This document shows positions 1-64,000 of a stretch of 64,000 bases of DNA, piece after piece (positions within the stretch are counted from its first letter, which is position 1; the number at the start of each line of letters is the position of its first letter). Made by a program: the position numbers and the translations under genes. Source of the DNA: Actinocatenispora rupis (GTDB lineage: Bacteria > Actinomycetota > Actinomycetes > Mycobacteriales > Micromonosporaceae); the NCBI RefSeq assembly GCF_016861975.1, contig NZ_BOMB01000040.1, positions 1-64,000 on the forward strand, given 5' to 3'. The notes beneath the pieces are model-generated. The model had not been told where the DNA came from. It did not search any database and was given only the letters and a program-made list of their open reading frames with translations.

Positions 1-140
1 CCCCGCCGACCTCGATCCCGGCCGGCACCGCCACCTGGACGATGTGGCAGTACGCCGACTCCGGCACGTTCCCCGGCGACCAGGACTACTTCAACGGTGA
101 CGCCACCCGTCTCAAGGCGCTCGCCACGAACCACGACTGA
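1..140 (+). CDS. GH25 lysozyme, 3' end only (runs off left edge)
   Basis: Forty-five codons read in frame from position 3 to TGA at 138-140. They match the last 45 residues of the complete lysozyme at 356-1102 except for one residue (A for M in NGDATR), and even the synonymous sites are nearly all conserved. It is therefore the C-terminal end of a second copy of the same secreted peptidoglycan hydrolase, directly upstream in the same orientation. This segment carries the conserved Trp-Gln-Tyr strand and the Asp-rich end of the GH25 barrel. A strong hairpin follows, so the copies are probably separate transcription units. Catalytic residues lie outside the window. Confidence 0.85.
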   Translation, partial: PPTSIPAGTATWTMWQYADSGTFPGDQDYFNGDATRLKALATNHD

Positions 141-157
141 TCGACCCCGTTCGATCC

Positions 158-191
158 GAACGGCGCCCGGCCAGCGAGCCGGGCGCCGTTC
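158..191 (+). terminator. Hairpin terminator after first lysozyme copy
   Basis: Perfect 13-bp inverted repeat GAACGGCGCCCGG / CCGGGCGCCGTTC (158-170 and 179-191) with an 8-nt loop, 17 nt after the stop codon. There is no clear U-tract, as is usual in high-GC actinobacteria. Confidence 0.75.
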
Positions 192-306
192 GCATTACCA
201 GTGAGTAACCAAAACGACGAAAGTCACCACTCAGGGCGAACATTGAGAAGAAATTTGCCAGAACGTCTTGAGTGGCATCGTCCCGGATGGGAACCTGATC
301 CCGAGT

Positions 307-337
307 CCAGCCGTTTCAACCCCCTCTTTGCGGCTGG
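307..337 (+). promoter_or_regulatory. Leader hairpin upstream of lysozyme
   Basis: CCAGCCG (307-313) and CGGCTGG (331-337) form a 7-bp stem that ends 7 nt before the GGGAGGT ribosome site of the lysozyme gene. Further upstream CCACTCA (222-228) and TGAGTGG could also pair. The 192-355 stretch is less GC-rich than its surroundings and probably holds the promoter, but I cannot assign -35/-10 boxes. Confidence 0.3.
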
Positions 338-355
338 CGTACCGGGAGGTAGGTC

Positions 356-1102
356 ATGACCCTTTCCCCAGCTCGTCATGTCAGACGCGCGCTGTTCGGC
401 GCGCTCGCCGCGGCGGCCGTCGCGGTACTGAGCCTCGGACTCGCGGCCCCCGCCCAGGCCGCGACGTACGTGAGCGGCATGGACGTGTCGGCGTACCAGG
501 GCAACGTGAACTGGACCGCCGCGTACAACAACGGTGGCCGCTTCGCCTACGTCAAGGCGACCGAGGGCACCAGCTACACCAACGCGTACTTCGCGCAGCA
601 GTACAACGGGTCGTACAACGTGGGGATGATCCGCGGGGCGTACCACTTCGCCCGGCCGAACATCTCCTCCGGCGCCACCCAGGCCAACTACTTCGCCGCA
701 CACGGCGGCGGCTGGTCCGCCGACGGCAAGACCCTGCCCCCGGCACTCGACATCGAGTACAACCCCTACTCCGGCGGCACCTGCTACGGACTGTCCCAGT
801 CCGGCATGGTCAGCTGGATCCGCGACTTCTCCAACACCATCAAGGCCAAGTACAACAAGTACCCGATGATCTACACGACCTTCGACTGGTGGAACACCTG
901 CACCGGCAACTCCAGCGCGTTCGCGTCCACCAACCCGTTCTGGATCGCGATCTACCGGTCCACCCCGCCGACCTCGATCCCGGCCGGCACCGCCACCTGG
1001 ACGATGTGGCAGTACGCCGACTCCGGCACGTTCCCCGGCGACCAGGACTACTTCAACGGCGACATGACCCGGCTCAAGGCACTCGCCACGAACCACGACT
1101 GA
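356..1102 (+). CDS. Secreted GH25 lysozyme (1,4-beta-N-acetylmuramidase)
   Basis: 248 residues. Hydrolyses the MurNAc-GlcNAc bond of peptidoglycan outside the cell. Residues 1-36 are a signal peptide (RR near the N terminus, a long Ala/Leu core, APAQA cleavage region). The mature part is a single GH25 barrel: MDVSAYQGNVNW at 42-53 gives the first Asp (D43), YVKATEG at 65-71 gives E70, and LDIE at 131-134 gives the catalytic Asp-x-Glu pair. No cell-wall-binding domain follows, so this is a minimal enzyme. Start chosen because GGGAGGT lies 5 nt upstream and it opens the signal peptide. A near-identical copy sits just upstream (1-140), indicating a recent tandem duplication. Confidence 0.95.
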   Translation: MTLSPARHVRRALFGALAAAAVAVLSLGLAAPAQAATYVSGMDVSAYQGNVNWTAAYNNGGRFAYVKATEGTSYTNAYFAQQYNGSYNVGMIRGAYHFARPNISSGATQANYFAAHGGGWSADGKTLPPALDIEYNPYSGGTCYGLSQSGMVSWIRDFSNTIKAKYNKYPMIYTTFDWWNTCTGNSSAFASTNPFWIAIYRSTPPTSIPAGTATWTMWQYADSGTFPGDQDYFNGDMTRLKALATNHD

Positions 1103-1115
1103 CCGCGCCCCTCGG

Positions 1116-1151
1116 CGACGGCGCCCCGGCCAACCCGGCGGGGCGCCGTCG
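1116..1151. terminator. Bidirectional hairpin between convergent genes
   Basis: CGACGGCGCCCC (1116-1127) pairs perfectly with GGGGCGCCGTCG (1140-1151). It lies between the lysozyme stop and the stop of the converging DUF2087 gene, so it can serve both. Confidence 0.75.
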
Positions 1152-1158
1152 TCGTGTC

Positions 1159-1692
1159 TCAGACGTCGACCGGGCCGCCGGTCCGCCAGTAGATGCCGCG
1201 GTCCCGGGACATCAGGTCCTCGTCCACCAGGTATCGCCGGAGCGAGGCGTAATCGTGGTACCAGGCGCGCAGGACCGCGTCGACCGCGCGCTCCGGGTAC
1301 CGTACGCCCGGCTCGAAGCAGGCGGCCAGGTGCTCCAGCACCACCTTGCGCTTGCCCCGCGCGGTGGGGATGCTGACCAGCCGGCCGTCCGCGATGAACG
1401 CGCGCAGCACCGCGTCGCGCTCCGCGTCCGGGTCCAGCCGTACCAGCTCGGCGGGGACCAGGTTGTCCCGCACCGCGGTCTTGAACAGCGACAGGTCCGC
1501 CGACAGCCGCCCGCCGGACTCGGTGACCAGGCCGCGGTCGGTCAGCGTCGCCAAGGCCCGCACCACGTCGCGGGCACCGAGCCCGCTCGCGGTCGCGACG
1601 TCCGACGGGGTCGCCGCGCCGAGCACGACCGCCGCGTACGTCCGGAGCCGCTCGGGCTCGGCCAGCAGCCGGCAGATAGCTTCGGGGTTCAT
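1159..1692 (-). CDS. DUF2087 domain winged-helix regulator
   Basis: 177 residues from ATG at 1692. The N-terminal ~75 residues resemble a winged helix (AEPERLRTYAAVVLG, then DVATASGLGARDVVRALATL as the recognition region). The C-terminal ~75 residues match DUF2087: GRLVSIPTARGKRKVVLEHL, then YPERAVDAVLRAWYHD and YLVDEDLMSRD. The family is annotated as probable transcriptional regulators; ligand unknown. A longer reading frame begins at 1773 but would cross the hisN promoter. ATG 1692 lies 8 nt after TATTGT (1706-1701), consistent with a leaderless or nearly leaderless message. Divergent from hisN with 64 bp between starts. Confidence 0.8.
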   Translation of the reverse strand: MNPEAICRLLAEPERLRTYAAVVLGAATPSDVATASGLGARDVVRALATLTDRGLVTESGGRLSADLSLFKTAVRDNLVPAELVRLDPDAERDAVLRAFIADGRLVSIPTARGKRKVVLEHLAACFEPGVRYPERAVDAVLRAWYHDYASLRRYLVDEDLMSRDRGIYWRTGGPVDV

Positions 1693-1744
1693 CAAGGCAC
1701 ACAATATCCGGAAACCGGAGCCTCGCCGGGTGCCGGCGGGACCG

Positions 1745-1756
1745 TAGAGTGCTTGC
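1745..1756 (+). promoter_or_regulatory. -10 box of leaderless hisN
   Basis: TAGAGT at 1745-1750 followed by 6 nt and the ATG at 1757. With a start site 7 nt downstream of the box the message would begin at the start codon. No Shine-Dalgarno is present. The -35 is not recognisable. Confidence 0.5.
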
Positions 1757-2566
1757 ATGACCCGCGCCCGCAACGACTACGGCGACGACCTATCGCTGGC
1801 ACACGTGCTCGCCGACGCCGCCGACGGCATCTCCATGGCCCGGTTCCGGGCACTCGACCTGCGGGTCGAGTCGAAGCCGGACCTGACGCCGGTGACCGAC
1901 GCGGACAAGGCCGTGGAGGAGTCGATCCGGTCCTCGCTGTCCCGGGCCCGCCCCCGCGACTCGGTACTGGGCGAGGAGTTCGGCGAGTCGGAGTCGGCGG
2001 TGTGGCGCGGCAACCGGCAGTGGATCGTCGACCCGATCGACGGTACGGCGAACTTCGTGCGCGGCGTACCGGTGTGGGCGACGCTGATCGCGCTGTTCGC
2101 GGGCGGCCAGCCGGTCGTCGGGCTGGTCAGCGCGCCGGCGCTCGGCCGCCGCTGGTGGGCCGCGACCGGCCACGGGGCGTACGCGGGGCGCAACGTCACC
2201 CACGCCTCGAAGATCCGCGTGTCCGGGGTGTCCCGGCTGGCCGACGCGTCCTTCTGCTACTCGTCGCTCGGCGGTTGGGAGCAGCGCGGCAAGCTCGACG
2301 GGATGCTGTCGCTGATGCGGCATTCCTGGCGCAGCCGGGCGTACGGGGACTTCTACGGCTACATGCTGCTCGCCGAGGGCGCGCTGGACACCATGGTCGA
2401 GCCGGAGCTGTCGCTGTGGGACGTGGCCGCGCTGATCCCGATCGTCACCGAGGCGGGCGGCACGTTCACCGACCTGACCGGTGCGCCGGCCCCGGGCAAC
2501 GGCAGCGCGGTGGCCACCAACGGTGCCCTGCACGCCGACGTACTGGACGCGTTGGGCGACGCATGA
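1757..2566 (+). CDS. hisN: Histidinol-phosphatase, inositol-monophosphatase type
   Basis: 269 residues. Removes phosphate from L-histidinol phosphate in histidine synthesis, or acts on a related sugar phosphate. Metal-binding motifs of the IMPase superfamily are present in order: GEEFGE at 72-77, DPIDGTANF at 92-100, and LWDVAALIPIVTEAGG near residue 217. The actinobacterial HisN type (not the HAD or PHP histidinol phosphatases) fits its length and the AYGDFYGYMLLAEG stretch. It stands alone here without other his genes, so substrate specificity is an inference from the family. The start is a leaderless ATG. Confidence 0.85.
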   Translation: MTRARNDYGDDLSLAHVLADAADGISMARFRALDLRVESKPDLTPVTDADKAVEESIRSSLSRARPRDSVLGEEFGESESAVWRGNRQWIVDPIDGTANFVRGVPVWATLIALFAGGQPVVGLVSAPALGRRWWAATGHGAYAGRNVTHASKIRVSGVSRLADASFCYSSLGGWEQRGKLDGMLSLMRHSWRSRAYGDFYGYMLLAEGALDTMVEPELSLWDVAALIPIVTEAGGTFTDLTGAPAPGNGSAVATNGALHADVLDALGDA

Positions 2567-2681
2567 GCGGAGCATCGGCGAAACCGGGCGCAGACCGGAG
2601 GCACCGCCCCGGAGCCGGGTATTTCGCCGCTGGATACTCACCGCTGTCGATCCGTTCGCGGCGACGGCCTATCCTCGCCGC

Positions 2682-3563
2682 GTGATCCCCCTCGGCTGGT
2701 TGTGCCTGGCCGCGATGATCCTGGCGTACGGCGTGGCCAACCTGCTCCAGTCCATCGCGGCGAACCGGGTCAGCGTGCACGACACGTTGCACCCGGGGCT
2801 GTTCGTCCGACTCGCCGGCCACAAGACGTACGTGATAGGCGTTGCGTTGCAGTTCGTCGGGTTCCTGCTGGCCTTCTTCGCCCGGCGCGACCTGCCGCTG
2901 TTCCTGGTACAGGCGAGTTCGGCGGCCGGCGTCGGCGTGATGGCGCTGCTCGGCATCCTGTTGCTGCGCTGGCGGCTCGTCGCCACCGAACTCGTGCTGA
3001 TGGCGCTGCTGTCGCTCGGCATCACCGCGCAGGTGCTCGCCGCCCGGCCCGGCCCCGCGCACCGGATCGGCATGCCCGGCGGCATCGTGCTGTTCGCGGC
3101 GATCGGCGCGATCGGCGGCCTCGCCCTCCTCGCCGTACGGCTGCGCGGGGCGCCCGGGTCCGTCGCGCTCGGCTCCCTCGCCGGCATGGCGTTCGGCGCC
3201 GCCGCGATCGCGTCCCGGCCGCTCGCCGGCGTCGCCACCGTCAACGACCTGTTCCTCAGCCCCCTGCTGTACCTGCTGATCCTGCACTCCGTACTGGCCC
3301 AGCTGCTGCTCGGGCTTGCCATGCAGCGCGGCAGCGCGACCGCGGCGGTGGCGTCCATGGACGCGGCCTCCGCCGTACCGGCCGCGGTCGTCGGGGTGCT
3401 GTTCCTCGGCGACGGCATCCGTCCCGGCCGGATGTGGCTGGCCACCGTCGGCTTCGTGCTCGCGCTGTCCGCCGTCCTGCTCCTCACCCGGTACGCCCGG
3501 CCCCAGCCTCGGCGCGTCGCCGCCGGCCGGGTCACCGCGTTCGGCTCGGCCGACGCCGGCTGA
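2682..3563 (+). CDS. Multi-pass membrane protein, DMT-transporter-like
   Basis: 293 residues from GTG 2682; the longer open frame from 2481 overlaps hisN and lacks membrane character. About ten hydrophobic segments span the whole protein, beginning at residue 3 (PLGWLCLAAMILAYGVANLL). The organisation, with a Gly/Ala-rich second half and a paired arrangement near VVGVLFLGDGIRPGRMW, recalls the drug/metabolite (EamA-like) transporters, and actinobacterial proteins of this type are usually annotated only as membrane proteins. TATCCT (2670-2675) lies 6 nt before GTG, so it may be leaderless. Substrate unknown. A 141-bp repeat abuts the stop codon. Confidence 0.75.
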   Translation: MIPLGWLCLAAMILAYGVANLLQSIAANRVSVHDTLHPGLFVRLAGHKTYVIGVALQFVGFLLAFFARRDLPLFLVQASSAAGVGVMALLGILLLRWRLVATELVLMALLSLGITAQVLAARPGPAHRIGMPGGIVLFAAIGAIGGLALLAVRLRGAPGSVALGSLAGMAFGAAAIASRPLAGVATVNDLFLSPLLYLLILHSVLAQLLLGLAMQRGSATAAVASMDAASAVPAAVVGVLFLGDGIRPGRMWLATVGFVLALSAVLLLTRYARPQPRRVAAGRVTAFGSADAG

Positions 3564-3856
3564 CGCGCCTCCCGGGTGGCTCGTTCGGCCCGGTTGAGCC
3601 AGGTCCGGACGTTCCGCGGTCGACACCAGGCAGGCGCGACGCCCGATGGAGCCGGACCGGGCCGCGGTCGATGCGCAGCAGGCGCGCGCGTTCGGGTCGG
3701 CTGACGCGCCTCCCGGGCGGCTCGTTCGGCCCGGTTGAGCCAGGTCCGGACGCTCCGCGGTCGACACCAGGCAGGCGCGACGCCCGATGGAGCCGGACCG
3801 GGCCGCGGTCGACGTACGGCGGGCACCCGCGTTCGGCTTGGTTGAGCCAGGTCCGG
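3561..3856. repeat. 141-bp tandem repeat, two units plus a partial third
   Basis: Unit 1 is 3561-3701, unit 2 is 3702-3842, with only scattered differences over most of their length (both contain the GTTGAGCCAGGTCCGGAC core, at 3593 and 3734). The core reappears at 3841-3856, 107 bp further. The repeat starts at the stop codon of the membrane-protein gene and ends at the stop of the converging gene (3858), so it fills the whole intergenic space. The unit length is a multiple of three, but no open frame in it looks coding. Confidence 0.85.
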
Positions 3857-3857
3857 G

Positions 3858-4394
3858 TCAGCCCTGGGTCTGGGCCTTGCGGCGGGCGTGCCGGCGCAGC
3901 GCGACGACGAGGCACAGGATCGCCGCGAACAGGAACGCGCCGCCCGGGCACACGAACGCGCCGACGATCCCGGTCACCAGCCGCCCGACGCTGAAGTACG
4001 AGCCGAGGGCGAGGTGCGGGGTGCCCTCGCTGGCGGTACAGGTCACCGCGTACGTGCCGGCCTTGTCGGCGGTGAGCTGGTAGCGGCCGACCCAGTCCTC
4101 GCCGTCCCGGGTCATGGTCAGGCTGCCGCTGACCGGGTTCAGCGTCAGCCCGTCGGGGCTGGCGGTGCAGTCGACGGTGCCGGTGGAGCCGGCGGCGACG
4201 TACAGGGTGCGTTGTTGGCCGGCGGACAGCGCGACGTGGACCGGCCGGGACGGCTCGAACCGCTGGACCGGCCCGGTCGCCGGGGACAGCGCGAACAGGA
4301 ACGCGCCGACGCCGGCACCGACGCCGACGAGCAGCACCACGACGGCGACGACGTACCAGAGGCGGCGGGGGCGGATGGCGGGCGCGACGGTCAT
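3858..4394 (-). CDS. Two-TM membrane protein with extracytoplasmic beta domain
   Basis: 178 residues. One transmembrane helix near the N terminus (YVVAVVVLLVGVGAGVGAFL, about 14-33), an outside domain of about 95 residues rich in Thr/Ser and with two Cys (VDCTASPD and AVTCTASEG) likely to form a disulfide, then a second helix (GIVGAFVCPGGAFLFAAILC, about 140-160) and a basic tail. The outside part looks like a small Ig-like/beta-sandwich fold. Last gene of a three-gene set (6567 down to 3858), 26 bp after the previous stop. Function unknown; association with a FtsK/TraG-like protein suggests an envelope complex, which is inference. Confidence 0.7.
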   Translation of the reverse strand: MTVAPAIRPRRLWYVVAVVVLLVGVGAGVGAFLFALSPATGPVQRFEPSRPVHVALSAGQQRTLYVAAGSTGTVDCTASPDGLTLNPVSGSLTMTRDGEDWVGRYQLTADKAGTYAVTCTASEGTPHLALGSYFSVGRLVTGIVGAFVCPGGAFLFAAILCLVVALRRHARRKAQTQG

Positions 4395-4420
4395 GCGGAC
4401 AGGGTGCCAGCCACGGGCCG

Positions 4421-5947
4421 TCAGGTGGTGCCGGGACGGCTGTACAGCAGGCGCGGCGTGCCGGGGTCGTGCGGGTCGAGCAGGACGTACGCGGTCTCCG
4501 GCAGGTCGGTGAGGTGCGCGGGCGTGGCGTCGGTGCGTACTCCGTCGGCGCGGAGCAGCGCGGCACCGCCGATCAGCGCGGCGGCGTGCGCGGAGGCGGG
4601 CTCGGTGTCCTGCCGCAGCACCAGCGTCGCGTCCGTACCGGTGGGTGCGACGGCGTCGGCGCGCAGCCGCCGGTACATGACGACGAGGCGGATGCCGCGG
4701 CGGCGGGTGAGCGCGTCGAGGCGTTCGAGCTGGGCGCGGCGGAGGCCGTCGGCGCCGACCACGACGAGCAGCCGGGGCGGCCCGTCGCCGGGCTTCTGCC
4801 GGCGTACCTGGTGCAGGAGGGTGCCGAGGAGGACCTGGGCGAGCAGGCCGGTGGACAGTTCGGGGTCGCAGCCGAGGAGCTGCATCACCCGCAGCTGCGC
4901 GTGCGGATCCCGGTACGGCCGGACGCCCGGGTCGTGCTCCTCCAGCAGCGCGAGCTGGCTGGCGGCCGCGGCGAGCCGGCGCAACCGAGGACCGGCCGCC
5001 GCGGTCGCCGCCTGCCCGCGTACGGCGGCGAGGTGGGCATGTTCGGCCGCGGTGAGCCGGGGATCGGGCCGGTCGGTGCCGGCCAGCGCGAGCAGCGCCG
5101 CGGCCACCCGCCGGAACGTCAGGGTGCCGCGCAGCGCCGCGACGGCCTGCCCGACGAGCGTCGCGTCGGCGGACCGGTCGCCGGTGTCCGGATCCCGGTC
5201 GACCGCGTGTACGGCCTCGGCCAGGACCGTACCGACCTGGCCGGCGGCGAGCCCGGACAGCAGCCCCACGGCGGGCAGGTGGTCGGGCAGGCTGAGCAGG
5301 TCGAGGCGGTGCCCGGCGGCGCCGGCCAGGCGTACGAGGTCGCGGGCGGCGCTCTCGCCGGTCAGGTCGAGTACGGTGACGGACCCGCCCGACCCGATGA
5401 CCGAACCGGCAAGCGTGGACAGCAGCTCGGCGCGACCGGTGTCGGTCCCGCCGTACACGTCGACGCGTTCGGCGGCGACCGGGCCGACCGCGCACCATCG
5501 CCCGACCGGGGCCGGCTCCGGCGGTACGGGGGCCGGGCCGGGCGCGGGCGGGCAGCCGTCGACCCAGTCGGCGTACGCGGCGTCCGCGGCACGTACCGCC
5601 GCCATGCGGGGTACGACCGCGAGTGCCGTCGCGGTCAGGGCGAGCCCGGCGCACACCGCCGCCACGATCCCCACCACCGGCAGCAGCGGGGCCAGCGCCA
5701 GGCACACCGCGGCGAGCCCGGCCGCACCCACCGCGGGCCACCGGTACCGGTGGGTGCTCCGCACGCCCGCGGCGTACCGGTCGGCAGCGGGCAGCGCCCA
5801 CTCCGGTTCCGGTACGGCCGGCCCGTCCTCGCGCCCCTCGTCCGGTACGGCCGGCGCCACGAGCCGGTACTCCCAGCCCCACCGTTCGCCGGGGGCGAGC
5901 AGCGCGTCGCGCCGCCGGTCGGTACCTCGGGCCATCGGTGTCGTCAC
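4421..5947 (-). CDS. Membrane protein with degenerate FtsK/TraG-like P-loop domain
   Basis: 508 residues from GTG 5947, which overlaps the previous stop (GTGA); ATG 5935 is the alternative. Two membrane segments lie near 60-100 (AVGAAGLAAVCLALAPLLPV and following). Then GGTDTGRAEL sits where a Walker A (GxxxxGKS/T) would be, with K replaced by R and S/T by A, followed by SVTVLDLTGESAARDLV. A Walker-B-like strand RLLVVVGADGL and a C-terminal TLVLRQDTEPASAHAAALIG recall the end of FtsK/VirD4 coupling ATPases. I infer a catalytically dead relative of these pumps. It is not a recognised family member by eye, so treat it as a hypothetical protein with this resemblance. Confidence 0.65.
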   Translation of the reverse strand: MTTPMARGTDRRRDALLAPGERWGWEYRLVAPAVPDEGREDGPAVPEPEWALPAADRYAAGVRSTHRYRWPAVGAAGLAAVCLALAPLLPVVGIVAAVCAGLALTATALAVVPRMAAVRAADAAYADWVDGCPPAPGPAPVPPEPAPVGRWCAVGPVAAERVDVYGGTDTGRAELLSTLAGSVIGSGGSVTVLDLTGESAARDLVRLAGAAGHRLDLLSLPDHLPAVGLLSGLAAGQVGTVLAEAVHAVDRDPDTGDRSADATLVGQAVAALRGTLTFRRVAAALLALAGTDRPDPRLTAAEHAHLAAVRGQAATAAAGPRLRRLAAAASQLALLEEHDPGVRPYRDPHAQLRVMQLLGCDPELSTGLLAQVLLGTLLHQVRRQKPGDGPPRLLVVVGADGLRRAQLERLDALTRRRGIRLVVMYRRLRADAVAPTGTDATLVLRQDTEPASAHAAALIGGAALLRADGVRTDATPAHLTDLPETAYVLLDPHDPGTPRLLYSRPGTT

Positions 5948-6567
5948 TCCCCCGTCGCCCGCATCGGGCGGTCGGCGGCGAGCCGGTCGAGTTCGGCGGC
6001 CAGTACGGCGGTGCGCTCGGCGGCGGCGGCGTGCGCGGCGTCCCGGGCGGCGTCGTCCGCCGCGTCGAACCGCCGCCCGCAGGCGTCGCAGTGGGTGGCC
6101 GCGGCGCCGCTGTCCGCCCGGCACGCCCCGCACGTACGCCGGGTGCGGGCGGCGCGGGCGGCGGTGAGCTCGGCGCGCAGGTCGGCCGCCGCGGCGGCCC
6201 GGTCGGCGGCGGAGGCGAGCCGGTGCGGCAGTTCGGTGTCGCCGACGAGCCGGCCGTCGACGGCCAGGGCGGCGTCGGCGGCGCGGCGCAGCGCACGTCG
6301 ACCCGCGGCACCGGCGCCGGGACGTACACCGAGGGTGACGATGAGGGGGTAGCGGCCGAGGACGGCGAGGCGGAGTTCGCCGGTGCGCCGGCGCCAGACG
6401 CGCGCCGCGGCGGCGGGGCCGTCGGCGGGACGCCAGCCGTCGGCGGCGGTGACCGCGTCGTCCAGCAGCCGGACCGCCGCGTCCGTCAGGTACGGCAGCG
6501 GAAGCAGCAGGTGGGCGTACGTCCGCCCGATCCACCGTCGCCCCGGGGCGCCGCCGGGTCCGGTCAC
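5944..6567 (-). CDS. Zinc-ribbon protein, first gene of membrane cluster
   Basis: 207 residues from GTG 6567, chosen because GGGAGGA lies just upstream; the open frame extends to GTG 6615. The first 130 residues form an Ala/Arg-rich helical region. CGAC and CDAC (CxxC-x12-CxxC spacing) then make a rubredoxin-type zinc ribbon, followed by an Ala/Glu/Asp-rich helix that is probably a coiled coil (DDAARDAAHAAAAERTAVLA). The stop overlaps the start of the FtsK/TraG-like gene, so the two are probably translated together. Function unknown; zinc ribbons of this kind often mediate assembly. Confidence 0.65.
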   Translation of the reverse strand: MTGPGGAPGRRWIGRTYAHLLLPLPYLTDAAVRLLDDAVTAADGWRPADGPAAAARVWRRRTGELRLAVLGRYPLIVTLGVRPGAGAAGRRALRRAADAALAVDGRLVGDTELPHRLASAADRAAAAADLRAELTAARAARTRRTCGACRADSGAAATHCDACGRRFDAADDAARDAAHAAAAERTAVLAAELDRLAADRPMRATGE

Positions 6568-6593
6568 CTGTCCTCCCACGAGCACGGTCGTGA

Positions 6594-6617
6594 CCGTGTG
6601 CAGCAAATCGCACACGG
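6594..6617. promoter_or_regulatory. 8-bp inverted repeat in divergent intergenic region
   Basis: CCGTGTGC (6594-6601) and GCACACGG (6610-6617) are perfect complements around AGCAAATC. It sits about 27 bp upstream of the zinc-ribbon start and could be an operator or leader hairpin. The divergent regulator gene starts 325 bp away; a -10-like TACCAT at 6792-6797 may serve it. I see nothing else in 6618-6941. Confidence 0.35.
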
Positions 6618-6941
6618 GGTGGGAAACGCCCCATCACCACCGCGGGCGAGCCTATCCGCCACCGGTCACCGTGCGTACGGCGGCCGGGTGAGCGTCCAGC
6701 AGTCGGGCGGTCGGGCACGTTCCGGGCCGAACGGTGTCGGGTGATCGTTCCGGCGCAGCCAAAGTGTTCGGTGCCGAGCCGCCACAGGCCCTACCATCCA
6801 CCCCAGAGGTCCCGCGGATCCGTCGGCGGGTCACGGCCCACGTGCAGGGTCGGGCTCGCCGCCCGGGTTCCGCGCGGCCTCGCCGTCGGCGCGGGGTCGA
6901 CTCGGCCGCGCACCGCCTGCCGCCGGGAGGTGCCTCGCATC

Positions 6942-7916
6942 GTGCTGGAAGCTGTCGGGTTACAGCCGTCCGAGTGGCGGACCTACCACGTCCTGATGCG
7001 GTTACCGACGGCGACCGCCGAGGAACTCGCCGAGCGGCTCGGGGTGGGCGCGGCGCAGATCTCGGCGGCGCTGTCGGCGCTGCACCGGCGCGGCGCGGTC
7101 AGCCGTACGCCGGACGATCCGCGCCGGTGGCGTGCCGTACCGCCGGATCTGGCGTTCGGGCCGGAGCTGCGGCGACGGCAACGGGACCTGACGGTGGTCG
7201 AGGAGGCCGTGGACCGGCTGAGCGCCGAGTACCGGAACCAGCTGGCGCTGCGGGGCGCCGGTGACCTGATCGAGGTGGTGTTCGGCGAGGCGATCGCGCC
7301 GCGGGTGCAGGAGTTGCAGCGCAAGGCCGGCGAGGAGGTCTGCGCGATCGTCAAGACGCCCACGTTCTCCCTGGAGGCGCGGGAGAACCAGGCCGAACGC
7401 GACGGGCTCGCCGCCGGCATCGCGTTCCGCACGATCTACCCGCGCGAGGTGCTCGGCCTGCCCGGCGACCCGTTCGAGCTGGCCGAGTCGGTACGGATGG
7501 GCGAGCAGGCGCGGGTGGTCGCCGAGACGCCGCTGAAGCTCATCATGGTGGACCGCTCGGTGGCCGTCGTACCGGTGCTGCCGGCCGAGTCCACCGAACC
7601 GTCCGCGCTGCTGGTGTACCCGAGCGGGCTGCTGGACGCGCTGGTGGCGCTGTTCGAGACGATGTGGGCGACCGCGACGCCGCTGCTGGCCGCGTCCCGC
7701 CACGAGGTACGCGAGGCCGGTGGTGACGCGCCGTCGCCGCAGGACCTGCACCTGCTGTCGCTGCTGCTGGCCGGCCTGACGGACCAGGCGATCGCCGCGC
7801 AGCTCGGCCTCTCCATGCGTACGGTGCAGCGGCGGGTGCACGGGCTGATCGAACTGGCCGGCGTGCGTACCCGGTTGCAGTTGATCTGGCGCGCGGCGCA
7901 CCGCGACTGGCTGTGA
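6942..7916 (+). CDS. TrmB-like / LuxR-type HTH regulator
   Basis: 324 residues. The N-terminal ~55 residues are a TrmB-type winged helix (EWRTYHVLMRL, then AEELAERLGVGAAQISAALSALHRRGAVSR). The middle is a sensor-like region (VQELQRKAGEEVCAIVKTPT, later PLKLIMVDRSVAVVPVLP), and the C-terminal 60 residues are a LuxR-type HTH: LSLLLAGLTDQAIAAQLGLSMRTVQRRVHGLIEL. This architecture is common in actinomycetes, and the ligands are not known. GGGAGGT ends 11 nt before GTG 6942; an in-frame GTG at 6930 overlaps it and is less likely. It faces away from the zinc-ribbon cluster, which it may control. Confidence 0.85.
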   Translation: MLEAVGLQPSEWRTYHVLMRLPTATAEELAERLGVGAAQISAALSALHRRGAVSRTPDDPRRWRAVPPDLAFGPELRRRQRDLTVVEEAVDRLSAEYRNQLALRGAGDLIEVVFGEAIAPRVQELQRKAGEEVCAIVKTPTFSLEARENQAERDGLAAGIAFRTIYPREVLGLPGDPFELAESVRMGEQARVVAETPLKLIMVDRSVAVVPVLPAESTEPSALLVYPSGLLDALVALFETMWATATPLLAASRHEVREAGGDAPSPQDLHLLSLLLAGLTDQAIAAQLGLSMRTVQRRVHGLIELAGVRTRLQLIWRAAHRDWL

Positions 7917-7921
7917 ACGCG

Positions 7922-7960
7922 CCGCGGCCCGTCCGGCGCTGGGGTCCGGGCGGGCCGCGG
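7922..7960. terminator. Hairpin terminator between convergent genes
   Basis: CCGCGGCCCGTCCGG (7922-7936) and CCGGGCGGGCCGCGG (7946-7960) form a 15-bp stem with one G-T pair and a 9-nt loop. It lies immediately after the regulator stop and can also end the converging peptidase transcript. Confidence 0.75.
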
Positions 7961-7965
7961 GGTGC

Positions 7966-7992
7966 GTGGCGGCGGCCGTCGACCGCCGCCAC
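7966..7992. terminator. Second hairpin between convergent genes
   Basis: GTGGCGGCGG (7966-7975) pairs perfectly with CCGCCGCCAC (7983-7992), loop of 7 nt. It ends 8 nt from the peptidase stop codon at 8001-8003, so it is best placed for the minus-strand gene. Confidence 0.65.
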
Positions 7993-8000
7993 ACCGGGGA

Positions 8001-11000
8001 TCAGGCCTTCTTGAGCGTCGTGTCGACCACGACCACCTGGCCCTTGACCACCTTCACGGTCTTCACCTGCGGCTGGTAGCCGTCCTTGGCGATGATGATC
8101 GTGAGGGGGTTGTTCCGGACGTCCAGCCACAGCGCGAAGGAGCCGTCCTTGCCGGTCTTCAGCGTGTAGCTGGTCGCCCAGCTGTCGATCTGCACGGTGG
8201 CTCCGGCGAGCGGGGCGGCGTTGCCCTTCGCGTCGAGGCCCTTGATGGTGCCGGCGACCTTGCCCCACGTCTTCGGCGGGTTGACGTGCATCGTCACGCC
8301 CACCGCCTTGACCTGGTACGGCGTGTTGGTCTGTACGCCGATGGCCGCGGTGTAGTCACCGGGCTGGCTGATCGCCGGGTCCGCCGCGTCCAGGGACAGC
8401 GTGACCTTCTTGCTGGCGCCGGGCGCCAGCGTGAACTCGGTCGCGTTCTCGCCGAGCCAGGACACGTCGCTGGAACCGCCCTGGTCGTACCCGGCCAGGA
8501 CCTCGGCGGCGTCGATCGGCGGGGTGAACGACCCGCCGGGGTTGCCGCCGACCACGTAGAAACCGAGCGCACCGCCGGCGCGGTACACGGTCTGGGTGTT
8601 GTTCGGCAGCGCGCTCCACGAGTCGCTGCCCGGGTCGTACGCGAGGCCCTGGTTGGTCAGGGTCGCGTTGCCGTTGGTGACGCCACCGGAGACCAGCAGC
8701 TTGCCGTTGGCCACCGTGTACGCGCCGCCCCACAGGTCGATCGGCAGGTCGGCGACCGGGGACCAGGAGTCGGCACCCGGGTCGTACACGTAGGCGTGCT
8801 TGCCGCTGGTGTTCACGCCGCCGGCGCAGTACAGCTTGCCGCCGAGCGCGCCGCACGACTCCCACGCCGTCGGTTCCGGGTAGCTGGCGGCCTGCGACCA
8901 GGAGTCCGACGAGGCGTCGTACACCAGCACGTCGCTGACGCCGCAGGTGCTGGTGCACCCGCCGACCGAGTACAGCTTGCCGTCGAGGACGGCGCTGCCC
9001 GCACCGGCGTACGCCTTGGGCGCGGCCGTACCGGTCGACCAGCTGTTGCTGGCCGGGTCGTAGATCTCCAGCTTCGTGTCGGGCGCCCCGGACGCGCCCC
9101 AGCCACCGACGGCGTACAGCTTGCCGTTGATGAAGCCGTGGGCCGGGTTGCCCTCACGGGTGTCGGCGGCGCTGGCCAGCTTGCTCCAGGCGCCGGTCGA
9201 CGGGTCGAAGGCGTACAGGTCCTTGCTGTCGGCGGACCCCGTGTACCCGAAGGCCGAGTACAGCGTGCCGTTGTAGTACGAGACGGCGTTGTCCTGGATG
9301 GCGGTCGGCAGGTTGGCGATCGGCGACCAGGTGTCGTCGGTCGGTGCCGCGTCGGACGGCGCGGCGCCCTTCGCCTTCACCAGCGTGCCGTTGCTGTCGT
9401 GGTGCGACAGCGGCGACGTCTTCGCGTCGACCCGGTTGACCGGCGCGTTCGCCGCCTGCATCTGGAAGCCGCCCTGCTGCTCGCCCAGCTTGACGGTCGC
9501 CGCGAGCCCACCGGTGTTGGTCAGCGTGACCGTGCCGCTCCCGGTGGTACCCCAGCCCAGCGTCTTGCTCACGCTGGACGTGTCGAGCGTGATCTGGCCC
9601 GCCTTCAGGGTGAAGTCGGCCCGGGTCACGTCGTCGGTGGCGACGTTCACCGTCGAGGTGGCCGTGGCGTACGCGGCCTTCGCGGCGCTGAACGGGTGCG
9701 AACCGGTGACCGACGAGAACATCCAGTAGTAGCCCTCGCCCGCGCCGGCGTCGGTCACGGTACTGGCGCTCTCCGCCGGCTTGTCGCCGGAGGTCACCGT
9801 CGCCGACTTCACGCCGCCGCCGGTGTTCGCGTCCACGACCCGGCCCTCGACCAGCCCGCCGTGTACCGGCGTGCAGCTCTTGTTGCCGAGGAAGACGTTG
9901 TCCAGCTCCCAGTAGTAGCCGTACTTGCCGGTGAAGTGGAACCGCACCTGTACGGCGGACTGGTGTGCCGCGCCGGACAGCAGCAGTTCCTGGTGGCCGG
10001 ACGTGGTGCCGCTGCCGGACTTGTGCCACACGTTGGTCCACGTGGCGCCGCCGTCGACGGTGTAGTCGACGTCGCCGACCTGGTTGGAGTAGCCGTGGTA
10101 GTAGCTGTCGAAGCCGACGGCCGGTGAGTCCTGTGTGGACAGATCGGTGACCGGCGTGGTCAGGGTCGTGTCCTGGGTCTTTCCGGTACCCAGGTGGTCG
10201 GAGTCGACGATGGCGAAGTTGCCGCTGCCGCCGGTCAGGTTGCCGCGCTTGCCGTCGTCGGTGAACTGCCAGCCGCCGCCGTCGGTGGCGTTGGTGACCG
10301 TCCACCCGTCCGGCGCGGTCGCCGCGTCGAACGCCTGGTACGTGCCGTCGTACGTGGTGGTGTAGCCGGGCGCCGTGCACGTGTTGGCGTCGGCCCTGAG
10401 CGCCACGTTCCTCGTCGCGTCCGAGGTACCGAGGCTGACGTGCTCGTCGGCCGCGGCGTACCCGGCGATCGACGAGGTGACGTGCAGGGTGTAGTCGTGG
10501 CCCTCCGGCAGGTCCACCGAGTACTTCCCGGTGTACGGGTCGGTGTGCACCGGCCCGCCCGGTACGCCGTCGACGGTGATCGACGCGCCGAGCGGCCAGC
10601 CGTGGCCGGAGCCGTCGGTGACCTTGCCGGTGACGGTGTGCGTCGGTACGGCGGTGAGCGCCACGTCCGTCGTGACCGCGCCACCGTCGGCGACGCTGAC
10701 CCCGCCGACCGTCTTGTCGGAGTAGCCGTACGCCGAGACCGTCACGTCGTACGTGCCGGGCGGCACGGTCAGCGTGTACGTGCCGTCGGTGCCGGAGGTC
10801 GCCTGGTTGTCGCCGACCTTGACGGTGGCGCCGTCGATCGTGGCGCCGGTGGCGGCGTCGGTGACGGTGCCGGAGACCTGGCCGTGCGGACCGCTGCGGA
10901 ACGCGGCGAGCCCGTTCGGCGTACCCAGGCCGGTCGGCCCGTCGTACCCGGTGCCGGCCGTGCACAGGTACGCCGGGCTGCACGAGCCGTTGGCGCCCTC

Positions 11001-12149
11001 GGTCACGTCGTTCAGCGAGCCGGCGTTGGCGTACGGGTAGGTGTTGGGGTAGCTGCCGGCGACGGGGGTGCCGGCCGACGCGTACACGCCGGCGATGATC
11101 GGCGACGCCGCGCTCGTCCCGCCGTACTGCGCCCATCCGCTCGCCTGGTACGAGTTGTACACCGCGACGCCGGTGACCGGGTCGGAGACCGCGGACACGT
11201 CGGCCACGGCGCGCTTGTCGCACCCGGTGTCGTGCTGGAACGACGGCTTCGGCTCGTACACCGAGCAGCCCGAGCCGGGCCCGCCGTACGAGTTGTGCCA
11301 GACGCTCTCGTGCCAGCCGCGCGCGCTGTTGTCCTTCACCAGCGACGTACCGCCGACCGAGGTGACGTACTGCGACGCCGCCGGGAACGCCACGCCGTAG
11401 TCGCTGTCACCGGACGAGACCGTGATCGCGACGCCGGGGTGGTTGTAGTACTGCTCCTCGTACGTCAGCTCGTCGGCGTCCTCACCGGACCCCGGCGTAC
11501 TCGTGTAGCCCGTGCCGTACGAGTTGGACACGTACTTCGCGCCCAGTTCCACGGCGGTGTTGACCGAACTGCCGAGCGAGTCGAACGACGCGTCGTCGCC
11601 CTCGACCAGCAGGATGTGCGCGTTGGGCGCGACGGCCGACACCATGTCGAGGTCGAGCGCGATCTCGCCGGCCCACCCGGAGTCCGGCGACGGGTAGCTG
11701 GTCCCACCGCGCTGGTCGACCTTGCGGAAGCAGCCGTTCGCCGTGGTGCACGGCGGCAGCCCGTACTGCTGGCGGTAGACCGCGAGGTCGGACTCCGCGT
11801 TCGGGTTGTCGTACGCGTCGACGATGGCGACGGTCTGCCCCGCGCCGCCGTTCGCCGGCAGGTTGTACGCGGAGAGCAGGTCCGCCGGGCCGAAGCCGGA
11901 CGGCGCGTCGGCCAGCGGCTGCACGCCCTTGGCACCGGCCACATCGGTGCGCTTGAGCGCGTAGCAGGTGAACTCGCCCTTCTTGGCCGCGCCGCAGACC
12001 TGCTCGACCGCGGGCTTGCCGCTGGGTGTCGTGGGCTTCGCGAGGGCCGGCTGCTGGAAGCCGAGCCCGACGAGCGCGAGCACGCTCGTCACGGCCAGAC
12101 CCCAGACACCGGCTCTCGCCCTGCGTCGTACCGTTCGTTTGTTGTGCAT
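8001..12149 (-). CDS. Secreted S53 (sedolisin) peptidase with Kelch and regulatory-like domains
   Basis: 1382 residues. Signal peptide 1-37. Catalytic sedolisin domain about 80-420: E162 and D166 in GEIALDLD, oxyanion Asp D248 in SSGDSD, and Ser346 in GGTSAASP, followed by the calcium-site signature GYDGPTGLGTPNG. The usual long propeptide is missing, leaving only about 45 residues. Two carboxypeptidase-regulatory-like beta domains follow (about 425-585), then a galactose-binding/MAM-like region (to about 770), Kelch repeats (about 960-1215, with repeated GGKLYxxGG-type blades), an Ig-like segment and a last regulatory-like domain. An extracellular acid-type serine peptidase, probably of proteins. 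ATG 12149 has GGGAGGA six nt upstream; TTG 12152 is in frame but less likely. Confidence 0.9.
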   Translation of the reverse strand: MHNKRTVRRRARAGVWGLAVTSVLALVGLGFQQPALAKPTTPSGKPAVEQVCGAAKKGEFTCYALKRTDVAGAKGVQPLADAPSGFGPADLLSAYNLPANGGAGQTVAIVDAYDNPNAESDLAVYRQQYGLPPCTTANGCFRKVDQRGGTSYPSPDSGWAGEIALDLDMVSAVAPNAHILLVEGDDASFDSLGSSVNTAVELGAKYVSNSYGTGYTSTPGSGEDADELTYEEQYYNHPGVAITVSSGDSDYGVAFPAASQYVTSVGGTSLVKDNSARGWHESVWHNSYGGPGSGCSVYEPKPSFQHDTGCDKRAVADVSAVSDPVTGVAVYNSYQASGWAQYGGTSAASPIIAGVYASAGTPVAGSYPNTYPYANAGSLNDVTEGANGSCSPAYLCTAGTGYDGPTGLGTPNGLAAFRSGPHGQVSGTVTDAATGATIDGATVKVGDNQATSGTDGTYTLTVPPGTYDVTVSAYGYSDKTVGGVSVADGGAVTTDVALTAVPTHTVTGKVTDGSGHGWPLGASITVDGVPGGPVHTDPYTGKYSVDLPEGHDYTLHVTSSIAGYAAADEHVSLGTSDATRNVALRADANTCTAPGYTTTYDGTYQAFDAATAPDGWTVTNATDGGGWQFTDDGKRGNLTGGSGNFAIVDSDHLGTGKTQDTTLTTPVTDLSTQDSPAVGFDSYYHGYSNQVGDVDYTVDGGATWTNVWHKSGSGTTSGHQELLLSGAAHQSAVQVRFHFTGKYGYYWELDNVFLGNKSCTPVHGGLVEGRVVDANTGGGVKSATVTSGDKPAESASTVTDAGAGEGYYWMFSSVTGSHPFSAAKAAYATATSTVNVATDDVTRADFTLKAGQITLDTSSVSKTLGWGTTGSGTVTLTNTGGLAATVKLGEQQGGFQMQAANAPVNRVDAKTSPLSHHDSNGTLVKAKGAAPSDAAPTDDTWSPIANLPTAIQDNAVSYYNGTLYSAFGYTGSADSKDLYAFDPSTGAWSKLASAADTREGNPAHGFINGKLYAVGGWGASGAPDTKLEIYDPASNSWSTGTAAPKAYAGAGSAVLDGKLYSVGGCTSTCGVSDVLVYDASSDSWSQAASYPEPTAWESCGALGGKLYCAGGVNTSGKHAYVYDPGADSWSPVADLPIDLWGGAYTVANGKLLVSGGVTNGNATLTNQGLAYDPGSDSWSALPNNTQTVYRAGGALGFYVVGGNPGGSFTPPIDAAEVLAGYDQGGSSDVSWLGENATEFTLAPGASKKVTLSLDAADPAISQPGDYTAAIGVQTNTPYQVKAVGVTMHVNPPKTWGKVAGTIKGLDAKGNAAPLAGATVQIDSWATSYTLKTGKDGSFALWLDVRNNPLTIIIAKDGYQPQVKTVKVVKGQVVVVDTTLKKA

Positions 12150-12156
12150 CAAGGTC

Positions 12157-12223
12157 CTCCCAGCCTCTCTGCACGATTGCCGCTGTTTCGCGGCAACGAC
12201 CCGGCTTGGTACCGGGCTGGGAG
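12157..12223 (-). promoter_or_regulatory. Leader able to sequester the peptidase ribosome site
   Basis: On the minus strand the ribosome-site segment GGCTGGGAG (12165-12157) is the exact complement of CTCCCAGCC at 12223-12215 of the same leader. Between them are two hairpins: CCCGG/CCGGG (12216-12212 with 12204-12200) and TTGCCGC/GCGGCAA (12196-12190 with 12183-12177). This gives a three-helix arrangement whose closing stem hides the Shine-Dalgarno. Two bases of the closing stem compete with the first hairpin. The rest of 12224-12350 probably holds the promoter, not assigned. Confidence 0.45.
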
Positions 12224-12350
12224 TAACCCTGTCGAAGCAATCTGTAAGTGATCAAGGCGCCGAAATGGCGGGTTCGCGCCATGACACCAGCCCGCCAGGA
12301 CCAATGCCTACAGACCGGTTTGCATGCCGTCTTCTCCTGCACAACGGACA

Positions 12351-12387
12351 GCGGCGCGGCCCCGAAACAACCGGGAAACCGCGCCGC
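12351..12387 (-). terminator. Terminator of the sugar ABC operon
   Basis: GCGGCGCGG (12351-12359) with CCGCGCCGC (12379-12387), continued inwards by a CCC/GGG pairing. It lies 18 nt past the permease stop at 12405, in the direction of transcription. No U-tract. Confidence 0.6.
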
Positions 12388-12404
12388 AGTACCGATGTGA
12401 CGGT

Positions 12405-13307
12405 TCAGCCCTTGAGTGCACCGCCCAGCGCGAACGAGCCGGACAGCCGGCGCGACATCACCAGGTAGAGCACCGCGACGGGGATGCAGTAGAAGATCGA
12501 GAACGCGGCCAGCTGGCCGTACTGCACGCCGCCGTGCTGCGGGTCGAAGAACGTGAAGATGCTGACCGAGGCCGGCAACTGGTTCGGGTCGATCAGCAGG
12601 ATGAACGGCACGAAGAAGTTGCCCCACATGCCGATGAAGGTGAAGATCGTCACGACGATCACGCCCGGCCACATCAGCGGCAGCACGATCCGCCGCAACG
12701 TCGCCATCGAACTCGCGCCGTCGGTCCAGGCCACCTCCTCCAGCTCCACCGGTACGCCGTCCATGAAGTTCTTCATCAGCCAGATCCCGAACGGCAGCGC
12801 CGTCGACCCCATGAACACCGTCGCCGACCACATCTGGTCGATCAGGTTGAGCTGCGTGAACATCGCGTACACCGGGATCATGATCGCGGTGATCGGCAGC
12901 CCGGTGGTGAACAGGATCGTCAGCAGGAACGGCCGCTTCAGCCGCGACTTGTACCGCGACAACGGGTACGCGGCGAGGATCGCGACGACGACGGTGACCA
13001 GAGTGCCGCCACCGCACAGGATCAGGCCGTTGAGCAACGGCCGGAACAGGATGTCGGTGGTGGCGACGTTCGCGAAGTTGGCGCCGGTGAAGTGCTCCGG
13101 CCACTGCACCCGCAGGGTCTGCCCCTCCGCCACCGAGGTGGTCACCACCCACAGCAGCGGTACGAGGAACGCGAGGCCGATCACCACGAGTACCAGGTTG
13201 GCGGCGACCTTGCCGGCGGCGTGGACCGACCGGCGCGACGGCCCCTTCCGTGTGCCCGCAACGGTTCCCGCGCCGGACGTCGGCAGTTCGGCTTGCGTGA
13301 TGGCCAT
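12405..13307 (-). CDS. Carbohydrate ABC transporter permease (MalG type)
   Basis: 300 residues, six transmembrane helices. Carries the EAA loop that contacts the ATPase: ELEEVAWTDGASSMATLRRI at about 190-209, with the Gly replaced by Asp-Gly typical of CUT1 permeases. Half of the membrane channel that imports an oligosaccharide delivered by the lipoprotein encoded upstream. The start codon shares one base with the stop of the partner permease (TGATG), so translation is coupled. No ATPase gene is present in the operon; actinomycete CUT1 importers usually borrow the shared ATPase MsiK, an inference here. Confidence 0.92.
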   Translation of the reverse strand: MAITQAELPTSGAGTVAGTRKGPSRRSVHAAGKVAANLVLVVIGLAFLVPLLWVVTTSVAEGQTLRVQWPEHFTGANFANVATTDILFRPLLNGLILCGGGTLVTVVVAILAAYPLSRYKSRLKRPFLLTILFTTGLPITAIMIPVYAMFTQLNLIDQMWSATVFMGSTALPFGIWLMKNFMDGVPVELEEVAWTDGASSMATLRRIVLPLMWPGVIVVTIFTFIGMWGNFFVPFILLIDPNQLPASVSIFTFFDPQHGGVQYGQLAAFSIFYCIPVAVLYLVMSRRLSGSFALGGALKG

Positions 13308-14239
13308 CAGTCCGCCTCCGGTCGCAGCGCCCGCAGGTACACCAGCGAGAACAGGGCACCGATGACCAGCAGTACCAGGGCCATGGCCGTGCCGTACCCG
13401 ATCTCGTAGCTCTGCAACGCCGTCTGGTACGTGTAGATCGGCAGCGTGGTGCTCTTGTTGCTCGGGCCGCCCTTGGTCATCGCGAAGATGAGCCCGAAGA
13501 CCGACAGCGTCTGCAACGTGATGAGCATCAGGTTCGTGGCCACGGACCGGCGGATCGTCGGCAGCGTGACGTGCCAGAACCGTTGCCACAGACCGGCTCC
13601 GTCCATCGCCGCGGCCTCGGTCAGCTCCTGCGGCACCTCGGACAGGGCCGCCGAGTACACCAGCATGGAGAACGCGGTGCCGCGCCAGACGTTGGCCAGC
13701 GACACGGCCAGGATCGGCATCGTGTAGAGCCAGTTCTGTTGCGGCAGATGGAGGAAGGCGAGGATCTCGTTCAGCGAACCCTCGTCCCGGAAGAACGCGT
13801 ACAGCAGATAGCCCGCGACGATCTCGGGGACCACCCACGCCGCGACCACGAGCGCACCGACGATGGACCGCACCGCCTTGGTGGCCAACCGGAACAGCAT
13901 CGCGATGACGAGACCGAGGATGTTCTGCCCGACGATCGCGGACAGTACGGTGAACACCAGGGTCTGCAGGATCGCGTTGTAGAACCGGTCGTCACCGAAC
14001 GCCTTGCGGAAGTTCGCCAGGCCCACGAAGTGCGTGGTCGTCTGCCCGGTGAGCTGCATGTCGGTGAACGCGTAGTAGACGCAGTAGACGATCGGGCCGG
14101 CGAGGAACACCAGCAGCAGCACCACCGCCGGCAGCAACGGCAGTCCACGGAGGAAAGTCCTGCTCCGCAACGGAACCCGGGCGGCACCGGACACCTCCGG
14201 TGCCGCGCCGGGACGTGCGGCTGTTGTGCTCGCCGTCAT
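13307..14239 (-). CDS. Carbohydrate ABC transporter permease (MalF type)
   Basis: 310 residues. An N-terminal cytoplasmic tail of about 30 residues, then six transmembrane helices (FLRGLPLLPAVVLLLVFLAG first). EAA loop: ELTEAAAMDGAGLWQRFWHV, with the conserved EAAxxDGA core. Forms the membrane channel with the MalG-type partner. Its start overlaps the stop of the solute-binding protein by 4 nt (ATGA) and its stop overlaps the next start, so the three genes form a tight operon read from about 15.74 kb. Confidence 0.93.
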   Translation of the reverse strand: MTASTTAARPGAAPEVSGAARVPLRSRTFLRGLPLLPAVVLLLVFLAGPIVYCVYYAFTDMQLTGQTTTHFVGLANFRKAFGDDRFYNAILQTLVFTVLSAIVGQNILGLVIAMLFRLATKAVRSIVGALVVAAWVVPEIVAGYLLYAFFRDEGSLNEILAFLHLPQQNWLYTMPILAVSLANVWRGTAFSMLVYSAALSEVPQELTEAAAMDGAGLWQRFWHVTLPTIRRSVATNLMLITLQTLSVFGLIFAMTKGGPSNKSTTLPIYTYQTALQSYEIGYGTAMALVLLVIGALFSLVYLRALRPEAD

Positions 14240-15597
14240 TTCGTGCCGGATTCCTTGGTCGTCTTGCCACCGACGATGTCGGACACGGCCTTGTCGTACG
14301 CCGCGGTCGCCTGGGTCGGCGACGAGCTACCGGTCGTCACGGCCTCCATCTGCTCCTGGATCACCGTCGACACCTTCGGGTACTCCGCGTACGCGGGCCG
14401 GTAGTGCGTCGAGGCCACCAGGTCGGTGAAGAACTTGACCGTCGGCGCGGCGGCCAGGTACGACGGGTCGGCCGCGACGTCCTTGCGTACGGTCAGGTTC
14501 TGCGCCGAGTTGTCGTACTTGGCGGCGTTCTTCTCGGTCTGCATGGCGGTGATGAACTTCCACGCCAGGTCCGGGTTCTTGGCCTGCCGGGTGATCGCCC
14601 AGCTCCACCCGCCGGACATGCTCGTCTTGCCGGGAGCCTGGCCGTGCTGCGTGGGCATCGCGGTCCAGCCGATGTTCTTCGACCAGTCGGCCCACGGCTT
14701 CGCGCCGGTCTTCAGCCAGGTACTCGCCAGCCACGAACCGTCGATGCTGAACCCGATCTTCTGGTTCGGGAACCAGTCCGTGGCGATGTTCGTGCCGATG
14801 TTGGCGTCGAGCGCCTGCGACGGCTTGGGCGCGAGACCGGTGGAGTAGATGGTCTTCAGGAACGACATCGAGTCCTGGAAGCCCTTGCTGCCCGTGACCC
14901 ACTTCTTCTGCTGCGGGTTGTAGAGCTGGTCGTCCGTGCCGTACAGCAGCATCTCGAAGCCCTGCATGGACGCCGCTTCACCGTTGGCCTTGCCGGTGTA
15001 GATGCTCATCGGCGTCACACCGGGCGCCTTCTTCTTGATGGCGCGGGCCGCGGCGAGCAGGTCGTCCCACGACTTCGGCTGCCAGTTCGCCGGCAGGCCG
15101 GCCTTGGCGAAGACCCGCTTGTCGTACCAGATGCCGCGGGTGTCGGTGCCGTCCGGCACGCCGTACACCTTGCCGTCGAGGCCGCTGACGGCCTTCTTCG
15201 CGCTGTCCTGGAACTGCGGCCACTGGTCCCAGGACTTGACCCGGGAGTCGATCGGCTGCAGGAACCCGGCCTTGATGTCGGAGTTGATGAGGAACGTGTC
15301 CTCGTACGCGAGGTCGGGCGCGGTCCGCGGCGACTTCATCATCAGGTCGAGCTTGGTGTAGTAGTCGTTCTCGGTCGCCTGGATGGGAACGAGCGTGACC
15401 TTCTTGCCGGGGTTGGCCTTCTCGAACTCCTTCTTGACGCCGGTCAGGAAGTTGTCCATGACCCGGCTGTTGTTGTCGGTCGCCCGCTGGTACGCGATCT
15501 TGATCTCGTTCTTCGACTCACCGGACGAGCTGCATGCCGCCAACGGCACGAGCATGGCCCCGGCCAGAGAGAGGGCCGCGATCGATCGGAACCGCAT
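14236..15597 (-). CDS. Sugar-binding lipoprotein of ABC importer (SBP family 1)
   Basis: 453 residues. Signal peptide with lipobox LAAC, so Cys22 is lipidated and the protein sits on the outer face of the membrane. Family-1 binding protein signatures include YGVPDGTDTRGIWYDKRVFAKAGL (about 145-168) and the SGGWSWAITRQAKNPDLAWKF stretch near residue 330. Captures an oligosaccharide and hands it to the two permeases downstream. Substrate not evident; a divergent ROK repressor and nearby treZ favour a glucose-containing or similar sugar, but this is inference. GGGAAGGA lies upstream of ATG 15597. Confidence 0.92.
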   Translation of the reverse strand: MRFRSIAALSLAGAMLVPLAACSSSGESKNEIKIAYQRATDNNSRVMDNFLTGVKKEFEKANPGKKVTLVPIQATENDYYTKLDLMMKSPRTAPDLAYEDTFLINSDIKAGFLQPIDSRVKSWDQWPQFQDSAKKAVSGLDGKVYGVPDGTDTRGIWYDKRVFAKAGLPANWQPKSWDDLLAAARAIKKKAPGVTPMSIYTGKANGEAASMQGFEMLLYGTDDQLYNPQQKKWVTGSKGFQDSMSFLKTIYSTGLAPKPSQALDANIGTNIATDWFPNQKIGFSIDGSWLASTWLKTGAKPWADWSKNIGWTAMPTQHGQAPGKTSMSGGWSWAITRQAKNPDLAWKFITAMQTEKNAAKYDNSAQNLTVRKDVAADPSYLAAAPTVKFFTDLVASTHYRPAYAEYPKVSTVIQEQMEAVTTGSSSPTQATAAYDKAVSDIVGGKTTKESGTK

Positions 15598-15745
15598 GAT
15601 GGTCCTTCCCGAGCGGCCGGGATCCGGCTGGGAGGTGGACCGGTCCGCTCAACGTGTCGCACAAGGAGGTCGCCGACGGCATGGGCGTCCCCAGTCGCGC
15701 CACGCCTTCGCGTACCTCCATCGGTCAAGCCATCTGTGTTGCACG

Positions 15746-15780
15746 AAAGTAAAACCATTGGATTAACTAAGTCAATGACT
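15746..15780. promoter_or_regulatory. Overlapping divergent promoter/operator of ABC operon and ROK gene
   Basis: An AT-rich island in this GC-rich DNA. On the minus strand TTGACT (15775-15770), 18 nt, and TACTTT (15751-15746) make a good promoter for the ABC operon. Its -35 overlaps the start codon of the divergent repressor, centred on the palindrome AGTCA-A-TGACT (15770-15780). TTAACTAAGT at 15763-15772 resembles ROK operators. Repressor bound here would block both genes. No ribosome site precedes ATG 15775, so the repressor message may be leaderless. 15598-15745 holds the ABC leader. Confidence 0.6.
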
Positions 15781-17082
15781 TCCCGGCAACGAGATGCCCC
15801 CGGTACACCGGGCCGGTCACTGGCGTTACCCGAGGCAGCCGCGCAGAAGCGCAGCGGCACCAACCTGCCCCGGGTCGGCGGGTACAACCAGGCCGTCGTC
15901 CTGGACGCCATCCGGCAGGCCGACGGCGTCAGCCGGGTCGAACTGGCCGGGCAGACCGGCCTCACCACGCAGACCGTGTCGAACATCGTCCGCCGGCTGC
16001 TGTCCGCCGGCCTTGTCGCGGAGACCGGGCGCGCCCCGTCCCGCGGCGGCAAGCGGCGCACCCTGCTCACCATCCGGCCCGACGCGTACTTCTCCGTCGG
16101 CGTGCACCTCGACCCCGACATGGCCGTCACCGCGCTCGTGGACCTGTCCGGCCGGGTCGTCACCCGGCACCGCCGCCGGCTGCCCGCCGCCGCCGACCCG
16201 GACCGGCTCGTACCGGCGGTGACGCGGGCGGTGGACCGGGTCGTGGCCGCGTCGGGCATCGCGCGGCGGCGGGTACTCGGACTCGGCGTGGCCGTACCGG
16301 GGCCGCTGGACACCCGGCACGGGCTGGTGGTCGAGCCGCCCAACCTGGCCGGCTGGCACGAGGTCGCGCTGCGCGACGCGGTCGGCGCCGCCACCGGCCT
16401 GCCCACCGTCGTCGACAACGACGCGACCGCCGCCGCCGTCGGCGAACGCTGGGCCGGCGGCGCCGACCGCGCCGGCAGCTTCCTCTTCCTGTACCTGGGC
16501 ACCGGCATCGGCGCCGGCATCGTGTACTGGGACCGCGTCCTGCGCGGCGACACCGGGAACGCCGGCGAGTTCGGGCACACGGTCGTCGTACCGGACGGGG
16601 CGCCGTGCCGGTGCGGTGCGCGCGGCTGCCTGGAGGCGCACTGCTCCCCCGCCGCGCTGGTCGCCGATCTGGTGGAACGACACGGGAAGCGCGCGGCCGA
16701 ACGGCTCGGGCTGAGCCTCGACCCGCTCCGGGTACGCGTCGACCACGGCACGCTCTGCCGCGCCGCGCGCGACGGCGACCCGGCCGCGCGGGACACCGTC
16801 GCGCTCGCCGCCCGGCGGATCGGCCAGGCCGCGCTGACCGCGGTGAACCTGCTCGACGTCAGCCGGATCGTACTCGGCGGCGACGCCCTGCGCGGCGTCA
16901 CCGACCTGGTCATCGCCGAGATCGACCGGCAGGTCAACGGGCACGCCATCGCCCGCCGGGTGCGTACCGTCGCGATCGAGCCGAGCCTGGTGGGGCTGGA
17001 CGCCGGTGCGGTCGGCGCCGCCTCCCTGGTCCTGCACGGGACGTACGCGCCGGGTTGGCGGATGCTGCTCGCCGAGTCCTGA
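15775..17082 (+). CDS. ROK-family transcriptional repressor (sugar-responsive)
   Basis: 435 residues. Winged helix at about 38-95 (GVSRVELAGQTGLTTQTVSNIVRRLLSAGLV in pieces). The sugar-binding ROK core follows, with DND at 214-216, GTGIGAGI near 243, and the zinc signature CRCGARGCLEAH (Cys278, 280, 285). Because the catalytic Asp and the LEAH motif are kept, it may still bind or phosphorylate a hexose. Divergent from the sugar importer with overlapping control sequences, so the importer is its likely target. treZ follows 63 bp downstream on the same strand. The longer open frame upstream of ATG 15775 lies inside the solute-binding gene. Confidence 0.88.
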   Translation: MTSRQRDAPGTPGRSLALPEAAAQKRSGTNLPRVGGYNQAVVLDAIRQADGVSRVELAGQTGLTTQTVSNIVRRLLSAGLVAETGRAPSRGGKRRTLLTIRPDAYFSVGVHLDPDMAVTALVDLSGRVVTRHRRRLPAAADPDRLVPAVTRAVDRVVAASGIARRRVLGLGVAVPGPLDTRHGLVVEPPNLAGWHEVALRDAVGAATGLPTVVDNDATAAAVGERWAGGADRAGSFLFLYLGTGIGAGIVYWDRVLRGDTGNAGEFGHTVVVPDGAPCRCGARGCLEAHCSPAALVADLVERHGKRAAERLGLSLDPLRVRVDHGTLCRAARDGDPAARDTVALAARRIGQAALTAVNLLDVSRIVLGGDALRGVTDLVIAEIDRQVNGHAIARRVRTVAIEPSLVGLDAGAVGAASLVLHGTYAPGWRMLLAES

Positions 17083-17145
17083 CCGCGGTCCGACCGGGTC
17101 GCCGAGTCTGGCGTCGACGGCGCGTGATCATGGGATGATGTCGCG

Positions 17146-18888
17146 GTGACGGCGTTCGAGGTGTGGGCACCGGCGGCGGAGCGGGTACGGCTGCGGCTCG
17201 GCCCGGGAGTGCACGAGCTGTCCGCGCGGCCGGACGGCTGGTGGCGTACCGAGGTGGGCGACGTCGAGCCCGGCTCCGACTACGCGTACCTGCTGGACGA
17301 CGACACCGAGGCGCTGCCCGACCCGCGTTCCCGCCGCCAGCCGTACGGGGTGCACGGGCCGTCCCGGGTGTACGACCAGGCCGCGTTCCGGTGGACCGAC
17401 GACGGCTGGACGGGGCGCGCGCTGCCCGGCAGCGTCCTGTACGAGATGCACGTCGGCACGTTCACGCCGGGCGCCACGTTCGACGCGGCGGTCGAGCGGC
17501 TGGACCACCTGGTCGCGCTCGGCGTCGACCTGGTCGAGATCCTGCCGGTCAACGCCGTCAACGGCACCCACAACTGGGGGTACGACGGGGTCGGCTGGTA
17601 CGCGGTGCACGAGCCGTACGGCGGGCCGGACGGGCTGAAGCGGTTCGTCGACGCGTGCCACGGCCGCGGCATCGGCGTCGTACTCGACGTGGTGTACAAC
17701 CATCTCGGCCCGTCGGGCAACTACCTGCCGCGGTTCGGGCCGTACCTGAAGCAGGGCCGCAACACGTGGGGCGACCTGGTCAACCTGGACGGGCCGGACT
17801 CCGACCCGGTGCGGCGCTACATCATCGACAACGCGCTGATGTGGCTGCGCGACTACCACGTCGACGCGCTGCGGCTGGACGCCGTGCACGCGCTGGCCGA
17901 CACCCGCGCCACGCACCTGCTGGAGGAACTGTCGGTCGAGGTGGACGCGCTGGCGAGCCGGCTGGGCCGCCCGCTGTCGCTGATCGCCGAGTCGGACCTG
18001 AACGATCCGCGCCTGGTCACCCCGCGCGCCGCCGGCGGGTACGGGCTGACGGCGCAGTGGGACGACGACGTGCACCACAGCGTGCACGCGCTGCTGACCG
18101 GCGAACGCCAGGGCTACTACGCGGACTTCGGCTCGACCGAGGGCCTGGCGAAGGTGTTGACCAGGGCGTTCTTCCACGACGGCACGTACTCGACGTTCCG
18201 GCGGCGGCACCACGGGCGGCCGGTCGACCGCCGGCAGGTCCCGGGGTACCGGTTCGTGGCGTTCCTTCAGGACCACGACCAGGTCGGCAACCGCGCCACC
18301 GGGGACCGCATCTCGGCGACGCTGTCGCCCGGACTGTGCAAGGTCGGCGCGATGCTGATCCTGACCTCGCCGTTCACGCCGATGCTGTTCATGGGCGAGG
18401 AGTGGGCCGCCGGTACGCCGTGGCAGTTCTTCACCAGCCATCCGGAGTCGGAGCTGGGTGCGGCGGTGGCGGCGGGGCGGCGCGCGGAGTTCGCGGCGCA
18501 CGGCTGGCCGCCCGGCGACGTACCGGACCCGCAGGACCCGAGCACGTACGAACGGTCCATTTTGGACTGGTCCGAGTTGGACAAACCGGCCCATGCGGAG
18601 ATCCTTCGCTTCTACCGCAAGCTGATCGCGCTGCGCCGGTCGCGGCCCGAGCTTGCCGACCCCCGGCTCGACCGGGTACGTGTCGACGGCGGTCAGGACT
18701 GGCTGACCGTCCACCGTGGACGGTACCGGGTGGTGGTGAACCTCGCGCCGGTCCGCCGCACGCTCGCGGTCGGCGGCGTTCCGCTGGACGTACCGCTGGC
18801 GACGGAGCCCGGGTTCGTGTTCGCGCGCCGGGAGATCACCCTCCCGGCTGAATCCGCGGCGGTGGTGGCCTGCGTTCCCGCAGGCTAG
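17146..18888 (+). CDS. treZ: Malto-oligosyltrehalose trehalohydrolase
   Basis: 580 residues. Cleaves trehalose from the end of maltooligosyl-trehalose made by TreY, in the glycogen-to-trehalose route. N-terminal carbohydrate-binding Ig-like domain (about 1-90, AFEVWAPAAERVRLRLG), then a GH13 barrel with DVVYNHLGPSGNY at 181-193, nucleophile D245 in RLDAVHAL, acid/base E282 in IAESDLN, and QDHDQVGN near 375-382. The MGEEWAAGTPWQFFTSH stretch is typical of TreZ. No treX or treY is in the window, so the pathway partners are elsewhere. A GH15 enzyme at 24.7 kb could degrade the trehalose made. GTG start gives the expected N terminus. Confidence 0.93.
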   Translation: MTAFEVWAPAAERVRLRLGPGVHELSARPDGWWRTEVGDVEPGSDYAYLLDDDTEALPDPRSRRQPYGVHGPSRVYDQAAFRWTDDGWTGRALPGSVLYEMHVGTFTPGATFDAAVERLDHLVALGVDLVEILPVNAVNGTHNWGYDGVGWYAVHEPYGGPDGLKRFVDACHGRGIGVVLDVVYNHLGPSGNYLPRFGPYLKQGRNTWGDLVNLDGPDSDPVRRYIIDNALMWLRDYHVDALRLDAVHALADTRATHLLEELSVEVDALASRLGRPLSLIAESDLNDPRLVTPRAAGGYGLTAQWDDDVHHSVHALLTGERQGYYADFGSTEGLAKVLTRAFFHDGTYSTFRRRHHGRPVDRRQVPGYRFVAFLQDHDQVGNRATGDRISATLSPGLCKVGAMLILTSPFTPMLFMGEEWAAGTPWQFFTSHPESELGAAVAAGRRAEFAAHGWPPGDVPDPQDPSTYERSILDWSELDKPAHAEILRFYRKLIALRRSRPELADPRLDRVRVDGGQDWLTVHRGRYRVVVNLAPVRRTLAVGGVPLDVPLATEPGFVFARREITLPAESAAVVACVPAG

Positions 18889-18957
18889 CGGGGACGCGCC
18901 GGTTCCAAGATCAACCTGGTTGGTCGACAGGGGCCCGAATGCGGGAAGATGGACCGC

Positions 18958-19542
18958 ATGGGCGAGGCTGCTTACCATCTTCGATTCGACGCGGGACGGA
19001 CGAGCCTCGACCTGGTGGGCACCGTCCGCGAACGGTTGTCGTCCCGCCCGATCGACCGGCTCGGCGACGCCGGCCGGCTGCGCGAGTGGCTGGCCACCAC
19101 CGGCCTCGTACCCGACGACCAGGTCGCCGTGGTGGACGGTGCCTGGCTGGTCGAGTTCGTGGCGCTGCGGGAGCTGCTGCACCGCGTCGTCCACGCCGAG
19201 CTGGCCGACGGCGCGGAGCCGGCGGATCTGTTCCGCCTCAACCGGATCGCCGCGGTCGCCCCGCCCGCCGTCCGGCTGCGCCGCGACCGGGACGGCACCC
19301 TCACCCGGCGCCTCGCCGGCCCGCCGCGCGTCGCCGCGATCTGCTCCGCGCTGGCCCGCGACGCGATCGACCTGCTCGCCGGACCGGACCGCGCGCTGCT
19401 GCGCGAGTGCGAGGGCGACACCTGCGACCTGGTGTACCTGGACACCTCGCGCGGCCGGCGCCGGCGCTGGTGCGCGAGTACCGCGTGCGGCAACCGGCAG
19501 CGGGTGGCGCGGCACCGCGGCCGGCTGGCGACCGCGGGCTGA
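18958..19542 (+). CDS. CGNR zinc-finger regulator (ABATE domain)
   Basis: 194 residues from ATG 18958; ATG 18949 three codons earlier is the alternative. An N-terminal ABATE (stress-induced) domain (YHLRFDAGRTSLDLVGTVRE onwards) and a C-terminal CGNR finger: CEGDTCDLVYLD, WCASTACGNRQRVARHRGR, with four Cys around residues 152-178. Predicted DNA-binding regulator, ligand unknown. GAAGAT at 18945-18950 lies 7 nt before ATG 18958, which argues for the second ATG as a leaderless start. The serine-hydrolase gene follows after 3 nt and is probably co-transcribed. Confidence 0.85.
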   Translation: MGEAAYHLRFDAGRTSLDLVGTVRERLSSRPIDRLGDAGRLREWLATTGLVPDDQVAVVDGAWLVEFVALRELLHRVVHAELADGAEPADLFRLNRIAAVAPPAVRLRRDRDGTLTRRLAGPPRVAAICSALARDAIDLLAGPDRALLRECEGDTCDLVYLDTSRGRRRRWCASTACGNRQRVARHRGRLATAG

Positions 19543-19545
19543 CGG

Positions 19546-20604
19546 ATGCACACCACGGGGTACGACGGGCTCGCGGCGCTGCTCGCCGCCGGCCGCACCG
19601 CCCGGCTGTACTCGGGGGCCGCGTGGTCGGTGGGCACCGCGGACGGCCCGCTCGACCGGGGCACGCTCGGCACGCTGGCGTGGGACGGGCCGCCGGTCAC
19701 CGCGGACACCCGGTGGGACCTCGCGTCGGTCACGAAACCGCTGGTGGCGCTGGCCGTACTGGCCCTGCTCGAACGCGGCGCGCTCGGCCTCGACGACCCG
19801 GTCGGCGACCACCTGCCGGAGTACGCGGGCGGCGAGCACGCCGGGGTCACCGTCGGCCGGCTGCTCACCCACACGTCCGGGCTGCCGGGCCGCCAGCCGC
19901 TGTACCGGCTGCACCGCACCCGCCCCGACCTCCTCGCCGCCGTACGGGCGCTGCCGCTGCGGACGCCGCCGGGCACGGCCGTGGAGTACAGCTCGGCGGG
20001 GTTCGTCGTGCTGGGGCTGGTGGCGGAGGCGGCGTCCGGGCTCGGGCTCGCCGACCTCGTCGCGGCGACGGTGACCGGTCCGGCGGCGATGACCGACACC
20101 GGCTTCGTACCACCGGCAGCGGACCGGGAACGGTGCGCGGCGACGGAGGACTGCCCGTGGCGCGGGCACGTCGTGCAGGGCAGCGTGCACGACGAGAACG
20201 CCGAGGTGCTCGGCGGTGTCGCCGGCCACGCCGGGCTGTTCGGCCCGCACACCGACCTCGAACGGCTCGGGATCGCCTTGCTGCGCAACGGTTCCGGCGA
20301 CCGCGGCCGGCTGCTGTCCCCGCGTACGGTGGCGGTCGCGGGCGCGAGCCACACCGACGGGCTGACCATGCGGCGCGGCCTCGGCTGGCAGTGCCGCGAC
20401 GCGCACGGATCGCCCGCCGGCGACCTGTTCACCGCCGACTCGTACGGGCACACCGGGTTCACCGGCACCAGCCTCTGGATCGACCCCACCCTCGGCCGGT
20501 ACGCGGTGCTGCTCACCAACCGCGTCCATCCCAGCCGGGACACGCCGGGCTTCGACCGGCTGCGCGCCCGCTTCCACACCATGGCCGCCATCCACCCGGG
20601 ATAG
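19546..20604 (+). CDS. Class C beta-lactamase-family serine hydrolase
   Basis: 352 residues. Penicillin-binding-protein/AmpC-like fold with the SxxK nucleophile motif SVTK (near residue 67, in WDLASVTKPLVALAV), a Tyr motif YSS in VEYSSAGFVVLGLV, and the KTG-equivalent HTG in GHTGFTGTSLWIDP. HTG instead of KTG and the absence of a signal peptide point to a cytoplasmic esterase or D-aminopeptidase-like enzyme more than a beta-lactamase. Overlap-close to the CGNR regulator (3-nt gap), so it is probably regulated by it. Substrate unknown. Confidence 0.85.
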   Translation: MHTTGYDGLAALLAAGRTARLYSGAAWSVGTADGPLDRGTLGTLAWDGPPVTADTRWDLASVTKPLVALAVLALLERGALGLDDPVGDHLPEYAGGEHAGVTVGRLLTHTSGLPGRQPLYRLHRTRPDLLAAVRALPLRTPPGTAVEYSSAGFVVLGLVAEAASGLGLADLVAATVTGPAAMTDTGFVPPAADRERCAATEDCPWRGHVVQGSVHDENAEVLGGVAGHAGLFGPHTDLERLGIALLRNGSGDRGRLLSPRTVAVAGASHTDGLTMRRGLGWQCRDAHGSPAGDLFTADSYGHTGFTGTSLWIDPTLGRYAVLLTNRVHPSRDTPGFDRLRARFHTMAAIHPG

Positions 20605-20654
20605 CGCCCGACCGCCGCATTGCCTGTGCTGGCAACGGTTCCCGGCCGCGCGAC

Positions 20655-21815
20655 TCAGCGCAGGGCGGCGAGCCCGCGGGAGAGTACGAGGCCGGCGCAG
20701 CCGAGCAGGGCGGTGTCCTGGCCGGGGTCGGCCGCGACGACGGTGGGGCGGTGCTCGCCGCGGCGCTGCGGCGACCCGGCGCGGACGTACCGGGTGAGGC
20801 GGTCGAGGAAGCGCCGCCCGCCGGTCACCGCCTCGCCGTGCACGATGAACACGCCGGGCGCGAGGAGCTGCTGGACGGTGCCGAGCCCGACCGCCAGATT
20901 CCGCGCGTACTCGTCGGCCAGCGTCGCGGCGGCCGGTTCGGTGCTGGCGACCAGCCGGGCGAGGGTGACGCGCCGGGCGTTGGGCAGGCCCAGCTCGGCG
21001 GCGCGGTGGCGCAGCCAGGCCGTGGTGGCGATGGTCTTCCAGCAGCCGCGCCGGCCGCAGTCGCAGCGGTCGCCGCCGGCCACGACGGTGATGTGGGCGC
21101 CGCTGGCCGCGCCGGGCGCGCTGAGTACCTCGCCGCGGTGGACGATGCCGACGCCGACGCTCTCCCCGGTCGTCGCGGACGCGAACGTGTCGAGCCCGCG
21201 CCCGGCACCGAACCAGCGGTCGCCGAGCGCCTGCACGCGCGCGTGATGCTCCAGGTACACGGGGGCGTCGGTGACGGCGTGGATCGCCTCGGCGACGGGG
21301 AACCCGGCGAGCGAGGGCGCCGCGTGCCACTCGACGATGCGACCGTCGTCCGGTTCGACCAGGCCGGCGCCGGCCACGCCGACCCCGATCACCCCCACCG
21401 CACCGAACGCCTCCGCGCAGCTCTCCCGTACCGCGTCGCGGAACCCGTCGACCGCCTTGGTACGCAACGGAAACGGGCGTTCGGCGCGCCGGCGTACCTC
21501 GCCGGTGAGGGAGACGAGTGCGGCGATCACCCGACCGGGCAGGATCTCGACGGCGCCGATCGACCGGGCGGACGCGGAGAACCACACGGGTCGGGGCGGT
21601 TTGCCGCCGCGACTGGCCACCGCGGGTTCGGCCTCGACGAGGACTCCGCTGTCCAGCAACGGTTGCAGGATCGTACCGACGGTCGCGCGGGACACCCCGA
21701 ACGTGCGCGCCAGCTCGGCGCGGCTCTGCGGGCCGCTGGCGTGCAGGGCCGCCAGCACGCGCATCCGGTTCACCACGCCCAGACTGGCCGGCGAGATGAG
21801 CGTCGGACCACTCAT
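20655..21815 (-). CDS. ROK-family regulator lacking the kinase aspartate
   Basis: 386 residues. Winged helix at about 20-80 (SRAELARTFGVSRATVGTIL). The ROK core has a zinc motif CDCGRRGCW, but the usual catalytic DND motif is replaced by VYLEHHARVQALGDRWFG and the E of CLE is W. It is therefore a sensor-regulator and not a sugar kinase. GGGAGGGG precedes ATG 21815. Divergent from the creatininase-like and enolase-like genes, which it probably regulates. TATGCT (21853-21848) is a plausible -10 for this gene. Confidence 0.85.
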   Translation of the reverse strand: MSGPTLISPASLGVVNRMRVLAALHASGPQSRAELARTFGVSRATVGTILQPLLDSGVLVEAEPAVASRGGKPPRPVWFSASARSIGAVEILPGRVIAALVSLTGEVRRRAERPFPLRTKAVDGFRDAVRESCAEAFGAVGVIGVGVAGAGLVEPDDGRIVEWHAAPSLAGFPVAEAIHAVTDAPVYLEHHARVQALGDRWFGAGRGLDTFASATTGESVGVGIVHRGEVLSAPGAASGAHITVVAGGDRCDCGRRGCWKTIATTAWLRHRAAELGLPNARRVTLARLVASTEPAAATLADEYARNLAVGLGTVQQLLAPGVFIVHGEAVTGGRRFLDRLTRYVRAGSPQRRGEHRPTVVAADPGQDTALLGCAGLVLSRGLAALR

Positions 21816-21847
21816 CTTCCCCTCCCCCGGTGTTTGTAGTAACTTCT

Positions 21848-21853
21848 AGCATA
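21848..21853 (-). promoter_or_regulatory. -10 box for the ROK-like regulator
   Basis: TATGCT on the minus strand, 32 nt before the ATG, inside the only AT-rich patch of the 129-bp divergent region (GTTTGTAGTAACTTC at 21832-21846 next to it, a possible operator). No clear -35. Confidence 0.35.
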
Positions 21854-21944
21854 CGACCGGCGCCCGGCGACACCCCGCGCCGGACCGCCGAGTGCGCGAC
21901 GCGACCGCTTCCGACCGCCCGCGCCCGCGAGAGGGGGAACCCCG

Positions 21945-22703
21945 GTGGCCGCCCTGGCCGACCTGACCCGCACCGAGGCGCGATCGGTTGCGCCACAAGC
22001 GATCGCCGTGCTGCCGATCGGCGCGACCGAGCAGCACGCCGAGCACCTGCCGATGGGCACCGACGCGATGCTCGTCGGCGCCGTGCTCACCGCGGCGCTC
22101 GACGAGGTGCCCGCCGACGTGCCGATCGTCCGCACCCCCACCCTGCCGTACGGATCGTCCGAGCACCACCTGTTCTCGGCCGCGATGTCCCTGCGCCCCA
22201 CCACCCTCCTCCCGGTACTCACGGATCTGCTCCGATCCCTTGTGGTGACCGGGTTCCGCCGGCTGATGATCGTGAACGGGCACGGCGGCAACGACGAGAT
22301 CATGCGGCTGGCGGTGAAGCAGACCGCACTGGAGCACCCGGTCGCGGTCGCCGCCGCGTCGTACTGGGCGCTCGGTGCACCGGACGCGGCGACCCGGGTG
22401 CCCGGGCACGCGGGCTGGTTCGAGACGTCGCTGATGCTGGCGTACCGGCCGGATCTGGTGCGGGAGCGGCGATCCGTGCCGGTCGGCGACCCGCCGGTGT
22501 TCGACCGGCCGCCGTGGCCGGGGCTGGTCGTGGAGAAGCACGGCGAGTGGGCGCGGGTCGGTGGCCTCACCGACCCGGCGACCGACGCGGACCCGGACAC
22601 GGGCCGGGATCTGTTGTCCCGCCGGGCATCCGCGCTCGCGGGCGCGATCGTCGCGTTCGACGCGGCGACGACGGAGTTCCGGACGGAGGGCACCACCGCA
22701 TGA
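21945..22703 (+). CDS. Creatininase-family amidohydrolase
   Basis: 252 residues. Zinc/manganese ligands of the creatininase fold are visible: GATEQHAEHLPMGTD at 27-41 (Glu29, His and Asp ligands), SSEHH near 66, NGHGGN near 111-116, and GHAGWFETS near 151. Members open cyclic amides (creatinine, formylaminopyrimidine) or process peptides (MftE). The substrate here is not clear. GAGGGGGAA precedes GTG 21945. The stop overlaps the start of the enolase-superfamily gene, so the two are probably consecutive steps of one catabolic route under the divergent ROK-like regulator. Confidence 0.88.
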   Translation: MAALADLTRTEARSVAPQAIAVLPIGATEQHAEHLPMGTDAMLVGAVLTAALDEVPADVPIVRTPTLPYGSSEHHLFSAAMSLRPTTLLPVLTDLLRSLVVTGFRRLMIVNGHGGNDEIMRLAVKQTALEHPVAVAAASYWALGAPDAATRVPGHAGWFETSLMLAYRPDLVRERRSVPVGDPPVFDRPPWPGLVVEKHGEWARVGGLTDPATDADPDTGRDLLSRRASALAGAIVAFDAATTEFRTEGTTA

Positions 22704-23806
22704 GGATCGTCGGCGTGGACGTCTGGGTGGTCACCGTACCGCTCGCCAACCCGTTCACCTCCTCGTTCGAGACGAAGACCGGCAACACCCGCACCGTCGT
22801 ACGGCTGCGTACCGACGAGGGTGTCGACGGGTGGGGCGAGACGATGTGGGGCGCGCCGGTCGCCGCGATCGTGCGAAGCCTTGCGCCGCAACTGATCGGG
22901 CGCAGCCCGTTCGAGTTGGAACGGTTCCACGCGGACACCACGATGCTGCCGTTCTTCCACGGCTATCTGGGGTACGCGGCGAAGGCCGGCATCGACGTCG
23001 CCTGCTGGGACGCGATCGGCAAGGCCACCAACCGCCCCGTGTACGAGCTGATCGGCGGGCTGGTGCGGGACCGGGTGCCGCTCACCGCGCTGATCACCCG
23101 CGCCGACGCGGGCCCGGTCCCGGCCACGGACCTGCCGGCGGCGCTCGCCGCGCACACCGCGGATGTCGTACGGGACAACGGTTTCACCGCCGTCAAGGTC
23201 AAGGGTACGTCCGATGTGGACGGTGACGTGGCCGTCCTGCGGGCGATCCGCGCCGCGCTGCCCGACGTACGCCTGCGCATCGACCCGAACGCCGCCTGGC
23301 CGGTACCCGACACGCTGCGGGTCGGCCGCGCGCTGGAGGAGCTGGACCTGGAGTACCTGGAGGATCCGTGCGTGGGCATCGAGGGCATGGCCACGGTGCG
23401 CTCCCGACTGCGGATTCCCTTGTGTACCAACATGTGCGTGGTGCGCTTCGAGGAGTTCGCCCCGGCCGTACGGGCGGGCGCGGTCGACGTGATCCACGGT
23501 GACGTGTTCAAGTGGGGCGGCATCGCGGCGAACAAGGCGCTGGCCGCGCACTGCGACACGTTCGGCCTCGGCATGAACCTGCACTCCGGCGGCGAGCTGG
23601 GCATCTCGACCGCGGCGCACCTCGCGCTGGCCGCCAGCACGCCCGCCCTGCGATACGCCATCGACAGCATGTACTACCTGCACGCCGACGACATCGTCAC
23701 CGAGCCGCTGCGCCTGACCGACGCCGCCCTCGCCGTACCGACGGGGCCCGGGCTCGGCGTGACCGTCGACGAGGACAAGCTCCGCCGGTACGCCAGCGAC
23801 GCCTGA
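22700..23806 (+). CDS. Mandelate racemase/muconate lactonizing enzyme family dehydratase
   Basis: 368 residues. Enolase superfamily: capping domain 1-125, then the barrel with KVKG (about 170-173, catalytic Lys), metal ligands in IDPNAAW, LEDPC, and the His-containing MNLHSGGELGIS near 292-303. TNMCVV after the third ligand resembles glucarate-dehydratase-like enzymes, so an acid-sugar dehydratase is the best guess. ATGA overlap with the creatininase-like gene shows translational coupling. Product specificity cannot be read from the sequence. Confidence 0.88.
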   Translation: MRIVGVDVWVVTVPLANPFTSSFETKTGNTRTVVRLRTDEGVDGWGETMWGAPVAAIVRSLAPQLIGRSPFELERFHADTTMLPFFHGYLGYAAKAGIDVACWDAIGKATNRPVYELIGGLVRDRVPLTALITRADAGPVPATDLPAALAAHTADVVRDNGFTAVKVKGTSDVDGDVAVLRAIRAALPDVRLRIDPNAAWPVPDTLRVGRALEELDLEYLEDPCVGIEGMATVRSRLRIPLCTNMCVVRFEEFAPAVRAGAVDVIHGDVFKWGGIAANKALAAHCDTFGLGMNLHSGGELGISTAAHLALAASTPALRYAIDSMYYLHADDIVTEPLRLTDAALAVPTGPGLGVTVDEDKLRRYASDA

Positions 23807-23953
23807 CCCGCGTGCGGCGGAATGTCGGTCGACAACGGGATTCAGGGTGATGTTTCGCCATCGACCCACGCCGATCCAATGACCTGCTGTAGCGTCCTGG
23901 TTGCCGTAAGTGTTCGTCGAACAGCTCGGCGAACCCGCGGGGAGGGTACTGCG

Positions 23954-24016
23954 ATGTTGATCGGCATCGGCGTGGGCATCGGACTCATCATCATCGGCAC
24001 GTGTCCCTGGTGGTAA
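23954..24016 (+). CDS. 20-residue hydrophobic microprotein
   Basis: ATG to TAA, 20 codons after a strong GGGGAGGG ribosome site (about 23938-23945, spacing 8). The peptide is one membrane-length hydrophobic segment of alternating Gly and aliphatic residues (LIGIGVGIGLIIIGT) ending in Cys-Pro-Trp-Trp. Too short for family assignment. TAGCGT at 23890-23895 could be the -10. A 7-bp hairpin 66 nt downstream could end the message. The combination of an excellent ribosome site, a membrane-like composition and a dedicated intergenic position is why I call it a gene. Confidence 0.5.
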   Translation: MLIGIGVGIGLIIIGTCPWW

Positions 24017-24081
24017 CGCACCAACGGCGATCGGTTGGCGGACCGGCGGGGGGTTCGGCCCGACCACGGGGGGATCGCCGC

Positions 24082-24100
24082 GAGGTCCTGGGGGGACCTC
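24082..24100 (+). terminator. Short hairpin after microprotein
   Basis: GAGGTCC (24082-24088) and GGACCTC (24094-24100) with a 5-nt G-rich loop. Weak as a terminator. The rest of 24017-24254 holds no convincing gene, only the short repeats listed next. Confidence 0.35.
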
Positions 24101-24150
24101 ATGAACCGGAGGCCTCTGGCGCATGGCGTCAGGGGCTCCCGGCCTTCTAC

Positions 24151-24243
24151 GGAACCGTTGCGCCACAACAGCTCCCTCGACCCGCGTCGCCGCCGGAACG
24201 GTGGTGCGACTCCATACCCCGCCGGGAACCGTTGCGCCGCACC
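24151..24243. repeat. Two copies of a short dispersed motif (GGAACCGTTGCGCC)
   Basis: GGAACCGTTGCGCCACA at 24151-24167 and GGAACCGTTGCGCCGCA at 24225-24241, 74 bp apart. The core GGAACCGTTGC or its complement also occurs at 13258, 20285, 20632 and 53267, and TTGCGCCACAA at 21988 and 56931. Confidence 0.55.
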
Positions 24244-24254
24244 GTACTCCGGCG

Positions 24255-24560
24255 TCAGGCGGCCAGGCCGAGCGCGCGGAGCTGACGGCGGTCGGCCGCG
24301 GCGCGACTCAACGCCTGCGCCGTACGCGGGCCCACCACGCCGTCGGACACCAGCCCGGCACCCGCCTGGAAGCGGCGTACCGCGGTCGCGGTGACCAGAT
24401 CGAACCGGCCGGTGACCTGACCCGGCCGCAGCAGTCCGGCGTCCACCAGCAGTTCCTGCGCCAGGCCCGGCTCCACCGGCGGTACCTCGGCCGCGGCACC
24501 GTCCACCATCGCCCCGGCCACCGCCACGACCAGCCGGCGTACGTTTCCCATCGCGCTCAT
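24255..24560 (-). CDS. Small peptidoglycan-binding domain protein
   Basis: 101 residues. The C-terminal ~65 residues are a PG_binding_1 repeat: LAQELLVDAGLLRPGQVTGRFDLVTATAVRRFQ then GLVSDGVVGPRTAQAL (each quoted in part). The N terminus (RRLVVAVAGAMVDGAAAE) could be a poor signal sequence or a short helix, so cell location is uncertain. GGGAGGGGG lies 6 nt before ATG 24560. Its longer open frame (to 25592) runs into the neighbouring GH15 gene out of frame and is not coding. Confidence 0.75.
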   Translation of the reverse strand: MSAMGNVRRLVVAVAGAMVDGAAAEVPPVEPGLAQELLVDAGLLRPGQVTGRFDLVTATAVRRFQAGAGLVSDGVVGPRTAQALSRAAADRRQLRALGLAA

Positions 24561-24694
24561 CGTCGCCCCCTCCCGATGCACCCAGCGTGCCCGGTGGCCG
24601 CCCGCCCCCGCATCGCCCTGCGGGCTGGAACCGCCACCGCCATCGGTACCACCGGAGGCTGAGGGAACCCCGAGAACAGTCAGGGACTGGTCTG

Positions 24695-26578
24695 CTAGGG
24701 GGCGCCGTACCCGGGGCCGTCGCGCTGCTCCCGGACGCGTCCCCGCGCCGGCGCCGCACCCAGCGCGTACGCCGCGCTCACCAGCGCCAGATGGCTGAAC
24801 GCCTGCGGGAAGTTGCCGAGCATCCGGTTCTGGCCCGTGTCGTACTCCTCGGACAGCAGGCCGACGTCGTTGCACAGGCCGAGCAGCTCGTCGAACAGCT
24901 CGGTCGCCTGCGCCGTCCGCCCCGCCATCGCGTACGCCCGGACCAGCCAGAAGCTGCACATCAGGAACGCGCCCTCGCCCGGCGGCAGGCCGTCCAGGGT
25001 GGTGTCGCCGTCGTGGATCGGCTCCGTCGAGTACCGCCGGACGAAGGGGCCGTCGCGCAGTTCGCGGTCGATCGCGTCGATCGTGCCGAGGATCCGCTCG
25101 TCGTCCGGTGGCAGGAACCCGACGTGCTGCATCAGCAGGACCGCCGCGTCGAGCGTCTCGCCGCCGTAGTACTGCGTGAAGGCGCCGAGCTTCTCGCTCC
25201 AGGCGTGCGTGCACACCTCCTCGTGTACGGCGTCGCGCAGCTCGCGCCAGCGGTCGACCTCGTCCCCGCCGTCCATCCCGTACTCCTCGACCGCGCGGAC
25301 CAGCCGGTCGAACGCCAGCCACACCATCACCCGGGAGTGCGTGAACGGGCGCAACGCCCCGCGTACCTCCCAGATGCCGTTGTCGGGCTGGTCCCAGGCG
25401 CGCACCAGGTTCGCCGCGAGCGCCCGCTGCAACGGCCAGGAGAAGCCGTCCTCCTCGACACCGTCCCGGCGCGCCTCGTGCAGCGCGTCCAGCACCTCGC
25501 CGTACACGTCCATCTGGAGCTGCGTCGAGGCGTCGTTGCCGACCCGGACCGGCGCCGCCCCCTGGTACCCCGGCAGCGTGTCGACCGTCCACTCGCGCAG
25601 CCGCCGCTCACCGGCCACGCCGTACAGGATCTGGAGGTCCTCGGGGTCGCCGGCGACCGACCGCAACAGCCAGGACCGCCACGCCTTCGCCTCGTCCTTG
25701 AACCCCGCGTCCAGTAGCGACCGCAGCGTCAGCGACGCGTCCCGGAGCCAGCAGTACCGGTAGTCCCAGTTGCGTTCGCCGCCGAGCTGCTCGGGCAGCG
25801 ACGTGGTCGGCGCGGCGACGATCCCGCCGGTCGGGTCGTACGTCAGGGCCTTGAGCGTCAGCAGCGACCGCACCACCTGCGCCCGGTACGGCCCGCGGTA
25901 GGTGCAGCGGCGCGCCCAGGCCCGCCAGTACCGCTCGGTCCGGGGCAGCTGCTCGTCGGTGTCGTGGCAGGTCGGCAGCGTGTGCTGGGACGACGGGTAC
26001 CAGGTCATCGAGAACTGGTAGCGCTCGCCGGGCCGGACCTGGAAGTGCGCGACGTGCCGCATCTCGTGCTCGTCCGACGGCGGGTGCTCGGGCAGTACGT
26101 CGCCGCGCAGCAGCACCGCGTCCGGGCCGCCGATCGCGGTGATCGTCTCGCGGCCCTCGGCGTCGGTCCGGCGCTGCACCCACGGCAGGATCTCGCCGTA
26201 GTCGAACCGGATGACCCATTCCATCCGCATGTCGACCACGCCGTCGATGCCCTCGACCGTACGCAGGATGTCGGCCCGGCGGTCCCGGACGGGCATGAAG
26301 TCGACGACCCGGACCTGACCGGTCGGGGTGACGAAGTCCGTCTCCAGTACCAGGGTCTCGTCCCGGTACCGCCGGCGCACCTCGCTGACCTCGCCGGCCG
26401 GGCACAGCTGCCAGTGGCCGTCGTCGGGGCCGCCGAGCAGCGCGTTGAACACACCCGGCGAGTCGAACCGCGGCAGGCACAGCCAGTCGATCGACCCGTC
26501 CGTCCCGACCAGCGCCGCCGAGTGGGTGTCCCCGATCAGCGCGTACCGCTCGATGGGCAGTGGCATGACCCCATTCAT
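24695..26578 (-). CDS. GH15 trehalase/glucoamylase
   Basis: 627 residues. N-terminal beta-sandwich (IERYALIGDTHSAALVGTDG onwards) and an (alpha/alpha)6 barrel with the GH15 signatures NWDYRYCWLRDASLTL (about 284-299), GNDASTQLQMDVYGEVLDAL, and near the C terminus LSEEYDTGQNRMLGNFPQAFSHL. Actinobacterial proteins of this form include characterised cytoplasmic trehalases, so trehalose hydrolysis is most likely, with glucoamylase activity as the alternative. Start: ATG 26578 or ATG 26566; neither has a strong ribosome site. It may work with TreZ in trehalose turnover. Confidence 0.88.
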   Translation of the reverse strand: MNGVMPLPIERYALIGDTHSAALVGTDGSIDWLCLPRFDSPGVFNALLGGPDDGHWQLCPAGEVSEVRRRYRDETLVLETDFVTPTGQVRVVDFMPVRDRRADILRTVEGIDGVVDMRMEWVIRFDYGEILPWVQRRTDAEGRETITAIGGPDAVLLRGDVLPEHPPSDEHEMRHVAHFQVRPGERYQFSMTWYPSSQHTLPTCHDTDEQLPRTERYWRAWARRCTYRGPYRAQVVRSLLTLKALTYDPTGGIVAAPTTSLPEQLGGERNWDYRYCWLRDASLTLRSLLDAGFKDEAKAWRSWLLRSVAGDPEDLQILYGVAGERRLREWTVDTLPGYQGAAPVRVGNDASTQLQMDVYGEVLDALHEARRDGVEEDGFSWPLQRALAANLVRAWDQPDNGIWEVRGALRPFTHSRVMVWLAFDRLVRAVEEYGMDGGDEVDRWRELRDAVHEEVCTHAWSEKLGAFTQYYGGETLDAAVLLMQHVGFLPPDDERILGTIDAIDRELRDGPFVRRYSTEPIHDGDTTLDGLPPGEGAFLMCSFWLVRAYAMAGRTAQATELFDELLGLCNDVGLLSEEYDTGQNRMLGNFPQAFSHLALVSAAYALGAAPARGRVREQRDGPGYGAP

Positions 26579-26624
26579 ACCCGCTCCGCGCCGGGCCGGC
26601 CGCCCCAAGCGCCGATCACCCACC

Positions 26625-26653
26625 GGGTACCCGCGCGCCGGGCGCGGGTACCC
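26625..26653 (-). terminator. Terminator after ycnI-like gene
   Basis: GGGTACCCGCGC (26625-26636) pairs perfectly with GCGCGGGTACCC (26642-26653), 5-nt loop, starting 10 nt beyond the stop codon of the minus-strand gene. Confidence 0.75.
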
Positions 26654-26662
26654 CGGGGCCGG

Positions 26663-27343
26663 TCAGGACCGGGTACGGGTGCGGGCGAACGCGAGACCGC
26701 CGAGTGCGAGGCCGAGCAGGCCGGCGACGAGGCCGGCCACGCCGAGCGTCAGCGCCGCGCCGGAACCGCCGGACGAGGACGCCCGCGTGGTCGCCGTCGC
26801 CACCGCGGTCGGTGCCGCCGACGCGCCGATCGACAGTACGGGGGCGGGGTGGTCGGGCTCGGTGCCGCCGGACGCCACCTGGATCCACCGCACCACCGAG
26901 TGGTCCGAGTACGTCTGGAGCGCCTTGAACGTCAGTGAACCGGACTTCGGCAGCGGCCCCAGACTCACCGGGAACTCCTGGAACTGTCCGGGTTTGACCC
27001 CCTCGTCGGCGCCCGCCGTCCAGGTGATCCTGTCGACCGCCTCGGACACCGTGCCGTCGTCGGTCTTCAGCGGCTTCGCCAGCTTCGCCCGGTGCACGTC
27101 GACCGTCCAGCCGGGCACCGGCTGCACCGACACCGACGGCACCGGCTTGTCCGTCGGCAGGAACACCTCGACCTTCGTGGTACTGGCGGTGTCGCTCTCG
27201 GTCGGCACCCGGAACGCGACGCGGGTGTAGCTGCCCGGCTCCGCCGTCGACGGGTTCACCGTGACGTGCGCGGCGGCGGGCAGCGCGAGCGCGAGCGCTC
27301 CCACCGCACCGGCGAGTACCGCCAGAACCACCTTGGCTCTCAT
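26663..27343 (-). CDS. YcnI/DUF1775 copper-binding exported protein
   Basis: 226 residues from ATG 27343, with GAGAGGA upstream. Signal peptide ends at ALPAAA, so the mature protein starts with the His of AHVTVNP, the residue that begins the Cu(II) site in YcnI. The DUF1775 domain runs to about 160 (PGSYTRVAFRVPTES, VQPVPGWTVDV, TWTAGADEGVKPGQFQEFPV). A Thr/Ala/Ser linker and a C-terminal membrane helix with a basic tail anchor it. Acts outside the membrane in copper handling. Follows the CopC-CopD gene by 31 bp, with a GTCCACTGTGGAC palindrome between them. Confidence 0.9.
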   Translation of the reverse strand: MRAKVVLAVLAGAVGALALALPAAAHVTVNPSTAEPGSYTRVAFRVPTESDTASTTKVEVFLPTDKPVPSVSVQPVPGWTVDVHRAKLAKPLKTDDGTVSEAVDRITWTAGADEGVKPGQFQEFPVSLGPLPKSGSLTFKALQTYSDHSVVRWIQVASGGTEPDHPAPVLSIGASAAPTAVATATTRASSSGGSGAALTLGVAGLVAGLLGLALGGLAFARTRTRS

Positions 27344-27374
27344 CGTCGTCCTCTCTGGACAGTCCACTGTGGAC

Positions 27375-29396
27375 TTACTTGACCGGCACCGTCGCGGTGA
27401 CGGTCGCCTCGTCGATCTCGGAAACCCTTGCGGTGAAAGAGAACTTCCAGTTCCCGGCCTTCGGCAGCGCGACGTCCGCGATGGCGTGGTTGTCGGTGAT
27501 CGCCTTGACCGGGATCGTCACCGGGCCGATGCCCCCGCCCGGCAGGCTCGCCGTCACCTGCCACTCCAGGACCTTCACCGCCCGACCGTCCGTCCGGTCG
27601 TACGCGATGGCGTGCAGCGTGTTGCGCCCGGTACGCGCCGGGTCGAGCTGCACCTGCAGGCTGAACAGCGAACTGTTCAGGGTCGCCGAGTACGGCAGGG
27701 CCTGCTGCTGGCTCGCCACCGTACGGGCCGACCGCGCCGGCGTCGTCTGCACCAGTACCGCCGTCACGCCGAGTACCGCGGCCAGGACCAGTACCTCGAC
27801 CAGGATCAGCCGCCGCAGCCCGCGCCGCACCCGCACGTCCTCGGCCGGCCCTGCCGGGTCCTTCGCCGCGCCGTCGGATGCGTCGGTGCCCTCGGGTTCG
27901 GCGGCGCTGCCGGACCCGGCCGGATCGCGGGATTCGGCGCTGTCACGGGATTCCGCGCCGTCCTGCCCCGCGGACGGTTCGGCGCCGGAGCCGTCCGGCG
28001 ACGCCGCGCGCGAGGCCGGCTCGTCGGGGCCGGGCGCGTCGGCGTCCGGCGGCTCCCCGGCGGCGGAGGTGGCGACGGTACGGGCGGGGTCCGCGACCGG
28101 TACGGCCCGGTCGGCGTCGCCGTACACCTCGTCCCAGACCCCGTCGGCGTACGGCGAGGCGTCGCTGTCGGCGGGCCGTACGGGGGCGGGCGCCGGTTCG
28201 GGCAGCGCGTACCGGCGGACGGCGGCGCGCGAGTACGAGGCGACGGCGAGGACGACCGCGAACGCGACGACCTTCACGATGATCAGCCGCCCGTACGTGG
28301 TGTCCACGAGCGCGGCGGGCGTACCGAGCTGGAGGCACGCCTGCACGATGCCGGCGACCGCGAGGACGGTGACGGCGATCGTCGCCCAGCGCGACCAGAC
28401 CGGCAGCACGGCGGCGAGTTCGCGGGGCCGGCCGCGCGGCAGCAGGAACGCGACGACCATGATCAGCCCGCCGATCCACACCGCCATCGCTCCCAGGTGC
28501 ACCGCATCGGACAGTACGGTCGCCCACGGGGCCGGTGACGTGCTCGGATGCCCGCCGTACCCCCAGGTGCCGAGGCCGACGACGGCGAGCACGGCGAGGA
28601 CGGCCTTCTCCACGCGGCTCAGTTCGTTGCGCCGCTCGGCGCCGACGATGGCGAGCAGCGGCACCGCCGCGGCCAGGAGTACGAGGCGGAGCAGGTGCGC
28701 CCAGCCGAACCGGGAGTTCATCACCTCGACGAGGTCGTGGTAGCCGACGTCGAGCAGCGAACCGCCCGTCGAGTACGGCACCTCCAGGTAGAACTCGGCG
28801 AGCGTGCCGAGCGCCACGAGCGCGCCGCCCAGTGCGATCAGCCGCGCCGGCCCGCGCCGGGACAGCCGCCGCGGCCACAGCACCAGCAGCACGAGTACCG
28901 GACCGACGAGCAACGTCAGCCCCGCGTACCCGAGGTAGCGGGAGACCGGCATGGCCACCGCGACCACAGGGTTCTCCGCGGCGCCGGTACCGCCGGACGC
29001 GGCGGGCGCGGTCGCCGACGGCGCGCCGATCGAGAACGAGAAGCCGCCCGCGACGGGGTGACTGTCCGCCGAGATCACCCGGTACGTGACGAGGAAGGTG
29101 CCCTTGGGCAGTCCGGGCGACAGCGGGATGCGCAGCGACGTGCCGCCGTCGGCGAGTCGCGGCGTGCCGCCGACCTTGGCACCGGTCGGGGCGACCACCC
29201 CGATGTCCCGCGACACCATCTGTACCGGTTCGTTGAAGGTCAGGGTGACGCGTGCCGGCGTCTCCTGCACGATCGCCCCGCTGCCGGGGTCGGTACGCAA
29301 CAGCACCGCGTGCGCGCTCGCCGGCACCGCCGGTACGACGGTGGCGAGCAGCGCGAACAGCGCCGCGGCCAGTACCGCCAGGATCCGCTTCAGCAT
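27375..29396 (-). CDS. CopC-CopD copper resistance/import fusion protein
   Basis: 673 residues. Signal peptide 1-28, then a CopC domain beginning with the copper ligand His29 (SAHAVLLRTDPGSG) and containing SADSHPVAGGFSF. Eight CopD transmembrane helices span about 150-400 (including GWAHLLRLV and HLGAMAVWIGGLIMV with conserved His). A Pro/Ala/Glu/Asp-rich insert of roughly 110 residues (about 405-515) is almost certainly disordered and cytoplasmic. A further helix and a C-terminal YtkA-like beta domain complete the protein. Copper uptake across the membrane is the family role. Precedes ycnI-like gene in one operon. Confidence 0.9.
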   Translation of the reverse strand: MLKRILAVLAAALFALLATVVPAVPASAHAVLLRTDPGSGAIVQETPARVTLTFNEPVQMVSRDIGVVAPTGAKVGGTPRLADGGTSLRIPLSPGLPKGTFLVTYRVISADSHPVAGGFSFSIGAPSATAPAASGGTGAAENPVVAVAMPVSRYLGYAGLTLLVGPVLVLLVLWPRRLSRRGPARLIALGGALVALGTLAEFYLEVPYSTGGSLLDVGYHDLVEVMNSRFGWAHLLRLVLLAAAVPLLAIVGAERRNELSRVEKAVLAVLAVVGLGTWGYGGHPSTSPAPWATVLSDAVHLGAMAVWIGGLIMVVAFLLPRGRPRELAAVLPVWSRWATIAVTVLAVAGIVQACLQLGTPAALVDTTYGRLIIVKVVAFAVVLAVASYSRAAVRRYALPEPAPAPVRPADSDASPYADGVWDEVYGDADRAVPVADPARTVATSAAGEPPDADAPGPDEPASRAASPDGSGAEPSAGQDGAESRDSAESRDPAGSGSAAEPEGTDASDGAAKDPAGPAEDVRVRRGLRRLILVEVLVLAAVLGVTAVLVQTTPARSARTVASQQQALPYSATLNSSLFSLQVQLDPARTGRNTLHAIAYDRTDGRAVKVLEWQVTASLPGGGIGPVTIPVKAITDNHAIADVALPKAGNWKFSFTARVSEIDEATVTATVPVK

Positions 29397-29663
29397 GTCA
29401 CCACCGAAGCCGCCGGCCGCGCACGACGCAAGCCGCGCTCCGTCCCGCGCGTCACTCCCATGCCGGGATAGTCGTCCGCGGTGCGGTGGAAGTTCCGGGC
29501 GTGGGGTGCGTCACGGTCGCGTACCGCGGAGGCGCCCGCGACCACCCGTGTACCCATTGGAACAATACGGTCACGGGTCGCGCGGACCGGACCCGCGCCG
29601 GTCGACGGTGCCCGCGCGGCCATGGCACTTTGGACGCACACACGAGAGACCGGGACGGCCACG

Positions 29664-30212
29664 ATGACACTCGACCAGCCGACGCCGCGATCCTTCGCGT
29701 ACTGGACGCGCTTCGACCGCACCGAGCCGGGCAGTTGGGTCGCGCTGGTGCTGCGGATCGCGCTCGCCGCGATCTGGATCGTCTTCGGCGCATCCAAGAT
29801 CACCGACCTGAGCGAGTCGGTCCGCGCCGTCACCGCCTACCAGCTCTTTCCGTACGGGCTGGCCGTCGTGATCGGCTCCGCCCAACCCATCATCGAGGTA
29901 CTGCTCGGTGTGGCGCTGCTCGTCGGCCTCGCCGTCCGGGTGATGGCCGCGATCTCCGGCGTCATCTTCCTGATCTACATCGGCGGCATCATCTCGGTCT
30001 GGGCGCGCGGACTGCGCATCGACTGCGGCTGCTTCGGCAACGGCGGCGCGCTCGCCGCCAACCAGAACACCATGTACGGCTGGGACATCCTGCGCGACGT
30101 CGGCTTCGTCGTCCTCGCACTGCTGGTGTTTCTGTGGCCGCGGTCGCGCTTCTCGCTGGACGCCGTCCTGTTCCCGGCGATCCCGGCGCACCTCGACGAC
30201 GACGATGAGTAG
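29664..30212 (+). CDS. MauE/DoxX-family membrane protein
   Basis: 182 residues with four transmembrane helices (ALVLRIALAAIWIVFGASKI first). The DCGCFGNGG motif near residue 118 is the MauE signature cysteine pair. MauE-type proteins pass electrons or support disulfide formation for exported proteins, and here the next gene is a DsbA-like oxidoreductase whose start overlaps this stop by 8 nt. ATG 29664 is chosen because the segment upstream has no membrane or conserved character; an in-frame ATG at 29622 is possible. The 267-bp divergent region to copCD holds TACGGT at 29566-29571 as a possible -10. Confidence 0.85.
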   Translation: MTLDQPTPRSFAYWTRFDRTEPGSWVALVLRIALAAIWIVFGASKITDLSESVRAVTAYQLFPYGLAVVIGSAQPIIEVLLGVALLVGLAVRVMAAISGVIFLIYIGGIISVWARGLRIDCGCFGNGGALAANQNTMYGWDILRDVGFVVLALLVFLWPRSRFSLDAVLFPAIPAHLDDDDE

Positions 30213-30930
30213 TCGCAAGAACCAGCGGCGGGCGCAACAGGCCGTCCGCGCCCAGCTCGCCGCCGAGCGCCGGCGCCGCCGGATGATCTGGACCTCCGTA
30301 CTCGCCGCCGTGGTCGTCCTCGTCGCCGGCGGCGTCACCGGCGCGATCGTCCTGACCCAGCGCGACGCCCGGGACTCCGCCGCGTACGCGGTGCCCGACA
30401 CCGCGACCCGCGACGACCCGGGCCTGCGCCTCGGCCAGGGCCCCGTCCGCGTCGACGTCTACTTCGACTACATGTGCCCGAACTGCAAGGAGTTCGAGTC
30501 GCTGGCGTCCAGCGTGCTCACCAGCTTCGTCAGTACCCAGAAGATCACCCTCGTGTACCACCCGCTCGACTACCTGGACAGCGCCTCCGCCGGCACCCGG
30601 TACTCCACCCGGTCGGCCGCCGCGGCCGGCTGCGCCGCCGACGCCGGCAAGCTGCCCGACTTCACCAACGCGCTCTTCGGCAGGCAGCCGAAGGAGAAGT
30701 CGTCCGGCCTGACGAACGCGCAGATCGTCGCCGCGGGCAAGGCCGCCGGCATCACCGACGCGTCGTTCGCGACGTGCGTGACGTCGCAGAAGTACCGGGA
30801 CTGGGTGTCGCACGTGTCGAACCAGGCGAGCGGGAAGGGCGTGCAGTCCACCCCGTCCGTCTTCGTGAACGACAAGCAGGTCGACCCGTCCGCGACCGCG
30901 CTCGCCAACGCGATCAACGCCGCCGCCTGA
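30205..30930 (+). CDS. Membrane-anchored DsbA-like thioredoxin-fold protein
   Basis: 241 residues. A basic N-terminal tail (first 26 residues), one membrane anchor (MIWTSVLAAVVVLVAGGVTG), then a thioredoxin fold outside the membrane with the active site CPNC at 91-94 (FDYMCPNCKEFE) and a cis-Pro loop STPSVFVN near 217. Likely forms or isomerises disulfides in exported proteins, re-oxidised by the MauE-like partner encoded just upstream (8-nt overlap). CPNC differs from the CPHC of E. coli DsbA. Confidence 0.9.
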   Translation: MSSRKNQRRAQQAVRAQLAAERRRRRMIWTSVLAAVVVLVAGGVTGAIVLTQRDARDSAAYAVPDTATRDDPGLRLGQGPVRVDVYFDYMCPNCKEFESLASSVLTSFVSTQKITLVYHPLDYLDSASAGTRYSTRSAAAAGCAADAGKLPDFTNALFGRQPKEKSSGLTNAQIVAAGKAAGITDASFATCVTSQKYRDWVSHVSNQASGKGVQSTPSVFVNDKQVDPSATALANAINAAA

Positions 30931-30981
30931 CCGGTACGTCCACCGGTCGGGCGCGGCACCCAGGGCCTATCGTTGCGAGCC

Positions 30982-31458
30982 ATGAGCGAACCCGTACGAC
31001 TGGCACCCGGCGACGCTGCGCCGGAGTTCTCCCTGACCACCGACACCGGCGAGACGCTGAGCCTGGCCGACCTGCGCGGCCGCAAGGTCGTCCTGTACGC
31101 GTACCCCGCGGCGATGACGCCCGGCTGCACCACGCAGGCGTGCGACTTCCGCGACTCGCTGGACTCCCTGCACGCCGCCGGGTACGAGGTGGTGGGCATC
31201 TCGCCGGACGCGCCGGCCAAGCTGGCGAAGTTCCGCGAGCGCGACGGGCTGACCTTCCCGCTCGTCTCCGACCCCGACAAGGCCGTGCTCACCGCGTACG
31301 GCGCGTTCGGCGAGAAGAAGAACTACGGGCGGGTCGTGCAGGGCGTCATCCGCTCCACCTTCGTCATCGACCCGGACGGTCGGATCGAACTCGCGCAGTA
31401 CAACGTGCGGGCCACCGGCCACGTCGCCAAGCTGCGCCGGGACCTCGGCCTCGACTGA
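30982..31458 (+). CDS. bcp: Thioredoxin-dependent peroxiredoxin (BCP/PrxQ)
   Basis: 158 residues. Reduces hydroperoxides using thioredoxin. AAMTPGCTTQACDFRD at 43-58 gives the peroxidatic Cys49 and a resolving Cys54 at the five-residue spacing typical of BCP/PrxQ. Conserved GISPD and FGEKKNYG follow. TATCGT (30968-30973) lies 8 nt before ATG 30982, indicating a message with almost no leader; no ribosome site is present. The converging gene's stop codon is 4 nt after this stop. Confidence 0.92.
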   Translation: MSEPVRLAPGDAAPEFSLTTDTGETLSLADLRGRKVVLYAYPAAMTPGCTTQACDFRDSLDSLHAAGYEVVGISPDAPAKLAKFRERDGLTFPLVSDPDKAVLTAYGAFGEKKNYGRVVQGVIRSTFVIDPDGRIELAQYNVRATGHVAKLRRDLGLD

Positions 31459-31462
31459 AACA

Positions 31463-32089
31463 TCAGCCGACGGACAGCAGGGTCCGGGTGTTGTCCCAGC
31501 CCTCCAGGTGTTCGTCGAGGCGGGCCAGGTCGTCCGGGCCGCGCAGCCGGTGCCAGCCGGGGCTCGCCGCGACGTCCCCGTGCGGCGCCGACCCCGCCAC
31601 GGTACGGCCGGCGGCCCGCAACCCGGCCTGGTCCGTACGGTCCAGGTCGGGGTCGGCGGCGACCAGCCACTCCGGTACGGGCAGCCGCGTCGCCAACCCC
31701 ACCAGCCCGGTACGCGCCGGCAGCACCGGCGCCGCCGCCACCCACCGCGTCGTCAACGGCCGGAACAGCTTGCCGACCAGCAGCGCGGGCAGGTCCGGCA
31801 CGTCCGCCGGCAGCACCGCGGCCTGCTCGTACCCGGCGGCGCCGGCGGCGGTGAGCGCGTCGAGCGGGCGCGCGCGGGCCACCTCGTACACGGGCATGGC
31901 GGGCCAGCGGATCGCCTCGGCGAGCGGCATGTCGGCGGCGGTCGCGGCGATCGCCACGTCGACCAGCTCCAGGCCGGCGAGCAGGTCCACCACGTCCTCG
32001 GCGAGCGCCCGCCGCCACCCGTCCACCGGTACGCCCGGCGGCGCCCAACCGGGGGGCGACAACAGGACGACGGCGCACCGCGCGGTCAT
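31463..32089 (-). CDS. Hypothetical protein, possible nucleotidyltransferase-like fold
   Basis: 208 residues from ATG 32089, which overlaps the stop of the metallopeptidase gene (ATGA). I do not recognise the family with confidence. The order RCAVVLLSPPGW, a central GYEQAAVLPADVPDLPALLVG and WLVAADPDLDRTDQ resembles the alternating strand-helix layout of MobA/CofC/DUF2064 nucleotidyltransferase-like proteins, but the key acidic motif is not certain. Coupled translation with the YgjP-like protein suggests a shared process. Confidence 0.6.
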   Translation of the reverse strand: MTARCAVVLLSPPGWAPPGVPVDGWRRALAEDVVDLLAGLELVDVAIAATAADMPLAEAIRWPAMPVYEVARARPLDALTAAGAAGYEQAAVLPADVPDLPALLVGKLFRPLTTRWVAAAPVLPARTGLVGLATRLPVPEWLVAADPDLDRTDQAGLRAAGRTVAGSAPHGDVAASPGWHRLRGPDDLARLDEHLEGWDNTRTLLSVG

Positions 32090-32643
32090 CCCGCCACCTC
32101 CTCGTCGTCGTCCTCGCTCAGCGACAGGCCGGCCGCCGCGGACACACCCTCCAGGTACCCCCGGGCCCGCTCGGTCCGCGGGTAACGCGACACGAGCGCC
32201 CAGAAGTCGGCACCGTGCCCCGGTACGACGAGGTGACACAACTCGTGCAGCAGCACGTAGTCCACCACCCAGTCGGGCATTCCGCTCAGCCGGGTGGAGA
32301 GGCGGATGGTCCGGTCGGCGGGCGTGCAGGAACCCCAGCGTCCGTTCTGGTTGCCGACCCAGCGCACGCTCGCCGGGACGGCGGTCGCGGGATGATCCGG
32401 CAGGTACCGCCGGGCGAGGGTGCCGGCGCGGTCGAGGAGCTGGCCGTCGCTGCGCGGTGCGCGCCGCTCACGTCGCCGCAGGCGCTCCACCATGCGGCCG
32501 ACCCACTCGTCCTCCTCGGCGGCGGAGAAGCGGGCCGGGATGAGCACCACGACCCGGTCGCCGTCCCGGTACGCCGAGACGGTGCTGCGCCGGCGCGCGC
32601 TGCGCCGCACCTCGACGTTGTCCCCCGCGCTGCGCTCGCTCAC
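32086..32643 (-). CDS. YgjP-like (DUF45/M48) zinc metallopeptidase
   Basis: 185 residues. HELCHLVVPGHG at 133-144 gives zinc ligands His133, His137 and His143 with catalytic Glu134. NGRWGSCTPADRTIRLSTRL upstream is the DUF45 hallmark, and RRSARRRSTVSAYRDGDRVV starts the fold. Cytoplasmic, substrate unknown. GTG 32643 lies 6 nt after TAGCGT (minus strand 32655-32650), so the message is probably leaderless. Confidence 0.88.
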   Translation of the reverse strand: MSERSAGDNVEVRRSARRRSTVSAYRDGDRVVVLIPARFSAAEEDEWVGRMVERLRRRERRAPRSDGQLLDRAGTLARRYLPDHPATAVPASVRWVGNQNGRWGSCTPADRTIRLSTRLSGMPDWVVDYVLLHELCHLVVPGHGADFWALVSRYPRTERARGYLEGVSAAAGLSLSEDDDEEVAG

Positions 32644-32764
32644 GATCGCACGCTATCGGCCGTTCGCCACCCTCGACCACCGACGACGCCCGGCGACAGG
32701 CCGGCCACCGTACGGTATCGACCTGTTGTCGTACCGATTTCCGTATTTACTCGCGCGCGCCACG

Positions 32765-32793
32765 TTGACCTGGCCGACCGGCCCGCTTAGCGT
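32765..32793 (+). promoter_or_regulatory. Consensus-like sigma-70 promoter
   Basis: TTGACC (32765-32770), exactly 17 nt, TAGCGT (32788-32793). This is the best-matching plus-strand promoter I found in the window. The expected start is near 32800, where a highly foldable sequence begins and no ORF follows for 420 nt. Confidence 0.65.
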
Positions 32794-32799
32794 CGTGTG

Positions 32800-32916
32800 C
32801 GACGAGATCCCGGGCCGGCGCTCGTTCCCGGCGCTCGGGGAAGGTGGCGGGTGCATCGCCAGGTCCGGGATCTCGGACTGCGCTCAAGGGGGTTGAGCTG
32901 CGGCGCAGTCTCGTCG
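32800..32916 (+). ncRNA. Candidate structured RNA (novel small RNA or long leader)
   Basis: Stem A: 32803-32816 with 32862-32875, 14 bp including one G-U. Inside it two hairpins, TTCCC/GGGAA (32825-32829, 32838-32842) and TGGCG/CGCCA (32845-32849, 32857-32861), make a three-way junction. Stem D starts on the next base: GACTGCGC/GCGCAGTC (32876-32883, 32903-32910), enclosing TCAA/TTGA around a G5 loop. An alternative pairing CGACGAGA (32800-32807) with TCTCGTCG (32909-32916) competes with stem A. The fold begins at the predicted start of a strong promoter. It could be a free RNA or the leader of the DUF5679 gene at 33221. I do not recognise an Rfam family. Confidence 0.45.
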
Positions 32917-33031
32917 GCGAGCGACGCTCGGCCCCGGCCGACCGGTCGATCCGCGACACGATGACGCCAGGGGTACGTCCGGTCGCGACCGGTCCGATGC
33001 CAGGACGTACTCTTAGTCGTCGTTTACGAAC

Positions 33032-33042
33032 ACTCAGTGAGT
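33032..33042. promoter_or_regulatory. Palindrome ACTCAGTGAGT, TetR-operator-like
   Basis: ACTCA-G-TGAGT inside an AT-richer patch (GAACACTCAGTGAGTACA), 24 nt after TACTCT (33008-33013). The style resembles operators of TetR proteins, but no regulator gene adjoins it. The remainder of 32917-33220 shows only short hairpins and a TAGGGT at 33160-33165 that may serve the DUF5679 gene. Confidence 0.3.
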
Positions 33043-33220
33043 ACAAGGTTGTGCGGCCCGCCCGGCCGCCGGGACGCCGACCGGCGCCCACGGCCGGATC
33101 CCACCGTCGGATTGCTCACACGCGCTGGTCGGCGCGGCCGGGAGCAGGCCAAGGCTGGGTAGGGTCCGCGCGGACCGGCGCTGCGATCCGGCAGTACCGG
33201 GCGAACACGAGGAGGGGACC

Positions 33221-33373
33221 GTGGCCGACACGTACAACGGCTACTGCGTGAAGTGCAAGGAGAAGCGGGACTTCCAGGGCGAGGTCTCGGTCAGTGACTC
33301 CGGTCGCCGGATGGCCAAGGGCCCGTGCCCGGTCTGCGGCACCAAGATGAACCGGATCCTGGGCAAGGCCTGA
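33221..33373 (+). CDS. DUF5679 zinc-ribbon protein
   Basis: 50 residues, GTG start preceded by GAGGAGGGG. CVKCKEKRDF and CPVCGTKM form a CxxC/CxxC zinc ribbon; the GRRMAKGPCPVCGTKMNRIL stretch is typical of this small actinobacterial family. Role unknown. It lies 428 nt downstream of a strong promoter with a structured transcript between, and is followed by two hairpins. Confidence 0.85.
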   Translation: MADTYNGYCVKCKEKRDFQGEVSVSDSGRRMAKGPCPVCGTKMNRILGKA

Positions 33374-33378
33374 TCCAT

Positions 33379-33401
33379 CGCGGGTCGACCCATGACCCGC
33401 G
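33379..33401 (+). terminator. Hairpin after DUF5679 gene
   Basis: CGCGGGTC (33379-33386) and GACCCGCG (33394-33401), 7-nt loop, 5 nt after the stop codon. Confidence 0.5.
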
Positions 33402-33437
33402 TTCCGCTTGTCGGGCGACGGTCACCACCGCCGCCCA

Positions 33438-33492
33438 ACGCGAGGCCCCGAGCCGTCGTCAGCAGGCCCGACGGCGGTTCGGGGCCTCGCGT
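33438..33492. terminator. Very long 23-bp hairpin
   Basis: 33438-33460 pairs with 33470-33492 over 23 positions with only two G-U pairs and no bulge; the outer 12 bp are ACGCGAGGCCCC / GGGGCCTCGCGT. The loop is 9 nt. Probably the main terminator for the DUF5679 transcript. 33493-33630 contains no gene. Confidence 0.7.
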
Positions 33493-33630
33493 CGTACTGT
33501 CCGAACCACGACCACCCTGCCGTACTTCTCCGGGCAAATGCCACGCCGGCTGTGGACAAGTCGATCTCGACGGCAGAGCGCTGTGGATAACCCGGTCGGA
33601 TCCGGGCGTACGTGACCCATCGTGGTCCGC

Positions 33631-34674
33631 ATGAAACGACCGCTGCTGCTGCCCGGCGTACCCCGACTGCAACGCGACCGGAGCACCGTGCAGGTCGGGG
33701 TGAACCCGGACAACGCCGTCGTGGTCCGGGGCGACCGGCCGGCGCTGGCCAAGGTGCTCAACCTGTTCGACGGCACCCGTTCCGAGGCTGTCGTACGGCG
33801 GGAGGCGTCGCAGCTCGGCCTCGCCGAGACCGACGTGACCCGGCTGCTGCACATGCTCACCGCCCGCGGTCTCGTCCGGGACGCCAGCTCGCTGCTCCCC
33901 CGCCAGCTCACCCCGGGCACCCGGCGACGCCTGGAGCCGGAGGCCGCGGCCCTCGCGCTGCGACTGCCCGACCAGGTCAGTCCCGCCCGGGTGCTCGGCC
34001 GCCGCCAGCGGGCCCGGGTGCTGCTCGTCGGGCGGAGCCGGATGGCCGCCCCGCTCGGCGCCCTGCTCGCCGCCTCCGGCGTCGGCCACGTGCACCCGAC
34101 CGGGGCGGGCACCGTCGTCGGTACCGATCCCGCAGTGGGCGGCGTGCTGCCCGACGACACGCGCCGGCCGTACCGGCGGGCGGTGTGCGACGCGATCCTG
34201 CGCGCGGCACCCGACACCGACACCCGCACCATCGACGGCCCGGACGCCGACCTGGTGGTCCTGCTCGGCCGCCCCCGCCCCGTCCCCGCCGGGCTGTACG
34301 GGCCGGTCCTGCGCCGCGTCCGGCACCTCACCGTCTGGGTACGGGACGGCTCGATCGTCGTCGGCCCGCTCGTCCGCCCGGGCCGTACGAGTTGTCTGCA
34401 CTGCGTGGAGATGGCCCGGCAGGACCGCGACCCGAGCTGGCCGGTGCTCGCCGCCCAGCTCGCCACGATGCCCGAGCCGCCCGCCGAGCCGGTCGAGGCG
34501 AGCCTGGCCGCGCTGGCGGTGGCCACGGCAGCGGCGCAGGCCCTGGCGGAGCTGGACGGCGACGAGCCGGCGGTACTCGACGGCGCGCTGGAGATCAGCC
34601 CGCCGGGCATGATCCGCCGACGGGCCTGGCCGGTGCATCCGCGCTGCGACTGCCTCGACCGCCGCCGCCGGTGA
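33631..34674 (+). CDS. Orphan cyclodehydratase/ThiF-like protein (TOMM leader-binding type)
   Basis: 347 residues; start ATG 33631 or GTG 33622, no ribosome site. An N-terminal ~90-residue winged-helix part (VQVGVNPDNAVVVRGDRPAL, then a HTH-like LGLAETDVTRLLHMLTARGL) resembles the RRE precursor-binding domain. A Rossmann-like middle (RARVLLVGRSRMAAPLGALLA) follows, and the zinc-site cysteines are SCLHCVEM near residue 256 and RCDCLD at the C terminus. This is the layout of bacteriocin cyclodehydratase domain (TIGR03882-like) proteins, here without precursor peptide or YcaO. Many actinobacteria carry such an orphan copy of unknown role. Confidence 0.75.
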   Translation: MKRPLLLPGVPRLQRDRSTVQVGVNPDNAVVVRGDRPALAKVLNLFDGTRSEAVVRREASQLGLAETDVTRLLHMLTARGLVRDASSLLPRQLTPGTRRRLEPEAAALALRLPDQVSPARVLGRRQRARVLLVGRSRMAAPLGALLAASGVGHVHPTGAGTVVGTDPAVGGVLPDDTRRPYRRAVCDAILRAAPDTDTRTIDGPDADLVVLLGRPRPVPAGLYGPVLRRVRHLTVWVRDGSIVVGPLVRPGRTSCLHCVEMARQDRDPSWPVLAAQLATMPEPPAEPVEASLAALAVATAAAQALAELDGDEPAVLDGALEISPPGMIRRRAWPVHPRCDCLDRRRR

Positions 34675-34676
34675 CG

Positions 34677-35183
34677 TCAGCCGGCGTCACTCTCCGCCTC
34701 GTCGCTCAGGCGCTCGGTGTACTCGCGACTCACCTCGTTCAGCCGCCGGATGATCGAGACGAACGCCGCGAGCCGGTCCTCGTCGTACTCGTCGAGCACG
34801 CGTTCGACCTCGGCGCCGAGCCCGGCGAAGATCCGCTGCGCGCGTTCGACGTGCGTACCGGTGGCCACGATGACGACCTTGCGCCGGTCGGCGGGGTCAC
34901 GGCGACGCTCGACCAGGCCGCGCCGCTCCAGCCGGTCGAGTACGGCGGTGATGGCGGAGGTGCTCATGCCGGTGAGGGTGGCCAGCCTGCCGGCGGTGAG
35001 TACCTGCTCGTCGCGGGCGAGGTCGAGGGTCTTCAGATCGGTCGAGTTCAGGCCGAACCGGTCGGCGATCGTCTGGTGCATCAGCACGGCCCGGGACGCG
35101 CTCTCCCGCATGGCGTCGTTCAGCTCGGCGTAGAGCTGTTTCCGACGCCCTTGTGACATCATGGAGGCATCGCTTGACGTCAC
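34677..35183 (-). CDS. MarR-family transcriptional regulator
   Basis: 168 residues from GTG 35183, with GAGGAG 8 nt upstream; ATG 35162/35159 lack a ribosome site. MarR winged helix: LNSTDLKTLDLARDEQVLTAGRLATLTGMSTSAITAVLDRLERRGLV in segments, and the wing ERRRDPADRRKVVI. Divergent from an FAD-dependent monooxygenase gene, with TCGA-containing palindromes between, so it very probably represses that gene and itself and responds to an aromatic or antibiotic ligand. Confidence 0.92.
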   Translation of the reverse strand: MTSSDASMMSQGRRKQLYAELNDAMRESASRAVLMHQTIADRFGLNSTDLKTLDLARDEQVLTAGRLATLTGMSTSAITAVLDRLERRGLVERRRDPADRRKVVIVATGTHVERAQRIFAGLGAEVERVLDEYDEDRLAAFVSIIRRLNEVSREYTERLSDEAESDAG

Positions 35184-35202
35184 CCTGACGCTCCTCTATC
35201 TT

Positions 35203-35236
35203 TCGATGTATCGAGACATCCTGCTCGTCGAGATAT
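35203..35236. promoter_or_regulatory. MarR operator region
   Basis: TCGATGTATCGA (35203-35214) is a palindrome, overlapped by GATGT-ATCGAG-ACATC (35206-35220). On the minus strand the region reads as three similar blocks, GATATCTCGA, GATGTCTCGA and GATACATCGA. All lie between the divergent MarR and monooxygenase starts. Confidence 0.6.
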
Positions 35237-35273
35237 CCCGCCCGTCGAGCAATCCTAGCGAACGAGGTGCGTC

Positions 35274-36830
35274 ATGAAGTCCGAACAGACACCGGTCCTG
35301 ATCGTCGGCGCGGGCCTGGCCGGCCTGTCCACCGCGCTGTTCCTGGCCCACCACGGAGTACGGGCCGTGGTCGTGGACCGGCATCCCGGCACCGCGAACC
35401 AGCCGAAGGCACGCGGGCAGAGTCCGACGATCATGGAGGCGTTCCGGCGGGTCGGGGTCGCGGACGCGATCACCGCGGCGACGCCACCCGGCCGCCCCGA
35501 GATGACCATCGTCATCTGCGACGCCGTCACCGGCACCGTCATGCACAGCTACTCCGAGGCGTTCCCCGACTTCGCGGCGCTGTCGCCGATGCCGAGCGGG
35601 ATGGCGAGCCAGCAGGCGGCCGAGGCGGCGATGGCCGCCCGCGCCACCGAACTGGGTGCCGACCTGCGCTTCAGTACCGTGTTGGAGTCCTTCGAGCAGG
35701 ACGCCGACGGGGTCCGCGCGGTGCTGCGCGACGTGTCCACCGACGAGCGGTACGAGCTGACCGCCGAGTACCTGGTGGGCGCGGACGGGAACCGCGGCGG
35801 CGTCGGCAGCGCGGCGGGGATCGGCACGCACGGACGCGGCGCGTTCGGGCACACCACGACGGTGCTGTTCCGGGCCGAGGAGCTGATCGACATCGTCCCC
35901 GACACCGCCGTCCTCATGTACTACGTGCAGAACCCGGCGCTGCCCAACGAGTCCGGCGCGTTCGTGTCCACCGACCGTCCGGGTGAGTACGTGGCGGGCA
36001 TCAACGACGACGCCACGCGTACGGAGGAGGAGACGGTCGCGGCGATCCGCACGCTGGTCGGCCGGCCCGACCTGGACGTCACCGTGCTCGGCAGCAACAC
36101 GTGGGAGGTCGCGCACCGGGTCGCCGACCGGCTCACCGCCGGGCGCGTACACCTGGTCGGCGACGCGGCGCACCTGATGCCGCCGACCGGCGGGCAGGGC
36201 GGCAACACCGCGATGCTCGACGGCATGCACCTGGCGTGGAAGCTCGCCGCCGTCGTCCGCGGCGAGGCCGGCCCGGGGCTGCTGGCCAGCCACGACGCCG
36301 AGCAGCTGCCGTACGGGCAGACCATCGCGGACTGGCAGTTCGCGAACCTGTTCGAGCGGATGCATCCCGACCAGACGCCGGACGATCTGCCCGAGTTGCC
36401 CACCCCCACCATCGGCCTCTTCGGGTACCGGATGGCCAGCGGCGCGATCGTCGGCGGCGCCGAGACGTACGGGTTCCAGGAGGTCACGCCGGCGGTGCCG
36501 GGCATGCGCGCACCACACGTGCCGCTGCTGCGCGACGGCGCGCCGGTGTCCCCACGCGACCTCATGTACGACGGGTTCGTGCTGCTCACCGCCGACCCGG
36601 GCTGGGACGAGGCGGCGACGAAGGTGGCGGAGCGGCTGGGGATCCGGCTCGACGCGTACCGGATCGGCGCCGGGCTCACCGATCCGGACGGCCGCTTCGC
36701 CCCGGCGTACGGGGTGGAGGGCGGTGGCGCGGTGCTCGTGCGGCCGGACGGCGTGATCGGCTGGCGTACGGCGGGGGCGGCGGACGCGGCGGAGCTGGAC
36801 GGCGCGCTGCGCACCATCCTGGACCGCTGA
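35274..36830 (+). CDS. FAD-dependent aromatic monooxygenase (PHBH-like)
   Basis: 518 residues. FAD sites: GAGLAGLSTALFLAHHG at 12-28, the DG motif VGADGNRGGVGSAAG near 170, and GDAAHLMPPTGGQGGNTAM near 296. The C-terminal thioredoxin-like domain is shortened but present. Such enzymes hydroxylate polyketides (RdmE, PgaE) or aromatic drugs such as rifampicin. No biosynthetic cluster surrounds it, so catabolism or drug inactivation under control of the divergent MarR regulator is more likely. GAGGT sits 9 nt before ATG 35274. Confidence 0.9.
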   Translation: MKSEQTPVLIVGAGLAGLSTALFLAHHGVRAVVVDRHPGTANQPKARGQSPTIMEAFRRVGVADAITAATPPGRPEMTIVICDAVTGTVMHSYSEAFPDFAALSPMPSGMASQQAAEAAMAARATELGADLRFSTVLESFEQDADGVRAVLRDVSTDERYELTAEYLVGADGNRGGVGSAAGIGTHGRGAFGHTTTVLFRAEELIDIVPDTAVLMYYVQNPALPNESGAFVSTDRPGEYVAGINDDATRTEEETVAAIRTLVGRPDLDVTVLGSNTWEVAHRVADRLTAGRVHLVGDAAHLMPPTGGQGGNTAMLDGMHLAWKLAAVVRGEAGPGLLASHDAEQLPYGQTIADWQFANLFERMHPDQTPDDLPELPTPTIGLFGYRMASGAIVGGAETYGFQEVTPAVPGMRAPHVPLLRDGAPVSPRDLMYDGFVLLTADPGWDEAATKVAERLGIRLDAYRIGAGLTDPDGRFAPAYGVEGGGAVLVRPDGVIGWRTAGAADAAELDGALRTILDR

Positions 36831-36867
36831 TCGCGGCGTCTGCCGGCTCCGATGGGACAATGCACGG

Positions 36868-38178
36868 GTGACGGATATCCCGCGGCGTGCCGTGTCCCGT
36901 ACCGCGAAGCTGGCGAGCCTGCCGCTCGGGCTCGCCGGCCGGGCCGCGCTCGGACTCGGCAAACGCGTCACCGGGACGGCTGCCGACCTGGTGTCGGCCG
37001 AGATCCAGCAGCGCACCGCCGAGCAGCTGTTCAGCGTGCTGGGGCAGCTCAAGGGCGGCGCGATGAAGTTCGGGCAGGCGCTGTCGGTGTTCGAGGCGGC
37101 ACTGCCCGAGCACATGACCGGGCCGTACCGGGCTGCGTTGACGAAGCTGCAGGAAGCGGCGCCGCCGATGCCGATCGCCAGCGTGCACAAGGTGCTGGCC
37201 GACGACCTGGGGCCGCGGTGGAAGCGGCGGTTCGCCGAGTTCGACGACACGCCGACCGCCGCGGCCAGCATCGGCCAGGTGCACCGCGCCGTGTACCACA
37301 ACGGGATGCAGGTCGCGGTCAAGGTGCAGTACCCGGGGGCCGGGCCGGCGCTGATCTCCGACCTCAACCAGCTCGGCCGGCTCGCCAACCTGTTCCGCGT
37401 GCTGCAACCCGGGCTCGACGTGAAACCGCTGGTCAACGAGCTGCGCGCGCGGGTCACCGAGGAGCTGGACTACAAGCTCGAAGCCGACACGCAGAAGGCG
37501 ATGGCCAAGGCGTTCGCGCACGACGACGAGATCTTCGTGCCCAAGGTGTACTCCGGGTCCGAGCGCGTACTGATCACCGAGTGGCTGGACGGCACGCCAC
37601 TCGCCGAGATCATCGCGAACGGTACGGAGGAGCAGCGCGACCTCGCCGGCCTGCGGATGGCGACACTGCACTTCTCCGCGCCGGCGCGCGCCGGGCTGCT
37701 GCACGCCGACCCGCACCCCGGCAACTTCCGCCTCCTGGACGACGGCCGGCTCGGCGTCATCGACTTCGGCGCGGTGTCCCGGCTCCCCGACGGCCTGCCC
37801 GAGCCGATCGGCCGCCTCACCCGGCTCGCGCTGGCCGGCGACGCCGACGGCGTACTGTCCGGGCTGCGCGACGAGGGGTTCGTGCCGCGGTCGGTCGACG
37901 TCGACGCCCAGGCGATCCTCGACTACCTGCTCCCGGTACTCGAACCGATCGGCGTGGACGAGTTCCGGTTCACCCGCTCGTGGCTGCGCAGCGAGGCGAC
38001 CCGGCTCGCGAACCCGCGCAGCGACGCGTACCAGCTGGGCAAGAAGCTGAACCTGCCGGCGTCGTACCTGATGATCTACCGGGTGACGCTCGGCTCGATC
38101 GGCGTACTCTGCCAGCTCAACGCGAAGGCTGGCTACCGCGGCGTACTCGAACGCTGGCTCCCCGGCTTCGCCGACTGA
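36868..38178 (+). CDS. ABC1/UbiB-family atypical kinase (AarF-like)
   Basis: 436 residues. Signature KxGQ motif as MKFGQALSVFEAALP near 67, Ala-rich nucleotide loop TAAASIGQVHRAVYHNG, lysine motif VAVKVQYPG near 150, catalytic ADPHPGNFRL near 283 and DFGAVSRLP. ATP-binding proteins of this family act on quinone or lipid metabolism. In mycobacteria the homologue (Rv3197) lies next to whiB7 and is linked to macrolide tolerance, and whiB7 is likewise close by here. GACAAT (36856-36861) is 6 nt before GTG 36868, suggesting a leaderless start. Confidence 0.9.
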   Translation: MTDIPRRAVSRTAKLASLPLGLAGRAALGLGKRVTGTAADLVSAEIQQRTAEQLFSVLGQLKGGAMKFGQALSVFEAALPEHMTGPYRAALTKLQEAAPPMPIASVHKVLADDLGPRWKRRFAEFDDTPTAAASIGQVHRAVYHNGMQVAVKVQYPGAGPALISDLNQLGRLANLFRVLQPGLDVKPLVNELRARVTEELDYKLEADTQKAMAKAFAHDDEIFVPKVYSGSERVLITEWLDGTPLAEIIANGTEEQRDLAGLRMATLHFSAPARAGLLHADPHPGNFRLLDDGRLGVIDFGAVSRLPDGLPEPIGRLTRLALAGDADGVLSGLRDEGFVPRSVDVDAQAILDYLLPVLEPIGVDEFRFTRSWLRSEATRLANPRSDAYQLGKKLNLPASYLMIYRVTLGSIGVLCQLNAKAGYRGVLERWLPGFAD

Positions 38179-38251
38179 GCGCACCGGTCACCCGGGCCCG
38201 CCGCTGGCGCGGCCGGCGAGACGCAGCCGCCAGGCGTCGGCTCGGCGCGGG

Positions 38252-38437
38252 TCAGGAGGCGTCGAAGCCGACCTCGATGGCGCGGATCTCGCTGCGGGTG
38301 CAGTCGGTGCACAGCCAGGACTCACCGCGCCGGTCGCGCTGGCGGCACCAGCCGAGCCGTTCCCCGGCATCCGCGGCGGTACGCCCGCAGGTGTGGCAGG
38401 TGACCTCGTCGGTCCTGGACTCAACCTGGATGTTCAT
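38252..38437 (-). CDS. Small zinc-finger protein
   Basis: 61 residues. CHTC near 14-17 and a distant CRQR...CTDC (Cys31, 43 and 46) supply four cysteines for one zinc site. The end SEIRAIEVGFDAS is acidic. No family recognised. It converges with the ABC1 kinase gene (73-bp gap) and probably belongs to the conserved whiB7 neighbourhood. The ribosome site is not evident. Confidence 0.7.
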   Translation of the reverse strand: MNIQVESRTDEVTCHTCGRTAADAGERLGWCRQRDRRGESWLCTDCTRSEIRAIEVGFDAS

Positions 38438-38560
38438 CGCACGTCCGGCGGCGGGTCGTTGGTCGGCACCGGCACCCCCGCGTCGGACACACCTCCGTCC
38501 GGCGACCCAGGCTACTCGCGCGCGCGTCTGTCGGGTGTCGGACAGCGGACATGGTGTCGC

Positions 38561-39085
38561 TCATCTCGCGGCGACGGTACCGGTGAGCCGGCCGCTCTCC
38601 CGCGCCGCGTCCCGGACCGCCCGTACGGCGTCGGCCGGTGCGGTGTCGGGGGCGAGCCGCAGCGCCTTCGGCAGGGCGTACACGGTGAAGCGGTAGTGGT
38701 GGGTGCCGGTGCCGGCCGGCGGACACGGCGGTGACCAGCCGGTACGCCCGGCGGAGTTGCGGCCGACCACCCCCGGCGGGGTACGACCGGCGTCGACGTG
38801 GCGCGTGTCCGGCGGGATGTCCGTCACCACCCAGTGCGTGTACGTCCCGCCCGGCGCGTCGGGATCGTCCACGACCAGCGCCAGCGCGGCGGTCCGGGTC
38901 GGCACGCCGGACCAGGACAGCGGCGGCGACCCGCCCGCGCCGCGGCACGTGTACCGGTCGGGAATGGCGGCGCCGCCGGCGAACGCGGTCGACCGCACCG
39001 AGAGGCCGGCCGGCGGCGTGCGTCCACCGCCACCGCATCCGGTCAGTACGGCGGTGGCGGCGAGGGCGACGGCGATCCACCGCAC
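38561..39085 (-). CDS. PEBP-family (YbhB/YbcL) lipoprotein
   Basis: 174 residues from GTG 39085. Lipoprotein signal with LTGC at 13-16, then a PEBP domain: DRYTCRGAGGSPPLSWSGVP, LVVDDPDAPGGTYTHWVV (with the DPDAP and Thr-His-Trp ligand-site residues) and HHYRFTVYALP. Surface-anchored; PEBP proteins bind anionic ligands, function here unknown. TACGGT on the minus strand (39098-39093) is 7 nt before GTG, so a leaderless start fits better than the longer frame from 39163. Confidence 0.82.
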   Translation of the reverse strand: MRWIAVALAATAVLTGCGGGGRTPPAGLSVRSTAFAGGAAIPDRYTCRGAGGSPPLSWSGVPTRTAALALVVDDPDAPGGTYTHWVVTDIPPDTRHVDAGRTPPGVVGRNSAGRTGWSPPCPPAGTGTHHYRFTVYALPKALRLAPDTAPADAVRAVRDAARESGRLTGTVAAR

Positions 39086-39151
39086 GGTGCGGACCGTACC
39101 ACCGGCGTACCGGAAGATCTCGCGGGATCGCAGTAACAGCAACGGAAAGGG

Positions 39152-39196
39152 GCCGGCCCGCACCGCGACCTGATGTGGGTCGCGGCGCGGGCCGGC
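39152..39196 (-). terminator. Terminator between small ORF and PEBP gene
   Basis: 39152-39169 pairs with 39179-39196 over 18 positions with a single A-C mismatch (GCCGGCCCGC arm visible on both sides). Loop 9 nt. It separates the whiB7-side genes from the PEBP lipoprotein gene. Confidence 0.7.
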
Positions 39197-39277
39197 GGGA
39201 GGGTACGTGGCTCAGGTGCGAGCGTCGGGCTCGGCGTACCTGACACGTACCGGTGTCGGGTGGTCCGGCGGCGCCGG

Positions 39278-39424
39278 TCAGCTGCCCTTGCGCGCCCGGG
39301 CGGCCACACTCAGGGCCGGCCGGTACGGCAGGGAACGCCAACGCGGCGCCCGGCGCATTCGTGCCCGGGCCAGTACTTCGTGCAACGTATGCATCTCAAC
39401 ACTCCGGTTCGTCATCTCGTTCAT
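39278..39424 (-). CDS. 48-residue Arg-rich hypothetical protein
   Basis: ATG 39424 (or ATG 39415 and 39394) to TGA 39280-39278. Composition is strongly basic with 11 Arg, e.g. VLARARMRRAPRWRS and VAARARKGS. GGAAG lies 6 nt upstream of the first ATG. It sits 47 bp after whiB7 on the same strand and before a strong terminator, so it may be expressed with whiB7. No family recognised. Confidence 0.5.
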   Translation of the reverse strand: MNEMTNRSVEMHTLHEVLARARMRRAPRWRSLPYRPALSVAARARKGS

Positions 39425-39471
39425 CTCGGTACTTCCAGGGGTGGGCGGGCTGACCCGCGTCGGACGGGGGT

Positions 39472-39828
39472 TCAGGCCGCGGACGACCTGGCGACCTCAC
39501 GCAGGACGGCGTCGGTACGGGCCGCTACCTGGGCCCGCGCGACGGCGTCACGCGCAAGGTCTTCCTTGCGGGGCCGGCCCCGCGGCCGCTTACGCGGCAC
39601 GACGGCACCGTGCTCGAAGATCTCGCCGCCCCACACGCCCCACGGCTCGTGCCGCTCCAGCGCGCCGGCCAGGCACTCGACCCGCAGCGGGCAGTCGCCG
39701 CACAGCGACTTGGCCACTTCCAGGTCCGCCGGGGTGTCGGCGAACCACAGGTCGGCTTCGAAGCTCCGGCAGGGCAGGTCCACCCCGGTCTCGACGGTCG
39801 GGTCGAGGGGAGTCACCACCAGGCTCAT
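39472..39828 (-). CDS. whiB7: WhiB7, redox-sensing activator of antibiotic resistance
   Basis: 118 residues. Four cysteines for a [4Fe-4S] cluster: Cys20, Cys43, Cys46 and Cys52 (CxxC as CGDC). GVWGG turn at 64-68 and an AT-hook RGRPRK at 83-88 that identifies WhiB7 among the Wbl proteins. In the family it binds sigma-A and AT-rich DNA next to -35 boxes to switch on efflux, ribosome-protection and other resistance genes. ATG 39828 has GAGG 10 nt upstream; the open frame extends to GTG 39849. Preceded by a terminator and two upstream ORFs (39884-40515). uvrD2 follows upstream, as in mycobacteria. Confidence 0.93.
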   Translation of the reverse strand: MSLVVTPLDPTVETGVDLPCRSFEADLWFADTPADLEVAKSLCGDCPLRVECLAGALERHEPWGVWGGEIFEHGAVVPRKRPRGRPRKEDLARDAVARAQVAARTDAVLREVARSSAA

Positions 39829-39883
39829 CGCCCGGTCACCTCGTTTCACGCTCGTGGCTTGATCAACTTCTGGGGAAACAAAA

Positions 39884-39983
39884 AGGCCGCGGAACCCGGT
39901 GTGCGGGATCCGCGGCCTCGAGGTGAGCCGGTCGGCCTGGTCAGGCCTGACTTTCCGGTCTTCCTCGAGGTGGGATTCCGCGG
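39884..39983 (-). promoter_or_regulatory. whiB7 attenuator: terminator with U-tract and competing antiterminator
   Basis: On the minus strand the terminator stem is 39918-39904 with 39898-39884 (15 bp, one mismatch, 5-nt loop), followed by TTTTT. This is the only classical U-tract terminator I see in the window. Just upstream, CCGCGG (39983-39978) and CCTCGAGG (39970-39963) can pair with CCTCGAGG (39923-39916) and CCGCGG (39915-39910), giving 14 bp around a 7-nt bulge and breaking the terminator stem. The upstream half of the antiterminator lies in the last codons of the 134-codon ORF, so a ribosome there would favour termination. Confidence 0.75.
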
Positions 39984-40345
39984 GCGAGAACCTTGGCCGC
40001 CATGGCCAGGGTGGACGCCGCGCCTACACCGGTCCCCTGCTGCTGGTCGATGCCGGCGGCATCGACGGACTCGTGCATCTCCGTGGAGACACTGAGCCCC
40101 TGGGTACGGAACTGAGGTGCCACATAGATCGGCTCACCGATCGGGAAGGCGGCCATCCAGCCGCCGTTGATCGGTGCACCGACACCGCGCATGCGGCGAA
40201 CGGGACTGCCGCTGTCGACTGCGGTGCTGGACCGCTCGACCCGCGGCTCGACCGGAACGGGGAACCCGGACACCGGCGCCGAGAACGCGGGCAGGTTGAT
40301 CGACAGCGGCGTGCACGGTCGCTGATCGCGGCTGATCGTCTCCAC
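39941..40345 (-). CDS. 134-codon upstream ORF in whiB7 leader
   Basis: GTG 40345 with AGGAGG exactly 8 nt upstream, the best ribosome site in the region; TGA 39943-39941. The product is Pro/Ser/Gly-rich with no recognised family (SINLPAFSAPVSGFPVPVEP, then MRGVGAPINGGWMAAFPIGE and SVSTEMHESVDAAGIDQQQ). The stop is 23 nt before the terminator stem and the last codons form half of the antiterminator, so translation of this frame probably sets whiB7 expression. It may also yield a real protein. Confidence 0.6.
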   Translation of the reverse strand: METISRDQRPCTPLSINLPAFSAPVSGFPVPVEPRVERSSTAVDSGSPVRRMRGVGAPINGGWMAAFPIGEPIYVAPQFRTQGLSVSTEMHESVDAAGIDQQQGTGVGAASTLAMAAKVLARGIPPRGRPESQA

Positions 40346-40350
40346 TGTCG

Positions 40351-40383
40351 TCACCTCCTGACGGCGCTCGGGTCGCTGGCCAT
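40351..40383 (-). CDS. 10-codon upstream ORF at start of whiB7 leader
   Basis: ATG 40383 with GAGGGAG 7 nt upstream, reading MASDPSAVRR then TGA. Its last two sense codons are AGG-AGG, rare Arg codons, and they are at the same time the Shine-Dalgarno of the 134-codon ORF. The stop overlaps an in-frame GTG (GTGA at 40354-40351). A ribosome on this ORF must cover or uncover the next ribosome site. Confidence 0.6.
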   Translation of the reverse strand: MASDPSAVRR

Positions 40384-40476
40384 CTGGCTGCTCCCTCGGT
40401 CTGAATCCGAACTCCGCACCGGCTCTTACCCGCGGTCGAAAACCCGCGGAAACCGGCGCGTCACCCGGACCTTGGC

Positions 40477-40515
40477 AGGCTATGCCGTGATCCGGTCGGG
40501 TGGCAATCGAATTTA
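40477..40515 (-). promoter_or_regulatory. whiB7 promoter with AT-rich WhiB7 site
   Basis: Minus strand: TTGCCA (40506-40501), 18 nt, TAGCCT (40482-40477), with TAAATTCGA (40515-40507) directly upstream of the -35. An AT block abutting the -35 is the known mark of WhiB7-activated promoters, so autoregulation is expected. Start near 40470 gives a leader of about 640 nt. Between it and the first uORF, two CCGCGG boxes (about 40430 and 40444) can form a hairpin. 40516-40616 contains nothing else apparent. Confidence 0.65.
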
Positions 40516-40616
40516 CGGAAGACGTTGCGGAAGTCTCTCCGAACCTCCGGTCGACCACCCCGGTGTCGCCGTGACCAGCGACAACGGCAACCCTACGCCG
40601 CAAGGTCAAGACCGCG

Positions 40617-42770
40617 TCAGCCGGTCGTCACATCCGGCGTCTCGTCCGGCTTGGCGCCGTCGATGAGCGCCAGTACGGACTTCCCGTACAGGCCGAGCTT
40701 GCGGGCGCCGATCCCGGGGATCTCGACGAGCCGTTCCGCGGAGTCGGGCCGGCGCTCGGCGAGGGCGGCCAGCGTCGCGTCCGTGAACACCACGTACGCG
40801 GGGACCTTCTGCTCGCCGGCGACGCGCCCGCGCCACGTACGGAGGCGCTCGTAGAGTTCCTCGTCGATGTCGGAGGGGCACTCGGCGCAGCGGCCCAGCT
40901 TGCGGTCCGCGGCGGCGGTCAGCGTGGCGCCGCAGACCCGGCACGACAGCACCGTCGTACGCCGGCGGCGGGGTGCGGCGGGCTCGGCGGAGCGCGCGGG
41001 TGTGCCGGTGGTACCGGTCGCGCCGCGGCCAGGGGTGGGCAGGAAGCGGGACGGCCGCCGCGGGCGTCCACCCGGTGAGCGCGCCTCCGGCCAGGACAGC
41101 CAGAGCTGTTCGCGCGCGCGGGTGATCCCGACGTACAGCAGGCGGCGCTCCTCCTCGACCTGCTCGTCGGTCCGGGCGAACGTGACGGGCAGGTTGCCCT
41201 CCACCAGCCCGACCAGGAACACCACGTCCCACTCCAGGCCCTTGGCGGAGTGCAGCGACGCGAGGGTCACCCCCTCCACCGTCGGTACGTGCTGGGCGGC
41301 GGCGCGGCGCACCAGCTCGCCGTGGAAGTCCAGCAGGGCGTCCGCCGCGGTCGGCTCGCCGCCGTCGTCCTCGCGCGGCGCGGGCGTGTGGTCGCGGGCC
41401 AGCCGGACCAGCGCGGCCAGCGCCTCCCACCGCTCCCGTTGCGCCCCGCCGGCCGGCGGCGAGTCGGGTGCCCAGCCGGTCGCGGCGAGCGCCTCGGCGA
41501 CCGCGGTCGGCAGCGGCGTATCGGGTTCGACGGCACGGGACGCGGAGCGGATGGCGACCATCGCCTGGCGTACCTCGGGGCGTTCGAAGAACCGGGCTGC
41601 ACCCTGCACCGTGTACGGGACGGCGGCGTCGGCCAGCGCCTCCTCGTACGCGGCGGACTGGGCGTTGGTGCGGAACAGGACGGCGATCTCGCGGGGCGGC
41701 ACCCCGGCGGCGACGAGCTCGGCGCAACGGGTGGCGACCGCCGCGGCCTCGGCCGGCTCGTCCGGGAACGCGCGGACCGTCGGCGCCGGCCCCGCCGGAC
41801 GCTGCCCCGTGAGTTCGAGCCGGAGCTTCGCCTGCGCGCCGCGGGCCCGCGCGATGACCTGGTTGGCCAGCCCCACCACCTGCGGCGTCGAGCGGTAGTC
41901 GCGGACCAGCCGCACCACCACGGCCCCCGGGTACCGCCGGGGGAAGCCGATCAGGTGGTCGGCGGACGCGCCGGTGAACGAGTAGATCGTCTGGCTGGCG
42001 TCGCCGACCACGGTCAGGTCGTCGCGGCCGCCGAGCCACGCCGCCAGCAACCGCTGCTGCACCGGGTTCACGTCCTGGTACTCGTCGACCACGAAGTGCC
42101 GGTACTGCGAGCGGACCTGCTCGGCCACGTCCGGGTGCTCCTCGATCGCCCACACCGCCGAGCGCAGCAGGTCCTCGAAGTCGATCGTGCCGGCGGCGCG
42201 CTTGAGCCGCTCGTACTCCTGGTAGACGAGGACCATGTCCTCCGGGCTGACGGGGATCTCCCGGCCGGCGCGGGCCGCGGCCGCCGGGTACGCCTCCGGC
42301 TCGACCAGGCTCGCCTTGGCCCACTCGATCTCGCCGGCCAGGTCGCGACCGAGGGTCTTGTCCGGGTGCAGCCGGGCGCGGGCGGCGGCCAGCCCGACCA
42401 GCCGGCCCTTGCTGCTCATCACCTCGGGCAGCTCCCGCCCGCCGAGCAGCCGCGGCGCGAAGAACCGGAGCTGGCGCAGCGCCGCCGCGTGGAACGTGCG
42501 CGCCTGTACGCCGCCGGCACCGAGCGCGCGGAGCCGGTCGCGCATCTCGCCGGCGGCCCGCGCCGTGAACGTCACCGCGAGTACGTGCTGGGGCTTGACC
42601 TGCCCGCCGAGCACCCGGTACGCGATGCGGTGGGTGATCGCGCGGGTCTTGCCCGTGCCGGCACCGGCGAGGATGCAGACCGGTCCGGCGGGCGCGGTCA
42701 CCGCCGCGCGCTGCTCCGCGTCCAGTCCGTGCAGCGCCTTCGACGGGTCGCCGCCGTCACCCTCCGGCAC
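40617..42770 (-). CDS. uvrD2: ATP-dependent DNA helicase UvrD2
   Basis: 717 residues. SF1A helicase: Walker A GAGTGKT at 36-42, FTARAAGEMRDRL (motif Ia), VVDEYQDVNPVQQ (motif II), GDASQTIYSFTGA (III), VRLVRDYRSTPQV (IV), LHSAKGLEWDVVFLVG (V) and RRLLYVGITRAREQL (VI). The C terminus has the four-cysteine module CRVC...CAEC that marks UvrD2 and an HRDC domain (YERLRTWRGRVAGEQKVPAY onward). 3'-5' unwinding in DNA repair. Gene order with whiB7 and a mycoredoxin is conserved with mycobacteria. GTG start; no strong ribosome site. Confidence 0.93.
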   Translation of the reverse strand: MPEGDGGDPSKALHGLDAEQRAAVTAPAGPVCILAGAGTGKTRAITHRIAYRVLGGQVKPQHVLAVTFTARAAGEMRDRLRALGAGGVQARTFHAAALRQLRFFAPRLLGGRELPEVMSSKGRLVGLAAARARLHPDKTLGRDLAGEIEWAKASLVEPEAYPAAAARAGREIPVSPEDMVLVYQEYERLKRAAGTIDFEDLLRSAVWAIEEHPDVAEQVRSQYRHFVVDEYQDVNPVQQRLLAAWLGGRDDLTVVGDASQTIYSFTGASADHLIGFPRRYPGAVVVRLVRDYRSTPQVVGLANQVIARARGAQAKLRLELTGQRPAGPAPTVRAFPDEPAEAAAVATRCAELVAAGVPPREIAVLFRTNAQSAAYEEALADAAVPYTVQGAARFFERPEVRQAMVAIRSASRAVEPDTPLPTAVAEALAATGWAPDSPPAGGAQRERWEALAALVRLARDHTPAPREDDGGEPTAADALLDFHGELVRRAAAQHVPTVEGVTLASLHSAKGLEWDVVFLVGLVEGNLPVTFARTDEQVEEERRLLYVGITRAREQLWLSWPEARSPGGRPRRPSRFLPTPGRGATGTTGTPARSAEPAAPRRRRTTVLSCRVCGATLTAAADRKLGRCAECPSDIDEELYERLRTWRGRVAGEQKVPAYVVFTDATLAALAERRPDSAERLVEIPGIGARKLGLYGKSVLALIDGAKPDETPDVTTG

Positions 42771-42889
42771 GTCCGCGCCTCCCCCTCTGAGGTGTCTGCC
42801 ACAACGGGATGTTCCCCGGCTGGTACGACGTTATCTCCAACAGGCGCCCATCCCCGGCGCGACGGCGACCCTTCGAGGAGGCTCCCCCG

Positions 42890-43150
42890 ATGAGCGGTAC
42901 GGACCAGTCCGTCACGATGTACTCCACCCCCTGGTGTGGCTACTGCCGCCGGCTCAAGGCGCAGTTCGACCGCGAGAACATCGCGTACACCGTGGTGGAC
43001 ATCGAGCAGGATCCGAAGGCCGCGGAGTACGTGATGAGCGTCAACGGCGGCAACCAGACGGTTCCGACGATCGAGTTCGCGGACGGTTCGGCGCTCACCA
43101 ACCCGAGCATCGTGCAGGTGCGGGAGAAGCTCGGCTCGCTCGCCGCCTGA
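42890..43150 (+). CDS. mrx1: Mycoredoxin/glutaredoxin-like protein
   Basis: 86 residues. Glutaredoxin fold with active site CGYC at 16-19 (YSTPWCGYCRRLKAQF), as in mycoredoxin-1, and the cis-Pro region TVPTIEFADGS. Reduces mycothiol mixed disulfides in actinobacteria. GAGGAGG precedes ATG 42890; the longer open frame from 42809 has no support. Divergent from uvrD2, as in mycobacteria, with 119 bp between. Confidence 0.92.
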   Translation: MSGTDQSVTMYSTPWCGYCRRLKAQFDRENIAYTVVDIEQDPKAAEYVMSVNGGNQTVPTIEFADGSALTNPSIVQVREKLGSLAA

Positions 43151-43163
43151 CCGACCATCGCGT

Positions 43164-43190
43164 ACGCCCCCGGCCGAGTGCCGGGGGCGT
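43164..43190. terminator. Terminator between convergent genes
   Basis: ACGCCCCCGG (43164-43173) pairs perfectly with CCGGGGGCGT (43181-43190), 7-nt loop, between the mycoredoxin stop and the MFS stop at 43198. Confidence 0.75.
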
Positions 43191-43197
43191 CGCCGTG

Positions 43198-44448
43198 TCA
43201 CCCGACCGGGGCGTCGGCCTCCTTCTCCGCGGTGACCTCCGACAGCGGCCGCATCGTACGGATGCCCCTGGCGGTCAGGGCGACCACCGCGCCGACCGCG
43301 TACGCGGCGGTGAAGCCGAGGACCATCCCGGTCGCGCCGAGCTGCCGTACGAGCAGGCCGGCGGCGAGCGGCGCAAGCGCGGTCAGGCTCAGCACGGCGG
43401 TCATCAGCGCGCCGTTGACCCGCCCCAGCAGCCGGTCCGGCGTCACCGCGGCGAGGTACCCGAACAGCGTGGCGTTCGTGGCGGGCGAGACCAGTACCAG
43501 CACCGCCAGCGGTACGCCCGCGGCCGGGCTGGACGACAGCGGCAGGATCGCCGCCAGCAGCGGCATCCCGGCCAGGCAGAGGGTGTAGATCAGGATCGTG
43601 CCGCGGACCTTGCGGATCAGCGTGCCGGCGAGTATCGAGCCGATCAGCGCGCCGACCCCGATGGCGGTCTCGACCAGGCCGATCAGCGGCGGCGGCGTGC
43701 CGTTGCGCTGGAGCAGCAGGATCAGCCCGAAGATCGTGCCGTTGATGGCGAAGTTGATCCACGCGCCGATCATCAGCGTCGCCCGCAGGAACGAGTCGGT
43801 GAACAGGAACCGCAGCCCCTCCAACAGGTCCGACAGCGGCGACGTGGTCGGCTTCCCGGCCGCGCCCTGCTGGAACGGGCGGCGGATCGCGAGCAGCCCG
43901 GCCAGCGACAGCGCGTAGCTCACCGCGTCGGCAAGGAACGGCACCGCGCGGCCGGCCGCGTACAGCAGGCCGCCGAGGGGGCCGCCGGCCAGGCTGACCG
44001 CGGCGTTGCGGGCCTCGTTGCGGGCGACGGCGGCCGACACCTGCGCCAGCGGTACGAGGTTGCGCAGGGCGGCCGGCTCGGCGCTCTGGAACGCGGCGCT
44101 GCACGCCGCCTCCACGACGGCGACGGCCACGATCAGCGGCAGCGACGCGTGCCCGGACAGTACGGCGGCGCCGAGTACGACGAACGCGACCAGCCGTACG
44201 ACGTCGCAGCCGATCATCAGGCGACGCCGGTTCACCCGGTCGACGAGGACACCGGCCGGCAGCTGCAGCGCGGTGCGTACGACGAGGGCCGTGGTGCCGA
44301 CCGCGCCCGCCGCCACCGCCGACCCGGTCAGCGCCAGGATCAGCAGCGGGTACGCCAGCGACGTGATCGCGCTGCCGGTGTCGGACAGCGTCTGGCTGGC
44401 CCAGAGCAGGGTGAAGTCGCGGTTGCGCCACAGGCTGGGCGCGCTCAC
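43198..44448 (-). CDS. MFS drug exporter
   Basis: 416 residues from GTG 44448 (GTGA overlap with the ArsR-type gene). About 12 transmembrane helices; the LWRNRDFTLLWASQTLSDTG beginning and the loop LPAGVLVDRVNRRRLMIGCD match the EntS/enterobactin-exporter-like MFS group, which includes macrolide and other antibiotic pumps. Controlled with, and translated after, the winged-helix regulator. The longer open frame to 44880 is a shadow of that regulator gene. Confidence 0.9.
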   Translation of the reverse strand: MSAPSLWRNRDFTLLWASQTLSDTGSAITSLAYPLLILALTGSAVAAGAVGTTALVVRTALQLPAGVLVDRVNRRRLMIGCDVVRLVAFVVLGAAVLSGHASLPLIVAVAVVEAACSAAFQSAEPAALRNLVPLAQVSAAVARNEARNAAVSLAGGPLGGLLYAAGRAVPFLADAVSYALSLAGLLAIRRPFQQGAAGKPTTSPLSDLLEGLRFLFTDSFLRATLMIGAWINFAINGTIFGLILLLQRNGTPPPLIGLVETAIGVGALIGSILAGTLIRKVRGTILIYTLCLAGMPLLAAILPLSSSPAAGVPLAVLVLVSPATNATLFGYLAAVTPDRLLGRVNGALMTAVLSLTALAPLAAGLLVRQLGATGMVLGFTAAYAVGAVVALTARGIRTMRPLSEVTAEKEADAPVG

Positions 44449-45065
44449 GGTCTGTCCTCCGACCAGGGCCGGGCCGGGATCCCCCACGCCACGAACCGGA
44501 CCGGGCGCGCGCCGTCCGGCCGGGTCGACGGGTCGGTGAAGCGCTCGCCGCCGCGTACCCGGCGGGTGATCAGCGCGACGATCTCGTCGCTCAGCTCGCG
44601 CAGTTCCTCGGGCGTGACCCAGAGGAACGACTGGTCGAAGAAGGCCGCGTCGTACCAGTCCTGCGGCTCGGACTCCTTGCGCCGCTGGTACGCGGTGTGC
44701 TCGTCGAACTCGCGCTGGTAGGTCTGGTCGGCCATCGTCTCCCGGGCGGCCGCCACCTCGCCCTCGGCGCGCTCGCCCCAACTGCGCTGTTCCAGTACGG
44801 GTTTCCAGGGGCGCTGCCGGCCCGTACCGCCGCCGGCCTCCTCGACGTAGCCGTACTTCTGGAGCTGCCGGAGGTGCCACGAGCAGTTGGCGGGGCTCTC
44901 CCCGACGCGCTCGGACAGCTGGCTCGCGGTGAGCGCGCCGTCCAGGAACAGTTCCTCCAGGATCCGCACCCGCAGCGGGTGGGCGATCGCCCGCAGCTCG
45001 CGCGGATCGCGCAGGTACCGGTGCGGAAGCGCGCCGCCGCGGTCCCCCGACTCGTCCTCGGCCAT
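44445..45065 (-). CDS. ArsR-type winged-helix regulator of MFS gene
   Basis: 206 residues. HTH: LRAIAHPLRVRILEELFLDG then LTASQLSERVGESPANCSWHLRQLQKYGYV (about 22-75). The C-terminal half is acidic and aromatic (QDWYDAAFFDQSFLWVTPEE), probably a dimer and ligand-binding part. No metal-binding cysteine pair, so it is not a metal sensor. Just upstream is the perfect palindrome CTCTTTC-GAAAGAG (45078-45091), likely its operator. Stop overlaps the exporter start. Confidence 0.88.
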   Translation of the reverse strand: MAEDESGDRGGALPHRYLRDPRELRAIAHPLRVRILEELFLDGALTASQLSERVGESPANCSWHLRQLQKYGYVEEAGGGTGRQRPWKPVLEQRSWGERAEGEVAAARETMADQTYQREFDEHTAYQRRKESEPQDWYDAAFFDQSFLWVTPEELRELSDEIVALITRRVRGGERFTDPSTRPDGARPVRFVAWGIPARPWSEDRP

Positions 45066-45074
45066 GCGTGGAAA

Positions 45075-45542
45075 CTACTCTTTCGAAAGAGACCCTTCAA
45101 CCCCTTCCTCGTACCGCCGGAGGGTGTCGAGGAACGTCCGGCGTTCGGCCGGGCTGAGCGGGCGCAGCGCGTGCCGCCAGGCCGTGGCGCCGACCGCGAG
45201 CCAGTCGTCGATCGCGGCACGGTGCCGGGCGGCGATGCTGACGATGATGCGGCGGCGGTCCGCCGTGTCCTCGCGGCGGTCGAGGATGCCCTGCCGGTTC
45301 AGGTCGCCGACCATCAGGCTCACCGTTGCCGGCGCGACCTCCAGCCGCTTCGCCAGTTCGCTGACGGGCATCTCGCCGTCGAGCAGCAGCAGCGACAGCA
45401 GCGTCAGGTGCCGCGGCGCGAGCGTGAACGACGCCAGCGCGGCCGGTACCCGGATCCGCTTGGCCCGGCCGACCAGTCGCGGCATCAGCAGCAGCATCTC
45501 GCGTACGCCGTCGTCGACGCTCACGCCGTTCCGAGTTGACAT
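45075..45542 (-). CDS. MarR-family regulator
   Basis: 155 residues. FTLAPRHLTLLSLLLLDGEMPVSELAKRLEVAPATVSLMVGDL (in parts) is the MarR winged helix, and LDRREDTADRRRIIVSI the wing. ATG 45542 has GGAGAGAG upstream. The ArsR-type gene begins 9 bp after its stop, so the regulator pair and exporter probably form one transcription unit. Four GCAAA/TTTGC half-sites (45553-45583) precede it. Its last five codons (SLSKE) encode the palindrome that is the probable ArsR-type operator. Confidence 0.9.
   Translation of the reverse strand: MSTRNGVSVDDGVREMLLLMPRLVGRAKRIRVPAALASFTLAPRHLTLLSLLLLDGEMPVSELAKRLEVAPATVSLMVGDLNRQGILDRREDTADRRRIIVSIAARHRAAIDDWLAVGATAWRHALRPLSPAERRTFLDTLRRYEEGVEGSLSKE
45078..45091. 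promoter_or_regulatory. Perfect 14-bp palindrome CTCTTTCGAAAGAG
   Basis: Lies in the last codons of the MarR gene and 13 bp upstream of the ArsR-type start. Symmetry, position and AT content compared with the neighbourhood suggest an operator for the ArsR-type regulator. Confidence 0.55.
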
Positions 45543-45552
45543 GGCTCTCTCC

Positions 45553-45583
45553 GCAAACTAGCTTTGCTTGCAAATACATTTGC
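45553..45583. promoter_or_regulatory. Four-half-site operator of the MarR gene
   Basis: GCAAA (45553), TTTGC (45563), GCAAA (45570), TTTGC (45579) with 5, 2 and 4 nt between, forming overlapping inverted repeats; the central TTTGCTTGCAAA is a 12-bp palindrome. On the minus strand TAGTTT (45561-45556) could be the -10, so binding would block the promoter. 45584-45767 otherwise shows no gene. Confidence 0.6.
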
Positions 45584-45767
45584 TTCTCAAGGTGTTTCCA
45601 CACTAGGCGTGTCTGCACACGTTCGGTCGAGCGAGCCGGAGTCCGTTCGTTGTCTCGCTAGCCGCGAACGGGCTCGGTGCAGCCGGCCTGCAACCCCGGA
45701 CCGGTGTCCCACCAAGGGATTCCGGCCCGCGGAGGGCGCGCGACGTGGGCGACGGCAAGGAGGCGGG

Positions 45768-46583
45768 ATGGCCGACGCGGCCGAGTTCAACCGCGGCGTG
45801 ATCGCGGAGTTCCGGGCGAACGGGGGGCGCGTCGGCGGCATGTTCGCCGGCGCCGACCTGCTGCTGCTCACCACCACCGGCGCCCGCACCGGGCGTACGG
45901 TCACCAGCCCCGTCGGGTACCTCGCGGACGGCCCGCGGCTGCTCGCGTTCGCCTCCAACGCCGGCGGCGACACGCATCCAGGCTGGTACCACAACCTGCT
46001 CGCGCAGCCGGAGGTCACCGTCGAGGTAGGCACCGAGCGGTACCCGGCGGTCGCCGTACCGTTGCGCGGGGCCGAACGCGACCGGTGGTACGCGGCGCAG
46101 GGCGAGCGGATCCCGGCGTACGCGGAGTATCAGCGGCGCACGGCGCGGCGGATCCCGGTCGTCGCGCTCTACCGGGTCGACAGCGAGCGGGGCCGCGCCG
46201 TCGCCCTCCACCTGGTACGCGTGCACGCGGCGCTGCGTGCCCAGCTCGCCGCGGCCGTCGACGGCGGCGCACCGGTGGACGAGCTGGCGGCGCACTGCCT
46301 GTCGTTCTGCGGCGCGCTCGGCGAACACCACGGCGCCGAGGACGCGACGTTTCCCCGGCTCGCCGCCGCGATCGACGGCCTCGCCCCCGTACTCGACACG
46401 CTGCGTGCCGAGCACCGCGAGGTGGCCGCCGCCCTCGCCGACGTACGGAAGCTCGCGGCGGGCGGGGACGCGGCGGCGGCGCTCGCGCGTACCGCGGGAC
46501 TCGGGGTGGAACTCGACGAGCACTTCGGCCGGGAGGAGCGGGAACTGTTCCCGCGCCTCACTTCCCTGCCAGCCAACTGGTGA
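45768..46583 (+). CDS. Deazaflavin-dependent nitroreductase fused to hemerythrin domain
   Basis: 271 residues from ATG 45768, with AGGAGG upstream. Residues 1-140 are a DDN/F420H2-dependent oxidoreductase: EFNRGVIAEFRANGGRVGG, LLLTTTGARTGRTVTSPVGY, ASNAGGDTHPGWYHNLLAQP, EVTVEVG. Residues 145-271 form a four-helix hemerythrin HHE domain with HxxxxH-type ligands: CLSFCGALGEHHGAEDATFP, EHREVAAAL and ELDEHFGREERELFPRL. The first domain would use F420 to reduce a quinone-like or nitro substrate; the second binds a di-iron or O2/NO-sensing centre. The last 26 nt overlap the 3' end of nudC. Confidence 0.88.
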   Translation: MADAAEFNRGVIAEFRANGGRVGGMFAGADLLLLTTTGARTGRTVTSPVGYLADGPRLLAFASNAGGDTHPGWYHNLLAQPEVTVEVGTERYPAVAVPLRGAERDRWYAAQGERIPAYAEYQRRTARRIPVVALYRVDSERGRAVALHLVRVHAALRAQLAAAVDGGAPVDELAAHCLSFCGALGEHHGAEDATFPRLAAAIDGLAPVLDTLRAEHREVAAALADVRKLAAGGDAAAALARTAGLGVELDEHFGREERELFPRLTSLPANW

Positions 46584-47442
46584 TCAGGAAGTACGCCACG
46601 GAGGTCTGGAACGGCAGCGCCGGGCCGGCCGGCGTGCCGAAGTCGGCGCGGCGGAACCAGCGGGCGTCCTCGATCTCCACGCCGTCCACGGTGACCGGGT
46701 CGGCCGGATCCCCGAACGCCGTGTACGCCAGCATCAGCGAGCGCGGGAACGGCCACGGTTGGCTTGTCACGTAACGGATGTCGCGGACGGCGAGGCCGAC
46801 CTCCTCGGCCACCTCGCGGGCCACCGCCGCCTCCACCGACTCGCCCGGCTCGACGTACCCGGCGAGGCACGAGTACCGGTTGGCGGGCCACTCGGGCTTG
46901 TGCGCGAGCAGGCAACGCCCCTCCGGCCCCGGTACGCCGTCGTGCACCAGCGCGATCATCGCCGGATCGGTGCGCGGCCACAGGGTGCGACCGGTACCGG
47001 CGACGCGGGTCCAGCCGGCCTCCGCGGTCACCGTCGGCTCCCCCGTACGCGGGTGGAAACGGCTGTCGGTGTGCCAGTTCGCCAGCGCGACGGCGGTCGT
47101 GAACAGGTCCACGTCCGCCTCGGTGAGCAGGTGCCCGGTCGTACGCAGGGAGACGGCGCGGGTGTCCGGCAGCTCCGGAAGCGGTGCGGCGACGGCGAAC
47201 CAGGGCGTCTCGTCGACGTCCACGCCGAGGAACAGCCGGTCACCGTCCGGCGCCGCCGCCCCGTCCAGGTACGCCAGGCGCGGCGGGTCGCCCAGCACCA
47301 GCGCCCGGTCGCCCTCGACGACCAGCACCCGGCCGCGCTCCCACGCCTCCGCCAGCCAGACCTGGTCCGTACGCCGGTGGCCCGCGCGGTCGACCGCCCC
47401 GTGGTACAGCCGGGTGGTCACCTCGGTCGTCCCGCACGACAT
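46558..47442 (-). CDS. nudC: NADH pyrophosphatase (NudC-type Nudix hydrolase)
   Basis: 294 residues. Nudix box GYVEPGESVEAAVAREVAEE (about 198-217, with REVAEEVG) followed by the NudC specificity motif SQPWPFPRSLM. Cleaves NAD(H) to NMN and AMP, and in E. coli de-caps NAD-RNA. The zinc-ribbon cysteines of E. coli NudC are missing: the segment reads ANWHTDSRFHPRTGEPTVT and ends without the second CxxC. Loss of this site is known in some actinobacterial NudC proteins. Its 3' end overlaps the converging fusion gene by 26 bp. In mycobacteria nudC also lies near uvrD2. Confidence 0.9.
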   Translation of the reverse strand: MSCGTTEVTTRLYHGAVDRAGHRRTDQVWLAEAWERGRVLVVEGDRALVLGDPPRLAYLDGAAAPDGDRLFLGVDVDETPWFAVAAPLPELPDTRAVSLRTTGHLLTEADVDLFTTAVALANWHTDSRFHPRTGEPTVTAEAGWTRVAGTGRTLWPRTDPAMIALVHDGVPGPEGRCLLAHKPEWPANRYSCLAGYVEPGESVEAAVAREVAEEVGLAVRDIRYVTSQPWPFPRSLMLAYTAFGDPADPVTVDGVEIEDARWFRRADFGTPAGPALPFQTSVAYFLITSWLAGK

Positions 47443-47508
47443 GTGTGTTCCCCCTGTTCCGCGGGTCGGGCCCGCCCCGTCCGGCTCAACGAGACGGACC
47501 CGCCCACG

Positions 47509-48840
47509 TCACTCTCCGTGCCCGTTCTCGGCCCGTGTCACCGGGAAAAGACGGGTCAGCGACGGCTCGATCACCGATGCGTCACCGAGCACCACGGTGG
47601 CCGCGTTCGCCGGGGCGAAATAGCGCTCCGCGACCTCGGTGACCGCTTCGACACTGGCGGCGGCCATCCGCTCGGCGTGCCCGGTCAGCCAGTCCAGCCG
47701 CAGCCCCGATCCGGACAGCGAGGACATCAGCCCGGCGAGGCCGGACTGGGTCGCCAGGCTGAGCTGCAACGTGCCCACCCCGTACTGCCGGGCCTGCTCC
47801 AGCTCGTCCACGCCGACCGGCGTGGACACCAGCCGCCCCAGCTCGTACCAGGTCTCGACGAGGGCCGGTGCGGTCACCTCGGTCGCCACGTCGGCGGACA
47901 CCACGACCGACGAACCCGCCGCCGAGTGCTCGATCGACGACCGCGGCGAGTACGTGTAGCCCTTGGCCTCGCGGATGTTCTCCACCAGCCGGGACGAGAA
48001 GTAGCCGCCGTAGATGAGGTTCGCGAGCTGGAGCGCGGAGTGGTCCGGGTGCGTGCGGCCGACCGCGCCGAGCCCGATCCGCAGCGACGACTGCACCGAA
48101 CCGGGCCGGTCGGCGAGCGTCACCGGGCCGGGCTCGATCCCCGGTACGGCCGGCAGTTCGACGCTCTTGCCGCCGCCGTTCCAGGTGGACAGCGCGGCCT
48201 CGGCGGCGTCCAGCGCCTTCGCCGGCGGTACGTCACCGACGATGACCAGGATCGCGCCGGCCGGGTGCACCCGCTCGGCGTGCAGCGACCGCAACGCGGC
48301 CGGCCGTACGGCGGCGAGCTGCTCCGGCTCGGCGGTCTGCCGCGCGTACGGGTGGCGGCCGTACATCCGGTGGTTGAGCGCCGCGCGCGCCAGGTACGCC
48401 GGCTGGGTCTTGGCCACCCGGACCTGGTCGGCGAGCCGGTCCCGCTCCGCCGCGACCTCACCCGACGGGTACGTCGCGTCGGAGAGCACCAGGCCGAGCA
48501 GGTCCAGCAGCCGGCCCAGGCCGGACGACAGCGCGTTCCCGCCCAGCAGCAACCGGTCCGGGTCGACCGCCGCGGTCAGGCCGCCGCCGATCCGCTGCAG
48601 CTCGGTGGACAGCTCCACATTGGACAGTTCGGACGTGCCGGACAGCATGGTCTCGGCCAGCACCATCCCGCGCGCCACGTTCGTCCGGGCGAACGGCACG
48701 CGCAACCGCACCTCGACCAGCGGTACGGCCGGGCGACGCGCGGCGATCACGGTCAACCCGTTGGCCAGCGTGCGCTCGGCGGTCTTCGGCAGCTTCAGCT
48801 TCCGCGCCGCCGCGAGCGCCGGTACCTCCCGCAGCGTCAT
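47509..48840 (-). CDS. M16-family peptidase, inactive partner subunit
   Basis: 443 residues. M16 fold (TLANGLTVIAARRPAVPLVEVRLRVPFAR) without the HxxEH zinc motif: the corresponding segment is ARGMVLAETMLSGTSE. It keeps the Arg/Tyr pair of the non-catalytic subunit in NIREAKGYTYSPRSSIE. Together with the upstream active subunit it should form the two-chain clam-shell found in bacterial M16B peptidases. Encoded 58 bp downstream of the active subunit on the same strand. Confidence 0.9.
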   Translation of the reverse strand: MTLREVPALAAARKLKLPKTAERTLANGLTVIAARRPAVPLVEVRLRVPFARTNVARGMVLAETMLSGTSELSNVELSTELQRIGGGLTAAVDPDRLLLGGNALSSGLGRLLDLLGLVLSDATYPSGEVAAERDRLADQVRVAKTQPAYLARAALNHRMYGRHPYARQTAEPEQLAAVRPAALRSLHAERVHPAGAILVIVGDVPPAKALDAAEAALSTWNGGGKSVELPAVPGIEPGPVTLADRPGSVQSSLRIGLGAVGRTHPDHSALQLANLIYGGYFSSRLVENIREAKGYTYSPRSSIEHSAAGSSVVVSADVATEVTAPALVETWYELGRLVSTPVGVDELEQARQYGVGTLQLSLATQSGLAGLMSSLSGSGLRLDWLTGHAERMAAASVEAVTEVAERYFAPANAATVVLGDASVIEPSLTRLFPVTRAENGHGE

Positions 48841-48898
48841 GCCGCACTCCCATCGATCCGTGCCCCGCCACCGACCTGCCGCAGCCTCCGGTCCGCGC

Positions 48899-50227
48899 TC
48901 ACGACGCGCCTCCCGGAACGACCTCGACGGTAGCGCGCCGGGACGGGCGCAGGCTGGCGGCAGCCGCCACGATGGACTCCTCGCTGACCTCGCCGATCAG
49001 GCGGGGCAGATCGTTGGTGAGCGCGGCGTCCCCGCGCTGCTGGGCGATGGTGCCCATGCGCAGCGCGCGGCCGAGCACCGGGTCGAGGTCACGCAACAGC
49101 TGCGCGACGATGCGGGCCTTGATGCCGTCCAACTCCCCCGGTACGAGACCGCCGGTGGCGAGCCGGTCCAGCTCCTCGTCGACGGTGCCGAGTACGGCGT
49201 CGACGGAGCCGCCGGGCGGCAGGTGCGCCGACAGCAGCATCGCGGTGGGGTCGCGCACCTCGAACGGTTCGCCCATGAACCCCACGTACCCGCCGATGCC
49301 GGTGACCGCGCGGTCCTTCAGCACCAGCCGCTCCACCAACCGGGACGAGTCGCCGTCGGTCAGCACCTCGGCGAGCACGACATACGGCAGGTACGCGGCG
49401 AAGTCGCCGATCGGGTCGGGAACCCGCCAGGCGGAGGCGAACGCGGCCAGCGGCGCCCGTTCGTCCACATAGGAGTCACGGCGCTCGGCGGTCAGGTCCG
49501 GCTCGGCGAAGCTCGGCCGCACCGGGGCCGGCCGCGCCGGTACGTCACCGAAGTGCTGCTCCACCAACGCCTGCGCGTCGGCCACGTCGAAGTCGCCGGC
49601 CAGCGCGAGCGTCGCGTTGCTCGCCGCGTAGTACGTGGTGAAGAAGTCCTCGGCGTCGGCGACGGTCGCGGCGTTCAGGTCGACGAACGAGCCGTACCCG
49701 TCGTGCGCGTTGGGGAACGTGTCGAACATGACCGGCGGCAGCCGCAGCCACGGAAACCCGCCGTACGGCCGGTTCAGCACGTTGACCCGGATCTCCTCGG
49801 AGACCACGTCGATCTGGTTGCGCAGGTTCTCCTCGGTGATCTTCGGCCGGCGCATCCGGTCGGCTTCGAGGAACAGCGCGCGCTCCAGCGCGTTCGACGG
49901 GAGGAACTGGTAGTAGTCCGTGTAGTCGAGGTGGGTCGAGCCGTTGAAGGTGCCGCCGGACCCCTGCACGTACCGGAAGTGGGCGAGCTTCTCCAGGTTC
50001 TCCGAGCCCTGGAACATCAGATGCTCGAACAGGTGGGCGAACCCGGTCCGGCCCTCCGGCTCCGACCTGATGCCGACGTCGTAGATCACCGCGACGGCGA
50101 CCACCGGCGCGCTCCGGTCGGGCGCCAGGACGACCCGCAGGCCGTTGGCGAGCTGGTACTGCTCCACCGGGTACTTGGTGGTCGGGATCCGCACGCGGCG
50201 GTTGCTGAGACTGCTTCGAGCGGGCAC
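48899..50227 (-). CDS. M16-family zinc peptidase, active subunit
   Basis: 442 residues. Inverted zinc motif HLFEH at 65-69 (FAHLFEHLMFQGSENL) with distal ligand Glu145 in SEEIRVN, at the family's usual spacing. Cytoplasmic, no signal peptide; degrades peptides with its partner encoded downstream. GTG 50227 lies 6 nt after TAGGGT (minus strand 50239-50234), so it appears leaderless. Confidence 0.92.
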   Translation of the reverse strand: MPARSSLSNRRVRIPTTKYPVEQYQLANGLRVVLAPDRSAPVVAVAVIYDVGIRSEPEGRTGFAHLFEHLMFQGSENLEKLAHFRYVQGSGGTFNGSTHLDYTDYYQFLPSNALERALFLEADRMRRPKITEENLRNQIDVVSEEIRVNVLNRPYGGFPWLRLPPVMFDTFPNAHDGYGSFVDLNAATVADAEDFFTTYYAASNATLALAGDFDVADAQALVEQHFGDVPARPAPVRPSFAEPDLTAERRDSYVDERAPLAAFASAWRVPDPIGDFAAYLPYVVLAEVLTDGDSSRLVERLVLKDRAVTGIGGYVGFMGEPFEVRDPTAMLLSAHLPPGGSVDAVLGTVDEELDRLATGGLVPGELDGIKARIVAQLLRDLDPVLGRALRMGTIAQQRGDAALTNDLPRLIGEVSEESIVAAAASLRPSRRATVEVVPGGAS

Positions 50228-50333
50228 CTTGCGACCCTATCCGCAGAAACCCGCCAACCGCACGAGGCCCCACGGATCGGACCGGACCCGACGCCTATCC
50301 TTGGGGATCCGTCCGAGGAGGTGTCCGACCACC

Positions 50334-50762
50334 ATGCCGGTACTCGTGCCAGTCGAGTCGCTGTTCATCCTGGACGGGCTGGTCTCCTGCGGCAGCTGCC
50401 ACGGCCCGATGGCCCCCGTGTGCGGCACGCCGGTGCCGCCCGTGGTGCGCGACCGGCACTACTCCTGCCGGGCCGGCTGCGAGCGTTTCACCGTCGACGC
50501 CGACCACGCCGAGCGGTACGCGTTGGACGGGGCGCTGCGGCGACTGTCCACATCGGACGACGCGCCGTACATCCCGGGGTGGACTCCCCCGTCGTACGAC
50601 GACGGCCGCAAGCACGTGGCGCGCCGGTGGAACGCCGCGTCCGCCGGGGAGCAGCGCGACGTGCTGCGCCACCTGATCCGGGCCGTCGTGGTCGGCACCG
50701 AGACCGGCACCGCCGCCGCCGAGGTACCGCTGTCGGTCGCGTTCCACCGCCGCGCCGACTGA
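50334..50762 (+). CDS. Recombinase zinc-beta-ribbon-derived small protein
   Basis: 142 residues. GLVSCGSCHGPMAPVC and HYSCRAGCERF match the zinc beta ribbon found behind the catalytic part of large serine recombinases, and RWNAASAGEQRDVLRHLIRA matches the helical C-terminal end of those proteins. No resolvase catalytic domain or attachment-site structure is present. It is either a domesticated recombinase tail or a small DNA-binding protein. The start is not certain: GAGGAGG is 13 nt upstream of ATG 50334. Confidence 0.65.
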   Translation: MPVLVPVESLFILDGLVSCGSCHGPMAPVCGTPVPPVVRDRHYSCRAGCERFTVDADHAERYALDGALRRLSTSDDAPYIPGWTPPSYDDGRKHVARRWNAASAGEQRDVLRHLIRAVVVGTETGTAAAEVPLSVAFHRRAD

Positions 50763-50767
50763 CCGCG

Positions 50768-51790
50768 TCAGGACCGGCGGATCGAGTTGATCGCGTCCTT
50801 CACGACCCAGTCGTACTGCTTGTGCGTGCCGGGAATCGACACGTACAGCACGGCGGCGGTCGGCTTGCCGACGTCCAGGGTGACCACGCCGACCAGCTCG
50901 TTGTCGGCCTTCAGCCCGTCCTTGCTGTCGTCGAAGTGCAGCCGGAAGATCGACACCCACGCGTTCAGGCCGCCGATCGTGGTCAGCTTGTCCTCGATCT
51001 TGTCCATGTGGTTCGGCTGCGGATAGTACGACTCGCGCACGTCCGCGACGATCTGCTGCCCCACGCACTTGAGGTCGAGGATCGTGCCGTCGTTCACGGT
51101 GGCCGGTACCGACCCGGACAGCACGGACGCCAGGTACTGCCCCTTCGAGTACTGCTCGGTCACGAACGCCTGGCCGACCCGGTAGTGCACCTTCAGCTGG
51201 CCGCCCACCCAGTCCTCGTGCCACGGCTGGAACGGCGACGAGAACTGCTTGTACGAGATGCCCGCCGTCCGGTCCGACGTGCGCGGGCCGGGCGGCGCGG
51301 GCGGACCCTCCTTGTACCCGGGGTTCGCGGTGGCGGTCGGCGGCGGACACGCCTGCGCGAGCGGCGGACCGGTCTGCTTCTGCGTGTGGACCCCGAACGG
51401 CAGCCCGCCCCCGCCGCCGAACGAGCCGGTGATCGCCATGGCCAGCACGACGATCAGGCCGACCCCGAGTACGGTGCCGGCCGCGCCGAGGAACCAGCCG
51501 AGCCGTAGCCCGCGCGGCTTGTCGGTCGTCCCGCCCGGGGTGCCGCCGCCGAGGGCGACCGGGTCACGCCGCTGCCACCAGTGGCGCTGCGCGTCGGGCG
51601 GCGGCGGGGCCGACACCTCGTGTGCCGCGGTGACCAGCCCGGACTCGGCGCGCGGGTGCGCCGGGTGGGCGGCCCGCACGATCGGCGTACTTCCGGGCAC
51701 GTCGCGGGCCGGCGGCGGTACGACGACGAAGTCGGTCGTCTCGCCGGCCTGCCGGGACCACACGGCGTCGCGGTCGCTCTGGTCGGTCAT
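50768..51790 (-). CDS. Single-pass membrane protein with extracytoplasmic domain
   Basis: 340 residues. Cytoplasmic Pro-rich tail about 1-95, one membrane helix (LGWFLGAAGTVLGVGLIVVL), then an outside domain of about 215 residues with two or three Cys, ending DWVVKDAINSIRRS. Repeated features such as YKQFSSPFQPWHEDWVGGQL, VTEQYSKGQYLASVLSG and GTILDLKCVGQQIVADVRES suggest a conserved actinobacterial family of unknown role, perhaps related to substrate binding at the envelope. ATG 51790 is preceded by a GA-rich stretch. Confidence 0.75.
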   Translation of the reverse strand: MTDQSDRDAVWSRQAGETTDFVVVPPPARDVPGSTPIVRAAHPAHPRAESGLVTAAHEVSAPPPPDAQRHWWQRRDPVALGGGTPGGTTDKPRGLRLGWFLGAAGTVLGVGLIVVLAMAITGSFGGGGGLPFGVHTQKQTGPPLAQACPPPTATANPGYKEGPPAPPGPRTSDRTAGISYKQFSSPFQPWHEDWVGGQLKVHYRVGQAFVTEQYSKGQYLASVLSGSVPATVNDGTILDLKCVGQQIVADVRESYYPQPNHMDKIEDKLTTIGGLNAWVSIFRLHFDDSKDGLKADNELVGVVTLDVGKPTAAVLYVSIPGTHKQYDWVVKDAINSIRRS

Positions 51791-51943
51791 CTCCCGCGCT
51801 CTCTTCGGGTACGCGCCGGGGCCGTGCACCGCACGCCCGGCGGGCGGCTCGCGGCCCTGCCCGACAACGGTAGCGGGCGACGCTGTGGGCGCCGGGTGTG
51901 GCCGGCGGCGGAGCGGGGATCGTGATGCTGCGTCGTACCACCG

Positions 51944-52156
51944 TCACCGGCGGTCAGGATGTCGGCGCTGGTCGGCGGGCGTCGGCTGCCGGGGCGAGTG
52001 CAGCTCGATCACCGTACTGGTCTCGGGGTGCCGCGCGGACTGGCTGGGGTGCCACGGCGCGAGCGAGACGGCCGCGGCCATCGCGACTCCCGCCGCCGCG
52101 ATCGCGCAGACGACGAGCAGTTCGGTACGGCCGGTCGTGCCGATACCGGCGGCCAT
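51944..52156 (-). CDS. Small single-pass membrane protein
   Basis: 70 residues. A membrane helix at about 12-32 (ELLVVCAIAAAGVAMAAAVS) followed by a His/Pro/Arg-rich outside tail. AAGGA lies 7 nt before ATG 52156, supporting expression. No family recognised. The 51791-51943 gap to the larger membrane protein downstream shows nothing further. Confidence 0.6.
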   Translation of the reverse strand: MAAGIGTTGRTELLVVCAIAAAGVAMAAAVSLAPWHPSQSARHPETSTVIELHSPRQPTPADQRRHPDRR

Positions 52157-52212
52157 GGTGTGTCCTTCCCCGTGGTGCCTGGACGCGGGGCCATCGCGGC
52201 GGCCCCGCGGCG

Positions 52213-52246
52213 GAGGAGCCAGAGCCTCCGAGGAGCCAGAGCCTCC
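52213..52246. repeat. 17-bp perfect tandem repeat
   Basis: GAGGAGCCAGAGCCTCC occurs twice in a row (52213-52229, 52230-52246). Each copy can fold as GAGG/CCTC-type hairpins. It sits in the 206-bp gap between the small membrane protein and the GPP34 gene; the rest of the gap, including an AT-richer AAGAATTCGACAGAAACTTC near 52331-52350, shows no gene. Confidence 0.6.
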
Positions 52247-52362
52247 GCCGTTGTCGTTGCTGTGCGTGAGCGTCGCACGGATTCCGGATCCCGTCAGCCC
52301 CGCGGCCGGCTCTTCACCGAAGTTCCGTCAAGAATTCGACAGAAACTTCAGGTGGTACCGGC

Positions 52363-53019
52363 TCAGCTGCCTGCGGCGGCACCGGCCGAGGCCGCCGCGG
52401 CCCGGTCGGACTGGATCGCCTTGCGTACGGCGGTCGCCACCGGATCGACACTCTCCGCAAGCATCTCGATACGTTTCTTGTACGAGCGGCGCTCCGACCC
52501 GCTCAGCACCGTACGCAGCTCGGCCGCCGCGGCGAGCGCCACCGCCGCCGCGTCCCGGGCCTCGACCCGGTCCACCGGCCGGTCCCCGCGCAGCGCCTGC
52601 CCCACCCCGTCCACGTACGCCCGGTACGTGCGCGGGTCGGTGACGGTCAGCCGCTCGGACGGGAAGATGCCGAGCACCCGGCGCGTCTCGACGGTGAGGA
52701 AACCGTTGTCCACCAAGCGGTCCCGTACCCGGGGGCGGGCCTGGCGGGCCTGCCGACGCACCCAGTGCCGCCAGTCGCGGGGCCGGCCCGACGCGGCGAT
52801 CTCGGCCAGCACGTCCGCGGCGAACGGGTCGGAATCGGCGACCAGACCGGTCGGTACGGCCTTGCGCTGCTCGTCCCGCAGCGCGCCGGCCAGCAACAGG
52901 TCGGCGAGCGCGGCACCGCGCAGCAGGTACCCGATCCGGTCGCGGGCGACCAGGCGTTCCTTGGCGGGATCCAGTGCCAGCAGGTACATCCGGGACGGCA
53001 GGTCGTCGGGAAGCCGCAC
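52363..53019 (-). CDS. GPP34 (GOLPH3/VPS74-like) protein
   Basis: 218 residues. Helix-rich with the GPP34 pattern: LPDDLPSRMYLLALDPAKER, RIGYLLRGAALADLLLAG, then RDWRHWVRRQARQARPRVRDRL and RVLGIFPSERLTV with a hairpin that in GOLPH3 proteins meets the membrane (PI4P binding in eukaryotes). Role in bacteria unknown. GTG start 3 bp after the RHH gene; third gene of the SPFH-RHH-GPP34 operon. Confidence 0.87.
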   Translation of the reverse strand: MRLPDDLPSRMYLLALDPAKERLVARDRIGYLLRGAALADLLLAGALRDEQRKAVPTGLVADSDPFAADVLAEIAASGRPRDWRHWVRRQARQARPRVRDRLVDNGFLTVETRRVLGIFPSERLTVTDPRTYRAYVDGVGQALRGDRPVDRVEARDAAAVALAAAAELRTVLSGSERRSYKKRIEMLAESVDPVATAVRKAIQSDRAAAASAGAAAGS

Positions 53020-53022
53020 GGC

Positions 53023-53247
53023 TCACTCCTCGTCGTCGGTACTGTCATCGTCCTGTGTGGACGGTCGGCCGGGGCGGCGGATCCGCCCCACGTCCTTCGG
53101 CAGCCGGCCGGCGTCGGCCAGCGCGCGCCGCAGCAGGAACTCGATCTGCGCGTTGGTACTGCGCAGTTCCGCGCCGGCCCACCGCGCCAGCGCGTCGTGC
53201 ACGGCCGGATCGAGCCGGAGCAGGATCTTCTTGCGTTCAGTCGCCAT
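53023..53247 (-). CDS. Ribbon-helix-helix DNA-binding protein
   Basis: 74 residues. The strand KKILLRLDP followed by helices AVHDALARWAGAELRSTNAQ and IEFLLRRALADAG is an Arc/CopG ribbon-helix-helix, with a short acidic tail DDDSTDDEE. Because the operon starts with a perfect palindrome (54289-54304) it probably autoregulates through it. The acidic tail is unusual for a short DNA-binding protein. Lies between SPFH and GPP34 genes, all on one strand. Confidence 0.87.
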   Translation of the reverse strand: MATERKKILLRLDPAVHDALARWAGAELRSTNAQIEFLLRRALADAGRLPKDVGRIRRPGRPSTQDDDSTDDEE

Positions 53248-53275
53248 ACGCGATCGTCCTTACGCCGCAACGGTT

Positions 53276-53304
53276 CCCGCACCGTCCACCATGGACGGTG
53301 CGGG
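53276..53304 (-). terminator. Hairpin after SPFH gene
   Basis: CCCGCACCGTCCA (53276-53288) pairs perfectly with TGGACGGTGCGGG (53292-53304) around a 3-nt loop, 9 nt past the SPFH stop. It may attenuate, not stop, transcription into the RHH and GPP34 genes 30 bp further on. Confidence 0.6.
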
Positions 53305-53312
53305 AGCCGGCC

Positions 53313-54236
53313 CTACTGGTACAGCGATCCGGTGTTGACGATCGGCTGGGTGCCCCGCTCGCCGCAGAGCACCACCAGCAGGTTGCTGACCATGGTGGCC
53401 TTGCGCTCCTCGTCCAGCTCGACCACGTCGCGCTCGGTCAGCCGGTCCAGCGCCAGCTCGACCATGCCGACCGCGCCCTCGACGATCCGCTGCCGGGCGG
53501 CGACCACCGCACCGGCCTGCTGGCGCTGGAGCATGACCTGGGCGATCTCCGGCGCGTACGACAACCGGGTGATGCGGGACTCGATCACCTTGACGCCGGC
53601 CGACGCGACCCGGGCGCCGATCTCGTCGGACATCTTCGCGGTGATCTCGTCGGCGTTGTCCCGCAACGACAGCGACCCGTTCTCGTGCGAGTCGTACGGG
53701 TAGGCGCCGGCGACGTGCCGCACCGCGGTCTCCGCCTGGATCGACACGAACGCGCGGAAGTCGTCCACCTCGAACACCGCCTTGGCGGTGTCCTCGACCT
53801 GCCACACGACGACCGCGGCCATCTCGATCGGGTTGCCGTCCGCGTCGTTCACCTTGACCGTGTCGGTCTCCAGGTTGCGGATCCGCGTGGAGATCTTGTG
53901 CCGCTTGGTGAACGGGTTGACCCAGCGCAGGCCGCTGGTCCGGATGGTCCCGGTGTACCGCCCCAGCAACTGCACGACGCGCGCCTCGCCGGGGGCCACC
54001 GAGTTCAGCCCGCCGCCGAGAATGGCGCCGGCGACGATCGCGACGACGCCGACCGGGACCAGAGCGCCGGCGCGGTCGGCGGACGCGCCGGCCACGATCA
54101 CCACGACGCCGAGCACGATCAGTACGAGCACAAGGGCCAGCATCGGCAGGCCGGCGGCGCCGCGCGCGGGCCGCTCGGACACCTGCGCCGCGGGCATGTC
54201 CACCTGGACGGACTCACCGGGCCGGGGGGTACTCAT
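53313..54236 (-). CDS. SPFH/band-7 membrane protein
   Basis: 307 residues. Two membrane helices (about 30-75), then the SPFH domain: NSVAPGEARVVQLLGRYTGT, GLRWVNPFTKRHKISTRIRN, and a C-terminal coiled-coil part SYAPEIAQVMLQRQQAGAVV (AxA-like AVVAARQRIVEGAVGM). Scaffolds membrane microdomains. The next two genes encode an RHH protein and GPP34; this trio recurs in actinobacteria. Promoter region carries a 16-bp palindrome. Confidence 0.9.
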   Translation of the reverse strand: MSTPRPGESVQVDMPAAQVSERPARGAAGLPMLALVLVLIVLGVVVIVAGASADRAGALVPVGVVAIVAGAILGGGLNSVAPGEARVVQLLGRYTGTIRTSGLRWVNPFTKRHKISTRIRNLETDTVKVNDADGNPIEMAAVVVWQVEDTAKAVFEVDDFRAFVSIQAETAVRHVAGAYPYDSHENGSLSLRDNADEITAKMSDEIGARVASAGVKVIESRITRLSYAPEIAQVMLQRQQAGAVVAARQRIVEGAVGMVELALDRLTERDVVELDEERKATMVSNLLVVLCGERGTQPIVNTGSLYQ

Positions 54237-54288
54237 CTGCCACTCCCTCTCTTCCGCCGCCTCGCCGGGCGGCTATCCAGAGCCTAGC

Positions 54289-54304
54289 AAAGTGATATCA
54301 CTTT
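54289..54304. promoter_or_regulatory. Perfect 16-bp palindrome AAAGTGATATCACTTT
   Basis: Fully symmetric, AT-rich, 53 bp upstream of the SPFH start and 46 bp from the divergent TetR gene. On the minus strand TAGGCT (54286-54281) directly follows, so it would lie in the promoter spacer. The best candidate to bind it is the RHH protein of the operon; the TetR protein is an alternative. Confidence 0.75.
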
Positions 54305-54349
54305 TTACCAGCCCTGGCGCTTCTTACTCAGGCGACGTATAAATTACTC

Positions 54350-54955
54350 ATGCAGGTAACGAAGGCGGCGGAGGGCCGGAGCGTGGCGGCCACCGCGCGG
54401 CGGGCGCAGATCGTCGCCGCCGCGACCGAGGTGATCGCCGAGGCGGGCTACCGGCAGGCGTCGTTCGCGCGCATCGCCAAGCACGCCGGGCTCAGCAGCA
54501 CCCGGCTGATCTCGTACCACTTCGCCGACAAGGGCGAGCTGATCCGCGAGGTCGCGGGGACCGTGTTCGAGAGCATCGGGCGGTTCATGCACGAGCGGAT
54601 GGCCGGACACGAGAGCGCGCGCGAGCTGCTGGAGGCGTACATCCGGGGGGTCGTGGGGTTCACGGCGACGCACCGGGCGCAGATGGCCGCGCTGACCCAG
54701 ATCTTCCTGAACGGTGGGCTCGACTTCGACGCCGACGACGGTGCGGCCGCCAGCTCGCACGTGGAGGAGATCCTGCGGCACGGGCAGCGGACCGGCGAGT
54801 TCCGGGACTTCGACCCGCGCGTCGTCGGTACGAGCGTCCAGCGGTCCGTGGAGGGGCTGCCGTTCCTGCTGGCCGCCGACCCCGACGTCGACACCGGGGC
54901 GTACGCGGACGAGCTGGTGACCATGTTCGATCTCGCCACCCGGGCCGCGTCGTGA
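54350..54955 (+). CDS. TetR-family regulator
   Basis: 201 residues. HTH: ARRAQIVAAATEVIAEAGY and ASFARIAKHAGLSSTRLISYHFADKGEL (about 16-65). The C terminus is a TetR ligand domain. TATAAA (54338-54343) is 6 nt before ATG 54350 and there is no ribosome site, so the message is probably leaderless. The stop overlaps the next gene's GTG (GTGA), and two membrane-protein genes follow in a tight operon, likely its targets. Confidence 0.9.
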   Translation: MQVTKAAEGRSVAATARRAQIVAAATEVIAEAGYRQASFARIAKHAGLSSTRLISYHFADKGELIREVAGTVFESIGRFMHERMAGHESARELLEAYIRGVVGFTATHRAQMAALTQIFLNGGLDFDADDGAAASSHVEEILRHGQRTGEFRDFDPRVVGTSVQRSVEGLPFLLAADPDVDTGAYADELVTMFDLATRAAS

Positions 54956-55596
54956 GGATCCGGCCGCTCACCGTCGTCGACTTCGTCGTCCCGACCGCGG
55001 CGTACTACGTGCTGCGGTTCGCCGGGGTGCACGAGCCGGTCGCGCTGGTGGCCGGCGCGGTGCTGTCGGTCGTGAGCGGGGTCGGCCAGCTGGTGTGGCG
55101 GCGGAAGATCGCGGCGATGCCGGTCTTCTGGCTCGTGGTGATGCTGGCCAGCCTGGCGGTCTCGCTGCTCGTCGGGAGTCCCCGCTTCCTGCTCGCCCGC
55201 GACGCGATCGGGGTGGCCGCGGGCGGTGTCGCGTTCCTGCTGTCGCTGCGGTTCCGGCGACCGGTGACGTTCACGCTGTGCCGGCCGTTGCTGGAGAAGC
55301 GGTTCGGCACCTCGGCCGACTGGGACGACGCGTGGCGGCTCGCGCCGCGGTTCCGGCGGCTGTGGCGGGTCAACACGGTGATCTGGGGCGTCGCGCTGCT
55401 CGCCGACGCCGTACTGCGCGTCGCGATGGCGTACGCGCTGCCGATCGACGTGGCGCCGGGCGCGAACACCGTGCAGTACGTGGTGTTCACGGTGCTGATG
55501 ATGGCGGTCACGAACGTGCACCTGACACTCGCCGGCCTGTGGCGGGTGCTGCACACCCTTCCGCGCACCACCGCACTCTCCGGAGGTACCGCATGA
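54952..55596 (+). CDS. Multi-pass membrane protein (VC0807-like)
   Basis: 214 residues, about six hydrophobic segments (VVDFVVPTAAYYVLRFAGVH first; VFWLVVMLASLAVSLLVG; YVVFTVLMMAVTNVHLTLAG). KRFGTSADWDDAWRLAPRFRRLWRVNT lies in the cytoplasmic loop and is characteristic of VC0807-domain proteins. Role unknown. Overlaps the TetR stop and the next start, so it is co-translated with both. Confidence 0.8.
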   Translation: MRIRPLTVVDFVVPTAAYYVLRFAGVHEPVALVAGAVLSVVSGVGQLVWRRKIAAMPVFWLVVMLASLAVSLLVGSPRFLLARDAIGVAAGGVAFLLSLRFRRPVTFTLCRPLLEKRFGTSADWDDAWRLAPRFRRLWRVNTVIWGVALLADAVLRVAMAYALPIDVAPGANTVQYVVFTVLMMAVTNVHLTLAGLWRVLHTLPRTTALSGGTA

Positions 55597-55970
55597 CCAG
55601 ACGCCTGCTCGCCGTACTCGGTGCCGCGCTCACGGCCACGTTGCTGTGGGTTCTCGCGGTGCCGGTGGCCGGCGTAACCCTGACTGTCCATAGTGGAGGG
55701 TCGACGCTGACCGTCGGGCCGGCCGCCGTCGTGGTGGTGCCGCTGCTCGCCGGGCTCGCCGCGCTCGGCCTGCGCGTCCTGCTCGAACGGCACCGCGTCG
55801 CCTGGCTCGTCGCCGCCCTCGCCGTACTCGCGGTCTCGCTGCTCGGTCCGCTCGGCGCCACGAGTACGGGTGCGGCGGCGGTGCTCGCGGCGATGCACCT
55901 GGCCACCGCCGCGGTCCTGCTCCCCAACCTCTGGGTACGCCGGCGCCCCGTGGCGCCCGTGCCCGCCTGA
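55593..55970 (+). CDS. Small membrane protein (DUF6069-like)
   Basis: 125 residues. Four hydrophobic segments with short loops; RLLAVLGAALTATLLWVLAV first, later AAVVVVPLLAGLAALGLRVL and MHLATAAVLLPNLWVRRR. Matches the compact four-helix DUF6069 layout. GGAGGT is 6 nt upstream of ATG 55593, which overlaps the preceding stop (ATGA). Confidence 0.78.
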   Translation: MTRRLLAVLGAALTATLLWVLAVPVAGVTLTVHSGGSTLTVGPAAVVVVPLLAGLAALGLRVLLERHRVAWLVAALAVLAVSLLGPLGATSTGAAAVLAAMHLATAAVLLPNLWVRRRPVAPVPA

Positions 55971-56000
55971 CGCCACGCGGTATTTCGGGTGCGCGGGCCG

Positions 56001-56026
56001 TACGGTGCGGCGATGCTGACCTGATG
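56001..56026 (+). promoter_or_regulatory. Leaderless promoter opening a 3-codon mini-ORF
   Basis: TACGGT (56001-56006), 6 nt, then ATG-CTG-ACC-TGA at 56013-56024, whose TGA overlaps the ATG of the GNAT gene (TGATG at 56022-56026). If transcription starts at 56013 the mini-ORF is leaderless and the GNAT start is reached by re-initiation; the GNAT ATG has no ribosome site. Confidence 0.5.
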
Positions 56027-56926
56027 CGCACCGTGCCGCCCGCCGGACTCACCGTCCGGCCGCTGCGGGCCGACGACGCCGCCGCCGTCGTCGCCCTCAC
56101 CAACGCCTGCGAACTCGCCGACCTCGGCGAGACGCTGGCCGAGTTCGACGACGTCGTCGCCGACTGGCACCGGCCCAGCTTCGACCTCGCCACCGACTCG
56201 GTCGGCGTGTTCGACGGCCCCGACCTCGTCGGGTACGCGGAGGTGTACCGGGCGCGCCGCGCCGAAGCGTACGTGCGGCCGGAACGGCGCGGCGCGGGCA
56301 TCGGTACCTGGCTCGCCGGGTGGACGCGGGAGCAGGCGCGCGCCGCCGGCGGCCGGCTCGTCGGGCAGACCCTGCCGGCGGGGAACACCGGCGCGGTCGG
56401 CATGTTCACCGCGCTGGGGTACACGCCGCGGTGGACGACGTGGGTGCTGGCGCTGCCGCGGGACGCCGAGCCGCCGACCGCGCCGCCGCCGCCCGGCGTC
56501 ACGATCCGGGAGTACGAGGACGGCGACGGGGCCGCGGCGTACCGGACGATCGAGGACGCGTTCGGCGAGTGGCCGGACCGGGAGCCGACGACGTACGGGG
56601 ACTGGGCGGCGGGGGTGCTGGAACGTACCGGGTTCGCGCCGTGGCAGGTGCAGCTCGCGGTCGCGGACGGCGTGGTCGTGGGCGCCTGTCACGTGATCGT
56701 GTCCGGGGACGGCGTCGGCTGGGTCAACCAGCTCGCCGTACGGAGGGACCACCGGGGCCGGGGCATCGCGCGGGCGCTGCTGGCCGCCGCGTTCGCCGCG
56801 ACCCGCGCGCAGGGCGCGAGCGGCGCCGAACTGTCGACCGACTCGCGTACCGGTGCGCTCGACCTCTACCTGCATCTGGGCATGCGCGTCCGGCAGACGT
56901 TCACGCACTACGCCGTCGAGCTGTGA
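56024..56926 (+). CDS. Double-domain GNAT acetyltransferase
   Basis: 300 residues with two GNAT domains. Domain 1 (1-150): VRPERRGAGIGTWLAGW is the acetyl-CoA loop (R/Q-x-x-G-x-G/A). Domain 2 (165-300): VRRDHRGRGIARALLAAAF, followed by the Thr/Asn-containing GAELSTDSRTGALDLYLHLGM. The MshD/Eis-like two-domain form can acetylate small amines; this one is not MshD by motif. Substrate unknown. Its stop lies in a hairpin shared with the convergent DeoR gene. Confidence 0.88.
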   Translation: MRTVPPAGLTVRPLRADDAAAVVALTNACELADLGETLAEFDDVVADWHRPSFDLATDSVGVFDGPDLVGYAEVYRARRAEAYVRPERRGAGIGTWLAGWTREQARAAGGRLVGQTLPAGNTGAVGMFTALGYTPRWTTWVLALPRDAEPPTAPPPPGVTIREYEDGDGAAAYRTIEDAFGEWPDREPTTYGDWAAGVLERTGFAPWQVQLAVADGVVVGACHVIVSGDGVGWVNQLAVRRDHRGRGIARALLAAAFAATRAQGASGAELSTDSRTGALDLYLHLGMRVRQTFTHYAVEL

Positions 56927-56947
56927 TCCCTTGCGCCACAAGGGATC
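56925..56947. terminator. Terminator between convergent genes
   Basis: GATCCCTT (56925-56932) and AAGGGATC (56940-56947) with loop GCGCCAC. The whole element contains TTGCGCCACAA, a motif seen also at 21988 and 24158. Confidence 0.7.
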
Positions 56948-56953
56948 CCGGGC

Positions 56954-57742
56954 TTACGGAGCGTCCGCGACCGTGGTGCGTACGTCATGGTCGGCGAGGT
57001 CGCGCAGGGCGGCCTCGTCGGCACCCGCGTCGGTGACGACCCGTTCGAAGTCGGCCAGCTCACCGACCCGGTGCAGCGCCGTACGCCCGAGCTTGGTGTG
57101 GTCGACGAGGAGTACGCGCCGGGCGGTGACGGTCAGCAGGGCGCGCTTGGTGGTGACGATCTCCTGCTCCTGGTGGTACACGCCGCCGTCGCTGACCCCG
57201 GCGAACGAGTAGAAGCCGAGGTCGGCGCGGAGCGCGCGGGCCGACTCCACGCACGGCGACCCGACGAACGAGTCGTGCAGCTCGTTGTACTCCCCGCCCA
57301 GCGCGATCAGCCGGATGTTCTTGCGCCCCATCATGAGTTGGACGATCGGCGCGAAGTTCGTGACGACGGTCAGCGGGTCGATGTCGACCGCCAGCTCGGC
57401 CAGCGCGAGCGTGGTGGTGGAGTCGTCGAAGAGTACGGACATGCCGGGTTCGATCAGGGCGACCGCGCTGCGGGCGATGGCCCGCTTGGCCGCCACCGCC
57501 GACTGCCGCCGGTACGTCACGTTGCTCTCGAACACGCTCGACGGCAGCGCCGTCACCCCGCCGTGGTACTTGCGGACCAGGCCGCGGCGCGCGAGTTCGT
57601 CCAGGTCGCGGTGCGCGGTGACGAGGCTGACGTCGAACCGGTCGGCGAGGTCCTGCGCGCTCGCCGTCCCGACCCGCACCAGGTACTCGGCGACGTCCTG
57701 CTGGCGTGAGCCGGGGTCCTTGCGTCGACGCCGGTCGGTCAT
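56954..57742 (-). CDS. DeoR-family sugar-responsive repressor
   Basis: 262 residues from ATG 57742, with GGGG and GAGGGGAA upstream. DeoR HTH near 15-68: RQQDVAEYLVRVGTASAQDL and ADRFDVSLVTAHRDLDELAR, then the signature RKYHGGVTAL. The C-terminal DeoRC domain with DDSTTTLALAELA and HTKLGRTA senses phosphorylated sugars or related compounds. Divergent from a transporter-metallohydrolase-HAD cassette, its likely target. The very long open frame reaching 59041 is a shadow. Confidence 0.9.
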   Translation of the reverse strand: MTDRRRRKDPGSRQQDVAEYLVRVGTASAQDLADRFDVSLVTAHRDLDELARRGLVRKYHGGVTALPSSVFESNVTYRRQSAVAAKRAIARSAVALIEPGMSVLFDDSTTTLALAELAVDIDPLTVVTNFAPIVQLMMGRKNIRLIALGGEYNELHDSFVGSPCVESARALRADLGFYSFAGVSDGGVYHQEQEIVTTKRALLTVTARRVLLVDHTKLGRTALHRVGELADFERVVTDAGADEAALRDLADHDVRTTVADAP

Positions 57743-57839
57743 CCGTTCCCCTCCACCGTGCCGCGGCACGCGCCGGGCGTCCGTACGGTACCCGTTCGGC
57801 TGGCGCGGCCACCCTTCGGCGTCGCGCGATGACGAAATC

Positions 57840-57880
57840 GTGTCTCCAAAATTACAAACTTGAGTGGTAACTTGTCGCTC
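57840..57880. promoter_or_regulatory. AT-rich divergent promoter/operator of DeoR cassette
   Basis: AACTTG occurs twice in direct orientation (57857-57862, 57869-57874; 12 bp apart, about one helix turn) in the least GC-rich part of the divergent region. TAACTT (57868-57873, plus) and TAATTT (57854-57849, minus) are possible -10 boxes. A DeoR operator is expected here. Confidence 0.45.
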
Positions 57881-57971
57881 GGCGGCGAAAATTTGGCCGC
57901 ATCGGCTCGGTCGGACGTACCGCCGGCACCGGCGCCGGCGCCGCCGGCCACTCCCGGACCGAGGTGTCGCC

Positions 57972-58016
57972 ATGACCCCCAGACCCGCACACCCGAGTAC
58001 GGCGGCGGCGCGATGA
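57972..58016 (+). CDS. 14-residue leader peptide coupled to MFS gene
   Basis: ATG 57972 has GAGGTG 7 nt upstream and reads 14 codons (MTPRPAHPSTAAAR) to TGA 58014-58016, which overlaps the MFS ATG 58013 (ATGA). The MFS start itself lacks a ribosome site, so its translation probably depends on ribosomes finishing this peptide. Confidence 0.55.
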   Translation: MTPRPAHPSTAAAR

Positions 58017-59398
58017 CGGCCGCCACCCTCGACATCGCGAACCTGTCCCGGTTCCGCCGCAAGCTCACCCTGCTCTCGTCGATCGGGATGTTCCTCGACG
58101 GCTTCGACCTGACCGTCATCGCCGTCGCCCTGCCCGTACTGAAGAAGTCGTGGACGTTCACGCCGCTGACCTCGGGCATCACCAGCTGCTCGGCGATCGT
58201 CGGGATGTTCGTCGGCGCGCTGGTGATGGGCCGGGTGTCCGACCGGCTCGGCCGCAAGACGATGTACCTGATCGACCTGATCGGCTTCGTCGTGTTCGCC
58301 GCGCTCGCCGCGTTCTCGCAGAACGTCTGGGAACTGATCGTGTTCCGGTTCCTGCTGGGCTTGTGCATCGGCGCCGACTACCCGATCTCGTCCGCGCTGA
58401 CCGCGGAGTTCGGGTCGCCGAAGGACCGCGGCCGGCTCGTCGTGGCGCTCAGCCTGATGTGGAACGTCGGCGCGTTCGCCGCGTACCTGGTGGGTGTGGC
58501 GTTCCTGCCGATCGGGCCGAGCGCGTGGCGGTGGATGCTGCTCGTCGGCGCCGCGCTCGCGCTGGTGACGCTGTTCTTCCGGACGAGCATCCCGGAGTCG
58601 CCGCGGTGGCTGATCGCGCACGGGCGTACCGGGGAGGCGAAACAGGTGGTCGCCGACCTCGTGACGCGCTCCGCCGGCAGCCGCATGACACCGGACGAGG
58701 TCGTGCTGCCCGCCCCCGCACCACCCGGTACGGACACCAGCGGGCGGTGGCGGCGGCTGTTCGGCCGCGGACTGATCGGCGCGACCGTGTTCGTCTGTAC
58801 GTTCTGGTTCGCCCACGGCGTCGCGTACTACGGCATCCAGATGTACTCGCCGACCATCCTCACGTCGCTCGGCGGGTCGAGCCAGCTCGCCGCGAACATC
58901 GGCTCGGCGGTCATCGCGCTGCTCGGCGTGGTCGGCGCCGGCATCTCCTGCGCGTTCGTCGACTCGTGGGGCCGCCGACCCGTACTGCTCACCGCGTTCG
59001 CCGGCGAGACCGCCGTCCTCGTCGCGCTCGCGCTGCTGCACGCCCCCGCGCTCGCCGTCATCGTCGTACTCTTCGCGGTCGCGATCCTGTTCGCCAACAT
59101 GGGTCCGGGCACGCTCGACATGGTCTACTGCACCGAACTCTTCCCGACCGAGCTGCGCGCCGCCGGTACCGGACTGGGCACCGCGGTCAGCCGGGTCGGC
59201 GCGATCCTCGGCGTGCTCGTCTTCCCGAACCTCGTCGACGCGTGGGGTGTCGACAACGCGCTCTGGCTGTTCGTCGGCGCCGGGCTGCTCGGCCTGGTGG
59301 TCACCGTCGCGATGGCCCCCGAGACCAAGAACCGCACCCTCGAACAGACGACCGGCACCCGGCCGGTCCTCGCCGTCGCCACCAAGGAGGAACTGTGA
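58013..59398 (+). CDS. MFS sugar/aromatic-acid transporter
   Basis: 461 residues, 12 transmembrane helices. Sugar-porter/AAHS-type marks: DGFDLTVIAVALPVL in TM1, GRVSDRLGRKTMYLI between TM2 and 3, SIPESPRWLIAHGRTGEAKQ in the central loop, and PTELRAAGTGLGTAVSRVGA late in the protein. Imports an organic acid or sugar by proton symport. Start chosen by overlap with the leader peptide stop; the frame is open from 57860 but without a start in the right context. Next gene overlaps by GTGA. Confidence 0.9.
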   Translation: MTAATLDIANLSRFRRKLTLLSSIGMFLDGFDLTVIAVALPVLKKSWTFTPLTSGITSCSAIVGMFVGALVMGRVSDRLGRKTMYLIDLIGFVVFAALAAFSQNVWELIVFRFLLGLCIGADYPISSALTAEFGSPKDRGRLVVALSLMWNVGAFAAYLVGVAFLPIGPSAWRWMLLVGAALALVTLFFRTSIPESPRWLIAHGRTGEAKQVVADLVTRSAGSRMTPDEVVLPAPAPPGTDTSGRWRRLFGRGLIGATVFVCTFWFAHGVAYYGIQMYSPTILTSLGGSSQLAANIGSAVIALLGVVGAGISCAFVDSWGRRPVLLTAFAGETAVLVALALLHAPALAVIVVLFAVAILFANMGPGTLDMVYCTELFPTELRAAGTGLGTAVSRVGAILGVLVFPNLVDAWGVDNALWLFVGAGLLGLVVTVAMAPETKNRTLEQTTGTRPVLAVATKEEL

Positions 59399-60183
59399 CC
59401 CGGTTGACCGTACTGGGATTCCGGGCCGGGCGGCCCGACGCGGTCTCGCCGTGCTCGGGCTACCTGCTCGAACACGACGGTACGACGGTGCTCGTCGACT
59501 GCGGCCCCGGCATCGTCGGCCAGCTCACCGCCCGCGGGCTGGAGCACCGGATCGACGCGGTGGTCCTGACGCACCTGCACCAGGACCACATGTTCGACGT
59601 GGTGCCGCTGGCGTTCACGCGGCTGCTCACGCCGACCCCGCCACCCCGGATCCCCCTGTACGTACCGGAGGACAGCGTGGCGACGCTCGCCCGGCTCGAC
59701 GACTGGGTGGCCGTACCGACGGATCCGGCGGTGGGGCGCCCGCTGTCCACCGCGTTCGACGTACGGCCGCTGGTGAGGGACGGCGCCACCGTCGTACGGC
59801 TCGGCGACGGCGTGACGCTCACCGGGTTCCGGGCGAAGCACGCCGTACCGTCGGCGTCGCTGCGCTTCGCGCTGGGCGACCGTACGGTGGCGTTCTCGTC
59901 GGACACCGGGTGGTGCGACGGGGTGCTCGGTGCCGCGCGGGACGCGGACGTGTTCGTGTGCGAGGCCACGTACCTGACGGCCGATCCGGCGATGCTCGCC
60001 GACCACGGCCACCTCACCGCCGAACTGACCGGCTCGCTCGCCCGTACCGCGGGGGTCGACCGGCTCGTCGTCAGCCACCTCCTCGGGTACGACGACGAGA
60101 AGTCGTTCGCCGCCGCCGCGGAGTCCGCCGCGCCGGTGCCGGTCACCGCCGCGAGCGCCGGCCTCGTGGTACCGGTGGGTTAG
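59395..60183 (+). CDS. Metallo-beta-lactamase-fold hydrolase (RNase Z/PhnP-like)
   Basis: 262 residues. HLHQDH at 60-65 gives zinc ligands His60, His62, Asp64 and His65; FSSDTGW, CEATYLT and a late VVSHLLG provide the remaining ligands. Cytoplasmic. RNase-Z/PhnP-like phosphodiesterase fold; within a sugar-type cassette a phosphodiester or lactone-like substrate is likely. GTG 59395 overlaps the MFS stop, with AAGGAGG upstream. Confidence 0.87.
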   Translation: MTRLTVLGFRAGRPDAVSPCSGYLLEHDGTTVLVDCGPGIVGQLTARGLEHRIDAVVLTHLHQDHMFDVVPLAFTRLLTPTPPPRIPLYVPEDSVATLARLDDWVAVPTDPAVGRPLSTAFDVRPLVRDGATVVRLGDGVTLTGFRAKHAVPSASLRFALGDRTVAFSSDTGWCDGVLGAARDADVFVCEATYLTADPAMLADHGHLTAELTGSLARTAGVDRLVVSHLLGYDDEKSFAAAAESAAPVPVTAASAGLVVPVG

Positions 60184-60186
60184 CCG

Positions 60187-60882
60187 ATGGTGCTGGTGTT
60201 GTGGGACGTCGACCAGACGCTGCTGGACCTCGGCGCGGTCGACCGCGAGGTGTGGTACTCGCTGTGCGCGGACCTGGTGGGTGTGCCGCCGCGGCCGGCG
60301 ACGGTCGTGCCCGGCCGGACCATCCGGCAGATCCTGCGCGACATCCTCCGGGAGTACGGCGCGGCGCCGGAGACCGCCGACCGCCTGCTGCCCGTCGCGC
60401 TCGAACGGGAGGCCGAAGCGTTGGCACGCCGGGATCTCCGCACCGCGGGCCGGCTGCTGCCCGGCGTACCGGAGGTGGTGGCGGCGCTGGACCGGGATCC
60501 GACCGTGGTCCAGTCCGTACTGACCGGCAACCAGCTGGCCACCACCCGGCTCAAGCTCGCCGCGTTCGACCTCGTGCCGCCGCTCGACCTGCGGTACGGC
60601 GCGTTCGGGTCGGACCGTGAACACCGGCCGGACCTGGTACCGGTGGCGCGGGAGCGGACCGCGGCCGCGTACGGGCCCGGCGCCGCGATGCCGACCGTCC
60701 TCGTCGGCGACTCGGTACTGGACGTCGACGCGGCGCACCGCAACGACGCCCGGGTCGTCGCGGTCGCCACCGGCTTCACGCCGGCGGCGGAGCTGCGCGC
60801 GGCCGGCGCCGACGTCGTACTGGACGATCTGGGTGACCTGCCGCGCAGCCTCGCGGCGATCCTCGGCGAGGTGGCGGCGTAA
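60187..60882 (+). CDS. HAD-superfamily phosphatase
   Basis: 231 residues. HAD motif I DVDQTL (Asp7 nucleophile, Asp9), motif II in VLTGN, the Lys region around LKLAAFDLVPPLDLRYG, and motif IV GDSVLDVDAAHRN. The cap-containing C1 type resembles phosphoglycolate phosphatases. Probably dephosphorylates the product released by the preceding hydrolase. ATG 60187 is 3 nt after the previous stop. Confidence 0.87.
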   Translation: MVLVLWDVDQTLLDLGAVDREVWYSLCADLVGVPPRPATVVPGRTIRQILRDILREYGAAPETADRLLPVALEREAEALARRDLRTAGRLLPGVPEVVAALDRDPTVVQSVLTGNQLATTRLKLAAFDLVPPLDLRYGAFGSDREHRPDLVPVARERTAAAYGPGAAMPTVLVGDSVLDVDAAHRNDARVVAVATGFTPAAELRAAGADVVLDDLGDLPRSLAAILGEVAA

Positions 60883-60911
60883 TTCGCTGACGGTGGCGGT
60901 CGCACCGCTGC

Positions 60912-60936
60912 TAGGGTCGGGCGCATGACGATCTGA
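60912..60936 (+). promoter_or_regulatory. Promoter with leaderless 3-codon mini-ORF upstream of small gene
   Basis: TAGGGT (60912-60917), 7 nt, then ATG-ACG-ATC-TGA at 60925-60936. The next coding sequence starts at 61033 with its own ribosome site, so the mini-ORF lies at the head of a roughly 108-nt leader. The same arrangement occurs at 56001-56026. Confidence 0.45.
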
Positions 60937-61032
60937 GGATCCGCGCCGTCGCGCGCCCACCAGCAGCCATCTGCCGGCGGCCCCGGAGCCGGCACCCGTT
61001 GCGGCAAGTACGCACACCCTCAGGGAGTTGTC

Positions 61033-61227
61033 ATGACCGAAACGCCAGACACACCGGACGCGACCACGCCGGACGAGCAGCCCGAGTTCCTGAACCGGGC
61101 GGCCCGCCGCGCGAAGGGCAAGAAGGCCCAGTCGCAGAACCGGCGGCTCGACGGCGCGAAGCAGCACGGCGACACGCACGGCGCCGCGCACGCCCAGCGC
61201 AACTACGGGCACCGCCGCTCCGGCTGA
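61033..61227 (+). CDS. Small conserved basic protein
   Basis: 64 residues. Acidic/Thr-rich beginning, then FLNRAARRAKGKKAQSQNRR and a His/Arg-rich end (GNYGHRR-like). Looks like the small conserved actinobacterial proteins annotated as hypothetical; the basic middle could bind nucleic acid. GGGAG lies upstream of ATG 61033. A strong hairpin follows the stop. Confidence 0.7.
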   Translation: MTETPDTPDATTPDEQPEFLNRAARRAKGKKAQSQNRRLDGAKQHGDTHGAAHAQRNYGHRRSG

Positions 61228-61269
61228 CTGCGCCTCCAGGCACCGCCCCGCACGCCGCGGGGCACCGTC

Positions 61270-61301
61270 GGACGCCGCCCCGGACCACCGGGGCGGCGTC
61301 C
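61270..61301. terminator. Strong hairpin between convergent genes
   Basis: GGACGCCGCCCCGG (61270-61283) pairs perfectly with CCGGGGCGGCGTCC (61288-61301), 4-nt loop. It lies 42 nt after the small-protein stop and 83 nt from the converging thioesterase stop; 61302-61383 shows nothing else. Confidence 0.75.
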
Positions 61302-61383
61302 GCTGTCTCCGGCCGGTACCGGCGGGTCCTGGCCGTACGCGGCGAAAGTCGGGCAACCGGCACGATCGGCGCCGGCCGTACGG

Positions 61384-61806
61384 TCAGGAGATCAGCTCCG
61401 GTACGGTCGCCAGCGTCCGCAGGTGCCCGCGCGGGTCGGCGATGAGCCGGCGCTCGGTCAGGTCGAGCAGGCCGCCGACCGCGGTGATCTCCGCCGCGGG
61501 CGTACCGTCCGCCTTCGTGATGTGCTGGACGATCCGGAACGTCTTGCGCCCCTCCTCGTACGCGAAGGCGCAGGACACGTCGACCTCGTCGCCGCCGCGC
61601 AGCTCCCGCAGGTACCGGATGGTGGTTTCGAGGGCGACCGGGCCGACGCCGGTGGCGAGCAGCGCGTCCTGGCCCACGCCCGCCGCGCGCAGGCACTCCC
61701 ACCGCGCATGCTCCGCGTACTGCAGGTAGACGGCCTGGTTGAGGTGGCCCTGGGTGTCCAGTTCGTAGCCGCGGACGGTGACCCGGGTGGTGAAGGTTTC
61801 GCTCAC
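61384..61806 (-). CDS. YbgC/FadM-type acyl-CoA thioesterase
   Basis: 140 residues from GTG 61806. Hot-dog fold 4HBT with YELDTQGHLNQAVYLQYAEH near 14-33, where the Asp of the YbgC/FadM motif is seen and Asn substitutes in the HLNQ part. EEGRKTFRIVQHI later. Hydrolyses acyl- or aryl-CoA thioesters. GTGA overlap with the stop of the helicase-nuclease gene upstream, so expressed with it. Confidence 0.85.
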   Translation of the reverse strand: MSETFTTRVTVRGYELDTQGHLNQAVYLQYAEHARWECLRAAGVGQDALLATGVGPVALETTIRYLRELRGGDEVDVSCAFAYEEGRKTFRIVQHITKADGTPAAEITAVGGLLDLTERRLIADPRGHLRTLATVPELIS

Positions 61807-64000
61807 CCCTCCGAGGCTAGGGTGTCCCCGGCCGCCGGCGGCAGGTCGGTGACCAGCGCCGCGAGGCCCTCGGCGTCGAGCAGGTCGACGGGCGCGTCGG
61901 TCACGCCGGCCGCCACGTAGTGGAACGCGGCACCGACCGCCGACACCGGCACCCCCGCCAGCTCCGCCCACGCCAGCCGGTACGCGGCGAGCTGCACGGC
62001 CGCCGCCCGCGCCGCCGTACCCTCCGGTCGGCGTCCGGTCTTCCAGTCGACGACGCGGTATCGTCGCAAGCTCCTCAACTCCGTATAGCTGCCGTCGGGC
62101 TCCGCGTACACGGCGTCCATCCGGCCGCGTACCACGATCCCGGCGACGACCGTGGCGAACGGCACCTCCACCGCCACCGGCGTACGGTCGGCCCATTCAC
62201 TCGCGAGGAACCGTTCGCGCAGCGCCGCCAGGTCGTCGTCCGGTACGGCCTCGGCGTCGGCGGCACCGGGCAGTTCGTCGATGTCGAGCAGTTCGCGGGC
62301 GCCGAGCCGGCGTTCCAGCCAGCGGTGGAACTCGGTGCCCCGGGCCGACCGCGGGTCCGGCTTGCGCGGCAGCGGCCGGCGGATCCGGCGGGCGAGCGCC
62401 ATCGGGTCGTCGGCGAGCACCACCAGGTCGGTGACGCTCAGCGCCGACGGCAACGGGATCTCGCCCGCGCCGCGCCCGGCCCGGTCCCGCTCCGCCAGCA
62501 ACAGCTCCACCTCGTACGCCCAGCGCCGCTCCTCGTCGTCGGCGGGGTCCGGCGTACCGCCGGCACGCAGGGCGGTCAGCTCGTCGCGGACCAGCGCGGC
62601 GGCGTCGGCGAGGGCGGGCCGCCGGTCGCCGAGCGGATCGGCGGGCCACAGCGCGCGCGGCGGGTTGGACTTGACCGGGTTGGGCGCGTCGGGCGCGGGT
62701 TCGTCGGCCCAGGCGTCGACGTACCCGGCGCCGGCGAGGCACCGTTCACGTACCTCGGTGAGGAGGGCGGACGGGCCGCGGCGACCGGTCGCGTCGCCGT
62801 CCCACCAGTACCCGGAGCAGAGCAGGAGGCGGCGCGGCCGGGTGACCGCCACGTACGCCAGGCGGCGCTCCTCGTCGGCGTCGTGCTCCACCCACCGGGC
62901 CAGAAACTCCTTGCGTACCTTGGAGAGTTCGCGCTGACTGTCCACTGTGGACACGATGAACTCGGGCAGCCCGGTACGGTCGCCGCGCAGCGCGAACGGC
63001 AGTACGCCGGGGCGGGCGAGCCAGTGGTCGGCCTGCGAGCGCGCCGGGAACACCTGCTCGGACAGCCCGGCGAGGGCCACCACGTCCCACTCCAGACCCT
63101 TCGCCGAGTGCACCGTCAGCACCTGCACCGCACCGGTCACCACCTCGACGTGGCCCGGCTCCAGGCCGCGTTCCTGTTCCTCGGCCGCGGCGAGGAAGGC
63201 GAGGAAGCTGGCCAGCGTCGCGGTGTCCGAGTCGGCCGCGAACCGGGCCGCCACGTCGCCGAACGTGTCCAGGTGCGCGCGGGCCAGCCCGGCGTCCGCC
63301 CCCGCGCGTACGGCGACCTCGACGTCCAGCCCGATCGTGTGCTCGACGTCGGCGACCAGGTCGGGCAGCGCCGCGTCCAACCGGGTACGCAGCTCCGCCA
63401 GCTCCGCGGCGAACGCGGCCAGCCGCCGGAACCCGGTCGGCGAGTACGCCTCGGCCGGGCCCAGGTCGTCCAGCGCCTCGACCAGCGTCACCTCGTTGCC
63501 GCCCGGCCCGTCGTCCGCCGGCCGGTACCGCTTGGACAGGGTGCGGGCGCGCCGGTGCAGCGCCACCACGTCGCGCGGCCCGATGCGCAGCCGCGGCCCG
63601 GTCAGCAGCCGCATCAGGCCCGCGCCGGCCGCCGGATCGGCGAGTACCTGAAGGGTCGTGACGACGTCGCGTACCTCCGGGGTGTCGAGCAGGCCGCCGA
63701 GTCCGACCACCTCGACCGGGATGCCCCGCGCGCGCAACGCCTGCTCCACGGCCGGGATCTGCCTGCGGGACCGGACGAGTACCGCGGTGGTGGGTGGACT
63801 GTCCACTGTGGAGTTCAGCCGCCAGTGGGTGTCGATCGCGTCGGCGAGCCAGCCGGCCTCGTCGGTCGCCGTCGGCAGCAGCGCACACCGTACGGCGCGG
63901 CCCGCGGCGGCGTGCGGTGCCGCGTCCAGGACGACGGCGGCGCTGCCGCGGGCGCGCAGCGGTGCGCTCAACGCGTTCGCCACGTCGAGGATGGCCGGCG
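61803..64000 (-). CDS. adnB: AdnB-like helicase-nuclease, 3' part (runs off right edge)
   Basis: At least 731 residues; the 5' part with Walker A is outside the window. Helicase motifs V and VI are here: LTVHSAKGLEWDVVALAGLS and RRLAYVAVTRPRRLLLCSGY. The C terminus is a RecB-like PD-(D/E)XK nuclease: RGTEFHRWLERRLG, GRMDAVYAEPDGSYTE and VVDWKTGRRPEG, then QLAAYRLAW. The AdnAB complex resects DNA double-strand ends in actinobacteria. AdnB is the motor subunit and is placed second in the operon in mycobacteria, which fits the following thioesterase gene. The AdnA gene should lie further right. Confidence 0.85.
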   Translation of the reverse strand, partial: PAILDVANALSAPLRARGSAAVVLDAAPHAAAGRAVRCALLPTATDEAGWLADAIDTHWRLNSTVDSPPTTAVLVRSRRQIPAVEQALRARGIPVEVVGLGGLLDTPEVRDVVTTLQVLADPAAGAGLMRLLTGPRLRIGPRDVVALHRRARTLSKRYRPADDGPGGNEVTLVEALDDLGPAEAYSPTGFRRLAAFAAELAELRTRLDAALPDLVADVEHTIGLDVEVAVRAGADAGLARAHLDTFGDVAARFAADSDTATLASFLAFLAAAEEQERGLEPGHVEVVTGAVQVLTVHSAKGLEWDVVALAGLSEQVFPARSQADHWLARPGVLPFALRGDRTGLPEFIVSTVDSQRELSKVRKEFLARWVEHDADEERRLAYVAVTRPRRLLLCSGYWWDGDATGRRGPSALLTEVRERCLAGAGYVDAWADEPAPDAPNPVKSNPPRALWPADPLGDRRPALADAAALVRDELTALRAGGTPDPADDEERRWAYEVELLLAERDRAGRGAGEIPLPSALSVTDLVVLADDPMALARRIRRPLPRKPDPRSARGTEFHRWLERRLGARELLDIDELPGAADAEAVPDDDLAALRERFLASEWADRTPVAVEVPFATVVAGIVVRGRMDAVYAEPDGSYTELRSLRRYRVVDWKTGRRPEGTAARAAAVQLAAYRLAWAELAGVPVSAVGAAFHYVAAGVTDAPVDLLDAEGLAALVTDLPPAAGDTLASEG

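Follow-up and report, generated by a model that had tools for sequence, protein, structure and literature searches.

The leader upstream of the antibiotic-response gene whiB7 in the genome of this soil actinomycete, an Actinocatenispora, raises the question of whether translation of a leader ORF decides if transcription reaches the gene. The original prediction answered that it does, by way of a translated uORF, a terminator and an antiterminator shared between the two. The comparisons described here support both the parts and the logic, with covariation found in both stems. On this comparative evidence, the leader is very probably a transcription attenuator of the whiB7/wblC type of actinomycetes, composed of a promoter, a uORF, a terminator and a shared antiterminator. 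Feature coordinates in the window, which is the whole 64,000-nt stretch of DNA analysed, are collected in Table 1.

Table 1. Positions and defining elements of the predicted whiB7 leader features and of whiB7.
Feature	Position	Strand	Elements
whiB7 promoter (putative)	40477..40515	-	Read from sequence: AT block TAAATT (40515-40510, 3 nt upstream of the -35), -35 TTGCCA (40506-40501), 18-nt spacer, -10 TAGCCT (40482-40477)
First ORF of the original prediction (MASDPSAVRR)	40351..40383	-	ATG 40383-40381; 10 codons
uORF, putative translation sensor	39941..40345	-	GTG 40345-40343, TGA 39943-39941; 134 codons
Antiterminator left side (predicted)	39963..39983	-	CCTCGAGG 39970-39963 and CCGCGG 39983-39978; pairs with 39923-39910
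Antiterminator apical hairpin (predicted)	39925..39959	-	From the MFE fold of 40000-39870; uORF stop codon at the tip
Antiterminator right side (predicted)	39910..39923	-	CCTCGAGG 39923-39916, CCGCGG 39915-39910
Intrinsic terminator (predicted)	39880..39918	-	AGGCCGCGGATCCCG / CGGGTTCCGCGGCCT, arms 39918-39904 and 39898-39884, then U5 (39884-39880)
whiB7	39475..39828	-	ATG 39828; WhiB domain; 4 Cys, GVWGG and an AT-hook-like RGRPRK tail, all read directly in the sequence

The gene downstream of the leader appears to be a WhiB7 orthologue. Its product matches the Pfam family Whib (E 5.2e-13). The Pfam AT_hook model stayed under its cut-off in this product (E 0.075), and the NCBIfam search of the product returned no match. 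The closest named WhiB7 is that of Actinocatenispora comari (90% identity, 118 residues), and the genus is represented in the comparison by three further genomes. WhiB7 matches at E <= 1e-30 occur in 345 of the 346 genomes of the family, Micromonosporaceae. One family genome lacks a match at that threshold, and 30 of the 197 genomes in the class sample lack one at E <= 1e-18. On the minus strand, a gene for a UvrD-type helicase bearing an HRDC domain is followed by the leader, whiB7 and a PEBP-family gene (Pfam PBP), with the promoter, the 134-codon ORF and the terminator all lying between the helicase gene and whiB7. We take this helicase-whiB7 neighbourhood to be the mycobacterial uvrD2-whiB7 order. 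A search of the 64-kb window against Rfam gave no family at gathering score.

Related leaders were gathered at family and class level. Among the family loci, 130 of 134 fit the PPRG pattern of the uORF end, many of these loci being duplicates in which two collections supply the same genome. L020 and L023 carry variant uORF ends (PPRRRPV and PPRGIPV), L025 lacks enough upstream sequence and L035 was unrecognised by the pattern. Removal of a wrong match (L017) from 117 leaders left 116, and removal of one with a truncated start (L125) left 115 for the uORF statistics, with start codons chosen by script. Of the later family loci, L141 fits while L142 and L146 diverge; in L143 and L145, of the same family, the scripts found no uORF or terminator before whiB7, which may reflect diverged leaders or a limit of the search. 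The 69 class loci comprise 55 with a terminator and a uORF, 13 without a pattern-matched terminator and one unoriented. Five of the 13 belong to the presumed Streptomyces family and have a hairpin visible by eye; the labels Streptomyces and Mycobacteriaceae for some of the compared genomes are our guesses.

A class-wide leader model, R1, matches the present leader with E 5.8e-23, partly by construction, as this leader is one of its 56 training rows. The leader model does match near whiB7 in the genomes of L143 and L145 (G014, E 5.7e-13; G015, E 6.4e-9). A search of this genome with R1 for a second attenuator copy gave, besides the whiB7 leader and the reverse strand of that leader, just one weak place (C23, E 4.2e-4). 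This place, G000:C23:266228-266320 (L219), has a GGCCGCGG-type hairpin with a T run where an open frame ends, and resembles an ordinary terminator. Of the weak places in this and nearby genomes, five in four genomes were examined as second-copy candidates and rejected, three being open-frame ends that resemble ordinary terminators and two lying inside open frames.

The predicted promoter, with an AT block beside its -35, was recovered as TAAATT, TTGCCA and TAGCCT. In PMC7157823, the WhiB7 box is given as GAAAWY 3 nt upstream of the -35, and TAAATT agrees with it at five of six positions. The putative WhiB7 box adjoins the -35, as for autoregulation. Promoters of similar pattern stand upstream of the uORF in 112 of 115 leaders under a loose pattern and in 109 of 115 under a stricter box pattern.

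The uORF appears to be translated, as judged comparatively from its ribosome site and from indels that keep its frame. Its Shine-Dalgarno sequence, AGGAGGT, is perfect and has a spacing of 8; at least six of seven positions match in 107 of 115 leaders, and the spacing is 8 in 103 of 115. Across 571 leader pairs at least 80% identical (from 2500 drawn; the pairs overlap in ancestry and are non-independent), 907 of 1248 uORF indels come in multiples of three. For comparison, the 100 nt of 5' leader that precede the uORF give 169 of 1718, and the sequence past the terminator gives 220 of 1142; pairs counted for these flanks had to be more than 70% identical there. The encoded peptide appears less fixed than its frame. 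Over 1603 pairs, dN/dS is 0.72 for the whole uORF, 1.02 in the first 22 (N-terminal) columns and 0.56 in the middle, which describes a weakly constrained peptide body near neutrality. Because indels keep the frame while the peptide body is weakly constrained, the frame seems to matter more than the peptide. The product has no match in Pfam or NCBIfam at E <= 0.1.

The length of this uORF had been regarded as unusual, a view that the relatives do not bear out. Lengths run from 79 to 162 codons (median 85) in the 115 distinct leaders, 112 from the family and three from the order; five reach at least 134 codons, four of these in Actinocatenispora. In 55 further leaders, four of which belong to the family and two of which overlap the first set, lengths run from 43 to 160, with three of at least 134 codons, and eight leaders from one family, presumably Streptomyces, have uORFs of 90-123 codons. 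The 134-codon uORF is thus long for its family, yet inside the range of related leaders (43-162).

Two ORFs with excellent ribosome sites had also been proposed. The 134-codon ORF with its AGGAGGT stands, whereas the 10-codon first ORF is probably fortuitous. No ATG-started ORF occurs at its place in the three other Actinocatenispora leaders, and any ATG-started ORF ending between -25 and +30 of the uORF start is found in 17 of 115 leaders. A two-ORF sensor was rejected, the first ORF being unconserved even in its own genus.

Between the uORF and whiB7 lies a predicted Rho-independent terminator, ending in the TTTTT that had been noted beforehand. The antiterminator would be formed from uORF sequence and the terminator 5' arm. 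As anticipated, its left side is encoded by the uORF end (..RGIPPRGRPESQA*), and the last portion of its right side doubles as the terminator 5' arm. Fold z-scores are -3.29 for 40000-39870 (0 of 200 shuffles as good) and -4.13 for 39962-39870 (1 of 200). For the free leader (40000-39870), the MFE structure is the antiterminator form at -59.8 kcal/mol, with the forced terminator state at -59.0, a cost of 0.8. The equilibrium probability of the terminator without a ribosome averages 0.86 over 46 leaders and is 0.80 here. In a transcript ending before the terminator 3' arm, the antiterminator outer helix averages 0.97 over the same number of leaders and is 1.00 here. Blocking the left arm brings the terminator to 0.99, both as the mean of the 46 and here; the fold with 39990-39963 blocked, suggested with the original prediction, gives this value. 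It speaks against the attenuator model that the terminator is favoured without a ribosome in most leaders and that the two forced states are nearly equal here; the model therefore needs kinetics, and we infer that the switch is best read as kinetic.

Under normal translation, the ribosome would trail RNA polymerase to the uORF end and there occupy the left arm (or, in this leader, the space between the arms) while the terminator forms. Transcription would then end at about 39880, leaving whiB7 off. Should the ribosome stall or lag at any of the 134 codons, pairing of the left arm with the right arm, just transcribed, would precede synthesis of the terminator 3' arm; the terminator would then form too late and whiB7 would be transcribed. 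The choice between terminator and antiterminator would be a kinetic one. Given how weakly the peptide body is constrained, the uORF probably monitors general elongation and does not depend on a specific arrest peptide.

The position of the ribosome at the uORF end bears directly on this scheme. It had been proposed that a ribosome finishing the uORF covers CCGCGG/CCTCGAGG; in this genus it would hold for ribosomes a few codons earlier, but not for one on the stop codon itself, from which the arm lies 20-27 nt upstream. Counted from the first nucleotide of CCTCGAGG, the stop codon lies 18 nt away in 40 of 46 leaders, 21 nt in two and 27 nt in four. These four are L007, which is the leader of this genome, its congener L008, and L034 and L151. 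Two more leaders of the genus, L009 and L010, have the longer tail as well and were omitted from the 46 as near-duplicates. Compared with L014-type leaders, the Actinocatenispora uORF extends three codons beyond PPRG[RK]P (39970-39941), which sets the stop 9 nt farther from the left arm. A ribosome footprint spans -15 to +16 of the P site, and in the model based on it a ribosome on the stop covers the left arm at the 18-nt and 21-nt spacings and misses it at 27 nt. Because the stop here lies 9 nt farther from the left arm than in 40 of the 46 leaders, that arm would stay uncovered by a ribosome halted at this codon. With the ribosome in that place, the outer helix stays at 0.61 here and at 0.96 in L008, where the terminator is at 0.37, unless closure of the helix round the ribosome is sterically barred. 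With the ribosome nine nt before the stop, the terminator reaches 0.99 here.

In this genus, the predicted apical hairpin carries the stop codon at its tip, with 21 nt from there to the right arm; therefore, a ribosome on the stop would sit between the arms. The apical hairpin may have shifted along with the stop codon in Actinocatenispora and, as separate cases, in L034 and L151. An alternative is that the terminating ribosome acts from the hairpin tip between the arms and not by covering an arm, with residence on, and release from, the stop codon as the gate. This is rather unlikely, but if true, the displaced-stop leader would answer slow termination or ribosome release unlike its relatives and, its uORF being long and weakly constrained, would sum stalling across many codons as a length-tuned general translation sensor. 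As a natural experiment, the displaced-stop clade could reveal the position that the terminating ribosome must take. Neither Micromonosporaceae leaders nor the displaced stop were described in the literature searched, though such accounts may exist elsewhere.

For the preferred reading, in which the uORF end serves as the left arm of an antiterminator, the conservation of that end is informative. In 116 leaders, the final codons read G-[VI]-P-P-R-G-[RK]-P, and this end ranks among the most conserved parts of the uORF. Codon use is similarly narrow (CCT in 116, CGA in 115, CCA in 103, GGT in 89 and AGA in 85 of the 116); the rows were picked with the pattern P[PR]R[GS][RK], so that residue counts and dN are partly by construction, whereas codon choice is not. 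In the last ten codons dS is 0.043, compared with 0.132, 0.221 and 0.150 in the other parts. Because synonymous sites are conserved too, the uORF end looks to be set mainly by RNA pairing. Low dS is what the pairing of CCUCGAGG with a second CCUCGAGG beside the terminator would demand.

Selection at the protein level, with the uORF product working as a small protein or as a specific arrest peptide that has a conserved ..RGxPPRGRP C-terminus, is a very unlikely explanation of this end. It would suit the strong conservation of the end and the Arg or Lys after PPRG in all 116 rows (108 R, 8 K), a position unpaired in the RNA model, where the row-selection pattern demanded R or K and the constancy may be by construction (39958-39956 region). 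RGxPP also resembles the RAPP/RGPP arrest motifs, with one residue extra, of PMC12992588. Several observations argue against it. The synonymous sites of the last ten codons are nearly as frozen as RNA pairing demands, and the partner arm covaries with a G to S change in three rows with CCTCGAAG/CTTCGAGG. Elsewhere in the class, families whose uORFs end in unrelated peptides still keep the pairing, the uORF body is near neutral and its product finds no family in Pfam or NCBIfam. The C-terminal RAPP/RGPP core of PMC12992588 was rejected as a candidate for this uORF, which has RGIPPRG, with one residue between RG and PP. The constant Arg/Lys may reflect a residual peptide-level constraint.

Evidence for RNA pairing comes from covariation. 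The original prediction had made compensatory changes in both stems its test, and such changes were found at both family and class level. In alignment A1 (46 family-level leaders chosen at <93% similarity), 99.7% of outer-helix cells are paired, eight of them as G-U, and G-C changes to A-U in three rows (L022, L036 and L148). On four of five measures, the antiterminator as a whole scores above all 500 shuffles; further pair types in A1 do not rise above shuffles, 214 of 500 being as high. The A1 terminator has 98.9% of cells paired and four both-side changes. In alignment A2 (56 class-wide leaders, made up of 46 of the 55 and 10 family leaders; L161, L184, L197, L198, L200, L203, L204, L205 and L207, near-duplicates or divergent, are omitted, which may favour pairing), 75.4% of outer-helix cells are paired and 50 cells are changed on both sides, against 18.0 in shuffles (0 of 500 as high). 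The number of covarying pairs was reached by 38 of 500 shuffles and that of further pair types by 15 of 500. For the A2 terminator, 93.5% of cells are paired and both-side changes number 28, where shuffles give 5.0 (0 of 500 as high). Across the class, both stems covary, for example CCUCGAGG/CCUCGAGG versus CCUGGAG/CUCCAGG, and between families, by eye, CCTCGAGG/CCTCGAGG alternates with CCTGGAG/CTCCAGG and CCCTGGAG/CTTCAGGG.

A duplex test, which set the last 39 nt of the uORF against its own terminator arm, covered all 55 class leaders, including those omitted from A2. Pairing was matched by no more than 15 of 300 shuffles in 34 leaders and by no more than 3 of 300 in 19, while 21 of the 55 failed to reach the former level. 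The apical helix also covaries in relatives, with one pair formed in just 14 of the 45 rows having letters. Support is weak for an extension of the outer helix into the terminator arm: each of two alternatives, GUUCC/GGAAC or CCGCGG/CCGCGG, shows one both-side-changed pair, and the class-wide CCGCGG extension is paired in 59.0% of cells. It is scarcely credible that this is just an ordinary long 5' UTR containing a terminator, its left-arm pairing a chance by-product of palindromic GC-rich sequence. In this clade both arms are perfect palindromes (CCTCGAGG), because of which conservation alone says little, and the leader model gives a score to the reverse strand as well (E 6.4e-6), but non-palindromic versions in other families still pair (CCUGGAG/CUCCAGG, CCCUGGAG/CUUCAGGG), and slid helix registers score lower on every measure, the nearest being +1 (covariation 0.235 versus 0.327).

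The attenuator reading gives the antibiotic-producing family Micromonosporaceae a clean whiB7 attenuator, tested by comparison, and class-wide covariation is now given for its two alternative stems. An RNA-driven uORF end and a nearly free peptide body would fit a general elongation sensor with a broad drug response.

Attenuation of transcription mediated by a uORF was reportedly described for whiB7/wblC in Mycobacterium and Streptomyces by Lee, Lee and Roe in 2022. That whiB7/wblC leaders combine a uORF with attenuation, as the original prediction stated, agrees with the mechanism in PMC10727445 and PMC9618640, and the same mechanism appears in PMC11550727. Like the attenuators in PMC10727445, PMC9618640 and PMC13393426, the present leader is long and has a uORF, a putative Rho-independent terminator and a predicted antiterminator drawn from overlapping uORF and terminator sequence. 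An AT-rich WhiB7 box at the promoter is shared with the systems in PMC7157823. The present leader may differ in its 134-codon uORF and in a left arm that is the palindrome CCTCGAGG, and unlike most family members it has its stop 9 nt farther 3'. The whiB7 leader of M. tuberculosis, M. marinum and M. bovis, as described in PMC4128351, similarly has a uORF with a Shine-Dalgarno sequence and a stem-loop with a T-rich tail, and transcription there drops after the uORF. The mycobacterial leader is shorter, with its start site ~350 nt upstream of whiB7, whereas the -10 lies ~650 nt upstream here. As in trp/ilv-type attenuators and those of ABC-F leaders (lmrC, vmlR) in PMC12421871, the position of a ribosome in a leader ORF would choose between terminator and antiterminator. 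Those systems use short ORFs with a specific stall site, whereas the ORF here is long and its body appears weakly constrained.
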